Positions 1 to 48,746 of a DNA stretch of 48,746 nucleotides are shown here, one piece after another. The stretch covers positions 1-48,746 of the forward strand of contig JAQTXJ010000007.1 of NCBI GenBank assembly GCA_028688815.1, given 5' to 3'. Position 1 is the stretch's first letter, and each line of letters starts with the position of its first letter. The notes beneath the pieces are model-generated. The model saw only the letters and a list, made by a program, of their open reading frames with translations. It was not told the DNA's origin and searched no databases. The stretch comes from a bacterium. GTDB lineage: Bacteria > Hydrothermota > UBA3073 > JACQXS01 > JAQTXJ01. A program made the position numbers and the translations under genes.

Positions 1-877
1 TTACAATTGCTATCATACCTATTCCCATATTAAATACTTTAAACATCTCTTTGGTATCTACTTTGCCTTCCTTTTGTAAAAACTTAAATATAGGCGGAAT
101 TTCCCATTGAGAAGCATCTACCCGGACTCCTATCCCCTTAGGAAGAATTCGTGGAATATTTCCTTCAAAACCTCCGCCGGTTATATGAACCAACCCTTTG
201 ATTTTATCTAAAAACGGGAATAACAAATTCTGGTAAGGTTTATGAATTTTTAACAATTCTTCTCCCAAAGTACAACCAAATTCCCGTATTCTGGTATTCA
301 ATGACAATTTTTTCTCTTTTATTATTTTGCGAACCAGGGAATAACCGTTTGTATGTAAACCGTTGGATGAGAACCCAACTAGTTTGTCCCCGGGAATTAT
401 TTTTTTGCCATCTATGAATTTTCCTTTTTCAACGATTCCCGTGATAAACCCGGCAAGGTCATATTCTTTGTCGTTGTAAAACCCCGGCATCTCGGCAGTC
501 TCTCCACCGAGTAACGTCATTTTATTCTTTTTACAGGCGGATAACACACCTTTGATTATTTCTTTTTGTATGTCTATGGTTAATTTTCCCGTTCCTATGT
601 AATCCATAAAGTATAAAGGCTTTGCGCCTACGGTCAGGATATCGTCTATGCAATGATTAACAAGGTCTTCGCCTATCGTATTGTGAATACCAAGTTCAAA
701 AGCTATTTTTAGTTTTGTTCCGACGCCGTCTACCGAACTAACGATTAGTGGCTCCTTATAACCCTTAGGAATGGAAATTGTCCCTGCAAACCCACCTATG
801 GAGGGGTTTAATTTTTTAATATGATTTTTAAAGCTATCTGCGAGATTTATATCTACACCTGCATCTTTGTATTTCAT
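1..877 (-). CDS. purM: phosphoribosylformylglycinamidine cyclo-ligase (AIR synthase), 3' end truncated by window edge
   Basis: Reverse-strand translation MKYKDAGVDINLADSFKNHIKKL...SVDGVGTKLKIA...LLGGETAEMPG...FNMGIGMI matches PurM motifs; open through position 1. Confidence 0.95.
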   Translation of the reverse strand, partial: MKYKDAGVDINLADSFKNHIKKLNPSIGGFAGTISIPKGYKEPLIVSSVDGVGTKLKIAFELGIHNTIGEDLVNHCIDDILTVGAKPLYFMDYIGTGKLTIDIQKEIIKGVLSACKKNKMTLLGGETAEMPGFYNDKEYDLAGFITGIVEKGKFIDGKKIIPGDKLVGFSSNGLHTNGYSLVRKIIKEKKLSLNTRIREFGCTLGEELLKIHKPYQNLLFPFLDKIKGLVHITGGGFEGNIPRILPKGIGVRVDASQWEIPPIFKFLQKEGKVDTKEMFKVFNMGIGMIAIV

Positions 878-1422
878 GGTAAAAATAATCCTAATGCACT
901 TGGACAAATGATTTTTACTGGTTTTGAGTTATAATCTGCGGGACAAGTATAAGCCCCGATATCAATTTTATATTCGTTTAATGTTCCTGTTATAAACCCA
1001 TTTTCAGTGATTCTCCATGGTTCCGGCTTGACCTTGTCATTTATAGCCATAATAATGTAAACTCTACCACATTCCATATCGGCAATATCATCACCGGAAG
1101 GAGTCGGTTCACCTCTTAATGTTTTCCACTGGGTGTGGGAATGATAGTCTCCAATGAGGCTGAGAGGAAGACATTTAAGAATTTTGTTCATACGATCGGC
1201 AGCGTTTGATTTGGGCGCTACCCAGGAGTACCCCTTCATTGCAGTTTGATAAGGAATGGCATATTCAACTATGTATTTGTCTATTCCTATGTGACCAAGT
1301 AATAATCCCAAGGCTTCATGATGATAGACTTCAATACAAGAAAGAACCATAGAAAGCAGTGCCCTTTCTTGTATAAGAACACTATTTACAACAGGGTATT
1401 TAGTAGAGTTAGTATCAGGCAT
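874..1422 (-). CDS. JAMM/MPN-family metallopeptidase-like protein
   Basis: E in HHEALGLLLG and HSH...SGDD (JAMM motif); stop overlaps the purM start (ATGA). Confidence 0.8.
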   Translation of the reverse strand: MPDTNSTKYPVVNSVLIQERALLSMVLSCIEVYHHEALGLLLGHIGIDKYIVEYAIPYQTAMKGYSWVAPKSNAADRMNKILKCLPLSLIGDYHSHTQWKTLRGEPTPSGDDIADMECGRVYIIMAINDKVKPEPWRITENGFITGTLNEYKIDIGAYTCPADYNSKPVKIICPSALGLFLP

Positions 1423-1509
1423 AATTAAAGACTAAAGTTTATATATTAATTTTAAGAAGTGTCAAGAATTATGTAATTTTATCTTTGAGTAACAAAACTT
1501 AAAATTTAT

Positions 1510-1538
1510 TTGACAAGTAGACAAACAAATAATAGTAT
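1510..1538 (+). promoter_or_regulatory. sigma70-type promoter for pilB
   Basis: TTGACA (1510-1515), 17-bp spacer, TAGTAT (1533-1538). Confidence 0.7.
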
Positions 1539-1560
1539 ACCTTAATACTTATTCTAACTT

Positions 1561-3258
1561 ATGATAGATAATAAAAAGTTTATTGATATAGCCTTAGCTG
1601 CCAACATAATTACAAAAGAAACCTCAGAAAAAATCAACAAGCAACTTAGAATAGGTGATTCTCTTGAGGATGCCGTTATTAAACAAGGTATATTATCAGA
1701 AATTGAGTTTATTAAGTTTTTGAGCAAACAACTTAAAGTCTCTTTCATAAATCTCGCAGAAGTTGAATTATCTTCTACCGTTGTTCAGCTTATTCCTTAT
1801 GAGTTTGCGCGGAAAGCTATGGTTGTTGTTTTCAAAAAGGTAGGTAGGCTTATTGAAGTGGCAATGACTGACCCCACAGACCTGATACTGATCAATGATA
1901 TTAAATTTACTACCGGTTGTGACATAGAGCCTTATCTTGCAACCAGGAATCAAATTCAACAAGTAATAAATAGACACTACAAAGCAGCTGAATTCGACAA
2001 GTTAATGGAAGATATCCAACAGGAAGAATTACAAGTATTGAAAGAAGATGTTGACGAAGAAGCAATAAACCTTGCTCAGCTTCAGGCAACTATTCAGGAA
2101 ACTCCAGTAGTAAAATATGTTGATTCCCTTATTACAACTGCTATCCGTAAAGGAGTAAGCGATATTCACATAGAACCTTATGAGAAAATATTCAGAGTTA
2201 GGACAAGAGTGGATGGTATTTTATATGAAGAACCGTCTCCCCCATTCAAGTTAAAAAATGCCGTTATTTCACGTATTAAAGTTATGGCAACATTAGACAT
2301 TGCTGAACATAGAGTCCCGCAGGACGGCAGAATAAAAATGCGTCTTCAGGAAAGAGAGGTTGACCTCAGAGTCTCTACGTTACCTACTATTTATGGGGAA
2401 AAAGTAGTTATGAGGGTTCTCGATAAAACAGCTCTATGTGTAGATATGGAAAATCTTGGTTTTGAGAAAGAAGACTTAGAAAAATTTTCCCGTGCCATAA
2501 GTGCGCCATACGGACTTATATTGGTTACGGGGCCAACAGGTTCAGGAAAAACTACTACTCTTTATTCTGCGTTGTCCCGTTTAAATACAACAGATGTTAA
2601 TATAATGACGGCAGAAGACCCGGTAGAATATAACTTTGTAGGCATTAACCAGGTTCAAATGCATGAAAGTATAGGACTTACATTTGCAGCATCTTTAAGA
2701 AGTTTTCTTCGTCAGGACCCCGATATTATAATGGTCGGTGAAATCAGAGACACCGAAACTGCAGAAATAGCTATAAGAGCTGCATTAACAGGCCATTTAG
2801 TGTTATCCACTTTGCATACTAATGATGCCCCTTCTGCTATCTCAAGGTTGGTAGATATGGGTATGGAACCATTTTTAATAACTTCTTCCGTAGTTATAAT
2901 AATAGCTCAAAGACTTATGCGAAAAATATGTACAAAATGTAAAGAACCCGTTGAGATACCCGAGACTACTTATCAGGAAATGGGGATTCCCCCTGAGGAA
3001 TATAAAAACATTATTGCTTATCATGGAAAGGGTTGTCCGGAGTGTAATCAGGGGTATCGCGGGAGAGCAGGTATTTATGAAGTTATGCCTATGACCGGCA
3101 AATTGAAAGACCTGACGCTTGCAAGAAGACCCACAAGCGAACTAAACGAGGCAGCAATAAAAGAAGGAATGCTTTCACTTAGAGAAGAAGCTCTACTAAA
3201 ATTCAAAAAAGGAATAACAACACTTGAAGAAGTTATAAGGGTAACGGCAAGTGTTTAA
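1561..3258 (+). CDS. pilB: type IV pilus assembly ATPase PilB (GspE family)
   Basis: N-terminal MshEN-like domain, Walker A GPTGSGKTTTLYS, CxxC-type zinc site (CTKC...CPEC). Confidence 0.93.
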   Translation: MIDNKKFIDIALAANIITKETSEKINKQLRIGDSLEDAVIKQGILSEIEFIKFLSKQLKVSFINLAEVELSSTVVQLIPYEFARKAMVVVFKKVGRLIEVAMTDPTDLILINDIKFTTGCDIEPYLATRNQIQQVINRHYKAAEFDKLMEDIQQEELQVLKEDVDEEAINLAQLQATIQETPVVKYVDSLITTAIRKGVSDIHIEPYEKIFRVRTRVDGILYEEPSPPFKLKNAVISRIKVMATLDIAEHRVPQDGRIKMRLQEREVDLRVSTLPTIYGEKVVMRVLDKTALCVDMENLGFEKEDLEKFSRAISAPYGLILVTGPTGSGKTTTLYSALSRLNTTDVNIMTAEDPVEYNFVGINQVQMHESIGLTFAASLRSFLRQDPDIIMVGEIRDTETAEIAIRAALTGHLVLSTLHTNDAPSAISRLVDMGMEPFLITSSVVIIIAQRLMRKICTKCKEPVEIPETTYQEMGIPPEEYKNIIAYHGKGCPECNQGYRGRAGIYEVMPMTGKLKDLTLARRPTSELNEAAIKEGMLSLREEALLKFKKGITTLEEVIRVTASV

Positions 3259-3264
3259 AAGATT

Positions 3265-4329
3265 ATGATTAATGTCTTAGATTTATTAAAAGAAGCGGTA
3301 GAAAAAGGTGCTACGGATTTACATTTAACTGCCGGTATTCCGCCTGCTTTTCGTATAGACCAGAGACTTGTTCCTGCAGACTGCGAATCTTTGCTGCCGG
3401 ATGTGTGTAAAGACCTTATATATTCAATGCTTTCTACTGAGCAGAAAGAATTGCTTGAAAAAAATCTTGAGGTAGATTTTGCGTTTTCTCTTGAAAGTTT
3501 AGCCAGATTTAGAGGAAATGCCTTTTATGAAAGAGGAAATATATGTTGTGCCCTAAGAAGAATATCCATTGAAATCCCTAGCCTTAGAGAATTAGGATTG
3601 CCTTTAACGATAGATGGGTTGGTTCAAAAAAATCGTGGGCTTGTTCTTGTATCAGGACCTACAGGCTCAGGGAAATCCACAACTCTTGCTGCAATGATTG
3701 ACAAAATAAATATGGAAAAACCTTGTCATATCATTACAATAGAAGACCCAATTGAGTATATTCATCGACATAAAACTGCATTAATCCAACAGCGAGAAGT
3801 CGGTCACGACACACTCTCCTTTGCTAATGCATTGAAATATGCTCTCCGACAGGACCCAGATGTCATATTAGTGGGAGAAATGAGAGATTTGGAAACTATA
3901 TCGGCAGCGCTTACGGCTGCCGAAACTGGGCATCTTGTTTTTTCTACTTTACATACAGATTCTGCTACAGAGTCAATCAACAGGATTATAGACGTATTTC
4001 CTCCACACCAGCAACAGCAAGTAAGGTCTCAGATTTCTCTTACTTTGGAAGGAGTATTAGTTCAGAGATTATTACCCCGCGCTTCGGGAAAAGGGTTGGT
4101 TCTGGCACTTGAAATTATGACAACAACTCCTGCTATAAGGGCTATTATAAGGGATAATAGGGTTCATGAAATTTATGGAACGATGCAGACATCTCAGAAA
4201 TTCGGAATGCAGACAATGAATATGTCTCTTTATGCTTTAGTAAAGAGAGGACTTATATCATGGTCAACGGCACTTCTAATTTCTGCTCACCCTGAAGAAT
4301 TACAAAGAATGAAAGATAAAGGGGAATAA
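3265..4329 (+). CDS. pilT: twitching motility ATPase PilT
   Basis: GPTGSGKSTTLAAMID, HIITIEDPIEYIH, LRQDPDVILVGEMRDLETI. Confidence 0.93.
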   Translation: MINVLDLLKEAVEKGATDLHLTAGIPPAFRIDQRLVPADCESLLPDVCKDLIYSMLSTEQKELLEKNLEVDFAFSLESLARFRGNAFYERGNICCALRRISIEIPSLRELGLPLTIDGLVQKNRGLVLVSGPTGSGKSTTLAAMIDKINMEKPCHIITIEDPIEYIHRHKTALIQQREVGHDTLSFANALKYALRQDPDVILVGEMRDLETISAALTAAETGHLVFSTLHTDSATESINRIIDVFPPHQQQQVRSQISLTLEGVLVQRLLPRASGKGLVLALEIMTTTPAIRAIIRDNRVHEIYGTMQTSQKFGMQTMNMSLYALVKRGLISWSTALLISAHPEELQRMKDKGE

Positions 4330-4336
4330 AAACATA

Positions 4337-5398
4337 ATGGCATTTAAATTTAAAATACCCAAAAAAGTGGGTTCAAAAAATGTTATGATTTTTACTAGAC
4401 AGTTTGCGGTTATGGTTAAAGCAGGTGTTCCTATTGTCAGATGTCTTGAAATTCTTTCCGAACAGACTCCGAGTAAATTATTCAAGGAAATGATTAAAAC
4501 AATAACTCATGATGTAGAAAGTGGAAGTACTCTATCAGAAGCTATGGGAAAACACAGACCTCCTTTTGATTCCTTATATATATCAATGGTAAAAGCTGGT
4601 GAAGCCGGAGGTGTGCTTGATAAAACTCTTTTAAGAGTTGCCGACCATCTTGAAAAAAATGAATCTTTAAAAGGTAAGATAAAAGGTGCTTGCACTTACC
4701 CGGCAGTTATTTTTATAGTTGCAATCTCTGCAGCAGTTTTTATGTTGACCTGTATAATTCCAACCTTTGCACAATTATTTGCCGGTTCCGGAGCTGAATT
4801 GCCAGCCATAACAAGAGCAGTTATTGGATTATCCAATTTTCTCAAAAAATATTGGATTCTTATAATATTCGTGATTGTCGGTATTATAGTTGCAATTAAT
4901 CTTTATTCAAAAACCAAACAAGGGAAATATAAAATTGATGCTTTTATATTGAATATGTTTTTATTTGGTCCGCTTATTCTTAAAGCGGCCATAGCAAGAT
5001 TCTCAAGAACTTTATCTACACTTACGTCTTCAGGTGTCCCCGTTCTTGCGGGACTTGAAATAACTGCTACTACGGCGGGAAATATGGTCATTGAAAGAGC
5101 AGTTCTTAAAGCGAGACAGAGTATATCAGAAGGTAAAACTATTTATGAACCGCTCAGAGAAAGTAAGATTTTTCCTCCTCTCGTAACTGACCTTATAAGA
5201 GTTGGCGAAGAAAGTGGAAACATTGCCGAAATGTTGGAAAAAGTTGCCGATTTTTACGATGATGAAGTAGATACCGCAGTTGCTACACTTACCTCATTGA
5301 TAGAACCGGTTACGATAATTTTCCTTGGAGGCATAGTAGGCGTACTCCTTTTGGCTATGTATATGCCAATGTTCCAGCTTGCTTCGGTTGTAAAGTGA
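4337..5398 (+). CDS. pilC: type II secretion/type IV pilus inner membrane protein PilC (GspF family)
   Basis: T2SSF domain repeats and TM segments, e.g. TRQFAVMVKAGVPIVRCLEIL and IEPVTIIFLGGIVGVLLLAMYMPMF. Confidence 0.92.
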   Translation: MAFKFKIPKKVGSKNVMIFTRQFAVMVKAGVPIVRCLEILSEQTPSKLFKEMIKTITHDVESGSTLSEAMGKHRPPFDSLYISMVKAGEAGGVLDKTLLRVADHLEKNESLKGKIKGACTYPAVIFIVAISAAVFMLTCIIPTFAQLFAGSGAELPAITRAVIGLSNFLKKYWILIIFVIVGIIVAINLYSKTKQGKYKIDAFILNMFLFGPLILKAAIARFSRTLSTLTSSGVPVLAGLEITATTAGNMVIERAVLKARQSISEGKTIYEPLRESKIFPPLVTDLIRVGEESGNIAEMLEKVADFYDDEVDTAVATLTSLIEPVTIIFLGGIVGVLLLAMYMPMFQLASVVK

Positions 5399-6969
5399 AA
5401 ACCTCTTTTACGAATCAATTCAAATGGGTTGTCTTTTTCAGGCTTATTACCGTTTCAGTCATAGGCGGTCTGGCTATTTTTTTCCGTAAAAAAGCCCTTG
5501 ACTTCTCAGTTGGCCCACTCTGGATAATCATTGGGCTTTCTTATTTCCTGACATTCCTTCACTGGATATTCCTTAAAAAAGAAAAAATTGCCCCTTTTAT
5601 ACTTTGGAGCAGTGTAATTATGGACGTTTTCATAGTTACTGCAATGATTCACTACACGGGTGGTATAGAAAGTGGATTTACTTTCTTATATGCTATTCCT
5701 ATTATCGCCGCAAGTATGTTCTTTTTCTTAAAAGGCGGAACTGTCATTGCTACACTTTGTTCTGCTGCTTATGGAGGGTTACTCTTGATGGAATTCAACA
5801 GAGCGCTTAATAGTGTCCTGCTTTCATCTTTTGCACATGACCCCGATGCATTATACCTGGATTTCTATGTCAAAACCATATTCTTTTACCTTTTAGCCGC
5901 TACTTCAGGTTATCTTGGCGAGAGATTCAGACAGAAAAGTGAAGCCCTTGAACAGGTAAAGCTGGATACGGATACAATATTACATAGTATCTACTCGGGA
6001 CTCATAGCAATAGATTATGAGGGAAACTTACTCTATAAAAATAGCAAAATAGATAAAATACTCGGGTTTACTATAAAGAAGAACATAAAAGAAATAACTG
6101 AACTCAAAGACTGGAGTCAGAAAATATTAACAGGTGAAATATCCAGGGGATTTCAGGAAATTACCTTGAATTTCAGAATACTCGGTATAAATATATATCC
6201 CCTGCAAACTACGGGTGGACGTAAAAGAGGAATATTGCTTATTATTCAGGATATTACCGAAACCAAGCTGACGGAAGAATTAGCCACTATTGGTAGATTT
6301 TCGGCAAATCTTGCTCACGAAGTCCGAAACCCCATATCTGCAATATTAGGTCCTTGTGAGTTATTGAAAGAAGATAAACTTAACGAACAGGAAAAACAAA
6401 AATTGGTAACTATCATTTCAGAACAATCCCAGCGACTTAATGATATAGTAACAAACTTCCTTGCTTTTGCAAAACCTATCAATGTAACTTACAAACTATC
6501 TGAAATAGGCAGTTTAATCAAAGAAACAATCCGATTAATAGGTTTTTCCTCTATAGAACTCAAACAGAAAAAAGAAATATGGCTTACCATTGACCCGGAA
6601 CAAATGAAAATCGTATTTTCAAACCTTATTCTTAACGCTATTGACGCAATTAATGCAAATGACAAACCTGCAAAAAAAATTGAAATAGAAGTTCTCTCAA
6701 GCGGAGATGCTTATTCTTTATTCGGGGAACAAAAAGTTGTCTCTGCAAAAGAAACGGTCATAAATTTCAGGGACAATGGAATAGGTCTCCCTGATGACCA
6801 GTTAAAAAGAATCTTTACTCCTTTTTATACGACAAAACCCGCAGGTGTAGGACTTGGGTTGTCAATAGTCTCAAGAATAATAGAAAATCACAAAGGGAAA
6901 ATAGAACTCAAAAGCAAACTAAACGAAGGTACCATTTTCTCTCTTACTCTCCCCCTCCCCTCCGCGTAA
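5395..6969 (+). CDS. membrane sensor histidine kinase (PilS/NtrB-like, PAS + HisKA + HATPase_c)
   Basis: GTG start overlapping pilC stop (GTGA); N-terminal TM helices; LAHEVRNPISAI H-box; DNGIGLPDDQ and GVGLGLSIVSRI N/G boxes. Confidence 0.88.
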   Translation: MKTSFTNQFKWVVFFRLITVSVIGGLAIFFRKKALDFSVGPLWIIIGLSYFLTFLHWIFLKKEKIAPFILWSSVIMDVFIVTAMIHYTGGIESGFTFLYAIPIIAASMFFFLKGGTVIATLCSAAYGGLLLMEFNRALNSVLLSSFAHDPDALYLDFYVKTIFFYLLAATSGYLGERFRQKSEALEQVKLDTDTILHSIYSGLIAIDYEGNLLYKNSKIDKILGFTIKKNIKEITELKDWSQKILTGEISRGFQEITLNFRILGINIYPLQTTGGRKRGILLIIQDITETKLTEELATIGRFSANLAHEVRNPISAILGPCELLKEDKLNEQEKQKLVTIISEQSQRLNDIVTNFLAFAKPINVTYKLSEIGSLIKETIRLIGFSSIELKQKKEIWLTIDPEQMKIVFSNLILNAIDAINANDKPAKKIEIEVLSSGDAYSLFGEQKVVSAKETVINFRDNGIGLPDDQLKRIFTPFYTTKPAGVGLGLSIVSRIIENHKGKIELKSKLNEGTIFSLTLPLPSA

Positions 6970-7011
6970 TCTTATTCCCTTCCCTACTTACCTTACTCAA
7001 CTTACTTAACC

Positions 7012-7659
7012 CTACTTAACTTCCTTCCATCCGTATGTCGCCTTAAACTCAGGTGTTGCCTGTATGACAAGAGCATTCATTAACTCCCCATAAGCCTTAT
7101 CCGGGTCTTTTGCGTCAAACCCAAATTCCTTTCCCCCGAATACGCTTACCTCCCCAACCTTACTCACTGCGCTTACCGACTTGCTCCATATAGACGCTCC
7201 CGACGCGCTTTCCACCATTTCACAAGCCAATGTCGCCATTACTTTCGCCGATACGTTTGCAAAACTCCCACCCGTGAAAAGTGATACGTCCGGTTGCACA
7301 TCGGATACGACTAAATTACCTTTTATTATGGTTTTTACGTTGTATTTTTCGCCTATAGCCTTTAACGCTTCCGGACCAAGTTTGTCTTGCCCTACTGCTT
7401 TCAAAACGTCTTTCTCGGTTCCTAACTCTATAATTCTGACCATCCCTTGGTCGCGTCTGATATCTTGCATAAATCTTTTCGTTGTGTACGAACCAAGATT
7501 CCCTTTATTGACGTTCTTGAATTCAATAATTCCAACTATTTCGCATTGCTTTAAGTCAATGGTTGGTGGATACGTTACCCTCTGTCTTTGTGGAAAGGAA
7601 ATGCACGACATCGTCAAAACCATTAAAAAAACCGAACCAATAGTTAATATTTTTTTCAT
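7012..7659 (-). CDS. CsgG/LpoB-like putative lipoprotein
   Basis: Start chosen at MKKILTIGSVFLMVLTMSC (lipobox-like) preceded by GGGGGAGA; ORF-track start at 7884 is upstream of the likely start. Confidence 0.65.
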   Translation of the reverse strand: MKKILTIGSVFLMVLTMSCISFPQRQRVTYPPTIDLKQCEIVGIIEFKNVNKGNLGSYTTKRFMQDIRRDQGMVRIIELGTEKDVLKAVGQDKLGPEALKAIGEKYNVKTIIKGNLVVSDVQPDVSLFTGGSFANVSAKVMATLACEMVESASGASIWSKSVSAVSKVGEVSVFGGKEFGFDAKDPDKAYGELMNALVIQATPEFKATYGWKEVK

Positions 7660-7755
7660 CTCTCCCCCTTTATTAAGTGCTAACTTAAACCTATTCTCCT
7701 CCCCTGTCAAGTATTCTGTATAATAATTTTTCCCCCTCCCTTCTCTCCGTTTGTC

Positions 7756-7800
7756 ATTCCCGCGAAAGTCCTTAGACCCAGCCTTGGCGGTGGCGGGAAT
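7756..7800. repeat. ATTCCCGC...GCGGGAAT dispersed hairpin repeat
   Basis: 8-bp perfect arms 7756-7763/7793-7800; related copy at 18265-18315. Confidence 0.75.
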
Positions 7801-8057
7801 CCATCTTATCTGTTTTTTTACTCTCCCCTCTTTCTGTTTTCTGTTCACTCCACAATCCTTTCTTTTTATTTCTGTTAATTCCAAAATCTACATTTTCTTC
7901 TTTCAGTTTCTTTTCATTCCCCAATCCAATTCTTCTCTGTTCTTTGTTTTTTCAATTCCAAAATCCAAAATCCGCAATCTAAAATCTCTCCTCCTCTTTT
8001 TTCTTGACAACCCCTATAAATAGCAAATTATATTATAATAAAATAAAGCCGAATCCT

Positions 8058-10661
8058 ATGCAAAAAATTCTTTTTGTTTTTATATCATTAATAACTACAA
8101 CTAACCTATTTGCAAATGCTCCCGACACCCTATGGACTTGCACTTACGGCGGCTCAGGCGAAGATTACGGATTCTCCGTCCAGCAAACTTTTGACGGGGG
8201 ATTTGTCATTGCAGGAAGAACTACTTCCTACGGCGCAGGCGATGCAGATATATGGCTGGTAAAAACAAACTCCCTTGGTAATGTAAAATGGACAAAAACC
8301 TTCGGCGGAACTGATTACGAAGTCGCATGGGAAGTTCACCAAACTTCGGATAGCGGGTATATTCTTGTCGGTACCACTTATTCCTACGGAGCAGGTGATG
8401 CAGATATATGGTTGGTAAAAACTGATACCGCAGGTAATACAAGCTGGAGCAGAACTTTTGGAGATGTCAGTTTCGACTTAGGTTATTCCGTTCAACAAAC
8501 CACGGACGGCGGATATATTCTTGTCGGATTAACCGATAACTCCGGTAAACCCGATATATGGCTCATAAAAACGGACGCGAGCGGTATCGCTCAATGGGAT
8601 ACTACCTATGGTGATTTTAATTATGATGAAGAAGCTTTTTCCGTTCAACAAACTGCTGACGGCGGGTACATTATTACCGGGGTAGTTTACGTTGGAGGTT
8701 TTGCTCAGGCGTTACTCCTGAAAATGGATTCCAACGGTAACAAAGAATGGGACAAACTTCTCGGCGGTATACAAGACGAATTCGGATATTCCGCCCAACA
8801 AACAAAAGATGGCGGGGATATCCTTGCCGGGAGTACTTCCTCCACCGGCGCGGGAGGAACTGATGCATGGCTGGTAAAAACGGATGCAAGCGGAAATATA
8901 TCCTGGAGTAAAACTTTTGGCGGAGCCAACTGGGACGGGAGTAATGGAGTCCAGCAGACTTATGACGGCGGGTACATTCTTGCCGGCAGAACCGCTTCTT
9001 TTGGAGCAGGTAATTATGATGCGTGGATGGTAAAAACCGATACTCTCGGTAATATGCAGTGGAAAAAAACTTTTGGCGGAATCAATTTCGATTATGCATG
9101 GTCTGTCCGACAGACATCCGATAGTTTATACGTAATTGTAGGCGGAACACAGTCTTCGGGTGCAGGTGGAACCGATGTCAGACTTATCAAAATGGGACGC
9201 CATAAATGGACGATTATGGTGTTTATTAACGGGGATAATGATTTGGAAGAATATGCGATAGATGATGTAAACGAAATGGAAGCTGGTATGGACAGCACTT
9301 CCGATTATAATATAGTAATAGAATTTGATAGATGCCCGGGTTGGGATAGCTCTAATGGTAACTGGACCGACACAAGAAGATATTGCATTACGCCTGATTC
9401 TATGTTGGATGATACTATTCAGTCTACTCTTGTTGAAGATTTGGGTGAGTTAAATATGGGCAACCCTGCAACTGCCATTGATTTTGCAAAATGGGGAATT
9501 AAAAACTATCCCGCAGACAGGTATATGTTTGTAATATGGGATCACGGGGATGGTTGGTATAAAAAGAAAGATAATACGGAGGTAATTAAAGGTATAAGTT
9601 TTGACAACACTAATGCCGATTTTATAGGAGTAGCTAATAATGAATATGGCGAAATTGCGGACAGTATAAGCAATTTATTGGGCAGGAAACTGGATGTCCT
9701 TGCTAATGATGCTTGCTTAATGGGAATGCAGGAAGTTGCATATGAAGTAAAGAATTCTGTGGATTATTTTATAGGCTCGGAGTATATAATTTCAGGGTAT
9801 GGATTCCCCTATAATACAATATGCGATTCACTGAATAAAAATAAAAATCTTACACCGGCGCAGTTGTCTCAGGTAATAGTGGAAAAATATAAGGATTTCT
9901 ACCAGGGGGCAAAAGCTAGCACTATTTCCGCGCTTGCGCTGGATAATAGGTTTAATCACCTCTCTTATTGTATTGACGAATTTGCAAAAAAACTTATGAC
10001 TACCGGCGGAAGATGGTATGCGGACATAATTGATATACGCCAAAACACTCTGGAATTTAAGGAAAATCCTCCTGACTTAAACTCAAGCGACTCCTGTCAT
10101 ATGGACTTGTTGGATTTTTCATCACGCATAAAAAGCGATTTAAATCTCCCCGGTTACCTAAGAGACTGGGCAGATTCCGTAAGACTTGCAATAAATGCCG
10201 TAGTTATAAAAGAAGCGCATACAAACACCGCATCCATAAACTTTGATAGCGCTCACGGCTTGGCAATATATTATCCCGTTAACTGGAATAATATAAATAA
10301 TAACTATCTAATGCTGAATTTTACGGGACAATTCGAAAACTGGTATAGGTTTATAGACGGGGATATGATTGCTTCCGAAGATAGTACGAAAATACCTCTG
10401 GTTTTTAGTCTGTTACCGCCTCTCCCCAACCCTTTTACAAAAAATACCGTTATAAAATACACAATTCCCGAAAAAAGAAAAGTATCTTTGAACTTATACG
10501 ACCTTACTGGCAGACTGGTAAAACCCTTAACAAATGAAGAACAAAAACCTGGTCTCTATACTGTTGTCCTAAACTCGCATACCCTGTCTTCCGGTATCTA
10601 TTTTGTAAAATTACAGGCAGGAACTTATGCTTCAACCCAAAAACTTATATTAACGAGGTAA
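8058..10661 (+). CDS. secreted clostripain-family (C11) cysteine peptidase with N-terminal propeller-type repeats and T9SS/Por-type C-terminal sorting domain
   Basis: Signal peptide MQKILFVFISLITTTNLFANA; repeated QQTxDGGYIL.G.T.S.GAG..D.WLVKTD units; catalytic-type WDHGDGW and NDACLMGMQEVAYE; tail PNPFTKNTVIKYTIPEKRKVSLNLYDLTGRLV...GIYFVKL. Confidence 0.85.
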   Translation: MQKILFVFISLITTTNLFANAPDTLWTCTYGGSGEDYGFSVQQTFDGGFVIAGRTTSYGAGDADIWLVKTNSLGNVKWTKTFGGTDYEVAWEVHQTSDSGYILVGTTYSYGAGDADIWLVKTDTAGNTSWSRTFGDVSFDLGYSVQQTTDGGYILVGLTDNSGKPDIWLIKTDASGIAQWDTTYGDFNYDEEAFSVQQTADGGYIITGVVYVGGFAQALLLKMDSNGNKEWDKLLGGIQDEFGYSAQQTKDGGDILAGSTSSTGAGGTDAWLVKTDASGNISWSKTFGGANWDGSNGVQQTYDGGYILAGRTASFGAGNYDAWMVKTDTLGNMQWKKTFGGINFDYAWSVRQTSDSLYVIVGGTQSSGAGGTDVRLIKMGRHKWTIMVFINGDNDLEEYAIDDVNEMEAGMDSTSDYNIVIEFDRCPGWDSSNGNWTDTRRYCITPDSMLDDTIQSTLVEDLGELNMGNPATAIDFAKWGIKNYPADRYMFVIWDHGDGWYKKKDNTEVIKGISFDNTNADFIGVANNEYGEIADSISNLLGRKLDVLANDACLMGMQEVAYEVKNSVDYFIGSEYIISGYGFPYNTICDSLNKNKNLTPAQLSQVIVEKYKDFYQGAKASTISALALDNRFNHLSYCIDEFAKKLMTTGGRWYADIIDIRQNTLEFKENPPDLNSSDSCHMDLLDFSSRIKSDLNLPGYLRDWADSVRLAINAVVIKEAHTNTASINFDSAHGLAIYYPVNWNNINNNYLMLNFTGQFENWYRFIDGDMIASEDSTKIPLVFSLLPPLPNPFTKNTVIKYTIPEKRKVSLNLYDLTGRLVKPLTNEEQKPGLYTVVLNSHTLSSGIYFVKLQAGTYASTQKLILTR

Positions 10662-10663
10662 AA

Positions 10664-11527
10664 ATGTCATCCATATCAATTATATACTTTTCCGGCACGG
10701 GAAATACCGAATTTGTTACTAACCTTTTATCCCAAAACTTAAACAAAACATATAATGTTGATGTTTTCAAAGTGGAAGAAATTCTCAAACAAAAAGTAAA
10801 ATACGAACCCGATAAATACGACATTATCGGAATCGGATACCCCATTTACGGATTCAACGCCCCCTTGATTATATACGATTTCGCTAATTCTTTAAACACA
10901 TCCGGTAAAAAGAAGGTCTTTCTATTTTCTACCTGCGCAGGACCCACATACTTAAATGACGTCGCCTCCTATGGGTTGAAACAAAAATTAACCCGAAAAG
11001 GATATAACGTATTTTATGAAAAACAGTTCTATATGCCGCCGAATATTTTCATTAAGTATGAAGACGAAGCGAATAAACAGCTTTGTAATGCTGTTCTCCC
11101 AAAAACACAGAAAATGGCAGAAGACATTAAATTAAATAAAGAAAACGTAAGAAAAGACGGATTTATTCCAAAATTGTTTGGATGGTTGTTTCTTTTTGAA
11201 AAATGGGGATGGTGGGCACTTGGAAAAGATTTCAGAACCTTAAAATCCTGTAACCTTTGCCAGAAATGTGTCCAATCGTGTCCTCGCAGTAACATATACA
11301 TAAAGAACAATCATATTAAGTTCAAATTGAGTTGTATTGCTTGTTTTAGGTGTGTGTATGGTTGCCCGAATAAAGCAATTGCCGGCAGATTATATAATTT
11401 TGCTATCTTAAAAGATGGGTATGATATACGAAAAATAACAGAAAACAACCAGCTTAAAGGGAATTATATTACCGGCGAAACCAAAGGCTATTATAAATCC
11501 CTCATCAAATACCTTTCTGAAGACTAA
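10664..11527 (+). CDS. EFR1-type ferrodoxin (flavodoxin-like domain + 2x[4Fe-4S])
   Basis: IIYFSGTGNTEFV flavodoxin motif; CNLCQKCVQSCP and CIACFRCVYGCP clusters. Confidence 0.88.
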   Translation: MSSISIIYFSGTGNTEFVTNLLSQNLNKTYNVDVFKVEEILKQKVKYEPDKYDIIGIGYPIYGFNAPLIIYDFANSLNTSGKKKVFLFSTCAGPTYLNDVASYGLKQKLTRKGYNVFYEKQFYMPPNIFIKYEDEANKQLCNAVLPKTQKMAEDIKLNKENVRKDGFIPKLFGWLFLFEKWGWWALGKDFRTLKSCNLCQKCVQSCPRSNIYIKNNHIKFKLSCIACFRCVYGCPNKAIAGRLYNFAILKDGYDIRKITENNQLKGNYITGETKGYYKSLIKYLSED

Positions 11528-11534
11528 TTTCTCT

Positions 11535-11625
11535 TCTACCCAGCTTTCCTGTCCGCCTTTGGAGGAAGCTGAGGGTTTTTTGGGCTTTAGCCCTAAATGA
11601 AAAAAAGTGGGTTCGCTCCTACCAT
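11535..11625 (+). repeat. post-gene hairpin element, copy A
   Basis: CTACCCAGCTTTCCTGTCCGCC...AGGAAGCTGAGGGTT...GGGCTTTAGCCC; homologous copy at 24466-24574. Confidence 0.8.
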
Positions 11626-11751
11626 CTTATCCTCCGGCCTATTTCCCTTTCTCTCTATTTTTTTGATCCTCTCGAAACTATCTACAATCTCTAAACCATC
11701 TAAACTTTTTCCCCTTGACTTTTCCCATTCCCACTCTAATGATATGACATA

Positions 11752-12561
11752 TTGCAGATTAATAAGAAAAGAAAAATGAAAAATCGAATATTTAAAATTT
11801 TAGAAAAAGCAACTCCGGGCAATTTACCTGCTAAAATATTTAATATTTTTATTATAACTTTGATTATTTTAAATGTACTCGCTGTTATTCTGGGAACAGT
11901 AAAAAGTTTTTCACAGTATACAGTTGTTTTTAGAATTTTTGAGATATTTTCTGTAATAATATTTACCGTTGAGTATATCTTACGTTTATGGAGTTGTACA
12001 ACAGATGACAGATTTAAAGGGGCAGTTACAGGAAGGATTAAGTTTGCAGTTACTCCTCTATCTCTTATAGATTTAATGGCTATTTTACCATTCTACTTGC
12101 CGATGATTATTCCCATAGATTTAAGGTTCATTAGGATAGTTCGTCTATTACGTTTATTTCGTATATTTAAACTAGGACGTTATTCTGACTCTTTAAAAAC
12201 TTTTAGTAATGTTCTTAAAAGAAAAAAAGAAGAATTATTTATGAGTATTTTTATAATATTGATATTGTTAATAGTTGCTTCTAGTCTAATGTATTTTGTT
12301 GAATGCGATGCTCAACCTAAGATTTTTTCAAGCATACCAGCCGCAATGTGGTGGGGAGTAACGACATTAACTACAGTTGGCTATGGAGATATTTATCCTA
12401 TTACTCATATAGGTAAATTTATAGGAGCAATAATAGCACTTTTAGGTATTGGAATGTTCGCATTGCCGACAGGAATAATCGGTTCTGGTTTTATTGAAGA
12501 AGTTCACAAAAAACGAGAGGAAACAAGAAAATGTCCCCATTGTGGTAAAGATATTGATTAG
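11752..12561 (+). CDS. voltage-gated potassium channel family protein
   Basis: S4-like RFIRIVRLLRLFRIFKLGR; selectivity filter TTLTTVGYGD; C-terminal CPHCG zinc-ribbon-like tail; M at 11776 is an alternative start. Confidence 0.9.
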   Translation: MQINKKRKMKNRIFKILEKATPGNLPAKIFNIFIITLIILNVLAVILGTVKSFSQYTVVFRIFEIFSVIIFTVEYILRLWSCTTDDRFKGAVTGRIKFAVTPLSLIDLMAILPFYLPMIIPIDLRFIRIVRLLRLFRIFKLGRYSDSLKTFSNVLKRKKEELFMSIFIILILLIVASSLMYFVECDAQPKIFSSIPAAMWWGVTTLTTVGYGDIYPITHIGKFIGAIIALLGIGMFALPTGIIGSGFIEEVHKKREETRKCPHCGKDID

Positions 12562-12681
12562 CCATAAATGATTTCATTTTTCCCTCTCAAAATATTGCCT
12601 TGACAAATAAAAGTCATTAACTTACTTTAATTAATAACTGTCTGTATAAGCTAACATAGGAGCAATTAAAACAACATAACA

Positions 12682-14106
12682 ATGATTATAGCGGTAATAA
12701 TATTTGTAGTCGCCATAGCGGGTATTTTAACTTTCTTGCTAATTAAGAAAGGACAATCTCTAAAACAAGTCGAGACTGACCTTGACAACTTTAAAAATAA
12801 ATACAAGGATATTATTGATATTGACGGGGTAGTAGCGGAAAAGACTAATGAACTAAAAAATATTAATCAGAACATTAACAATCAAACCGCAGACTTTAGC
12901 CGACAAAAAGAGCAATTAAATCAAGACTTTCAAAATAAACGTAACATTTACGAAAATCTTCTGAATGAAATTTCAATTCTCGAGGAAAATTTAGAGGACA
13001 TCTCTTATGGATTATACAAACCACACTTCGATTATAAGACATCGGAAGAATTTAAGCAATCCCTTGAACAAATAAGGGAAAAGCAAAAGCAGATAATCAA
13101 AGATGAACAAGCAACACATTGTCCTGTTGAATGGACTGTTGAAAATAGCAGGGTAAAAGGAAAGAAAATGATAAAAGAGAGTTCAAAGCTAATGTTAAGA
13201 GCCTTTAATGGGGAATGTGATGCGGCAACTTCTAAAGTCAGCTGGAATAACATTTCCAATATGGAAGCAAGAATTCAAAAAGCCTATGAAGCATTAAACA
13301 AATTAGGTTCTACAAATCAAATTTCAATAACAGATAACTACCTTAAATTAAAATTGGAAGAGCTTTATTTAGAATTTGAATTAGAAGAAAAAATATACCA
13401 AGAAAAGGAAGAGCAAAGAAAAATTCGCGAACAAATGCGTGAAGAAGAAAAAGCTATAAAAGAAATAGAAAAAGCACGAAAAGACGCTGAAGTCGAAGAA
13501 GAAAATTATCAAAAAGCGTTGGAGAAGGCAAAGGCTGAAATCGAAAAAGCCAAAGGGCAAGAGGTTGATAAACTTACCGAGAAGATAAAACAACTTGAAA
13601 TAAATCTTAAAAAGGCACAGGAATTAAAAAGTCGGGCTATTTCACAAGCACAACTTACAAAATCTGGACACATTTACATTATTTCTAACATTGGTTCATT
13701 TGGTGACGAAGTATACAAAATTGGAATGACCAGACGACTTGAACCTATGGACAGAATTAACGAATTAGGGGATGCTTCTGTTCCATTTGATTTTGATGTT
13801 CATGGACTAATTTACTCTGAAAATGCTCCAGAGGTAGAAAACACTTTGCATAAACGTTTAGATAATAAACGACTAAACCTTGTTAATATGAGAGCAGAGT
13901 TTTTTAAGACATCCATAGATGAAATCGAACAAATAGTAAAAGAAATGAACCTAACGGTTCAGCTAACAAAACTTGCAGAAGCACGTGAATACCGAGAAAC
14001 AATTTCAATCAGAGAAGCAAAGAAACAACAAATAGATGGACAGATAGAACATAATAAAACACCGATTGAAGAAAAACTTGAAAAGTTTCCAACATCACTT
14101 GATTGA
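12682..14106 (+). CDS. membrane-anchored coiled-coil DUF4041 protein with C-terminal T5orf172/Mug113-type GIY-YIG nuclease domain
   Basis: N-terminal TM helix MIIAVIIFVVAIAGILTFLLI; long coiled coil; GHIYIISN...VYKIGMTRRLEPMDRINELGDASVPFDF...EFF. Confidence 0.8.
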   Translation: MIIAVIIFVVAIAGILTFLLIKKGQSLKQVETDLDNFKNKYKDIIDIDGVVAEKTNELKNINQNINNQTADFSRQKEQLNQDFQNKRNIYENLLNEISILEENLEDISYGLYKPHFDYKTSEEFKQSLEQIREKQKQIIKDEQATHCPVEWTVENSRVKGKKMIKESSKLMLRAFNGECDAATSKVSWNNISNMEARIQKAYEALNKLGSTNQISITDNYLKLKLEELYLEFELEEKIYQEKEEQRKIREQMREEEKAIKEIEKARKDAEVEEENYQKALEKAKAEIEKAKGQEVDKLTEKIKQLEINLKKAQELKSRAISQAQLTKSGHIYIISNIGSFGDEVYKIGMTRRLEPMDRINELGDASVPFDFDVHGLIYSENAPEVENTLHKRLDNKRLNLVNMRAEFFKTSIDEIEQIVKEMNLTVQLTKLAEAREYRETISIREAKKQQIDGQIEHNKTPIEEKLEKFPTSLD

Positions 14107-14251
14107 CAAAATATTGTATTTCCCTGTCCTGTTTATCTGCGAATATCTGCGTCCAAGAATTTTTTGTCTTCTAATCTTTTCTTAGCGTCTTTGCGACTTA
14201 GCGTGAGAAATTATCTGTTTTTTATTGTTTTTAATCTCTTAAATTCTTAGC

Positions 14252-14460
14252 AAGCCCTTTCCAGCTACGCTGGATTACTTACAATCCCTTATGCTAATTA
14301 GGGAAAAGATTGTTGAGCATTGGCGAAATCCCGTCTAGGCTGGATTGTCCGGAATTTTTTGCCGGAGGGATTTCTTAGAAACTCTTAGGCGTTAGCCTTA
14401 GAGTTTTTTATCCCGTAGCGAAGCGTTGGATATCCCGCAAAGCGGGGCTTTCAATCCCTG
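14252..14460 (+). repeat. composite multi-hairpin intergenic element
   Basis: AAGCCCTTTCCAGCTACGCTGG...AATCCCTTATGCTAATTAGGGA...CCGGAATTTTTTGCCGG AGGGATT then AAACTCT...AGAGTTT TTTATCC; first 53 bp identical to 23526-23578. Confidence 0.85.
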
Positions 14461-14565
14461 TTAAAATGAATCTGTTTTTGTTGTATCTTTATCCGTGTGC
14501 ATCCGTGTCTTTTATCCGTGGCTAATATCTATATTCTGTTCTCTGGTCTTATCGTTCCCTTATTT

Positions 14566-15552
14566 TCAACTTTTCTTCTTAATAGTTATTATCTTTATAT
14601 CCCCGTTACTATTTTGTATTTTCAATTCCTTATCGGGCTTTCCTATAACAGCGCTTATTTCTTTCCCGTTATCGCTTTTCGTTACGTTTTTTAAATCAGT
14701 CTTAATGTCCCCTCTGGAAGTATAAGCGCTAATCCTTAAATCCTTTGTATCGCGTATATCTGTTTCTATGTCGCCATTGGATAATCTTATTTCCCCACCC
14801 TGTAGGTTATTTAATACAACTTTTATATCACCGTTTGTTCCGGAAAAATTAATTAAACTGCTGTCAATATCTCCAACTATGTCTCCGTTTGTATTGGATA
14901 AGGAAATCTTGCCTCGTATATGTGTAAAACCTATATCACCGTTTGTACTTGAAAAATCTGCATCGTTATCTTCAACTTTTGCGCGAATATCTCCATTTGT
15001 AGTTGCAATATTAAGGTTAGAGGTTAAGTTCGCATTTACTTCGCCCGATGTAGAGCTTATTGAAACATTTTTTAGACCTTTTGGAACCATAATAGTAAAT
15101 TCTGTTTCAAAGTAAAAATCATCTTTCCCTAATTCAAAAGTTTTTGCTAATTCTCCCTGAGGCAAGACTTTAATATCCAAAGCGCTATCGTTTTTTTCAT
15201 AACTTATAACTTGAGGATAATTGTTTATTTCTATTTTCTTTTTTGAATTTGTTCGTAACACTTCTTTAATTCTTATATTAATTTCTTTATCTGTGCTCTC
15301 TTTTATTGTAATATTTCCGTTACAATTTTGAATAGTAAATTCGAAACTTCCCGGGACTTCTACCTTGAAAGATTGTTGTTTTGGTAAATAAGAATAGTTA
15401 TTGTGAAATTCAAATTCCTTTAAAAGCGTAAAACCTTTCAAATTTTTATTCTTAATATTTATATTTACGATTTCGCACTGCTCTCTTGCTCCCATAAGCA
15501 CAAGTAACGAAATTCCTATCAAACTAAAACTACAAATACTATGTCTATCCAT
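14566..15552 (-). CDS. DUF4097-family beta-repeat exported protein
   Basis: Repeated NGDI...TNGDI turns (STNGDIGFTHIRGKISLSNTNGDIVGDIDSS); N-terminal hydrophobic signal; SD-like GGAGGGGAG upstream. Confidence 0.75.
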   Translation of the reverse strand: MDRHSICSFSLIGISLLVLMGAREQCEIVNINIKNKNLKGFTLLKEFEFHNNYSYLPKQQSFKVEVPGSFEFTIQNCNGNITIKESTDKEINIRIKEVLRTNSKKKIEINNYPQVISYEKNDSALDIKVLPQGELAKTFELGKDDFYFETEFTIMVPKGLKNVSISSTSGEVNANLTSNLNIATTNGDIRAKVEDNDADFSSTNGDIGFTHIRGKISLSNTNGDIVGDIDSSLINFSGTNGDIKVVLNNLQGGEIRLSNGDIETDIRDTKDLRISAYTSRGDIKTDLKNVTKSDNGKEISAVIGKPDKELKIQNSNGDIKIITIKKKS

Positions 15553-15670
15553 CTCCCCTCCTCCCTATATTTCAACTCTTATTTTTTCTGTTTTTCTTAT
15601 AATCCTGTTAATCCTGTCTTATTCCTCTGCGATCTCTGCGTTTTTTTGTTCTGTGGTAATCTTCTATACT

Positions 15671-16066
15671 TTATCTTCTACCACCTCTTATCCCACCGCA
15701 AAGTAATCCGCTCACTCCAATCATAAACCCAAAATCATACCCGCGTCCGGTGTTGTTAACTTCGTATATCGTAACATTAGAATTAAACAAACTGATAATA
15801 TACGTTACAATAATGATTATCCCATGCCATAACCCTGCCCAAAAACCTGCAGGTTTTGCCCCTGGTAATTTGTATTTTGAGTTTGGGCCTGCTACTGAAA
15901 GTTTATTCGCCATTTTTTCCTCCGTTGCTTTTACGCTGCCCTGCGTTTTTGTCACATAACTTGAATCCTGAGCTTGAGTATTCAATTCACAATACCCTCT
16001 GCTCCCCATAAGCGAAACCAACAAAACTCCCGCCAAAACAAACCCCAAAATCCTCTCTTTTCCCAT
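15671..16066 (-). CDS. small exported/membrane protein of unknown function
   Basis: Signal peptide plus GFWAGLWHGIIIIVTYIISLFNSNVTIYEVNNTGRGYDFGFMIG. Confidence 0.65.
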   Translation of the reverse strand: MGKERILGFVLAGVLLVSLMGSRGYCELNTQAQDSSYVTKTQGSVKATEEKMANKLSVAGPNSKYKLPGAKPAGFWAGLWHGIIIIVTYIISLFNSNVTIYEVNNTGRGYDFGFMIGVSGLLCGGIRGGRR

Positions 16067-16156
16067 CTCCCCCCCTCTCTCCTGATTCTAAAATCTTTTA
16101 CAATTAATTACTAATAGTTACTACTAATTACTATAAGTTACTATTTTTTATCCGAA

Positions 16157-16921
16157 CTACCCCTCTTCACCCTTCTCAAGCAATAAACAATCCCCTATAA
16201 AGATTAAAACCGCAAACAAAAACCATGTTGCTAACCCGGGTAAAAAGTTCTCCGAAGTAGCAGTTTTTATCGTTAATAAATCTGGCGGCATAGGGACTCC
16301 TTGGAAAACTTGTCCCGACATCGATGTCGTAAACGTCGCTTCGGGTAAAAAACTAAATATCTTCCACCCTAATGGAAGAAGATAGTTAAAAAATCCAATA
16401 AACAAAACTATTGCAACAAAAGAAGCAATAAGTTTTCGAAACCTCATAAAACAATTTGAAGTTATTCGCGGGAACACTTCTATGAACATACTCGGAATCC
16501 CAACGAATAAATAAATTAACCATATTTTTACAACACCTGTTGATTTAATCCATACAGATTCTCCCCACTGCCCCTTTGCAATAAGGTAAACCGTAAAAAA
16601 TGCAATAAAAGAAAAAACAATAAAAACAATGCTGTGCACGGCAAACTTTGCCAGAAGAATATGCCATCCCCGAACAGGAAGAGAAAATAAAAATTGCGAA
16701 GTATGAAGCTTCCACTCGTTCACAAGAGAATGACTTGCGCTGAATATAACCGCAAAAAATATTACAACGATAAAAATCATACTCAAAGCAAAACATTGCC
16801 ATAAATAATGCTTGTAGAGCGACAAGAATAAGAGTTCCAGAATTACAAACCCCGGAAAAATATACATAAACCACGCCTTCTCTTGCTTTAACTCCTTTAG
16901 GAATAGAGATTTGAATTTCAT
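16157..16921 (-). CDS. ABC-2 type transporter permease
   Basis: Six-TM-type hydrophobic protein directly downstream of and overlapping an ABC ATPase gene. Confidence 0.75.
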   Translation of the reverse strand: MKFKSLFLKELKQEKAWFMYIFPGFVILELLFLSLYKHYLWQCFALSMIFIVVIFFAVIFSASHSLVNEWKLHTSQFLFSLPVRGWHILLAKFAVHSIVFIVFSFIAFFTVYLIAKGQWGESVWIKSTGVVKIWLIYLFVGIPSMFIEVFPRITSNCFMRFRKLIASFVAIVLFIGFFNYLLPLGWKIFSFLPEATFTTSMSGQVFQGVPMPPDLLTIKTATSENFLPGLATWFLFAVLIFIGDCLLLEKGEEG

Positions 16922-17616
16922 TTGAATACCTCCTTGTAAATATCAGTTATGTTCTTGGAGTACTTTTCCCTTAAATCATCTGCCTTCCCCTGAAGATTAA
17001 TCTGCCCTTTTTCTATAAAAACTATCTCGTCAAAAAGAGGCTCGGCTTCGTCTATTATATGCGTAGCTAAAACAATGCTCTGTTCTTTGTAATGATATGT
17101 CTTGAGTAATGCATCCTGTACTTTTGCTCGTGAAACAAGGTCTATTCCGGAAAACGGATCATCCAACAAAACAAGCTCCGGTTTGCGGCAAAGCGCAAGC
17201 ATTACCCGCACCCTTGTTCTCATACCGTAAGAAAATGTCCCTATTTTTTTGTCCTGCTCAATTGCTAAAAGCTGAAGAAGCTCCGACTCTTTTCCCTTTT
17301 CCCAGTCCCTGTAAAAATTGGAAGTGAAATCAAGAATCTCGCGAACCGTCATCCACGGATAAAGAACGTCTAACTCCGAAACATAAGCAATCTTTTCCCG
17401 AATCATAGGATTTGGAACCCCATCAAGAACCGTTATCTCGCCTTTTTGAGGTTTTATAAAACCCATAATAAGCTTCATCAGGGTAGTTTTCCCGCTTCCG
17501 TTAGGTCCCAGAAGCCCGACAATTTTTCCGCGGTCAAGCGAAAGACTAAAATCCTTGAGCGCGTCAACTCCGGGATACTTCTTGGTAACGTTTTTTAAGT
17601 CCAATACTAATCCCAT
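16918..17616 (-). CDS. ABC transporter ATP-binding protein (YtrB-like)
   Basis: Walker A GPNGSGKTTLMK, signature-region SYGMRTRVRVMLAL, Walker B LVLLDDPFSG. Confidence 0.92.
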   Translation of the reverse strand: MGLVLDLKNVTKKYPGVDALKDFSLSLDRGKIVGLLGPNGSGKTTLMKLIMGFIKPQKGEITVLDGVPNPMIREKIAYVSELDVLYPWMTVREILDFTSNFYRDWEKGKESELLQLLAIEQDKKIGTFSYGMRTRVRVMLALCRKPELVLLDDPFSGIDLVSRAKVQDALLKTYHYKEQSIVLATHIIDEAEPLFDEIVFIEKGQINLQGKADDLREKYSKNITDIYKEVFK

Positions 17617-17708
17617 TATTCCCTCCTTACTTTAAACTTGTTAAAACTGCCCTCTTCTGTATTTTCTTTTTGTTATTATATTAATCCTTTTCATCTGCTG
17701 CGCTAATC

Positions 17709-17728
17709 CCTGCCTGCCAGCAGGCAGG
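17709..17728. repeat. CCTGCCTGC-CA-GCAGGCAGG palindrome
   Basis: Perfect 9-bp inverted repeat. Confidence 0.8.
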
Positions 17729-17757
17729 TGCGTCCAAAAATTTTTCTCTGTGCCCTT

Positions 17758-18129
17758 TTATTCATTTTCTTTTACAATCTTGTTTAACAACTTTGTCATC
17801 ACGTTCACAGAAATACCGATTTCTTTGATTTCTTTTCCAAACCTTTCCGCATATTGCGCGGCAAGTTTCTCTTTTTCTTCTTCTATTTTCTTTGCGTCTT
17901 CAGTCACAAAAGTTCCCATACCGCGCTTCGATACAAGCATCCCCTCCCTTTCCAATTCGGCATAAGCCCTCGCAACCGTATTCGGATTTACCCCAATCTT
18001 TATTGCCATATCCCTCACAGACATAACCTGCTCCCCCGTTTTCCAATCTCCCCTCACTATAGCCCTCTTTATCCTGTCCATTATCTGCAGGTATATCGCC
18101 CCGCTGCTTATATCAATCTTTATTTCCAT
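17758..18129 (-). CDS. GntR-family (YtrA-type) transcriptional regulator
   Basis: wHTH GDWKTGEQVMSVRDMAIKIGVNPNTVARAYAELEREGMLVSKRGMGTFV. Confidence 0.93.
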   Translation of the reverse strand: MEIKIDISSGAIYLQIMDRIKRAIVRGDWKTGEQVMSVRDMAIKIGVNPNTVARAYAELEREGMLVSKRGMGTFVTEDAKKIEEEKEKLAAQYAERFGKEIKEIGISVNVMTKLLNKIVKENE

Positions 18130-18139
18130 TATATTATTT

Positions 18140-18169
18140 AATAGTGTATTAGCACACTAATACACTATT
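18140..18169. promoter_or_regulatory. putative GntR operator
   Basis: Perfect 13-bp inverted repeat AATAGTGTATTAG-CACA-CTAATACACTATT 11 bp upstream of the gntR start; TTGACA (minus strand) at 18176-18181. Confidence 0.75.
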
Positions 18170-18264
18170 CTTATTTGTCAAGAAAAAATGTTATTTTCCC
18201 GCTTTCTGTTTGTGTTTCTGGGGTTATGGTTTGTGATTTATGGAGGTGTTTTTTAGTAGCGTTT

Positions 18265-18315
18265 TGTCATTTCCGCGAAAGTCGTAGATCCCGCTGTGGC
18301 GGTGTGGGAATCTAT
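18265..18315. repeat. GTCATTTCCGCG...GTGGGAATC dispersed repeat
   Basis: Aligns with 7753-7803 (GTCATTCCCGCGAAAGTC...GGCGGTGGCGGGAATC). Confidence 0.7.
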
Positions 18316-18594
18316 TGCTTAAATGTCTTTCTTCTGCTGCCCATGCCGACTTTTTTGTCTAATCCTGTAAATCCTGTCTAATTTCTGTCATCTGTTTATT
18401 TTTTAACCCTATAATTTCCCGTTCTTTGTATACTCTGTGTTCTCAGTGGTTTTTATTTGTTTTCTGTGATAATCCGTGACAATATTATCTGTTTTCTTGT
18501 CTCTTGAAATCTCTTTAGATCCCTGTTGAAATTTAATGTTTTCTGTGTAATCTTGTGGTTTAATGTTTTTTTTCTCTGCGGTGAATCCTTCTGT

Positions 18595-19287
18595 TTATAG
18601 ATTAAACTTGTTGTATAGCTCTTTTATATCTTTTGTATTTCCGGTTATTTCAAGTATTCTGCCTTTATTTAGCAACATAATTCTATCGCAGAGGTCTATA
18701 ATCATTTGCAAGTCATGGCTTGCAATTATTTTAGTCCCTTCAACTTTAGAAATCAACTCAATAAACCGATTTTTTGCCCACGGGTCAAGCTCACTTGTTG
18801 GCTCATCCAGTAATAAGATTTTGGGAGACATTGATAATACGGTGGCTAATGCAGTTCTTTTCTTCTCGCCAAAACTTAAATGATGGGTAATCCTATCTTC
18901 AAATCCTGATAATCCAACATCAAGAAGAGCTTTTTTTACGCAGGAATAGACTTTCTCTTTTGAAAATCCAAGGTTTATAGGCCCAAAAGCAACATCTTCA
19001 TATACTGTCGGCATAAACAACTGGTCATCCGGATTTTGAAAAACAAAGCCCAAATCCTTTCTTATACTTTGTACATTGCTTTTTGTAAGTTCCGTATTAC
19101 AAATTTTTATTTCCCCTTCAAAAGGGATTATACCGCATAACGCAAGAAATAATGTTGTTTTCCCTGCGCCATTTGGACCGATTATTCCAAGTGTTTCGTT
19201 CTCTTCTACGACGAAATCTATCCCGTTGATTGCTTTCAATCCGTTTGGATAAAGATAACTTACATTGTGACATTCAATAGCTTTCAT
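18595..19287 (-). CDS. cbiO: energy-coupling factor ABC transporter ATPase (CbiO/NikO type)
   Basis: Walker A GPNGAGKTTLF, LSFGEKKR signature, ILLLDEPTSELDP; start at MKAIECHNV gives ATGA overlap with cbiQ. Confidence 0.9.
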   Translation of the reverse strand: MKAIECHNVSYLYPNGLKAINGIDFVVEENETLGIIGPNGAGKTTLFLALCGIIPFEGEIKICNTELTKSNVQSIRKDLGFVFQNPDDQLFMPTVYEDVAFGPINLGFSKEKVYSCVKKALLDVGLSGFEDRITHHLSFGEKKRTALATVLSMSPKILLLDEPTSELDPWAKNRFIELISKVEGTKIIASHDLQMIIDLCDRIMLLNKGRILEITGNTKDIKELYNKFNL

Positions 19288-20093
19288 TTTATTATCAACC
19301 TTATAATGACCATGCAAACTAAAGATAAAGACAGAAATAAAATATCATATCCATTGATTTTTAATCTGTCCAGTGTTTTTGTGTCCCCGGTAAAACCTCT
19401 TAAACACATAGAAGTATAAATTTGTTCCCCCTGGTTATACGATTTAATAAAAAGCATAGCAATAATATTCCCGAATACTCTTGCCTGTGATAAAAAAATG
19501 CTTTTCTTTTTGCCTTTAAAAGACCTTAATTTCCTTGCCCTATCAATAAGAATAACCTTTTCCTGTATAATAAAAAGATAACGATACATCAAAGAAAGAA
19601 TCATTATAAAAATAAAAGGAATACGTAACTTTTTCAGCCCTTCCAATAAACTGTTGAATTGTGTAGTTGCCGATAGGATAATTAATGCTAACGCAGACAA
19701 AAATGCCTTAATAAATATATTCCAAAAAATGACAAGACCCTCATATGTTACGGTTACTTTAAATAACCGGAAATTGTAAGAACCGGCTATTTCCCCATTT
19801 TTCAAAAAAGGAATAAATATCCCTATTAATAAAACAAACGGAATAATTACTAAAGACCTTTTTAGAATATATAATAGCGGGATGCCTGATGTTATCGCTA
19901 TTATAAGGATAAATATAAAGTAAAAAAGAAATTTTATGAAATAAGAGGGCGGAGTGAATACTACAAAAAAAATAAAGAATAAAGAAAATAAAAATTTTAT
20001 CCTTGAGTCTAACCTGTAAATAATGCTATTTAAACTAACCTTACCTGCCTGTTTATTAGGCAGGTAGGTAAAGTTATCTAAATAATTTGTCAT
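19284..20093 (-). CDS. cbiQ: energy-coupling factor transmembrane protein (CbiQ/NikQ type)
   Basis: YRLDSRIKFLFSL, multiple TM helices, ARKLRSFKGKKK, MCLRGFTG. Confidence 0.88.
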   Translation of the reverse strand: MTNYLDNFTYLPNKQAGKVSLNSIIYRLDSRIKFLFSLFFIFFVVFTPPSYFIKFLFYFIFILIIAITSGIPLLYILKRSLVIIPFVLLIGIFIPFLKNGEIAGSYNFRLFKVTVTYEGLVIFWNIFIKAFLSALALIILSATTQFNSLLEGLKKLRIPFIFIMILSLMYRYLFIIQEKVILIDRARKLRSFKGKKKSIFLSQARVFGNIIAMLFIKSYNQGEQIYTSMCLRGFTGDTKTLDRLKINGYDILFLSLSLVCMVIIRLIIK

Positions 20094-20096
20094 AAT

Positions 20097-20387
20097 TTAT
20101 TGCTCTTTCTTTTTAGAAACCAATGCTGTTACTCCAAAAGCTAACCCAAAAACAAGCAAAGTCCCGAGTATTCCTGCAACGGAAGTAGATATCTTTTCCT
20201 GTTTTATCCCCGGAATTAAGTAATCAGGTAACGGACTTTTGATAACATTATGTCCTTCACCTTTTTCAATGAATTCTTTATTTATTGCCACTCTTTCCAA
20301 TCCATCTGGGGATGAAGATGCAAAAGGAGAAATAAAAAGCGCAAGGAAACACGAAACTATTAATCCGGTGAAAATTATCTTTTTCAT
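20097..20387 (-). CDS. PDGLE-domain protein (CbiN/NikN-like small membrane component)
   Basis: SSPDGLERVA motif, N-terminal signal/TM and C-terminal TM; GGAGGA upstream of MKKIIFTG. Confidence 0.85.
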   Translation of the reverse strand: MKKIIFTGLIVSCFLALFISPFASSSPDGLERVAINKEFIEKGEGHNVIKSPLPDYLIPGIKQEKISTSVAGILGTLLVFGLAFGVTALVSKKKEQ

Positions 20388-20397
20388 AGAGTCCTCC

Positions 20398-21024
20398 TTA
20401 TATTTTATCAAGCTCCAGTAAATCCGGTCTTACTTTTAATAAGAAGCTGAAAACAAAAAATGTGATTAGCCCTTCTCCGATACCGATAAAGATATGGACA
20501 ATAGTCATCGCCGGCAATGCAATGTTTAATGGCACAATCCCGGAAATGCCTAACTCAAGGGAACAGGATATTGCTGCCGCCACTGTTGATACCAAACCGG
20601 CAATAAATACCCTGCTCAATAAGTTTTTCTTACTTTTACCGAAAGCAATATACAGGTAATAACCTATAAAAGGACATACGATAGCCATATTAAGCACATT
20701 CGCCCCTAATGCAGTCAGTCCTCCATCCTGGAAAATTAAACACTGCACAACAAGAACTACAGTCAATACAATTGTCCCCCCTAAGGGACCTAATAATATG
20801 CCGGCTAAAGCTCCCCCTACAAAATGCCCTGATGTTCCTCCTGCAACCGGAAAATTAAGCATCTGCGCCGCAAAGATAAAAGCAGCTAATACTCCGTATA
20901 AAGGGATATGTTTGTCTCCTATTTTCTTCTTCGCTTTTGCAAATGCCAATACTAAAACCGTTCCGGAAACTGCCGCAGCCATTATGGCAGTCTTTGCATC
21001 TAAAAATCCGTCAGGTATATGCAT
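20398..21024 (-). CDS. cbiM: cobalt/nickel transport substrate-binding membrane protein CbiM/NikM
   Basis: MHIPDGFLDAKTA N-terminus; FPVAGGTSGHFVGGALAGILLGP. Confidence 0.95.
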   Translation of the reverse strand: MHIPDGFLDAKTAIMAAAVSGTVLVLAFAKAKKKIGDKHIPLYGVLAAFIFAAQMLNFPVAGGTSGHFVGGALAGILLGPLGGTIVLTVVLVVQCLIFQDGGLTALGANVLNMAIVCPFIGYYLYIAFGKSKKNLLSRVFIAGLVSTVAAAISCSLELGISGIVPLNIALPAMTIVHIFIGIGEGLITFFVFSFLLKVRPDLLELDKI

Positions 21025-21032
21025 TTTACCTC

Positions 21033-21665
21033 CTAAAATTCATAATGTAAACCTATCGTTAATAACTTATTTTTTATATTGTATCCCGTATCCAATGCTA
21101 TACAATCTTTTATATGTATCCTGCCTCCCAATAAAATACCTTCTTCGTTCAATATTTCTCCCACAATATCAACTTTTTTAACCGGAAATTCAAATGCGCC
21201 GGAATAACTTATTTCGCCTTTTTCTCCTGAATCTCCCGCGTATTCATAACCTAAATTAAAATGCAAACCTATTAAACCCAGTCCCTTTGAAAAAATACCA
21301 TTAAGAACATAATCGGATGTCCCAAGCTCATTCGTAAAACTAAATGATACCATATCTTTCACCAGCATAAACTTCATACCAATTCCCGAAGGACAAAATA
21401 TATCTTCTTCTAAAGGCTTTACCTGCAATGGCAAAGAAATACCGATGTCCATCCTGTCTGTTATCCCGTGTTTAAAACTTATATTACTGACTTGCTCATC
21501 GGAAGTTATGTCATATCCTAACTCTAACTCGTATTTTCCTTTTTCAACCACACCTGCATCATCCGTGCAAAGCGGCATCGCCCCAAAAGCAACAGCAATA
21601 AAAACATAATTCGACAAAAACAAACAGAGACTCCAGCCTAAAACCCTACTGCTCCACTTCCTCAT
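21033..21665 (-). CDS. putative outer-membrane beta-barrel protein at head of nickel/cobalt uptake operon
   Basis: Signal peptide; PLCTDDAGVVEKGKYELELGYD (MetA-pathway/transporter-like barrel N-terminus); C-terminal aromatic GLHYEF; 9 bp upstream of cbiM. Confidence 0.65.
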   Translation of the reverse strand: MRKWSSRVLGWSLCLFLSNYVFIAVAFGAMPLCTDDAGVVEKGKYELELGYDITSDEQVSNISFKHGITDRMDIGISLPLQVKPLEEDIFCPSGIGMKFMLVKDMVSFSFTNELGTSDYVLNGIFSKGLGLIGLHFNLGYEYAGDSGEKGEISYSGAFEFPVKKVDIVGEILNEEGILLGGRIHIKDCIALDTGYNIKNKLLTIGLHYEF

Positions 21666-21688
21666 ACTACCCCCATTTTTTAGGTTAA

Positions 21689-21717
21689 GGTATCACAAAA
21701 TTAAAAATAGTAATACC
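21689..21717. promoter_or_regulatory. putative NikR operator (uptake operon)
   Basis: GGTATCAC-N13-GTAATACC, 24 bp upstream of the 21665 start; same geometry as the site at nikR. Confidence 0.7.
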
Positions 21718-21737
21718 GACAAGTAAAAAAATATTTG

Positions 21738-22154
21738 TCAGGATAGCTCTTTGCCCGTGCTGGTCGTGCTTAATTTTCCGTGTTTCACTCCGCGTATGCT
21801 TATTAATTTATCTGCCATATCTTTTATATCTTTTCCTTTTCCCTTTACGATAATGACTTCCAGACAATTGTGGTTATCAAGGTGTATATGGGTAGATGAG
21901 ATTATAAAACTATGATGATGATGCTGAAAATCCATTAATTTGTCCAGCAGTTCTCTCGTATCGTGGTCATACACGATGGAAATAGTGCCTATAACCTCTT
22001 TGTTGCCTTCCGTCCATTCCTGTTCTATGAAATTAGCCCTGATTAAATCCCTTATTGCCTCCGAACGGGAAGGATAGTTCTTTTTGGAAATAATCTTGTC
22101 AAAAGTCTCTAACAAATCCTCGGGAAGCGATACTGCAAAACGTATAACCTTCAT
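21738..22154 (-). CDS. nikR: nickel-responsive transcriptional regulator NikR
   Basis: RHH N-terminus [35 protein letters not shown] plus His-rich ACT-like domain [28 protein letters not shown]. Confidence 0.95.
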
Positions 22155-22183
22155 AGTATTACTTTTTTATGATAAGTAATACT
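22155..22183. promoter_or_regulatory. putative NikR autoregulatory operator
   Basis: Perfect inverted repeat AGTATTACTT-N9-AAGTAATACT (core AGTATTAC-N13-GTAATACT) abutting the nikR start codon, downstream of TTGACA at 22187-22192 (minus). Confidence 0.8.
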
Positions 22184-22210
22184 ACTTGTCAAGAAAAAAG
22201 TAATCTCCGT

Positions 22211-22238
22211 TTGTCATTCTGAGCGTAGCGAAGAATCT
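22211..22238. repeat. GTCATTCTGAGCG...GAAGAATCT dispersed repeat
   Basis: Related copies at 24681-24710 and 36311-36345. Confidence 0.7.
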
Positions 22239-22348
22239 CAACCTCTGTAAGGGTAGGTTGGGGCATTAGTCCAACTTGCCATGTTCTGTTGGGAATTCTC
22301 TTTTAATCCCTGTTAACTTTTTCTGTTATTCGTGTTTATTCGCGTTTA

Positions 22349-22409
22349 GTTGGACTTTAGTTCTGCGTTAGCGGAAATTTAGTCCAACTTATACCTGTTT
22401 TAAACAGGT
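22349..22409 (+). repeat. two-hairpin intergenic element
   Basis: GTTGGACT (22349-22356)/AGTCCAAC (22381-22388), TTATACC, then ACCTGTTT-T-AAACAGGT. Confidence 0.8.
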
Positions 22410-22580
22410 GCCATTCGCGGATAAATATTTCTGTTTTTGTTCTTTCCTTCCTTATTTGCTTGCCTTACTCAACCACTTACCTTACTTAACTAACTTAACT
22501 TTTTTATTAAAAGTTTGAATCTTTTTACATATTTCTGCATCTATTGCTATGAATTCCCTAAAAAAAAGGAGGTAATATAT

Positions 22581-23354
22581 ATGTTTGTTGAAAAAAGTTT
22601 GCCGTGGGGAGAAATAAGAGGAAAGCTTTCATTGAGCCCCGAGCAGGCGGAGGAAATGCTCGGATATAAAATGAAACCGGGTGCAAAAGGCGTTGTTTTT
22701 CAAGTAAGAAACGGAAGACAGGTAGTCCTGAGTCTGATGCCGAATAAACCTAAATTTATGAAGGTTAGTAAAAAAATGAAAGCTATACGAACGAAAGTCG
22801 GGACGTTGGGAACTATGGTCGGTGAACATAAAAAAACTCTTGTTATGCCTATATGGCATAAGGAAGCTCGAAAAAATAAATACTTTAGCGGCGCGCAGTT
22901 TTTTACTTCCGTTAACTTACGGCGACTCGGATACTACCCCATTGACTGGATGAAATTACGCATAAGTACGGGAGATATTAAAAAACCTGAGTTCGGCGTA
23001 GAATACTGCCCGGGACGAAATATCGTCGTCCTTAACTTCTCTGAAAATACAGCCAAAAGATTAAAATCGGAAACACTGGAACCTAAAGTGGCGATTTTTT
23101 ATACAAATCATCTTAAACTTTATCACCCTATGGAACGTTATAACTGCGTCGGAGCGTCTTATATAAAACTTCCCGTTAAACTAAAAGGACACTGGGAAAA
23201 GAAAATCCCGATTGTTCTGATGTATCTAAAACAAGGTAATAGATATTCCGAATCCTCAAGCAGGGAACTTAAAAGATGTAAAAATTATGACGGTATTTGT
23301 AATGTGCCATCCATTAATAAAAATTGCTGCCCTTATTTTAAGGGCGAGGAGTAA
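22581..23354 (+). CDS. hypothetical protein, paralogue of 23672-24448 (DUF6266-like N-terminus)
   Basis: AAGGAGG upstream of ATG; LPWGEIRGKL...GVVFQVRNGRQVV resembles the PFGEIRGKLGG...RGKKIVRIYRKPKK of the downstream gene. Confidence 0.7.
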   Translation: MFVEKSLPWGEIRGKLSLSPEQAEEMLGYKMKPGAKGVVFQVRNGRQVVLSLMPNKPKFMKVSKKMKAIRTKVGTLGTMVGEHKKTLVMPIWHKEARKNKYFSGAQFFTSVNLRRLGYYPIDWMKLRISTGDIKKPEFGVEYCPGRNIVVLNFSENTAKRLKSETLEPKVAIFYTNHLKLYHPMERYNCVGASYIKLPVKLKGHWEKKIPIVLMYLKQGNRYSESSSRELKRCKNYDGICNVPSINKNCCPYFKGEE

Positions 23355-23357
23355 ATA

Positions 23358-23390
23358 ATGGCTATATATATAAATTCGCCGTTTGGGTAG
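23358..23390 (+). pseudogene. truncated duplicate of gene start (MAIYINSPFG*)
   Basis: ATGGCTATATATATAAATTCGCCGTTTGGGTAG; same 29 bp as the start of the 23672 gene. Confidence 0.75.
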
Positions 23391-23392
23391 GA

Positions 23393-23429
23393 AGCCCTTG
23401 AGTCCGCTTCAAGCGGACGATTAGGGATT
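23393..23429 (+). repeat. AAGCCCT...AGGGATT hairpin element
   Basis: AAGCCCTTGAGTCCGCTTCAAGCGGACGATTAGGGATT; inner GTCCGCTTCAAGCGGAC palindrome. Confidence 0.8.
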
Positions 23430-23520
23430 GCTATCCGTGTTGAATGCGTAAACTATTAATTTGTCTGTTGAAACAGGTAAAAGGAGGTGTTATGGCTATA
23501 TATATAAATTCGCCGTTTGG
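23423..23520 (+). repeat. 98-bp direct repeat, copy 1 (5' UTR + RBS + start of 23672 gene)
   Basis: Identical to 23603-23700 by line-by-line comparison. Confidence 0.95.
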
Positions 23521-23524
23521 GTAG
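23492..23524 (+). pseudogene. second truncated duplicate of gene start (MAIYINSPFG*) with intact AGGAGG
   Basis: AAAGGAGGTGTTATGGCTATATATATAAATTCGCCGTTTGGGTAG. Confidence 0.8.
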
Positions 23525-23525
23525 G

Positions 23526-23609
23526 AAGCCCTTTCCAGCTACGCTGGATTACTTACAATCCCTTATGCTAATTAGGGATTGTTGTCCGGAATTTTTTACC
23601 GGAGGGATT
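23526..23609 (+). repeat. AAGCCCT...AGGGATT multi-hairpin element
   Basis: Contains CCAGC-TAC-GCTGG, CAATCCCT...AGGGATTG and TCCGG...CCGGA hairpins. Confidence 0.88.
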
Positions 23610-23700
23610 GCTATCCGTGTTGAATGCGTAAACTATTAATTTGTCTGTTGAAACAGGTAAAAGGAGGTGTTATGGCTATATATATAAATTCGCCGTTTGG
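23603..23700 (+). repeat. 98-bp direct repeat, copy 2
   Basis: Identical to 23423-23520, offset 180 bp. Confidence 0.95.
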
Positions 23701-24448
23701 AGAGATTAGAGGTAAACTTGGTGGAGTCGTCGGCACAAGATTGCGAGGTAAAAAAATCGTAAGAATTTATAGAAAACCTAAGAAAGATCCCGGCAGTATA
23801 GCCTTACTTAAAGAACTGAAAAAAGGTAAAATATCCGCTAAAGAAATGAATATCAAAATAGTAAACGTTCGGTTTTTGTTTAAGTTCTTTTCAGGTATGT
23901 CTAAACAGAAATATTCTTCTATTATAGTTCCCGTATGGTCCAACATAGCAAAAGTCTACCAGAACACTCCTTCAAATATGATACATAAATTTAATGTCCC
24001 TGTTTTGTTTAATTCTATACCTGATAAAAATAAACTTTGCGATGAAACAAATATTTTTGATGTGTCGAAAATTGCTTTTACACCGGAAACTTATACACCC
24101 CCCTTTTCCATATCTTCAAACTATAATCCGGAAACCGGGGAAATAAAAGTAAGCTGGCAGGTTACCAAATGGTTTTATGATGCCAAACCTGAAGATAAAG
24201 TCTTTTGCATAGCGGTGTATTTTAAACCAAAATCTCTTTTACTATGGGAACCCAAGAAAGACCCCTGGAATATTTTCAAAATATGGGGAACTGCATTAGT
24301 TCCTGTCGCGCAGTGGAAAGATGAACAAGCTTCTTTGCCAATAGACCCGAATCTTAAACCCGAATACCTGACTACTTTTTTCTTCTTTCAATACTCGAAT
24401 AAACGATATTCAACAACCTATTCCGCCAAACAGGAAGCATTTGCCTAA
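23672..24448 (+). CDS. hypothetical protein (DUF6266-like)
   Basis: AAAGGAGG upstream of ATG; MAIYINSPFGEIRGKLGGVVGTRLRGKKIVRIYRKPKK; start refined from ORF track (23624). Confidence 0.75.
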   Translation: MAIYINSPFGEIRGKLGGVVGTRLRGKKIVRIYRKPKKDPGSIALLKELKKGKISAKEMNIKIVNVRFLFKFFSGMSKQKYSSIIVPVWSNIAKVYQNTPSNMIHKFNVPVLFNSIPDKNKLCDETNIFDVSKIAFTPETYTPPFSISSNYNPETGEIKVSWQVTKWFYDAKPEDKVFCIAVYFKPKSLLLWEPKKDPWNIFKIWGTALVPVAQWKDEQASLPIDPNLKPEYLTTFFFFQYSNKRYSTTYSAKQEAFA

Positions 24449-24465
24449 ATGGGTATAATTTTCTT

Positions 24466-24574
24466 TTCTACCCAGCTTTCCTGTCCGCCATTCTGTTTGG
24501 AGGAAGCTGAGGGTTCTTGGGCTTCAGCCCAAAATGAAATAAACGGGTAGATAGGAGCATCTGCTCCTACTACC
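24466..24574 (+). repeat. post-gene hairpin element, copy B
   Basis: CTACCCAGCTTTCCTGTCCGCC...AGGAAGCTGAGGGTTCTTGGGCTTCAGCCC...GGAGCATCTGCTCC; homologous to 11535-11625. Confidence 0.8.
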
Positions 24575-24758
24575 TCTTTCCTGTTTATCTGTCGTATATG
24601 TCCTATATGACTTATTCCCTTCTGTCATTGGGTAGAGGGCGAGCCCTCGCTCTCATATCTTTCTATTTTTGCCTGCCTTTTTGTCATTCTGAGGCGAAGA
24701 CGAAGAATCTCTTTGTTCCTGTTCTTCTTTCTTCTTTCTTCCTCACTCAACTTATAGA

Positions 24759-24834
24759 AAGCCCTTGCCTGCCCGCCGATTTTCTTGGAGGGAAGCTTTA
24801 GCGATTAGGGATTCGTATCCAGCTTAGCTGGGCT
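24759..24834 (+). repeat. AAGCCCT...AGGGATT-TATCCAGC element overlapping gltX 3' end
   Basis: AAGCCCT...AGGGATT CG TATCCAGC-TTA-GCTGGGCTT. Confidence 0.8.
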
Positions 24835-26308
24835 TTATCCACTCCATCGTTTTCTCAATCCTCTGCATAACTCTTTCCTTCCCCAGCACTTCAACCAAAT
24901 GAAACAAACTTGGCCCTACCGTCTTCCCTGTCAATGCAAGCCTCAACGGATGAATTAATAACCCTGCTCCTATTCCAAGCTCACCAGCTATAGCCCTTAT
25001 AACCGCCTCTATATTTTCAACACTGAATTCCGTTAATTCGGATAACCTTGTCTTTAACAACTCCAACCTCTGCTTCCCTTCCTGTGTAAGATATTTCCCC
25101 GCTCCTTTTTCATCGTACTCCGTCGGCTCAACAAAGAAATAACTTTCCATATCCAATAATGTCTTCATTCTCGGCTTCAATAACGCAATCACTTTTTTAT
25201 TGTATTCATCATCTTCACTTAATAATGTACTACTAAAATCTTGACTTGCAGGAGAATTTATATGATTATTAAATCGTAATTCTGATTCTCCTGAATATAG
25301 TATTCTGGTCGGAAGTTTACTAAAATTCTTTATTCTTTCAAGCAATTCATCATCACTCAACCTATTAATATGTTCCCCGTTCATCCATTCCAGTTTCTGG
25401 TAGTCAAAGATTGATCCCGTTACACCCAGTTTATCCAGTGAAAACTCTGATATAAGTTCTTCCATACTTAAAACTTCCCTATCCCCTCCCGGCGACCATC
25501 CGAGCAAGGCAAGGAAATTAACGAGCGTTTCAGGCAAAATCCCTTTATCTCTATATTCCAAAACAGAAACTGCTCCATGTCGTTTTGAAAGTTTGGAACG
25601 GTCTGCCCCAAGAATCATTGGCACATGAATAAACACAGGCGGTTCCCACCCGAATGCTTTATATATTATAATCTGTTTGAACGTATTTGAAATATGGTCT
25701 TCTCCCCTTAAAATATGGGTAATCCCCATTTCGTGGTCATCCACAACACAGGCAAAATTATAAGAAGGCGTTCCGTCAGATTTCATTAAAACGAAATCTT
25801 CTATGTCGTGTAAGTCTTTCGTAAGTTCGCCGTGCAGCTTATCCATAAAACTTACTTTCCCGTCCGACTCAGTAAAAAACCTCACGGCAGCAGGTCTCAT
25901 TATCCATTTTTGTCTTTCATCCGAAGGTAAACTAAGACAGGGGCGGTTACATTTCCACGACTTCTTCTCTGCAAGAGCAGCCTGTTTACGTGGTTTTAAA
26001 TCTTCTTCGGTACAGTAACAGAAATCACAGAGTTTGGTTTTTATCAACGCTTCCGCATTCTTTTTATAGTTTTCCAATCTGTCGCATTGCAATATAGGAC
26101 CTTCGTCCCAGTTTAAGCCCATCCACTTCAAACTGTCTATTATGGATTGAGTCATTTCCTGCGAAGAACGTTTAATATCGGTATCTTCGATTCTAAGTAC
26201 AAACTTTCCTTTCTGGTTTCGTGCAAGCAACCAGTTAAAAATTGCAGTTCTTGCCGTTCCCACGTGTAAGTATCCTGTCGGTGACGGCGCTATTCTAACT
26301 TTTATCAT
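24824..26308 (-). CDS. gltX: glutamyl-tRNA synthetase
   Basis: MIKVRIAPSPTGYLHVGTARTAIFNWLLAR; SKLSKRHGAVSV (KLSKR motif). Confidence 0.95.
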   Translation of the reverse strand: MIKVRIAPSPTGYLHVGTARTAIFNWLLARNQKGKFVLRIEDTDIKRSSQEMTQSIIDSLKWMGLNWDEGPILQCDRLENYKKNAEALIKTKLCDFCYCTEEDLKPRKQAALAEKKSWKCNRPCLSLPSDERQKWIMRPAAVRFFTESDGKVSFMDKLHGELTKDLHDIEDFVLMKSDGTPSYNFACVVDDHEMGITHILRGEDHISNTFKQIIIYKAFGWEPPVFIHVPMILGADRSKLSKRHGAVSVLEYRDKGILPETLVNFLALLGWSPGGDREVLSMEELISEFSLDKLGVTGSIFDYQKLEWMNGEHINRLSDDELLERIKNFSKLPTRILYSGESELRFNNHINSPASQDFSSTLLSEDDEYNKKVIALLKPRMKTLLDMESYFFVEPTEYDEKGAGKYLTQEGKQRLELLKTRLSELTEFSVENIEAVIRAIAGELGIGAGLLIHPLRLALTGKTVGPSLFHLVEVLGKERVMQRIEKTMEWIKPS

Positions 26309-26362
26309 TTTTTTCCCCCAATACCAACTCAATTAGTTAAGTAAGTTGAGTGGTTAAGTAAG

Positions 26363-26755
26363 TTAAGTGGTTTCCAGAGTCTTTTTTCTTCTTAAAAAAC
26401 TTATATACCCGTTTAGTATTTTGATGTTTTTGAAAATTTTAATTCTAAAATTATTAAACTTTTCTTCTGAAATGTATTCTTCGTCTAATGCAACAGTCGA
26501 GTGGTCAAGTAGTTCATATAATGATCCTCTTGCTTGACGGCAAAATTGAATGTTCTCTTGAAAATGATACCTGCCATATCCTTCTGCAATATTTGCAGTT
26601 ACAGACCTTGAAGCTCTTATAATTTGGTCGCCTAATTTAAGTCTCTCACCGACAGGTAAAGTCTTTACAAACTTTGAAAATTCTTTCCTTAATTCTCTGC
26701 TCTTTTTCCAAACCTCTAATGTCTCAAAAGTTGATTTTGTCTCTTCCATTTCCAT
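26363..26755 (-). CDS. four-helix-bundle protein (23S rRNA intervening-sequence-protein-like)
   Basis: LEVWKKSRELRKEFSKFVKTLP...QIIRASRSVTANIAEGYGR...FCRQARGSLYELLDHS. Confidence 0.9.
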   Translation of the reverse strand: MEMEETKSTFETLEVWKKSRELRKEFSKFVKTLPVGERLKLGDQIIRASRSVTANIAEGYGRYHFQENIQFCRQARGSLYELLDHSTVALDEEYISEEKFNNFRIKIFKNIKILNGYISFLRRKKTLETT

Positions 26756-26815
26756 TACTCCCCCCTACTCACCTCACTCACCTCACTTACCTCACTTACC
26801 TATCTTTTCCCTTTT

Positions 26816-27733
26816 CTAACTTACAAAATACTTCCCCTTCTCATAAAGAGGTTTTTCTTTTTCCCCTGTCGTTATCAACCGTACTGCATCCATATATTTC
26901 TCTCTTGTTTTTTTCACTATTTCATCCGGCAATTCAGGGACCGGAGGTTGTTTATTCCATTTTATGCTTAAAAGATAATCCCTTACAAACTGTTTATCAA
27001 AACTCTTTTGAGATTCTCCTTCAACGTAATCCGAAACCGACCAGAACCTTGATGAATCCGGCGTGAAAACCTCATCTATTAAAATTATCTGGTTATTCAG
27101 TATCCCGAACTCAAACTTCGTATCTGCTATTATTATTCCTTTTTTTCGTGCATATTCAGCCGCAAACGTATATAACGCTATGCTTTTTCTCCTTAATGAA
27201 TCTGCGACTTCATCTCCTACAAGTTTTCTGCATTGTTCAAAATTTATCGGCATATCATGCCCTTCTGTTGCCTTTGTTGTCGGTGTAAATATTGCTGCCA
27301 GCAGTTTTGACGACTCTACCAGCCCTTTTGGCAACTGGATTCCACATACCGTCCCGCTTTTCTGGTATTCCTCCCACCCACTCCCTGCAAGCCATCCTCT
27401 TACTACACATTCTACGGGAATAACGGAAGTCTTTTTCACAAGCATTGCCCGTCCCTCTAAAATGGACTTATATTCTCTTAAATTAGACGGGAATTCATCC
27501 ACATCCGTTGAGATTAAATGATTTGGAATAATATCTTTGGTCAGTCCAAACCAAAACTTTGATAATTCTGTAAGGACTTTTCCTTTGTCGGGGATTCCCG
27601 TTGGAAGTATAAAATCAAAAGCCGAAATTCTGTCTGTAGCTACGATAAGCAATTCTGAACCTAAATCATATATGTCTCTGACTTTCCCGCGAGAAATTAA
27701 AGGAATGCCTTTCAAATTTGTTTCTAATACCAT
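26816..27733 (-). CDS. purC: phosphoribosylaminoimidazole-succinocarboxamide synthase
   Basis: SRGKVRDIYDLGSELLIVATDRISAFDFILPTGIPDKG; start at MVLETNL with GGGGGG upstream. Confidence 0.95.
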   Translation of the reverse strand: MVLETNLKGIPLISRGKVRDIYDLGSELLIVATDRISAFDFILPTGIPDKGKVLTELSKFWFGLTKDIIPNHLISTDVDEFPSNLREYKSILEGRAMLVKKTSVIPVECVVRGWLAGSGWEEYQKSGTVCGIQLPKGLVESSKLLAAIFTPTTKATEGHDMPINFEQCRKLVGDEVADSLRRKSIALYTFAAEYARKKGIIIADTKFEFGILNNQIILIDEVFTPDSSRFWSVSDYVEGESQKSFDKQFVRDYLLSIKWNKQPPVPELPDEIVKKTREKYMDAVRLITTGEKEKPLYEKGKYFVS

Positions 27734-27880
27734 TTCCCCCCCTATATTATTTCTGATATTTATATAATGCCCAACATCTATCTTGTATAACCTAAATGTT
27801 GAATATAAAATCTGCAACTAAAAAATAAAAATTGTTTTTTGAATTTTAGACTTTGAGTTTTGTGCTTTAGGTCCTTAAAC

Positions 27881-28786
27881 TTATCTTCCTACAACAAATA
27901 ACGTCAAATAATAGTAAACAAGAGGGGCTACAAATAAAACCGAATCAAACCTATCCAGAAATCCACCGTGTCCGGGAATGGTTGAAGATGCATCTTTTAT
28001 CCTGACATCTCTTTTTAATAATGATTCCACTAAATCTCCCATTGGAGAAAAAAAAGCGCTAAGTATTCCAAGTATTAAACAATCCAGAACATTTAACCAC
28101 GGAGCAAGAAATGCTCTTAACACAAACATAACAATTATCCCCATAATCCCGCCGGATATACAACCTTCCCATGATTTTCCCGGAGATACACGTTTTAAAA
28201 TTTTGTGTTTGCCAAACCGATTTCCTACAAAATATGCAGTGATATCATTTGACCAGGCAAGTACAAACGGCATAAGCGTATATACTGCGCCTAAACTGTA
28301 AGCATCTGCGAATATGCTTCCTCTCGGATTAAACATATAAAACTTAAGATTATGTATATTCTGGAAAGCTTCATGATGATATAATAATACCGGTATTTGT
28401 CTTAATAATATTAAATGGCTGAAAAGCCACCCTACATACAAAACTCCGAACATTGTTCCCGAAATATGGTATATTGCGCGGTCCATATTTCTTCTGTATA
28501 ATTCGGAAATACAAACAAACATTAAAAGCGCAGTAAGAGTTAAAACAGTATAAATATGGGATGCATAAAAAGCTGCCCAACCAAGCGTTAACGCTGCAAG
28601 TACGCCTATAAAAACAAAAGGTTTTAACCCGCGTTTTTCTAATATCTTGTAAAACTCATACGCTCCTAAACCAATGCCTAATTCAATAAACAACAAATAA
28701 TATATACCGCCTGTGTAGGCAACAAATATTAGGACAGGAATAAATAAAACCGAGGTTATTACCCTATAAAAAAGTTCACTCTTCAC
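27881..28786 (-). CDS. cdsA: phosphatidate cytidylyltransferase
   Basis: Multiple TMs and C-terminal GDLVESLLKRDVRIKDASSTIPGHGGFLDRFDSVLFVAP signature; GTG start. Confidence 0.95.
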   Translation of the reverse strand: MKSELFYRVITSVLFIPVLIFVAYTGGIYYLLFIELGIGLGAYEFYKILEKRGLKPFVFIGVLAALTLGWAAFYASHIYTVLTLTALLMFVCISELYRRNMDRAIYHISGTMFGVLYVGWLFSHLILLRQIPVLLYHHEAFQNIHNLKFYMFNPRGSIFADAYSLGAVYTLMPFVLAWSNDITAYFVGNRFGKHKILKRVSPGKSWEGCISGGIMGIIVMFVLRAFLAPWLNVLDCLILGILSAFFSPMGDLVESLLKRDVRIKDASSTIPGHGGFLDRFDSVLFVAPLVYYYLTLFVVGR

Positions 28787-28919
28787 TTGCCTTGAATTTA
28801 GTTAACAAACTTATTATATCTTAACTCTTTCCATATTTGAAGTTCTGTAATAATTCTCTGTGCTCTCTGCTTTTTCTCTCTTTTTCTGTTATTTTTTAAC
28901 CTTCTATTCTCTTTTTTTA

Positions 28920-28974
28920 GTTGGAGTTTGTTTTATCAAAAACATTACTCCAACTTATCCAGCTCAGCTGGGCT
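28920..28974 (+). repeat. two-hairpin element
   Basis: GTTGGAGT (28920-28927)/ACTCCAAC (28947-28954), TTATCCAGC-TCA-GCTGGGCT. Confidence 0.85.
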
Positions 28975-29124
28975 CTGTGGTCTCTTTAGACAGGTATTAT
29001 TTCCCGTATTCTGCTTTAATCATTAGCATCTCACGGATCCAAATTGTATTCTCCTCTCTGCGTTCTCTGCGTCTCTGCGGTGAAAATTTTTGTTGTCTGT
29101 TTCTCATTCTGAAATCCGAATTTT

Positions 29125-29841
29125 CTACCTTCTGCCAAATCTCCGGTTCCTTTGCTGGTACCATTTTAGAGCCTCGATAAGAGCGGGAGTTCTAAAATCA
29201 GGCCATAAAATAGGCGTAGTATATATCTCGGTGTACGCAAGCTGGTAAAGGAAAAAATTAGAAACCCGTTGTTCGCCGGATGTCCTTATTAAAAGGTCGG
29301 GATCCGGTAATTTGGGCGCATAAAGATAATTACGGAAACTGTTTTCAGTTATACGCTTTGTAGGTCCCGTAATCTTATGAATGGCATCTATTATCTCTGC
29401 TCGCCCGCTATATGATAATGCAAGCGTTAGTTGTAAGCCGGTATTATGACTTGTGGATGTTAGCGCTTTATCCATTCTCTGTTTTATGGAAGGCGGAAAT
29501 TTGCTCAATCTCCCAATAAATTGAACTGCTACATTGTTTCTATTTAGTTCGGGGAGTTCCTTTTCTAAATGTTTCTCGAGAAGAGTTAATATCGCTTTTA
29601 TTTCTGCAGGAGGCCTTTGCCAGTTTTCTTCGGAAAATGTATAAAGGGTAAGGAATTTTATTCCTAAAGATCCACAAGATTCAACCATTTCTCTGACGGA
29701 AGCAATACCTTGTGTATGCCCGTCAACTATAGGCTTTTTTCGCTGTGTTGCCCATCTTCCATTGCCATCCATAATAACTGCAACGTGAATAGGAAGATTA
29801 TTCTTTATTAAACCATGCTCTTCTATGTTTATATTTTTCAT
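29125..29841 (-). CDS. uppS: isoprenyl transferase (undecaprenyl diphosphate synthase)
   Basis: HVAVIMDGNGRWATQRKKPIVDGHTQG; DLLIRTSGEQRVSNFFLYQLAYTE. Confidence 0.95.
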   Translation of the reverse strand: MKNINIEEHGLIKNNLPIHVAVIMDGNGRWATQRKKPIVDGHTQGIASVREMVESCGSLGIKFLTLYTFSEENWQRPPAEIKAILTLLEKHLEKELPELNRNNVAVQFIGRLSKFPPSIKQRMDKALTSTSHNTGLQLTLALSYSGRAEIIDAIHKITGPTKRITENSFRNYLYAPKLPDPDLLIRTSGEQRVSNFFLYQLAYTEIYTTPILWPDFRTPALIEALKWYQQRNRRFGRR

Positions 29842-29879
29842 AGTTCTATCCTTTTTCTCCTGCGCCTTTCTTTATTTGA

Positions 29880-30434
29880 TTATCCTTCTATTATTTCTTT
29901 TTCTTTTTTGGAAAGTAACTCATCTATAATTTTTATCTGTTCTTCCATAATACGTTGAATTTCTTTCTCTCCCCTATGTCCATCATCTTCAGGAAGGTCC
30001 TTAATGGCTTTTATTTTTATAACCTCATCTCTTCGTATGTTTCTTAAAGCAACCCTTGAATCTTCTGCAAATTTCTTTACAAGTTTTATCAAACCCTGTT
30101 TTCTTTCTTCCGTTAATGAAGGAATAGGAAGCTTTACCGCCGCTCCATCATTGGAAGGCGTTAATCCTATACCGGATTTTAATATTGATTTCTCAATTTC
30201 AGAAATAAGATTGCGGTCCCAGGGTTTTATTACTATTAGTTTTGGGTCAGGACAAGCTATTGAAGCTACTTGTTTTATTGGTAAAGAAGTCCCGTAAGAA
30301 TCTACTTTTAAACCTTCTACTAACGCAGTAGAAGCGCGCCCTGTCCTCGTAGTTCCAAGCTGGTGTTTGAAAAGCTCTATACTATGAGCCATTTTCTCCT
30401 TCATATTTTTATATATTTCATCCAAAGGTCCCAT
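29880..30434 (-). CDS. frr: ribosome recycling factor
   Basis: TGRASTALVEGLKVDSYGTSLPIKQVASIACPDPKLIVIKPWD; RRDEVIKIKAIKDLPEDDGHRGEKEIQ. Confidence 0.95.
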   Translation of the reverse strand: MGPLDEIYKNMKEKMAHSIELFKHQLGTTRTGRASTALVEGLKVDSYGTSLPIKQVASIACPDPKLIVIKPWDRNLISEIEKSILKSGIGLTPSNDGAAVKLPIPSLTEERKQGLIKLVKKFAEDSRVALRNIRRDEVIKIKAIKDLPEDDGHRGEKEIQRIMEEQIKIIDELLSKKEKEIIEG

Positions 30435-30444
30435 TTTCTCCCCC

Positions 30445-31725
30445 CTAAGTTTCCTGATTTTTCTTTTTAGAATCTATTATATCTATTCCACCCATATATG
30501 GTCTGAGAACTTCCGGAATTATTATTCCTCCATCCGCAGTCTGGTATTGTTCTATTAACGTAATAAACAACCTCGGCGTTGCTACACCGGACCCATTCAA
30601 TATATGAACGGTTTTCATTTCTCCTTTGTCCCGGAACCTTATTTTTGCGCGTCTTGCCTGGAATCCTTCGCAATTACTGCACGAAGAAACTTCAAGCCAC
30701 TCTTTGCTCGCAGGTGCCCATAACTCTATGTCATAAGTCTTTGCAGATGCAAAACTCATATCGTTTACAGGTAACAAAATTACCCTGTATGTTAGTCCTA
30801 ATAACTTTAATACTTCCTCCGCCTCTTTAAGCAATATTTCCAACTCCTGATAAGAAGAATCAGGATGGACAAATTTTATAAGTTCAACTTTGTTAAACTG
30901 GTGTAATCGCCTTAATCCTTTTGTCATTTTACCGTAAGAACCGGCTTCTCTTCTGAAACACGCAGTATACCCGACATATTTAATTGGGAAATCTTTTGCG
31001 TCCAATACTTCTTCCTGGAACAAATTTATTACCGGTACTTCAGCCGTAGGATTAAGAAATAAATTATCTTTTCCTATAAAATACATATCTTCTTCAAGTT
31101 TTGGTAACTGTCCCGTATGGAACATTGATTTCGGGTTAACCAGATAAGACGGTAAAATCTCGGTATACCCCTGTTTAATATGCAAATCTAACATGAAATT
31201 AATAAGCGCCCGTTCAAGTCTTGCTCCTAATCCTTTGTAACATGGGAAATTTGAACCTACTACTTTGGTGCTTCGCTTGAAATCAACCATATCAAGCGAT
31301 TCACATAACTCGTCTGATGTTTTTGGTGTAAACTCAAACGCAAGAGGATTCCCGTGTTCTTTTATCGTTGTTACGGTTTTAAGAGGAACCGATGCATCCG
31401 GAATATTTGGCATCCAGCTTATTAACGTATAAAGTTCGGTTTCTATTTCTGTAATTTCTACTGTCAATTGGGATTCGGATTCGGATAACTGACGGGATTG
31501 TTTTATCAAATCCTCTGCCTTGTCACCCTGTCCGGACTTTTTAAGCTCTGCTACTTTGAGGGAAATTTGTTTTTGCTCCGCCCTGATGGCATCTCTTCTT
31601 TTTACGAGGTCCCGTCTCTTTAAATCAAGAAGCGTAAACTTATCAACATCAACGGATTCGCCCTTGAGTTCTGCTGACCTTTTTATAAGCTCAAAATTAT
31701 TCCTTATAAACTCAAAATCAAACAT
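30445..31725 (-). CDS. serS: seryl-tRNA synthetase
   Basis: MFDFEFIRNNFELIKRSAELKG; class II motifs CFRREAGSYGKMTKGLRRLHQFNKVE; start refined to 31725. Confidence 0.95.
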   Translation of the reverse strand: MFDFEFIRNNFELIKRSAELKGESVDVDKFTLLDLKRRDLVKRRDAIRAEQKQISLKVAELKKSGQGDKAEDLIKQSRQLSESESQLTVEITEIETELYTLISWMPNIPDASVPLKTVTTIKEHGNPLAFEFTPKTSDELCESLDMVDFKRSTKVVGSNFPCYKGLGARLERALINFMLDLHIKQGYTEILPSYLVNPKSMFHTGQLPKLEEDMYFIGKDNLFLNPTAEVPVINLFQEEVLDAKDFPIKYVGYTACFRREAGSYGKMTKGLRRLHQFNKVELIKFVHPDSSYQELEILLKEAEEVLKLLGLTYRVILLPVNDMSFASAKTYDIELWAPASKEWLEVSSCSNCEGFQARRAKIRFRDKGEMKTVHILNGSGVATPRLFITLIEQYQTADGGIIIPEVLRPYMGGIDIIDSKKKNQET

Positions 31726-31732
31726 ATTGTCT

Positions 31733-31761
31733 ATATTATATATGCAATAGCTTATTGTCAA
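31733..31761 (-). promoter_or_regulatory. serS promoter
   Basis: TTGACA (31761-31756), 17 bp, TAATAT (31738-31733), ATG 7 nt further. Confidence 0.75.
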
Positions 31762-31961
31762 GCTTAAAAAATCTTCCCTCTATAATCAAAATATTTCCTT
31801 TTTTCGTTCTTTCTTCCCTTCTTTTTATCCGCGTTTATTTGCGTTGGATTGTTTTTATATTCTCTGTGTTATCTCGGAGTATTATTTCGGTGTCCATTAT
31901 GGTTATGTTCTCTACTCTCTGCGAACTTTGCGTCTTTTTGTTTTGTGCTAATCTCTTGCTT

Positions 31962-32681
31962 TTACTTCTTATCGTAAATCGAAGGAAAATAAGACGAGGG
32001 CGCTAAACCTTTCTGGGTTTCTTTATCTAATTGTCCGTAATAAATGTCCATTAAACTTTTGGGCTTATATTCTCCTAGTATCACGCTTATTAATCTTTCT
32101 GTCCGCTCCAAATTTGCTTCAGGCCTATTTAAAATATTAAAGTTTTGGGGTGCAATTATCATAGCAACAATAGACAGGTATTCTCTTTCGGTTAACTGAT
32201 TTATTGGTTTATTATAATAAACATTTGCTGCGTTATCAAAACCAATAACCAGCTTACCATTTACATTTCCTAGATAAACATTATTAATAAATAACCGGAG
32301 CTGGTCGTTTTTTGAAACCAAAGAATTCAATGCAAATACTGCTATTAAAGTCTGTTTGAGTTTGGCGAAACCGGGTTTGAAATGACTAAAATAGTATATT
32401 TTTACAAGTCCCTGGGTAATCGTTGTTATTCCTGCCCCGGGAGTTTTCAAATCCATACCGTTATGTTTGTAAAAATTAGGGTCTTCAATTGTTAATAACG
32501 CATCTATCTGCCATTGATTTAAGTCGCTTAGTTTCAAAGTCATATTATCCGAATTTAATGCTTTTTTTATTATCTTAGGTGTGTCAATTCGGGCTTTTAT
32601 TACTACGATTGTACAATAACTCAAAATTAGTGCTACAATTAATATTATTACCAAAAAAGTAGTTTTTAAAAATCTTTTCAT
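31962..32681 (-). CDS. GT51-family (monofunctional) peptidoglycan glycosyltransferase-like protein
   Basis: LLTIEDPNFYKHNGMD...TITQGLVK...LNSLVSKNDQLRLFINNVYLGN; N-terminal TM. Confidence 0.8.
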   Translation of the reverse strand: MKRFLKTTFLVIILIVALILSYCTIVVIKARIDTPKIIKKALNSDNMTLKLSDLNQWQIDALLTIEDPNFYKHNGMDLKTPGAGITTITQGLVKIYYFSHFKPGFAKLKQTLIAVFALNSLVSKNDQLRLFINNVYLGNVNGKLVIGFDNAANVYYNKPINQLTEREYLSIVAMIIAPQNFNILNRPEANLERTERLISVILGEYKPKSLMDIYYGQLDKETQKGLAPSSYFPSIYDKK

Positions 32682-32715
32682 TTCTTTAATATTTAATTTT
32701 TGATTTTTAATTTTT

Positions 32716-33159
32716 CTACCGTATTCCCTTCACCCTATCCCCTACTTTCACATTATGTCTTCTAAACCACCCCTGGTTTACTTCTATGGCATATTTAACG
32801 GGTATTATGGACATATGAAAACTTACAGTATCAAGAGGCGCCATATCTTCTATCTGGACTATTTTTTTGTTTTCTGTAATAAAAGCAATAGATAAAGGGA
32901 TATACGTGTTTTTCATCCAGAAAGAGTGATAATCTGGTTCCTTAAAAACAAAAAGCATTCCCTTGTTTTCCTGCATTTTTTTGCGATACATAAGTCCACG
33001 TGCCATTGTAGCAGGTGTATTTACTATTTCTACCTGTAACCCGGAATTTCCTACCTTTATTTTATGCAATTGAGTGTTTTTGAAACCAAATCCCCAGAAA
33101 AGTCCGGCAACTACTATAACCAAACCCGCCATTTTTAATTTTTTAGAATCCATACTCAT
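32716..33159 (-). CDS. DUF192 family protein
   Basis: MARGLMYRKKMQENKGMLFVFKEPDYHSFWMKNTYIPLSIAFI. Confidence 0.9.
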   Translation of the reverse strand: MSMDSKKLKMAGLVIVVAGLFWGFGFKNTQLHKIKVGNSGLQVEIVNTPATMARGLMYRKKMQENKGMLFVFKEPDYHSFWMKNTYIPLSIAFITENKKIVQIEDMAPLDTVSFHMSIIPVKYAIEVNQGWFRRHNVKVGDRVKGIR

Positions 33160-33330
33160 ATTTTGATGGTATATTAATTTGCTATAATGTCAATAAATTA
33201 TCCCCATTCTTCTTTTCCTTTCTCTTCTCTGTGCTCTCCTTTTTCTCTCTGTGCTATCTATAGTTTTTGTTTTATTTTTTTCCTGTTATTTTTAACTTTC
33301 TACTGCTTTTATATCCTGTTAATCCTGTTT

Positions 33331-33377
33331 AGAAGCTCTTTGCTTGTTTAGAGCTTCTTATCCAGCTCTGCTGGGCT
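33331..33377 (+). repeat. two-hairpin element
   Basis: AGAAGCTCT (33331-33339)/AGAGCTTCT (33350-33358), TATCCAGC-TCT-GCTGGGCT. Confidence 0.88.
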
Positions 33378-33520
33378 AAATTTTCTTATTCTAATTTTCT
33401 TTTCTCTGTGTACTCTGTGGTTAGATTTTTCTGTTCTCTGCGGTGAAGAATTTTTATCTGTTTTTCTGTTACAATTAGTTACAATCTATCTCTACTTGTT
33501 ACCATTTATTACTATCCCCA

Positions 33521-34660
33521 CTAATACATATCAAACCTGACCAATCTCCCATCCAGCGGACCATTCATCAGCGGCTTTTTCCATCGAGGCTTTAATCCGA
33601 TTTTCGAAATCAATTCCCTGTCCCCAAAATAAATATATGCTTCCGCCCCTTTACATTTCTGCTTTAAGAAATCTCCTAAGTCTTTATACAACTCCGCAAC
33701 TTCATCCTTTTCGCCTGTACGAATTCCATAAGGCGGGTTACATACTATGATAAAATTTTCCAGACTTTTAATATTCTTAAAACTCAATATGCTAATCTTT
33801 ATCTTATCGCTGCACGGTAAATTACGAATATTGTTTCTTGTGTATTTTATTGCCTGTCCGGAAATATCACACCCCGAAATCATTCCATCCGGCAGTTCAC
33901 GGGAGTTTGATTTCGCCTCATTTTTTACCCCTTCCCATATATTCTTATCGAAATCCGGCAATAATTCAAATCCAAACCGTTTCCTGAAAATTCCCGCAGG
34001 AACTCTGCAGTAGTTTATCAATGCTTCGCTAATCAGTGTTCCCGACCCGCACATTATATCATAAATAGGTTTTGAACCATCCCATCCCGTAAACTTAATG
34101 ATTGCCGCCGCCAATGTTTCCTGCATAGGGGCTTCAACGGCTTCTTTTCGATATCCCCTGCGATGTAACGACCCGCCTGAGGTGTCAAAGTTTATGGTTG
34201 CCCTGTTATTTTCAATATGCAGGTTCAACCAGACGTCAGGTTTCTCAGTATCAATATTCGGTCTTTTATCAAATTTCTCTCTGAAATAATCTGCAATCGC
34301 ATCTTTCAGACAAAGCGCCGCATAATGGGAATGCCCAATTTTACTGTTGGATACGTTCGCAAATATTGCAAACGTATTATCTACACTTAAAAACTCGCTC
34401 CATTCTATTGTCTTTGCTTTTCTATAAAGATATGGAGTATTATGGCATAAAAAAGATGTCAATGGAGCTAAAACTCTCGTAACAAGTTGGGACATATAAT
34501 TTATCTTATATAAGGTAGCTTTGTCCGCCCCGAAATAAATTCCCCTGTAAGCAGGTACAATGTCTTTTGCGCCAAAATCTGACAGTTCTTTAATAGCCAG
34601 TTCCTCTATTCCTGTGGAGATTTGAGCAAAAAACCTATTTGTTGTCTGGTATTCAAGCAT
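33521..34660 (-). CDS. THUMP-domain class I SAM-dependent RNA methyltransferase (RlmL N-terminal/Trm-like)
   Basis: DTSGGSLHRRGYRKEAVEAPMQETLAAAIIKFTGW; MCGSGTLISEAL; IVCNPPYGIR. Confidence 0.92.
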   Translation of the reverse strand: MLEYQTTNRFFAQISTGIEELAIKELSDFGAKDIVPAYRGIYFGADKATLYKINYMSQLVTRVLAPLTSFLCHNTPYLYRKAKTIEWSEFLSVDNTFAIFANVSNSKIGHSHYAALCLKDAIADYFREKFDKRPNIDTEKPDVWLNLHIENNRATINFDTSGGSLHRRGYRKEAVEAPMQETLAAAIIKFTGWDGSKPIYDIMCGSGTLISEALINYCRVPAGIFRKRFGFELLPDFDKNIWEGVKNEAKSNSRELPDGMISGCDISGQAIKYTRNNIRNLPCSDKIKISILSFKNIKSLENFIIVCNPPYGIRTGEKDEVAELYKDLGDFLKQKCKGAEAYIYFGDRELISKIGLKPRWKKPLMNGPLDGRLVRFDMY

Positions 34661-34677
34661 AATTTTGTTGGAAAAAA

Positions 34678-34890
34678 CTAATCCGGAAGTTCTCTCGAGA
34701 TAACACTATTCAAGCTGGTAAGTAATTTATCGAGGTCGATGTTATACTTCTTTGCAATTTCTTCAATCGTTCCCCATAAAGGTTCACCGTCTACCATACA
34801 GGGAATTTTATAATCTATAAATACGTCTACGGTATCAACGGAAATGTCCAGCACTTCCTCAATACTCATATCTTTGGTTATTTCATCCAT
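34678..34890 (-). CDS. DUF1858 domain protein
   Basis: ITKDMSIEEVLDISVDTVDVFIDYKIPCMVDGEPLWGTIEEIAKKYNID. Confidence 0.8.
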   Translation of the reverse strand: MDEITKDMSIEEVLDISVDTVDVFIDYKIPCMVDGEPLWGTIEEIAKKYNIDLDKLLTSLNSVISRELPD

Positions 34891-35150
34891 AAGTTTGCAT
34901 AAATTAACAAGATAATTTAACTCGTCAATCTTTTTTCGTAAGAGTTGTTAATTCTTTTTTTAAATTACCCCGCCCTTTAGAGCGGGGGTATAAAACAATC
35001 TCCTACCTGTGCTAGTCTTTCGGGCTTTAGCGCATAAGTAGTATAATTTTCTGTTATTTGCGTCCATTCGCGGATAAATCTTTTCGTTCTTTGTTCGTTT
35101 TTTGTCCCTAAAATTTTTCTGTTTTTTCTTTAGTCCGTATAAATCCGTTT

Positions 35151-35260
35151 ACAAACTCTTGGGGAACAACCCTTAGAGTTTGTTATCCAGTACGAAGCCC
35201 TTGGAACTTTAGCTCTTAGGGATTCGTATCCAGCCCTCTGGGCTCAGCTGGGGTCTTTTA
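35151..35260 (+). repeat. tandem pair of hairpin elements
   Basis: ACAAACTCT (35151-35159)/AGAGTTTGT (35175-35183) TATCCAG, then AAGCCCT (35195-35201)/AGGGATT (35218-35224) CG TATCCAGC...GCTGG. Confidence 0.88.
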
Positions 35261-35414
35261 TCCGTGGCTATAATGTATTTCGTTTCTTTATTTTCAATCC
35301 TGTTAATCCCGTCTAAATTTTCTGTATTGTATTCTGTTCTCTTTTTAATCTTATGAAAATCTGTGTAATCTTGTGGTTAATCTTTTTCTTAAGTTGTCTG
35401 TTACAAAATATTCC

Positions 35415-35443
35415 TTGACATTTCACCCTGAAATAATTAAAAC
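35415..35443 (+). promoter_or_regulatory. promoter for nucleotidyltransferase gene
   Basis: TTGACA (35415-35420), 17 bp, TAAAAC (35438-35443). Confidence 0.6.
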
Positions 35444-35467
35444 TTGAAAGAATTAACGGCAATAAGA

Positions 35468-36223
35468 ATGAACGAAAGCAGGGAAATTACAGGCGTAGTT
35501 TTGGCAGCAGGACAAAGCACAAGAATGTCCGCCGCAGGTATAAAACAGAGCAAACTTGCTCTTGAACTTGCAGGAAAACCGGTAATAAAATACGTAACCG
35601 ATACGCTAATTAAAAGCGGGATAAAAAGAAATATCATAATTGTCGGATACCAGGCAGATGAAATAAAACAGGTATTGGGAAACGGATTTGAGTTTGTTAT
35701 TCAAAAAGAAAGGTTAGGAACAGGCCACGCCTTGATGCAAGTCAGGGATTACTTAAAAAATTATACCGGTGATTTATTTGTTGTAGTTGGCGATAGTCCT
35801 TTTCTGACGACTGAAGTCATAAATACTCTGGTAAATAAACACCGCTTAAGCGGAGCAGCGGCTACTATACTTACTGCCTGTTATGATAAACCACCTGATT
35901 ATGGTCGTATTATTCGTGATAAAAACGGTAAGCTGGTCAAAGTCGTTGAAGTTAAAGATGCGAGTAAAGATGAATTGGCGATTAAAGAAGTGCACACATC
36001 CCATTATTGTTTCCGTGCAGAGGTGGTTTTGCCATTACTTTCGGAAATCAAAAACAATAATGCAAAAAAAGAATACTATCTAACGGACATCATAGAAATA
36101 CTCCTTAAACATAACCATTTAGTTGAGACAGTTCGTGCAGACGACCCTGTTGTAGGTATGGCAATCAACACAATGGAAGATTTCGTAGAAGCAGAGAAGG
36201 CGATGAAGCGGTTTACTTCATAA
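35468..36223 (+). CDS. NTP-transferase / GlmU N-terminal-like nucleotidyltransferase
   Basis: ITGVVLAAGQSTRMSAAGIKQSKLALELAGKPVIKYV; ORF track begins at a TTG at 35444, ATG at 35468 preferred. Confidence 0.88.
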   Translation: MNESREITGVVLAAGQSTRMSAAGIKQSKLALELAGKPVIKYVTDTLIKSGIKRNIIIVGYQADEIKQVLGNGFEFVIQKERLGTGHALMQVRDYLKNYTGDLFVVVGDSPFLTTEVINTLVNKHRLSGAAATILTACYDKPPDYGRIIRDKNGKLVKVVEVKDASKDELAIKEVHTSHYCFRAEVVLPLLSEIKNNNAKKEYYLTDIIEILLKHNHLVETVRADDPVVGMAINTMEDFVEAEKAMKRFTS

Positions 36224-36310
36224 GTTTAAACACCGCAACATCCACAATAACTAAGAAAATAGTTTTGATGAGATAAACGAAAGCAACTTGCAGGATATCC
36301 AGCTATTTTT

Positions 36311-36345
36311 GTCATTCTGAATCCGCCTGAGGCGTAGAAGAATCT
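36311..36345. repeat. nested palindrome: CCGCCTGAGGCG inside GTCATTCTGA...AGAAGAATCT
   Basis: GTCATTCTGAATCCGCCTGAGGCGTAGAAGAATCT. Confidence 0.75.
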
Positions 36346-36536
36346 ATTTTTTTCTCCTCAAGGTTAAAATGACACAAACAGTCTTTTTTACAATTTTTTC
36401 TATACTATCTTCTCTGTGCCGTCTTATGTGAAACTTTTTTTTAGTATAGTTTCTATCTCTTTCTGAGATTTGTTAATCCGTTTAACTTTGAATTTTCTTT
36501 TTTTATTTGCGTTTATCTGTGTCCATCTACGGTAGA

Positions 36537-36640
36537 AAGCCCTTGGAGCTTTAGCAATTACTTACAAGCCCTTATGCTAATTAGGGATTGTTGTCCGGAA
36601 TCTTTTACCGGAGGGATTTCTATCCAGCTCCGCGGGGGTA
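36537..36640 (+). repeat. multi-hairpin element (AAGCCCT...AGGGATT-TATCCAGC)
   Basis: AAGCCCTTGGAGC...CAAGCCCTTATGCTAATTAGGGATTG TTG TCCGGAATCTTTTACCGGA GGGATT TC TATCCAGC; closely matches 23526-23609. Confidence 0.88.
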
Positions 36641-36770
36641 AAATTAGTTTCTTTCCCTGTGTTCTCTGTGGTTAATAATTTCAGTAAACTATTTTTAAAA
36701 AGTTTGACAAATAAGACTTATTCTCATAACTGTATTTATTATTACTTAAATAATCAAATTTTAATATTTA

Positions 36771-37868
36771 ATGACTAATTTAGTCGTATCGGCGCCTGCC
36801 AGAATCTGTTTATTCGGCGAACATCAGGATTATTTAGGACTCCCCGTTATCCCTGCAGCAATTGATTTGCGTATTACAACAAAAGGAACGCCCCGAACCG
36901 ATAAAATCTTTAACATTCAACTACCTGACATATCAAGCAAAGAAGAATTCTCTATTTATGGTGAGCATGGTCGAACCATTGACGGAAAAATTCCTTACAT
37001 ATCGGAACGGGATTACCTGCGCAGCGGCGTTAACGTTGTCAGGCGTGAAGGCGCAAAACTTGACCACGGCTACGATTGCGAAATTCGCAGTAAAATTCCC
37101 ATAAATGCCGGCGCTTCAAGCTCATCCGCAATGTGTGTCGCCTGGATAAAGTTTCTTTTATGTGCTTCAGAACATAAATACAAAGACGACCCGGAAAAAA
37201 TTGCATATTTAGCATACCTTTCCGAAGTTGAAGAATTTGGCGAACCCGGTGGTATGATGGACCAGTGCTCATCCGCAATGGGATCTATAATATTCGTTGA
37301 TTTTAAACCCGAATTCAAGATAACAAGACTAACCGCTAAACTGGGGACTTTCGTTTTAGGAGATTCCCTTCAGGCAAAAGATACTACAAAAACTTTATCC
37401 CGCGTTAAAAAAGGCACATTAAGAGCAGTAGATACGATAAGAAAACAAAAACCGGATTTTAATCTTAAAACAATTACTCTTGGCGAAATAAAGTCAATAC
37501 TTACAATTCTTGATAAAGAAGAACAACTTTTAATTGAAGGAGGAATTACTACCCGTGACATTACAAGAGAAGCAAAGAGTCTCTTTTTGTCAGACAAAAT
37601 GACTGATAAAAAAATGGGCGACTTGTTAAATGCTCACCAGGCAGTATTAAGAGATAAAATCTTTGTTTCTACACCCAAATTGGATAAAATGATAGACGCA
37701 TCTATTAAAGCCGGCGCATTAGGTGGAAAATTGACCGGTTCCGGTGAGGGCGGTTGTATGTTTGCGTACGCGCCTTCAAATCCGGAATTAGTGGCAGAGG
37801 CAATAGAAAAAGCAGGTGGAAGATCATATATTATAAATGTAGCTGAAGGAGTTAAAAGTGAAAATTAA
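36771..37868 (+). CDS. GHMP kinase (galactokinase-like sugar kinase)
   Basis: SAPARICLFGEHQDYLGLPVIPAAID; PINAGASSSSAMCVAWI; GKLTGSGEGGCMFAY. Confidence 0.9.
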   Translation: MTNLVVSAPARICLFGEHQDYLGLPVIPAAIDLRITTKGTPRTDKIFNIQLPDISSKEEFSIYGEHGRTIDGKIPYISERDYLRSGVNVVRREGAKLDHGYDCEIRSKIPINAGASSSSAMCVAWIKFLLCASEHKYKDDPEKIAYLAYLSEVEEFGEPGGMMDQCSSAMGSIIFVDFKPEFKITRLTAKLGTFVLGDSLQAKDTTKTLSRVKKGTLRAVDTIRKQKPDFNLKTITLGEIKSILTILDKEEQLLIEGGITTRDITREAKSLFLSDKMTDKKMGDLLNAHQAVLRDKIFVSTPKLDKMIDASIKAGALGGKLTGSGEGGCMFAYAPSNPELVAEAIEKAGGRSYIINVAEGVKSEN

Positions 37869-38050
37869 AAAAAGATTTTCACCGCAGAGACGCAAAGAAC
37901 GCAAAGAACAGAAAATAAAATTAAACCACAGAGAACACTGAGAAAAAAGAGAATTTAGAGTTAACGAAAAAAAGATAACAGATATGGAGAGAAGAAAGAA
38001 AGAGGGCACAGAGAATTCCGCCAGTTTTGCTGGAAATTTAGATTTTGGTT

Positions 38051-38107
38051 ACATTCTCTTTTTGCCCATTGGGCAAATTAGAGAATGTTATCCAGCTTTG
38101 CTGGGCA
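38051..38107 (+). repeat. two-hairpin element
   Basis: ACATTCTCT (38051-38059)/AGAGAATGT (38080-38088) with inner TTGCCC-ATT-GGGCAA, TATCCAGC-TTT-GCTGGGCA. Confidence 0.88.
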
Positions 38108-38159
38108 TTTGAACTTTTATTTATTAATAATTGTATAAAACTTAGAAAAGGGAGGAAAA

Positions 38160-39956
38160 ATGGTACACTTAGCACCTATTGATTGGGTAATTATTATAGC
38201 GTATTTTGCGATTTCGTTGTATGTAGGAGTAATTCATACTCGAATAGCAGGCAAGAGCTTAAAAGATTTCTTCATATCTTCAAACTCTCTTCCTTGGTGG
38301 GCATTGGGAATATCAATGGTCGCAACAACCTTTTCTACGGATACTCCCAATCTTGTTACGGATATAGTCCGGCAAAACGGAGTTTCAGGGAACTGGGTCT
38401 GGTGGGCTTTCTTGCTGACGGGAATGTTAACTGTATTCTTTTATGCAAGATTATGGCGTCGCGCAGGCCTTTTAACCGATATGGAATTTTACGAACTCAG
38501 GTATAGCGGAAAACCTGCATCTTTCTTAAGAGGATTCAGGTCAATATATCTCGGGCTCTTTTTTAATGTTATGATTATGGCTACCGTTACGCTTGCAGCC
38601 ACAAAAATCGGACTGGTGCTTTTTGGATGGAGCAAGGTAACCGTTATATTAGTTTGTTGTTCCATTACTGTTCTTTATTCAATGCTTTCAGGGATGTGGG
38701 GAGTCGTAGTGACTGACGTAATTCAATTTTGTTTGGCTATGACGGGTTCAATAGCGGCGGCTTATTTTGCGCTTCATCGTCCCGAAGTAGGTGGATTATC
38801 CGGAATGATGGCAAAAATTGATATGAGTAAACTTTCTATGTTGCCGGATTTCTCAAACTGGAGTGTTATGTTACCAATATTTATTGTTCCATTGGCAATT
38901 CAATGGTGGTCAACATGGTACCCCGGCGCAGAACCCGGCGGTGGTGGTTATATTGCCCAACGAATGCTGGCATCAAAAGACGAAAAACAATCTTTGTCAG
39001 CCGTATTGTTATTTAATATAGCGCATTATGCTTTGCGCTCCTGGCCATGGATTATAGTTGCCCTTTGCTCAATACTTGTTTTCCCTGATTTAAGAACTGC
39101 ATTAACTCCGGAACAGATATCTATAATGGGAGGCGTTGAAAACATAAGACAGGATTTAGGGTATTCCGTGATGCTTAGATTTTTGCCTGCAGGACTCCTT
39201 GGAATTATGGTTGTTTCACTCGCTGCAGCTTATATGTCAACTATATCCACGCATCTTAACTGGGGAGCGTCTTATCTTGTAAACGATACTTATAAAAGAT
39301 TTATGAAACGTAATGCTTCCGAGAAACATTACGTAATGGTATCCAGATGGGTAACTTTAGGATTGATGGTTATTGCAAGTCTTATGTCGCTTCTCCTGGA
39401 AAACGCTTTGCAGGCATTCCAGATACTTTTAACTATTGGCGCGGGTACGGGTTTAGTTTACATACTACGATGGTTCTGGTGGAGAATAAATGCATGGACC
39501 GAAATTACAGCAATGTTCTCGGCTTTTATTGTTTCTATATATATTAAGTTTATCCATACTAAAGTGCTGGGATTCCCACAAATGCCTGACCATATCGCTC
39601 TTTTGGTTACAATCGTAATTACGACAATTGTCTGGTTAATTGCTACTTTTGCGGTTAAGCCGTCTGATGAAGAGAAGAAAAAATTATTGTCATTTTATAA
39701 GTTCATAAAACCTGCAGGACCCGGCTGGAAAATGATAGCAAAAGAGGCTCCCGAAGTGAAACCCGATATGAATATCGGCAACGCTTTTATTGCATGGATG
39801 CTTGGTTGTGTTATGGTATATAGCGCATTATTCGGAACAGGGTTCATACTCTACAGAAGACCTATCGGAGTTCTTTTTTATGTCGTTACAGTACTCTGCG
39901 CTCTGTTGATAGTTCGTATGCGAAGCGGTTTCGGCTGGTCAAAAGAAGTAAAATAA
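38160..39956 (+). CDS. sodium:solute symporter family (SSS/SLC5) transporter
   Basis: Many TM helices; FFISSNSLPWWALGISMVATTFSTDTPNLVTDIVRQNG. Confidence 0.92.
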   Translation: MVHLAPIDWVIIIAYFAISLYVGVIHTRIAGKSLKDFFISSNSLPWWALGISMVATTFSTDTPNLVTDIVRQNGVSGNWVWWAFLLTGMLTVFFYARLWRRAGLLTDMEFYELRYSGKPASFLRGFRSIYLGLFFNVMIMATVTLAATKIGLVLFGWSKVTVILVCCSITVLYSMLSGMWGVVVTDVIQFCLAMTGSIAAAYFALHRPEVGGLSGMMAKIDMSKLSMLPDFSNWSVMLPIFIVPLAIQWWSTWYPGAEPGGGGYIAQRMLASKDEKQSLSAVLLFNIAHYALRSWPWIIVALCSILVFPDLRTALTPEQISIMGGVENIRQDLGYSVMLRFLPAGLLGIMVVSLAAAYMSTISTHLNWGASYLVNDTYKRFMKRNASEKHYVMVSRWVTLGLMVIASLMSLLLENALQAFQILLTIGAGTGLVYILRWFWWRINAWTEITAMFSAFIVSIYIKFIHTKVLGFPQMPDHIALLVTIVITTIVWLIATFAVKPSDEEKKKLLSFYKFIKPAGPGWKMIAKEAPEVKPDMNIGNAFIAWMLGCVMVYSALFGTGFILYRRPIGVLFYVVTVLCALLIVRMRSGFGWSKEVK

Positions 39957-40037
39957 CTAATATCTATTATACTGTTATATTGGAATAGGGGTATAGAATG
40001 AGAATATTGTTTTTATATAGAAGCATAAGAGTTATTT

Positions 40038-41078
40038 ATGTATAAAAATAGAATTCCTATTCTTATTGCTGTATTACTTGTCTCTGTTATCAGTTGTTCA
40101 AAACAATCTCCTTTCGGTCCGAACGAGGTAAAGCAGTTAAAAAGTCCTTTGAAGGTACAGATTAAAGAAGAAAAATGTGTACCTATTGACGGGCTTGATA
40201 TTGCAATTTCCGGTTCCTATGCTTATTTATCATGCTGGGATGAATTAGATATAGTGAATATTTCTGACCCGTTAAATCCTTCCATTATCAAACATTTTGA
40301 TATTATCGGGTATATGAATAATATCGCAGTATCGGATTCCTTCGTATATATAACGAATAATGATTCCGGTAGTATCTTAATAATAAGCGTATCAAATCCT
40401 TTTAACCCGCAACAAGTTGGAGAATATAAATTTAATATACCTGTTTGTTTTCAAGACATCGCAGTTGTAGAAACACACCTTTATGTGACATCAGACTCGG
40501 GATTATACGTCATTGATGTCTCAAATCCTGCATCTCCATCTATGGTAGGTGAATATGATGCAGGTAAAGTTCACCCGGAATTTCTTATCAGTAACGGTTA
40601 TCTCTATCTTGAGAAAACCCTGGAAAATACAGCGGAACTTGTTATTTTTGACATTTCTACGCCATCGTCCCTGAAAAAAATAGGGAGCTATGTTATAAAT
40701 GGCGGTTGTATCTGGGGAATAACTCTTTCTTTTCCTTATATATATATGTCAGGATTATATTTTTTAGATAATTCCGATGAGGGAAATACTAAAGGCGGGT
40801 TCTGGGTGATAGATGTTTCAACTCCCTCTAATCCGAAAAAAACCGGGTTTTGTAATTTAAAGGATGAATATACCGATGGACTTGCAGTAACGGGTAATTA
40901 TGCCTGTATTGCTGCTGATGCTGCTTATAAGGTAATAGATATTTCAAATTTATCCCATCTATTAGAAATAGCTACTTGTAAATTAGAATATGGAACATCC
41001 GTAACAATAGTAGGCAATTATGCTTATGTTCTGGCATACGAGGGTTTATATATTATAGATACACGTATAAAATTATGA
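40038..41078 (+). CDS. LVIVD-repeat lipoprotein
   Basis: Lipobox VISCS; repeated VIDVSNPASPSMVGEYD / IVNISDPLNPSIIKHFD units. Confidence 0.85.
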   Translation: MYKNRIPILIAVLLVSVISCSKQSPFGPNEVKQLKSPLKVQIKEEKCVPIDGLDIAISGSYAYLSCWDELDIVNISDPLNPSIIKHFDIIGYMNNIAVSDSFVYITNNDSGSILIISVSNPFNPQQVGEYKFNIPVCFQDIAVVETHLYVTSDSGLYVIDVSNPASPSMVGEYDAGKVHPEFLISNGYLYLEKTLENTAELVIFDISTPSSLKKIGSYVINGGCIWGITLSFPYIYMSGLYFLDNSDEGNTKGGFWVIDVSTPSNPKKTGFCNLKDEYTDGLAVTGNYACIAADAAYKVIDISNLSHLLEIATCKLEYGTSVTIVGNYAYVLAYEGLYIIDTRIKL

Positions 41079-41569
41079 GTATCCTCTTAATTCAAACATT
41101 TTGTTCTATTGGATTTAACCCGGGAATAGTTCTTTCCCCTTCCTTGAATTTATGGGAAGGATGGGTAGGTCCGGGAATTAACGGAGGACTCATTTTTAAA
41201 ACTGAAATTCCATATGAAATGAGTATAAATTGTGTATTATCGGCAAATATACAAAATGTTTCAAGTAATAACGATAATTTTTCATATAAATCTGCAGGGA
41301 TAAATCTGGGATTAGAAAAATATTTAGGAAATTTTATGATATCCGGAGGAGCTTGTTTTGAAATGCCTTTTCACTGGCAATTGAATAATTATAGCTTGAC
41401 GGGTGTATCTAATTTTTGGGGATATTATGCAGAAGGCTTGTATACAATAAGAAAAAATGAAAAATTTTCTGTCAATATAGGATTATCATATCATAGTTAC
41501 TTCTTGTTAAAAGATTTTATGCAATTTAGAGGAAATGTTGAAATGTTATTCAATAATAGGAGGTCGTAA
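41075..41569 (+). CDS. hypothetical exported/outer-membrane protein
   Basis: ATGA overlap with the preceding gene; amphipathic beta-like sequence. Confidence 0.55.
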   Translation: MSILLIQTFCSIGFNPGIVLSPSLNLWEGWVGPGINGGLIFKTEIPYEMSINCVLSANIQNVSSNNDNFSYKSAGINLGLEKYLGNFMISGGACFEMPFHWQLNNYSLTGVSNFWGYYAEGLYTIRKNEKFSVNIGLSYHSYFLLKDFMQFRGNVEMLFNNRRS

Positions 41570-44500
41570 TGAAAAAAGTGATAGGATTTTTAGTGCTGGC
41601 AGTTTCTTTCGGAATTGCCGGAATTGTTAATGCTCTTTCGACTTCGCTCAAGACAGGCGAAAAAGTAAAAGCATACGAAGAAGAAATAACCTTGCCGACA
41701 TATACGGTTTATCCTGAAAACCCTTACCCATTTTTTGACAAGACGGAATATTACCGCAACCATATTTATCCTTACCCTATGCAGGCAGATTTATCACGCG
41801 ACGGCAAGGTAAACCGGGAATATAGATTCATAACTATTGAAAACGAATATCTAAAAGTAACTGTTGCTCCTTTCTTAGGGGGAAAACTTTATAACATCTA
41901 TGATAAAGTCAATAAACGGGAAGTCCTTTATACAAATCATGTCATAAAACCGGCTCTTTACGGAGTACGCGGAGCGTGGTGTTCGGGAGGAATATCTTTT
42001 AACTTCCCATACGCGCATACGGTTACCGCTTTCAGTACCGTTGACAACGTTCTCAAGGAAAATCCTGACGGCAGCGCTTCAATAACAATTAGCAATATCG
42101 AAAGAAGACATAGTATGAAATGGAGCGTTACGCTTACTCTTTATCCCGGCAAATACTATGTAGAGGAATCCGTAACTCTCTGCAATCGTACCGATTCTCC
42201 CCATAGGTATCATTTCTGGTCAATATGCGCGGTTCATGTAAACGAGGACTGTCAGATGATATATCCGGCACAGCGGGTCATTGACCACGAACAGACAGCG
42301 GTTTTCGCCTGGCCTATCGCAGACAGCATTGCAGAACCGTCATTCAAGGGAACGGACATAAGTTTTCATAAAAACTTAACTCACTCCGTTGCTCTTAGCG
42401 CTTATCATCCTACCGATAATTTCTTTTGCTATTATGACCATAGGATTAACAAGGGACTCGCCCATTGCGGAGATAGAAATGTACTTATAGGCACGAAGTT
42501 TTGGGATTTCGGTAATAATATATACGGGAAATATACATCATCCGTGAGATTAACCGATAATGATGGTGAATATAATGAAGTAGACAGCAGCCCGTTTTTA
42601 ACACAATCGGTTTTCAGATTATTAATGCCACAACAGGTTATAAGCTGGAAAGAAAATTGGTTCCCGATAAACGATACAAGAGGATTGGTGACCGCAAATC
42701 CCGAAGGCGCATTAAATATAATCAAAAAAGACAAAACTGCTGAAATACTTATTAACGTAAACGAAATATTAATGGATGGAATTCTCGTAATAAAAGCCGG
42801 AGATAAAGAGATATTAAAGAAATCGGTTACGATAACACCCGGGAAAGTATATTCCGAAGAACTTCCATATTCAAAAGAAGACGGTATGATTTCAGTAAAA
42901 CTAACCTCCGGGGATAAATATTTTATAAACTATGTTGAAAAAGCACCTCTCCCCGATGAAAAGCTTCCAAAACCAGGGCTTTTCCCTGCTGAAGATAAAC
43001 CGGTCAAACAAATGACCGCCGAAGAAGCCTACTTAAAAGGAATGTACTTTATAACTCATGAAAGAAATGAAGATGCGTTAAGTTATTTCAACGGCGCGCT
43101 TGAGAAAGACCCAGGTTATTCGTCAGCGCACAATATGATAGGAATTATGTATTACCAGAGAGGGCAGTGGGATAAAGCGATTCCTCATTTTGAGGCATCC
43201 ATAAACAGGGATGCAGAACAGGGAACACCGCATTATTATTTAGGGCTTATACATAAACGAAAAGTTGAATTTGAGGATGCTACAAGAGAACTTTCAATAG
43301 CGGGAAGGGATATCTCAACATCCTCGTCTGCAAATCGTTATCTCGGGGAAATAGAATTTACCAAAAACAATATTCCAAAAGCAATCCATTATTTTAAAGA
43401 AGCGCTTGTAAGAAATAACAGGTCTACGGAAGTACAGGCTCTCCTTGCTATCGCTTATCGTAAATCGGGTGACACTAAAGGTGCATTGGCGCTTGACAAT
43501 AAGATTCTTGCTGAAGACCCGACAAATCACCTTGCAATTTGGGAAAAATATATCCTTACGGGAGATAATAAAAATCTTGAGGGTTTTAGAAAGATTATCC
43601 GCGGGAATGATTACAATTACATTGAAATTGCAATTAATTATGCAAATTGCGGATTATACGGGGATGCTTGTAAAGTTCTTAAAGATGTAATAGAAGTAAA
43701 TGGCAGTAAACAAGTCTCTCTTACTTCCGAACATTTCGCGGATGAATCGGGAGACAAATTTACAGACACTGAGAAGTTTGTAACCGAAAATGCAGTCTTT
43801 CCGATGGTATATTATTATTTAGGTTACTATTCGAAACTAATCGGCGACAAAGATTATGCCGGTTTTTATAAAAAAGTTTCCGATTCAAAAAACTGGGATT
43901 ATGTTTTTCCGTGGGGACTTGATGCTTTAAACGTGCTTGAAAGCGTTATAAAAGATAATCCTGATGATTATCTTGCGAGAATGGCATTGGGCAATCTTCT
44001 TATGAACTCTTACAGAGAAGATGAAGCCATAGAACAGTGGAAAAAAGCAACCGAAAACGTTGAAAAACTACCTGCCGAAGCAACCTCAAAACGCAATGAA
44101 TTCATTACCATCATTTACAGGAATCTTGGTCATATTTACAGTAAGGCAAAAGGCGATGCAAAATCTGCATTCTTATGGTACGAAAAGGGATTGAAATATA
44201 AACCCGATTATGCCGATTATTACAAGGAATTAGGCGAAGCAGCGGCATCTGCAGGTGAAATAGAAAAAGGTATAAAATATCTTGAACCAATGATAGGAAA
44301 AATCAGGAAATCATCAGTCGTTGCAAGAGGACTTGTTCCTTTATATATACAACAGGGTGATGATGATAGGATTATTAAGTTAATAGAGACAAACCAGTTT
44401 GAAAACTGGGAAGGCGAATATACCGTATATAACTGGTATAAAGATGCTCATTTAAGGAAAGCGGATAAGTTAATAGATAAAAAAGCATTAAGCGATGCGG

Positions 44501-45009
44501 TAAAAGAAATGGAAACAGCGCTTGTTATACCAAAAAATATAGGTGATATGGGTGGTGTTTCCTATGACAAATCGTTCCGTGGGGAAGCAAAGATTTACTG
44601 GAAACTCGGGAATCTCTATAAACAGATGAAGAATGACAGTATGGCGCAATCAACATTTACGAGAGCAATAGACAAAGCTCCGCCCGAGTATTCATTGGAA
44701 GAACGTTATTATTATGCAATGTGCCTTAAAGCGGTGGGCAGGGAAAAAGAAATTAGTAACATACTCGATAAGATAATAGAGTACTCCAATTTAATGTTAA
44801 TCCAGAGACCTGCGGCAGTTTACAACAAAGACGCTACGGCGAGTTATAATTTCTTCATAGGTCTGGCTTATAAAGGCAAAGGTGACAAAGAGAAAGCGAT
44901 AAAGCATTTCAAAATATCCATAAAATCTTATGAAGAAATAGGAGCAACTTCAGACCCGAATTATGCCCAGGCAAAAACTATGTTGGCAGAACTAAAAAAG
45001 TCTATTTAA
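41569..45009 (+). CDS. DUF5107 + TPR repeat protein
   Basis: N-terminal DUF5107-like ITIENEYLKVTVAPFLGGKLYNIYDKVNKREVLYTN, followed by many TPR units. Confidence 0.88.
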   Translation: MKKVIGFLVLAVSFGIAGIVNALSTSLKTGEKVKAYEEEITLPTYTVYPENPYPFFDKTEYYRNHIYPYPMQADLSRDGKVNREYRFITIENEYLKVTVAPFLGGKLYNIYDKVNKREVLYTNHVIKPALYGVRGAWCSGGISFNFPYAHTVTAFSTVDNVLKENPDGSASITISNIERRHSMKWSVTLTLYPGKYYVEESVTLCNRTDSPHRYHFWSICAVHVNEDCQMIYPAQRVIDHEQTAVFAWPIADSIAEPSFKGTDISFHKNLTHSVALSAYHPTDNFFCYYDHRINKGLAHCGDRNVLIGTKFWDFGNNIYGKYTSSVRLTDNDGEYNEVDSSPFLTQSVFRLLMPQQVISWKENWFPINDTRGLVTANPEGALNIIKKDKTAEILINVNEILMDGILVIKAGDKEILKKSVTITPGKVYSEELPYSKEDGMISVKLTSGDKYFINYVEKAPLPDEKLPKPGLFPAEDKPVKQMTAEEAYLKGMYFITHERNEDALSYFNGALEKDPGYSSAHNMIGIMYYQRGQWDKAIPHFEASINRDAEQGTPHYYLGLIHKRKVEFEDATRELSIAGRDISTSSSANRYLGEIEFTKNNIPKAIHYFKEALVRNNRSTEVQALLAIAYRKSGDTKGALALDNKILAEDPTNHLAIWEKYILTGDNKNLEGFRKIIRGNDYNYIEIAINYANCGLYGDACKVLKDVIEVNGSKQVSLTSEHFADESGDKFTDTEKFVTENAVFPMVYYYLGYYSKLIGDKDYAGFYKKVSDSKNWDYVFPWGLDALNVLESVIKDNPDDYLARMALGNLLMNSYREDEAIEQWKKATENVEKLPAEATSKRNEFITIIYRNLGHIYSKAKGDAKSAFLWYEKGLKYKPDYADYYKELGEAAASAGEIEKGIKYLEPMIGKIRKSSVVARGLVPLYIQQGDDDRIIKLIETNQFENWEGEYTVYNWYKDAHLRKADKLIDKKALSDAVKEMETALVIPKNIGDMGGVSYDKSFRGEAKIYWKLGNLYKQMKNDSMAQSTFTRAIDKAPPEYSLEERYYYAMCLKAVGREKEISNILDKIIEYSNLMLIQRPAAVYNKDATASYNFFIGLAYKGKGDKEKAIKHFKISIKSYEEIGATSDPNYAQAKTMLAELKKSI

Positions 45010-45017
45010 CAAAAGTT

Positions 45018-45054
45018 AAAAAACCCTCCTTGCGGTAAGCAGGGAGGGTTTTTT
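45018..45054. terminator. bidirectional intrinsic terminator
   Basis: AAAAAACCCTCCTTGC-GGTAA-GCAGGGAGGGTTTTTT between convergent genes. Confidence 0.93.
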
Positions 45055-45082
45055 ATAAGAAAATATCCTAATTTATTGAAAT

Positions 45083-45931
45083 TTACCTGTCAAAAGATTG
45101 CGACGGACAGAAAGCAAGCCCCCATGTTCCTGGTCCTGCATGTGTTCCAACGACTCCACCGATTATGCTTGTAATGTTAGTTTTGCATTCAAAATTTTCC
45201 ATTAACATTTTCTCAAGTTCTTTTGTTTTGTCCTCGCACTCTGCATTTATTAAGATAGTATCTATAGAGCTTTTACCTACAATTCCGGATATAAGCTCTT
45301 TGTACTTCGGGAGCACCTTTTTTGAACCACGGATTTTCTCAGCAGGAACAATAATCCCTTCCTTAAAAGAAAGAATGGGAATTATATGTAAAATACTTCC
45401 GAGCAGGCTTTGCGCTTTACCTATCCTGCCACCTTTTTCAAGATGCTTTAAATTCTCAACAGTAAAATATATTATGATTTTATGCTTTAACTGGTTAACA
45501 AGCTGAATTATTTGCTCTTTCTCCCATCCAGCCTTTACCGCTTTTGCAGCATAAAGTACAAGTAACCCCAGTCCTACGGAAACCATCCCGGAATCTATTA
45601 TTGTTATATCTTTTGAGGTTGATTTTTTTGCAAGGTTTGCAGATTCACAGGTCCCGCTTAACTTGCTTGATATGTGAATTGATATTACAGTATCTTCTTG
45701 TATCGCGGTATATCTATCTATAAAATCTTTTGGAGTCGGTTGTGAAGTTGTGGGTAACCCATAAGGCTCAAATTCCCGTAGTTTACGGTAAAACTCTTCT
45801 TTGGAAATATCTATACCTTCTTTATATACTTTATCTCCAAAAGTTATATACAGAGGAATGACTTCTATGTTATACTCCCTGTATAAATCCTTTGATAAAT
45901 CTGCAGTACTGTCTGTTATTATTTTTATCAT
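45083..45931 (-). CDS. DegV family fatty-acid-binding protein
   Basis: IKIITDSTADLSKDL...TTSQPTPKDF...ISSKLSGTCESANLA...GGRIGKAQSLLGSIL...GGVVGTHAGPGTWG. Confidence 0.93.
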   Translation of the reverse strand: MIKIITDSTADLSKDLYREYNIEVIPLYITFGDKVYKEGIDISKEEFYRKLREFEPYGLPTTSQPTPKDFIDRYTAIQEDTVISIHISSKLSGTCESANLAKKSTSKDITIIDSGMVSVGLGLLVLYAAKAVKAGWEKEQIIQLVNQLKHKIIIYFTVENLKHLEKGGRIGKAQSLLGSILHIIPILSFKEGIIVPAEKIRGSKKVLPKYKELISGIVGKSSIDTILINAECEDKTKELEKMLMENFECKTNITSIIGGVVGTHAGPGTWGLAFCPSQSFDR

Positions 45932-47520
45932 TCTACCGATATAATGTAATCATAATGTGGTTGCCCACCGTAATAAGTTTCTATGTCAAGTTCCGGGAAT
46001 GCTTTCCCGACATTTGAACGCAGACCTTCAATATCTTCATCCTGTGATTGGTAAAATATAGAGATTATGGTATCGTTATCTGTTATCATTCTTTTCAAGA
46101 GGTTAAGAAGCTCCTGTTCCGGTTTTTTCCCGGTGTTAACAATAGAATCATTGTATATGCCAATGTAATTTCCTTTTTTTATTTCCATGCCGTTAATTTT
46201 AGAGTCCCTGACTGCTTTTGTTATTTCCCCGGACTTCACCCGATTAATCGCCGATTCCATACGTTCTATGTTTTCTTCAACGGAAGCTTCTTGAGAAAAA
46301 GCCATAACTGCCGATATTCCTTCGGGAAGCGTTTTCGTTGATAGAATGTGTATTTTTTTGTTACTGTGCTCACCTGCTTTTTTTGCGGCTGCAATTATAT
46401 TCTTGTTGTTGGGCAAAAGAAAAATCGTACTAGCTTTTGTAGAATCAATAACTGATTTAAGTTCGGCAACAGAAGGATTCATTGTCTGTCCTCCCGATAA
46501 TGTACGGGTATTTAGTTTTTTAAATATCTCCTTGAACCCGTCCCCGGGGACTACGGCAAGAATAGCTTTATCAAGAAGAAATTCCGAATGCTGCGCTTCC
46601 ATATCTTCAATTTTAATTTGTTCTACTTTCCCATAATGTCTAACGGCTTCAATAACTTTATCCGGAGTGTTCGTGTGAATGTGTATTTTCGATATGTCTT
46701 GTTTATTTGTGTTACAGGAGAGCAAATTATTTGAACTTGCGATTATGACTTCGCTGCCAAACGTTTTTAGTTTTTCGTTTAACTCTTCGGTTACTCTTTC
46801 CATTAGCAGGAAATCAAGACAATATTTTTCTTCTATAACTGTCTTTTCAATATGGGGCTTTTCGGATATCCCGGGAGTATAAACTTTCGATAGGTATGTA
46901 TCATCCCCGTCTATCGCTTTCAATACGCCTTCAATCATAAACAGTAATCCCTGCCCGCCTGCATCAACTACATTTGCTTTTTTTAATTCAGGAAGCAAGT
47001 TTTGAGTTTCTATCAAAACTTTTTCTCCTGTTTCCAGTATATGTCTTAAGATTGTAATTATATCTTTGTTTTCGTGTGCCAATTTTACTGCTGATTTTGC
47101 AGTTTCTCTTAACAAAGTTAAAATCGTTCCTTCTGCTGGTTTATCAATAGATGAATAAGCTTTATCAGAAGATATTTTGAGTGATTTTGCCAAATCCATA
47201 GAATCTATGCGTAACTTATCTCCTATGCCTTCTGCGAGTCCCTGGAGTATTTGTGAAAGAATAACTCCTGACGAGCCTCTCGCTCCGAGAAGAGAGTTGT
47301 TTGCTATAGTTTGAGCTATGTGAGGTAAAGACTCGTTAGATGTATTATCCAGGGCTTCGGTAACTTTTTGAAGGGTAAGCGACATATTTGTTCCCGTGTC
47401 ACCATCAGGTATTGGGAATACGTTAAGTGAATTCACAACTTCTTTATTTTGTGTCAACCAATGGGTACCGCTGCATACCGCAAATTTAAGTCGTTTCCCG
47501 TCACAGTAATAAATAGACAT
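45928..47520 (-). CDS. DAK2 domain / FakA-like fatty acid kinase family protein
   Basis: VNSLNVFPIPDGDTGTNMSLTL; LLGARGSSGVILSQILQGLAEG; overlaps degV-family gene. Confidence 0.93.
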   Translation of the reverse strand: MSIYYCDGKRLKFAVCSGTHWLTQNKEVVNSLNVFPIPDGDTGTNMSLTLQKVTEALDNTSNESLPHIAQTIANNSLLGARGSSGVILSQILQGLAEGIGDKLRIDSMDLAKSLKISSDKAYSSIDKPAEGTILTLLRETAKSAVKLAHENKDIITILRHILETGEKVLIETQNLLPELKKANVVDAGGQGLLFMIEGVLKAIDGDDTYLSKVYTPGISEKPHIEKTVIEEKYCLDFLLMERVTEELNEKLKTFGSEVIIASSNNLLSCNTNKQDISKIHIHTNTPDKVIEAVRHYGKVEQIKIEDMEAQHSEFLLDKAILAVVPGDGFKEIFKKLNTRTLSGGQTMNPSVAELKSVIDSTKASTIFLLPNNKNIIAAAKKAGEHSNKKIHILSTKTLPEGISAVMAFSQEASVEENIERMESAINRVKSGEITKAVRDSKINGMEIKKGNYIGIYNDSIVNTGKKPEQELLNLLKRMITDNDTIISIFYQSQDEDIEGLRSNVGKAFPELDIETYYGGQPHYDYIISVE

Positions 47521-47526
47521 TGTTGA

Positions 47527-47555
47527 ATCCTAAAATAATCTAAATGTCTTGTCAA
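47527..47555 (-). promoter_or_regulatory. promoter of DAK2 gene
   Basis: TTGACA (47555-47550), 17 bp, TAGGAT (47532-47527), ATG 6 nt further. Confidence 0.7.
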
Positions 47556-47756
47556 TATTTTACTGGTATAAAATTGGTACTAATAATCCGCCTGAGGTGG
47601 AACTAAGGCAGAGGACGCCCCGCTTCTCATAAGACGGGATCTTCGACACAGAGGGGTAAACTCCGAACGCACATAGAAAAATTAGCTGCCCTATAGCCTT
47701 TGGATGGACAGGTCTGTTTGGTATGTGGTTTTAATTTCTTAAGTGGAATTCTAAGA

Positions 47757-47833
47757 TGGTTGCGGGGGTAGGATTTGAACCTACGACCTTCAGGTTATGG
47801 GCCTGACGAGCTGCCAGACTGCTCCACCCCGCG
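47757..47833 (-). tRNA. initiator tRNA-fMet (CAT)
   Basis: CGCGGGGTGGAGCAGTCTGGCAGCTCGTCAGGCCCATAACCTGAAGGTCGTAGGTTCAAATCCTACCCCCGCAACCA; C1-A72 mismatch, encoded CCA. Confidence 0.96.
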
Positions 47834-47941
47834 ATATATTATTTAACCTAATCTAATCTTCTGCTTTTGTCAAGATGTTAATTATAGAGAGTTCTCTCAT
47901 TCTTTTATTTTTTCCCCTACCTACTGCCTACTATCTACTAT

Positions 47942-48746
47942 CTACTTTATCTCCCCCATCTTTGTTATCTTTATCGGTTTATATCCGGCAACCTTAACAA
48001 AGTAAATCCCGGATTTTAGTGTTTTTCCTATGATATTATCTTTTGGCTCTTCTACTAATTTACCCGTAATATCATATATAGTTATTTCCGCCTGAGGCGG
48101 ATTATTCGTAGATTTGTTCCCCGAATAACTAATAACGGTTTTTTCAACAAACGGATTCGGATACGTTTCTATTTTTGATATTTGATTTTTTATATTTGAT
48201 TTTTCCTCTACTCCTGTTCCCGTAGAATACCACACATCGCTATATGAAGCGCTATTATTAGCTCCACCTATTACCCACATTTTATTATCAAATGACAAAG
48301 CCGTATGCGCGGCTTTTGCTGCCCATCCAACCGTTCCCGTTGCCTGTGTCCAGTTTGCACCATCACTGGAATACCACACGTCATTAAAATAATTTAGAGT
48401 ATCTTCCCCTCCGAATATCCACATTTTATCGTCAAAAACGGTTGCTCCAAAAAAGTCTCTCGGTGCCCATCCTGCTGCAGCGGTTGCTTGATACCAGTTT
48501 GCACCATCCGTAGAATACCATACATCATTGCAATCATTTCCGTCAACGGAAGCAAACCCTCCTATTACCCACATTTTATTGTCAAAAACAAGCGCCGAAT
48601 GAGAAAACCTTTTTGACCATCCTGCAGCAGCAGTTGCCTGTGACCAGTTTGCACCATCCGTGGAATACCAGACATCGTTACAACCTGTTTGGTCAGCGGC
48701 TCCTCCAAGTATCCACATTTTATTGTCAAAAACTACGGATGCGTGC
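47942..48746 (-). CDS. kelch-like beta-propeller protein with T9SS/Por-type C-terminal sorting domain; N-terminus beyond window
   Basis: Repeats FDNKMWVIGG...DVWYSTDGANW.QATAAAGW; tail ETYPNPFVEKTVISYSG...ITIYDITGKLV...GIYFVKVAGYKPIKI; frame open to window end. Confidence 0.85.
   Translation of the reverse strand, partial: HASVVFDNKMWILGGAADQTGCNDVWYSTDGANWSQATAAAGWSKRFSHSALVFDNKMWVIGGFASVDGNDCNDVWYSTDGANWYQATAAAGWAPRDFFGATVFDDKMWIFGGEDTLNYFNDVWYSSDGANWTQATGTVGWAAKAAHTALSFDNKMWVIGGANNSASYSDVWYSTGTGVEEKSNIKNQISKIETYPNPFVEKTVISYSGNKSTNNPPQAEITIYDITGKLVEEPKDNIIGKTLKSGIYFVKVAGYKPIKITKMGEIK

Follow-up and report, generated by a model that had tools for sequence, protein, structure and literature searches.

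A family of short units, each made of a left hairpin, a TAT hinge and a right hairpin, is dispersed through the genome that contains the window (the whole 48,746-nt stretch of DNA analysed), is polymorphic in its insertions between sister species and inserts cleanly, without target duplication. These properties are shown by sequence comparison, as are the recurrent landing of units at TT|A just inside the 3' arm of another unit, nesting in one orientation and the covariation of the stems. On balance, with no great margin of confidence, the units are best interpreted as non-autonomous mobile DNA elements; that they move as folded single-stranded DNA is inferred.

Units are ~45-60 nt long and follow one plan, in which a TT is followed by a 9-bp outer stem (often carrying an apical hairpin), the TAT hinge and a short second hairpin, mostly CCAGC-NNN-GCTGG. 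The consensus derived from ~110 clean copies, plus an alignment of 42, is TT | A-N7-T (9-bp stem) - TT - (apical hairpin, in many) - (A)TT - A-N7'-T - TAT - CCAGC NNN GCTGG - (G). The TT on the left flank is almost invariant, although it was ignored in copy selection. Class A arms are typified by AGTTGGACT and class B arms by xxAAGCCCT/AGGGATTxx; the latter frequently contain a G-A mismatch and mostly begin with ATA, which is able to pair with the TAT hinge. The window contains the following copies and composites, with the supporting analyses in brackets:

33331..33374, + strand: reference unit; 9-bp stem AGAAGCTCT/AGAGCTTCT, TAT, CCAGC-TCT-GCTGG (arms, folding, scan)
28919..28971, + strand: class A unit; AGTTGGAGT/ACTCCAACT, apical hairpin, TAT, CCAGC-TCA-GCTGG (folding, scan)
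22348..22409, + strand: class A unit; AGTTGGACT/AGTCCAACT, TAT, divergent hairpin 2 ACCTGTT-TTA-AACAGGT (folding, scan)
38051..38104, + strand: unit; ACATTCTCT/AGAGAATGT, apical hairpin, TAT, CCAGC-TTT-GCTGG (folding, scan)
35151..35251, + strand: unit with arms ACAAACTCT/AGAGTTTGT, its hairpin 2 (CCAG...CTCAGCTGG) interrupted by a class B unit (arms, folding)
35191..35242, + strand: the inserted class B unit; TA-CGAAGCCCT/AGGGATTCG-TAT-CCAGC-CCT-CTGG(G) (folding, scan)
24754..24831, + strand: class B unit with an imperfect outer stem (GAAAGCCCTT...TTAGGGATTCG), TAT, CCAGC-TTA-GCTGG
14250..14449, + strand: degenerate nested class B/C composite; AAACTCT/AGAGTTT at 14379-14406, ending TAT-CCCGC-AAA-GCGGG (folding)
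36557..36639, + strand: degenerate class B/C composite (families D8 and D9), terminating in TATCCAGCTCCGCGGGG
23387..23618, + strand: two class B-like units, the second with a nested class C unit, within a tandemly repeated gene start ATGGCTATATATATAAATTCGCCGTTTGG

The reference unit lies between a DUF192 gene (32716-33159, - strand) and a THUMP/RlmL-like methyltransferase gene (33521-34660, - strand). When folded as single-stranded DNA, the loci at 22348, 28919, 33331 and 38051 each form two adjoining hairpins, and those at 35150 and 14378 adopt more complex structures; the z-scores for DNA folding range from -4.2 to -8.2 across the six. A structure scan, in which TAT was fixed between two hairpins whose sequence was left free, recovered five family units on the + strand of the window (22348-22409, 28919-28971, 33331-33374, 35193-35241 and 38051-38104) and one further match at 45253 (- strand) that is probably due to chance; block-shuffled windows yielded 0-1 units each. 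In 840 kb of the genome of the sister species, the same scan found 44 units, compared with 7 in shuffled DNA and with 3-17 when any of twelve alternative trinucleotides replaced TAT as the hinge. The second stem was of the CC..GG kind in 36 of these 44 units (CCAGC/GCTGG, CCCGC/GCGGG, CCAAC/GTTGG, CCAGT/ACTGG or a shortened form). A search of the window against Rfam 15 returned no match above the gathering score for the units, the sole match being a tRNA.

An earlier note on the window, made from sequence alone, had proposed from six complementary arm pairs a family that is defined structurally and not through the sequence of its stems. All six pairs were found in place, and the structural definition held, with genome-wide copies showing significant covariation. 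The note's claim that TATCC is conserved after the stem held only in part: TAT is the constant element, and CC is the foot of the second stem, which varies more slowly. This follows from the unit at 22349, where stem 2 is ACCTGTT/AACAGGT yet the hinge is still TAT, and the other variants of hairpin 2 agree. Two loci required amendment; that at 35151, read as one unit, harbours a second unit (35191-35242) in its hairpin 2 (CCAG|...|CTCAGCTGG), and that at 14379 is part of a degenerate nested composite. The note held that its reading would fail if there were no excess of covariation or if the hinge linkage were lost outside the window; neither proved to be the case, given dozens of copies genome-wide.

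Covariation of the outer stem is pronounced. In the alignment of 42 copies, the outermost A-T and innermost T-A pairs are invariant and all seven pairs between them covary (7 of the 9 pairs; 113 two-sided cells against 34.4 +- 5.5 in shuffles), with a covariation score of 0.510 that falls to at most 0.106 when the arms are slid. Copy selection is excluded as the cause by a held-out test, in which copies were anchored by the inner five pairs only and the outer four played no part in selection: on average 3.45 of these 4 outer pairs were Watson-Crick, whereas shuffling the partners gave 2.23 +- 0.14, and the copies included 17 distinct arms with complete pairing. Paired change can also be observed at single loci shared by the two species. 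Between L030 in one species and L089 in the other, a C-G pair of the outer stem corresponds to T-A (AGCTAGACT/AGTCTAGCT in L030, AGTTAGACT/AGTCTAACT in L089), and between L048 and its sister counterpart an A-T pair corresponds to C-G (ACAAGCCC../..GATTGT in L048, CCAAGCCC../..GATTGG in the sister), the entire apical hairpin also having been replaced. At the shared locus L081/L226, the difference is confined to one arm. Paired changes within so short a time would favour arm-to-arm templating or replacement of the unit over two independent selected mutations, though this is inferred.

Mobility is indicated by comparison of the two genomes, which are ~90% identical overall. A ~60-kb region of the sister genome aligns collinearly with the window (~75-98% identity per block), yet the intergenic units mostly differ between them and few loci are common to both species. 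Three pairs of filled and empty sites were identified (L219/L077, L030/L089 and L128/L069, filled first). In the cleanest, L219/L077, a 47-nt unit sits exactly between ATT and ACTCC without target duplication, its junctions reading ...AGAAACATT|ATAGGAAGCTC...CCTATCCTAAGG|ACTCCAACTTATCC... At L080 and its counterpart, one unit is common to both species and an adjoining class A unit is present in one only. The direction of change at polymorphic sites is inferred to be insertion from the rarity of nested units, there being no outgroup; precise excision could yield an identical picture of filled and empty sites, and would likewise imply mobility.

Among the 13 nested composites in the fetched DNA, the inner unit shares the orientation of the outer in every case (13 of 13, none opposite) and lies after TT, immediately before the outer 3' arm (TT|A). 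Nesting reaches three levels at L065 and L097. A second recurrent landing site lies inside hairpin 2 (CCAG|...|CNNNGCTGG) and is occupied in the window at 35191-35242 and at L067 and L019. Tandem duplications are also present (L001/L104; window 23358-23713). The earlier note had inferred selection or a copying mechanism acting on structure, which holds, with copying the better supported arm since the sister genomes show gains of units at exact positions and, within one locus, outer stems altered in a paired fashion; one-orientation nesting, and a bias associated with the replication strand rather than with transcription, were absent from that note. Because two such closely related genomes offer natural filled and empty sites as well as stems altered on both arms at one locus, the way in which palindromic repeats spread in bacteria, and the reason for stem covariation in the absence of an obvious function, become directly open to test.

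The pattern TATCCAGC-N-GCTGG occurs 87 times in the 2.67-Mb genome of the window, so that at least this many units are present, whereas the reversed-pattern control occurs once. About 80 copies are found in the sister species of the same genus. Of the 147 genomes searched in the phylum, these are the only two above chance level; the remaining 145 have 0-3 copies each. A search of GTDB gave 42 hits to the pattern; about half were single matches, mostly in apparent coding sequence, which we take to be chance. The pattern is abundant in Candidatus Aminicenantes LacPavin (10 copies) and in Deltaproteobacteria RIFOXYD12_FULL_57_12 (28) and DBS2-1.bin30 (11), and occurs singly in Desulfovibrio Madre1 and in Tharpella. 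Outer stems in these hosts from other phyla are unrelated in sequence, yet abut TAT in the same manner (AGAGCCTTA/TAAGGCTCT, AGTCCCTTA/TAAGGGACT, AGAGCCTCT/AGAGGCTCT, AGTGCCTCT/AGAGGCACT), and in RIFOXYD12 one unit is nested behind the CTTA of another. Copies in MB3D_Bin_18 (G032) have the right hairpin in common with the family, but a 9-bp outer stem could not be confirmed in them.

The orientation of the units appears to follow replication rather than genes. Per 20-kb stretch within the genus, it correlates with the GC3 skew of genes (rho -0.61, p 4e-4; neighbouring stretches are not independent), separately among + and among - genes; gene direction shows no such correlation (rho -0.22, p 0.26). 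The correlation was initially computed on GC skew that took in pyrimidine-rich intergenic repeats, and it survived recomputation on the third codon positions of genes only. Intergenic pyrimidine content also correlates with orientation (rho 0.69), and the skew bias is thus confounded with pyrimidine-rich intergenic targets. No replication-strand bias was seen by a raw-skew test in the deltaproteobacterial host G031 (8 of 21). Units are mostly intergenic; those between tandem genes lie antisense in 23 cases and sense in 13, and others occur between divergent and between convergent genes. The G-rich strand is usually the leading strand, and if this applies here, the GGATA strand would lie on the lagging-strand template, on which IS200/IS605 elements are described to move (PMC6006769).

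In the proposed mechanism, which is inferred throughout, a unit would travel as a single DNA strand with both hairpins formed, and recognition would depend chiefly on this shape, aided by the constant positions (TT|A, the closing T-A pair, TAT and CC/GG). By analogy with TnpA acting on IS200/IS605 ends, an HUH-type or other single-strand recombinase may act in trans. Paired stem changes would arise when one arm is recopied from the other upon hairpin formation (hairpin-templated repair) and, alternatively or in addition, might persist through only folded copies being able to move. No candidate enzyme has been identified. A profile search for Y1 transposases (PF01797), conducted on 14 genomes, found no match in the genome of the window, which is 92% complete; it is possible that a Y1 gene is missing through incomplete assembly. 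Y1 transposases occur in relatives without units, and in other hosts the Y1 loci examined have no flanking units. The two Y1 genes of the sister species are flanked by their own GTAG palindromes and not by TAT-hinged units; these loci, L046 (G001:C2:339459-342785) and L259 (G001:C2:180500-186000), are ordinary REPtrons. No large autonomous version, in which a gene would separate the arms, was present in any of the fetched loci. No known enzyme therefore accounts for mobilization. Like CGTC-tagged REPs (PMC3733652), the units have no Y1 partner, which suggests that an unidentified enzyme moves them.

Several known systems resemble the units in part. REPs and REPINs, with their RAYT/TnpA-REP partners (PMC6006769; PMC3116915; PMC3733652), are likewise short intergenic palindromes of high copy number that are species-specific, are modelled to move as single strands and drift in sequence within a conserved fold. 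However, they comprise one hairpin (20-40 nt, often in inverted pairs) with a GTAG/CGTC tetranucleotide at its foot and often flank a Y1 gene, whereas the units have two hairpins, a TAT hinge, a TT|A site, nesting in their own stems and no cognate Y1 gene found. REP membership was rejected: aligned units have TT on the left and the TAT hinge, GTAG/CGTC is absent at every foot, nested copies share one orientation rather than forming inverted pairs, and units do not flank the Y1 genes at the loci examined. Similarity to the ends of IS200/IS605 elements extends to the presence of a left and a right hairpin, to insertion immediately 3' of a short target without duplicating it, and to an orientation tied to strand, which was seen in the genus but not in G031; a unit would resemble the two hairpins of such an element with nothing between them. 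Insertion without duplication at a fixed short target, as in IS200/IS605, is observed in the filled and empty pairs at ATT|A and in the nested composites; ends shared with an autonomous TnpA-encoding element were not found among the Y1 loci examined. The units further differ in lacking any TnpA gene or full-length relative found, in the free variability of their hairpins and in their only observed targets, namely TT|A and CCAG|C in hairpin 2. Double-hairpin elements of Allomyces mitochondria and repetitive hairpin-forming elements of sponges (PMC2800124) also vary in number or position between close relatives, lack flanking duplications and insert in tandem. The units match the double-hairpin elements in architecture only, as two adjoining hairpins that are dispersed and polymorphic between close relatives; these elements are mitochondrial, whereas the units lie in bacterial contigs, and in sponges stems are conserved and loops vary, whereas in the units stems vary by paired change while the hinge and the edges of the loops stay constant. 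Integron attC sites are structure-recognised single-stranded hairpins of variable sequence with GTTRRRY/RYYYAAC boxes, which class A arms resemble. They were rejected as an identity for the units, with the order RYYYAAC ... GTTRRRY reversed in class A and the boxes absent in class B; the units also lack gene cassettes. The earlier note's suggestion that the family is undescribed holds within the scope of Rfam and of the open-access literature searched (subscription journals were not covered), in which no TAT-hinged two-hairpin bacterial family was found.

Four alternative explanations were weighed. That the units are ordinary REP elements mobilized in trans by a RAYT is consistent with their palindromic, intergenic, genus-specific and strand-specific nature, their ~100 copies and the two Y1 proteins of the sister genome. 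This is nevertheless unlikely given the missing foot tag, the two hairpins and hinge in its place, the GTAG palindromes carried by the sister's own Y1 genes, and the lack both of a Y1 gene in the window's genome and of flanking units at the Y1 loci examined elsewhere. Passive spread by replication slippage or template switching with repeat recombination, without a dedicated enzyme and with pairing kept by quasi-palindrome correction, is supported by the existing nested palindromes and tandem duplications (L001/L104; window 23358-23713) and would account for paired changes without selection. It too is unlikely, as exact recurrent unit ends and the TT|A site at independent loci are hard to obtain without a site-specific nuclease or recombinase.

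The remaining two alternatives are given still less weight. A structured RNA selected for pairing, such as a 3'-UTR stabilizer, terminator or processing site, would be consistent with strong compensatory change and mostly intergenic location. Against it stand the excess of antisense units between tandem genes and their presence between divergent and convergent ones, orientation that follows GC3 skew rather than genes, the few loci common with the sister, the several units in one species only and the lack of an Rfam match, which together make it very unlikely; the earlier note's suggestion of transcripts or processing at the hairpins is similarly unsupported, orientation being uncoupled from genes. 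Movement through an RNA intermediate and reverse transcription, as suggested for mitochondrial double-hairpin elements and with a precedent proposed in Allomyces (cited in PMC2800124), fits structure-based recognition and the absence of target duplication, but is also very unlikely because orientation in the genus is tied to the replication strand and not to transcription. A mobile single-stranded DNA hairpin, REP- or IS200/IS605-like, fits better than a conserved RNA because of the clean nested insertions in one orientation and the orientation by strand skew, not by gene. The simplest form of this mobile-element reading is a stripped-down single-strand transposon or a REP-like element, though the units do not meet the criteria for REPs. 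A bolder form, towards which the evidence leans less than it leans away, is an undescribed cross-phylum class of minimal single-stranded transposable units, recognised by shape (hairpin - TAT - hairpin), preferring their own stem-loop junction (TT|A), nesting up to three levels, with stems rewritten by arm-to-arm templating and mobilized by an unidentified enzyme.

Other repeats were observed in the same DNA. At 23358-23713 of the window, a ~30-nt gene start ATGGCTATATATATAAATTCGCCGTTTGG (protein MAIYINSPFG) and its ribosome-binding region are present in three tandem copies. Class B-like hairpin units truncate the first and second of these at TTTGG, and the complete gene (23624-24448) matches nothing in Pfam. 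In MB3D_Bin_18, L192-L194 contain a dispersed repeat ending in TATCCAGCNNNGCTGG, with partly conserved flanks (e.g. ATCGATGCGTTATCC) and without a clear 9-bp outer stem. In Deltaproteobacteria DBS2-1.bin30 (G033), the TAT-hinged unit of L195-L199 lies within a larger ~200-nt palindrome (GTAAGCCATCACAGGG ... CCCTGTGATGGCTTAC), which is itself dispersed in that genome. Degenerate repeats with a strand bias, of the types AATCCTGTTAATCCTGT, CTCTGTGNNCTCTGTGG and ATCCGTGTTCATCCGTG, are also numerous in the intergenic DNA of the window (e.g. 15592-15629, 18352-18389, 33225-33250, 33416-33447 and 35287-35324), and hairpin units are often inserted into them in matching orientation.
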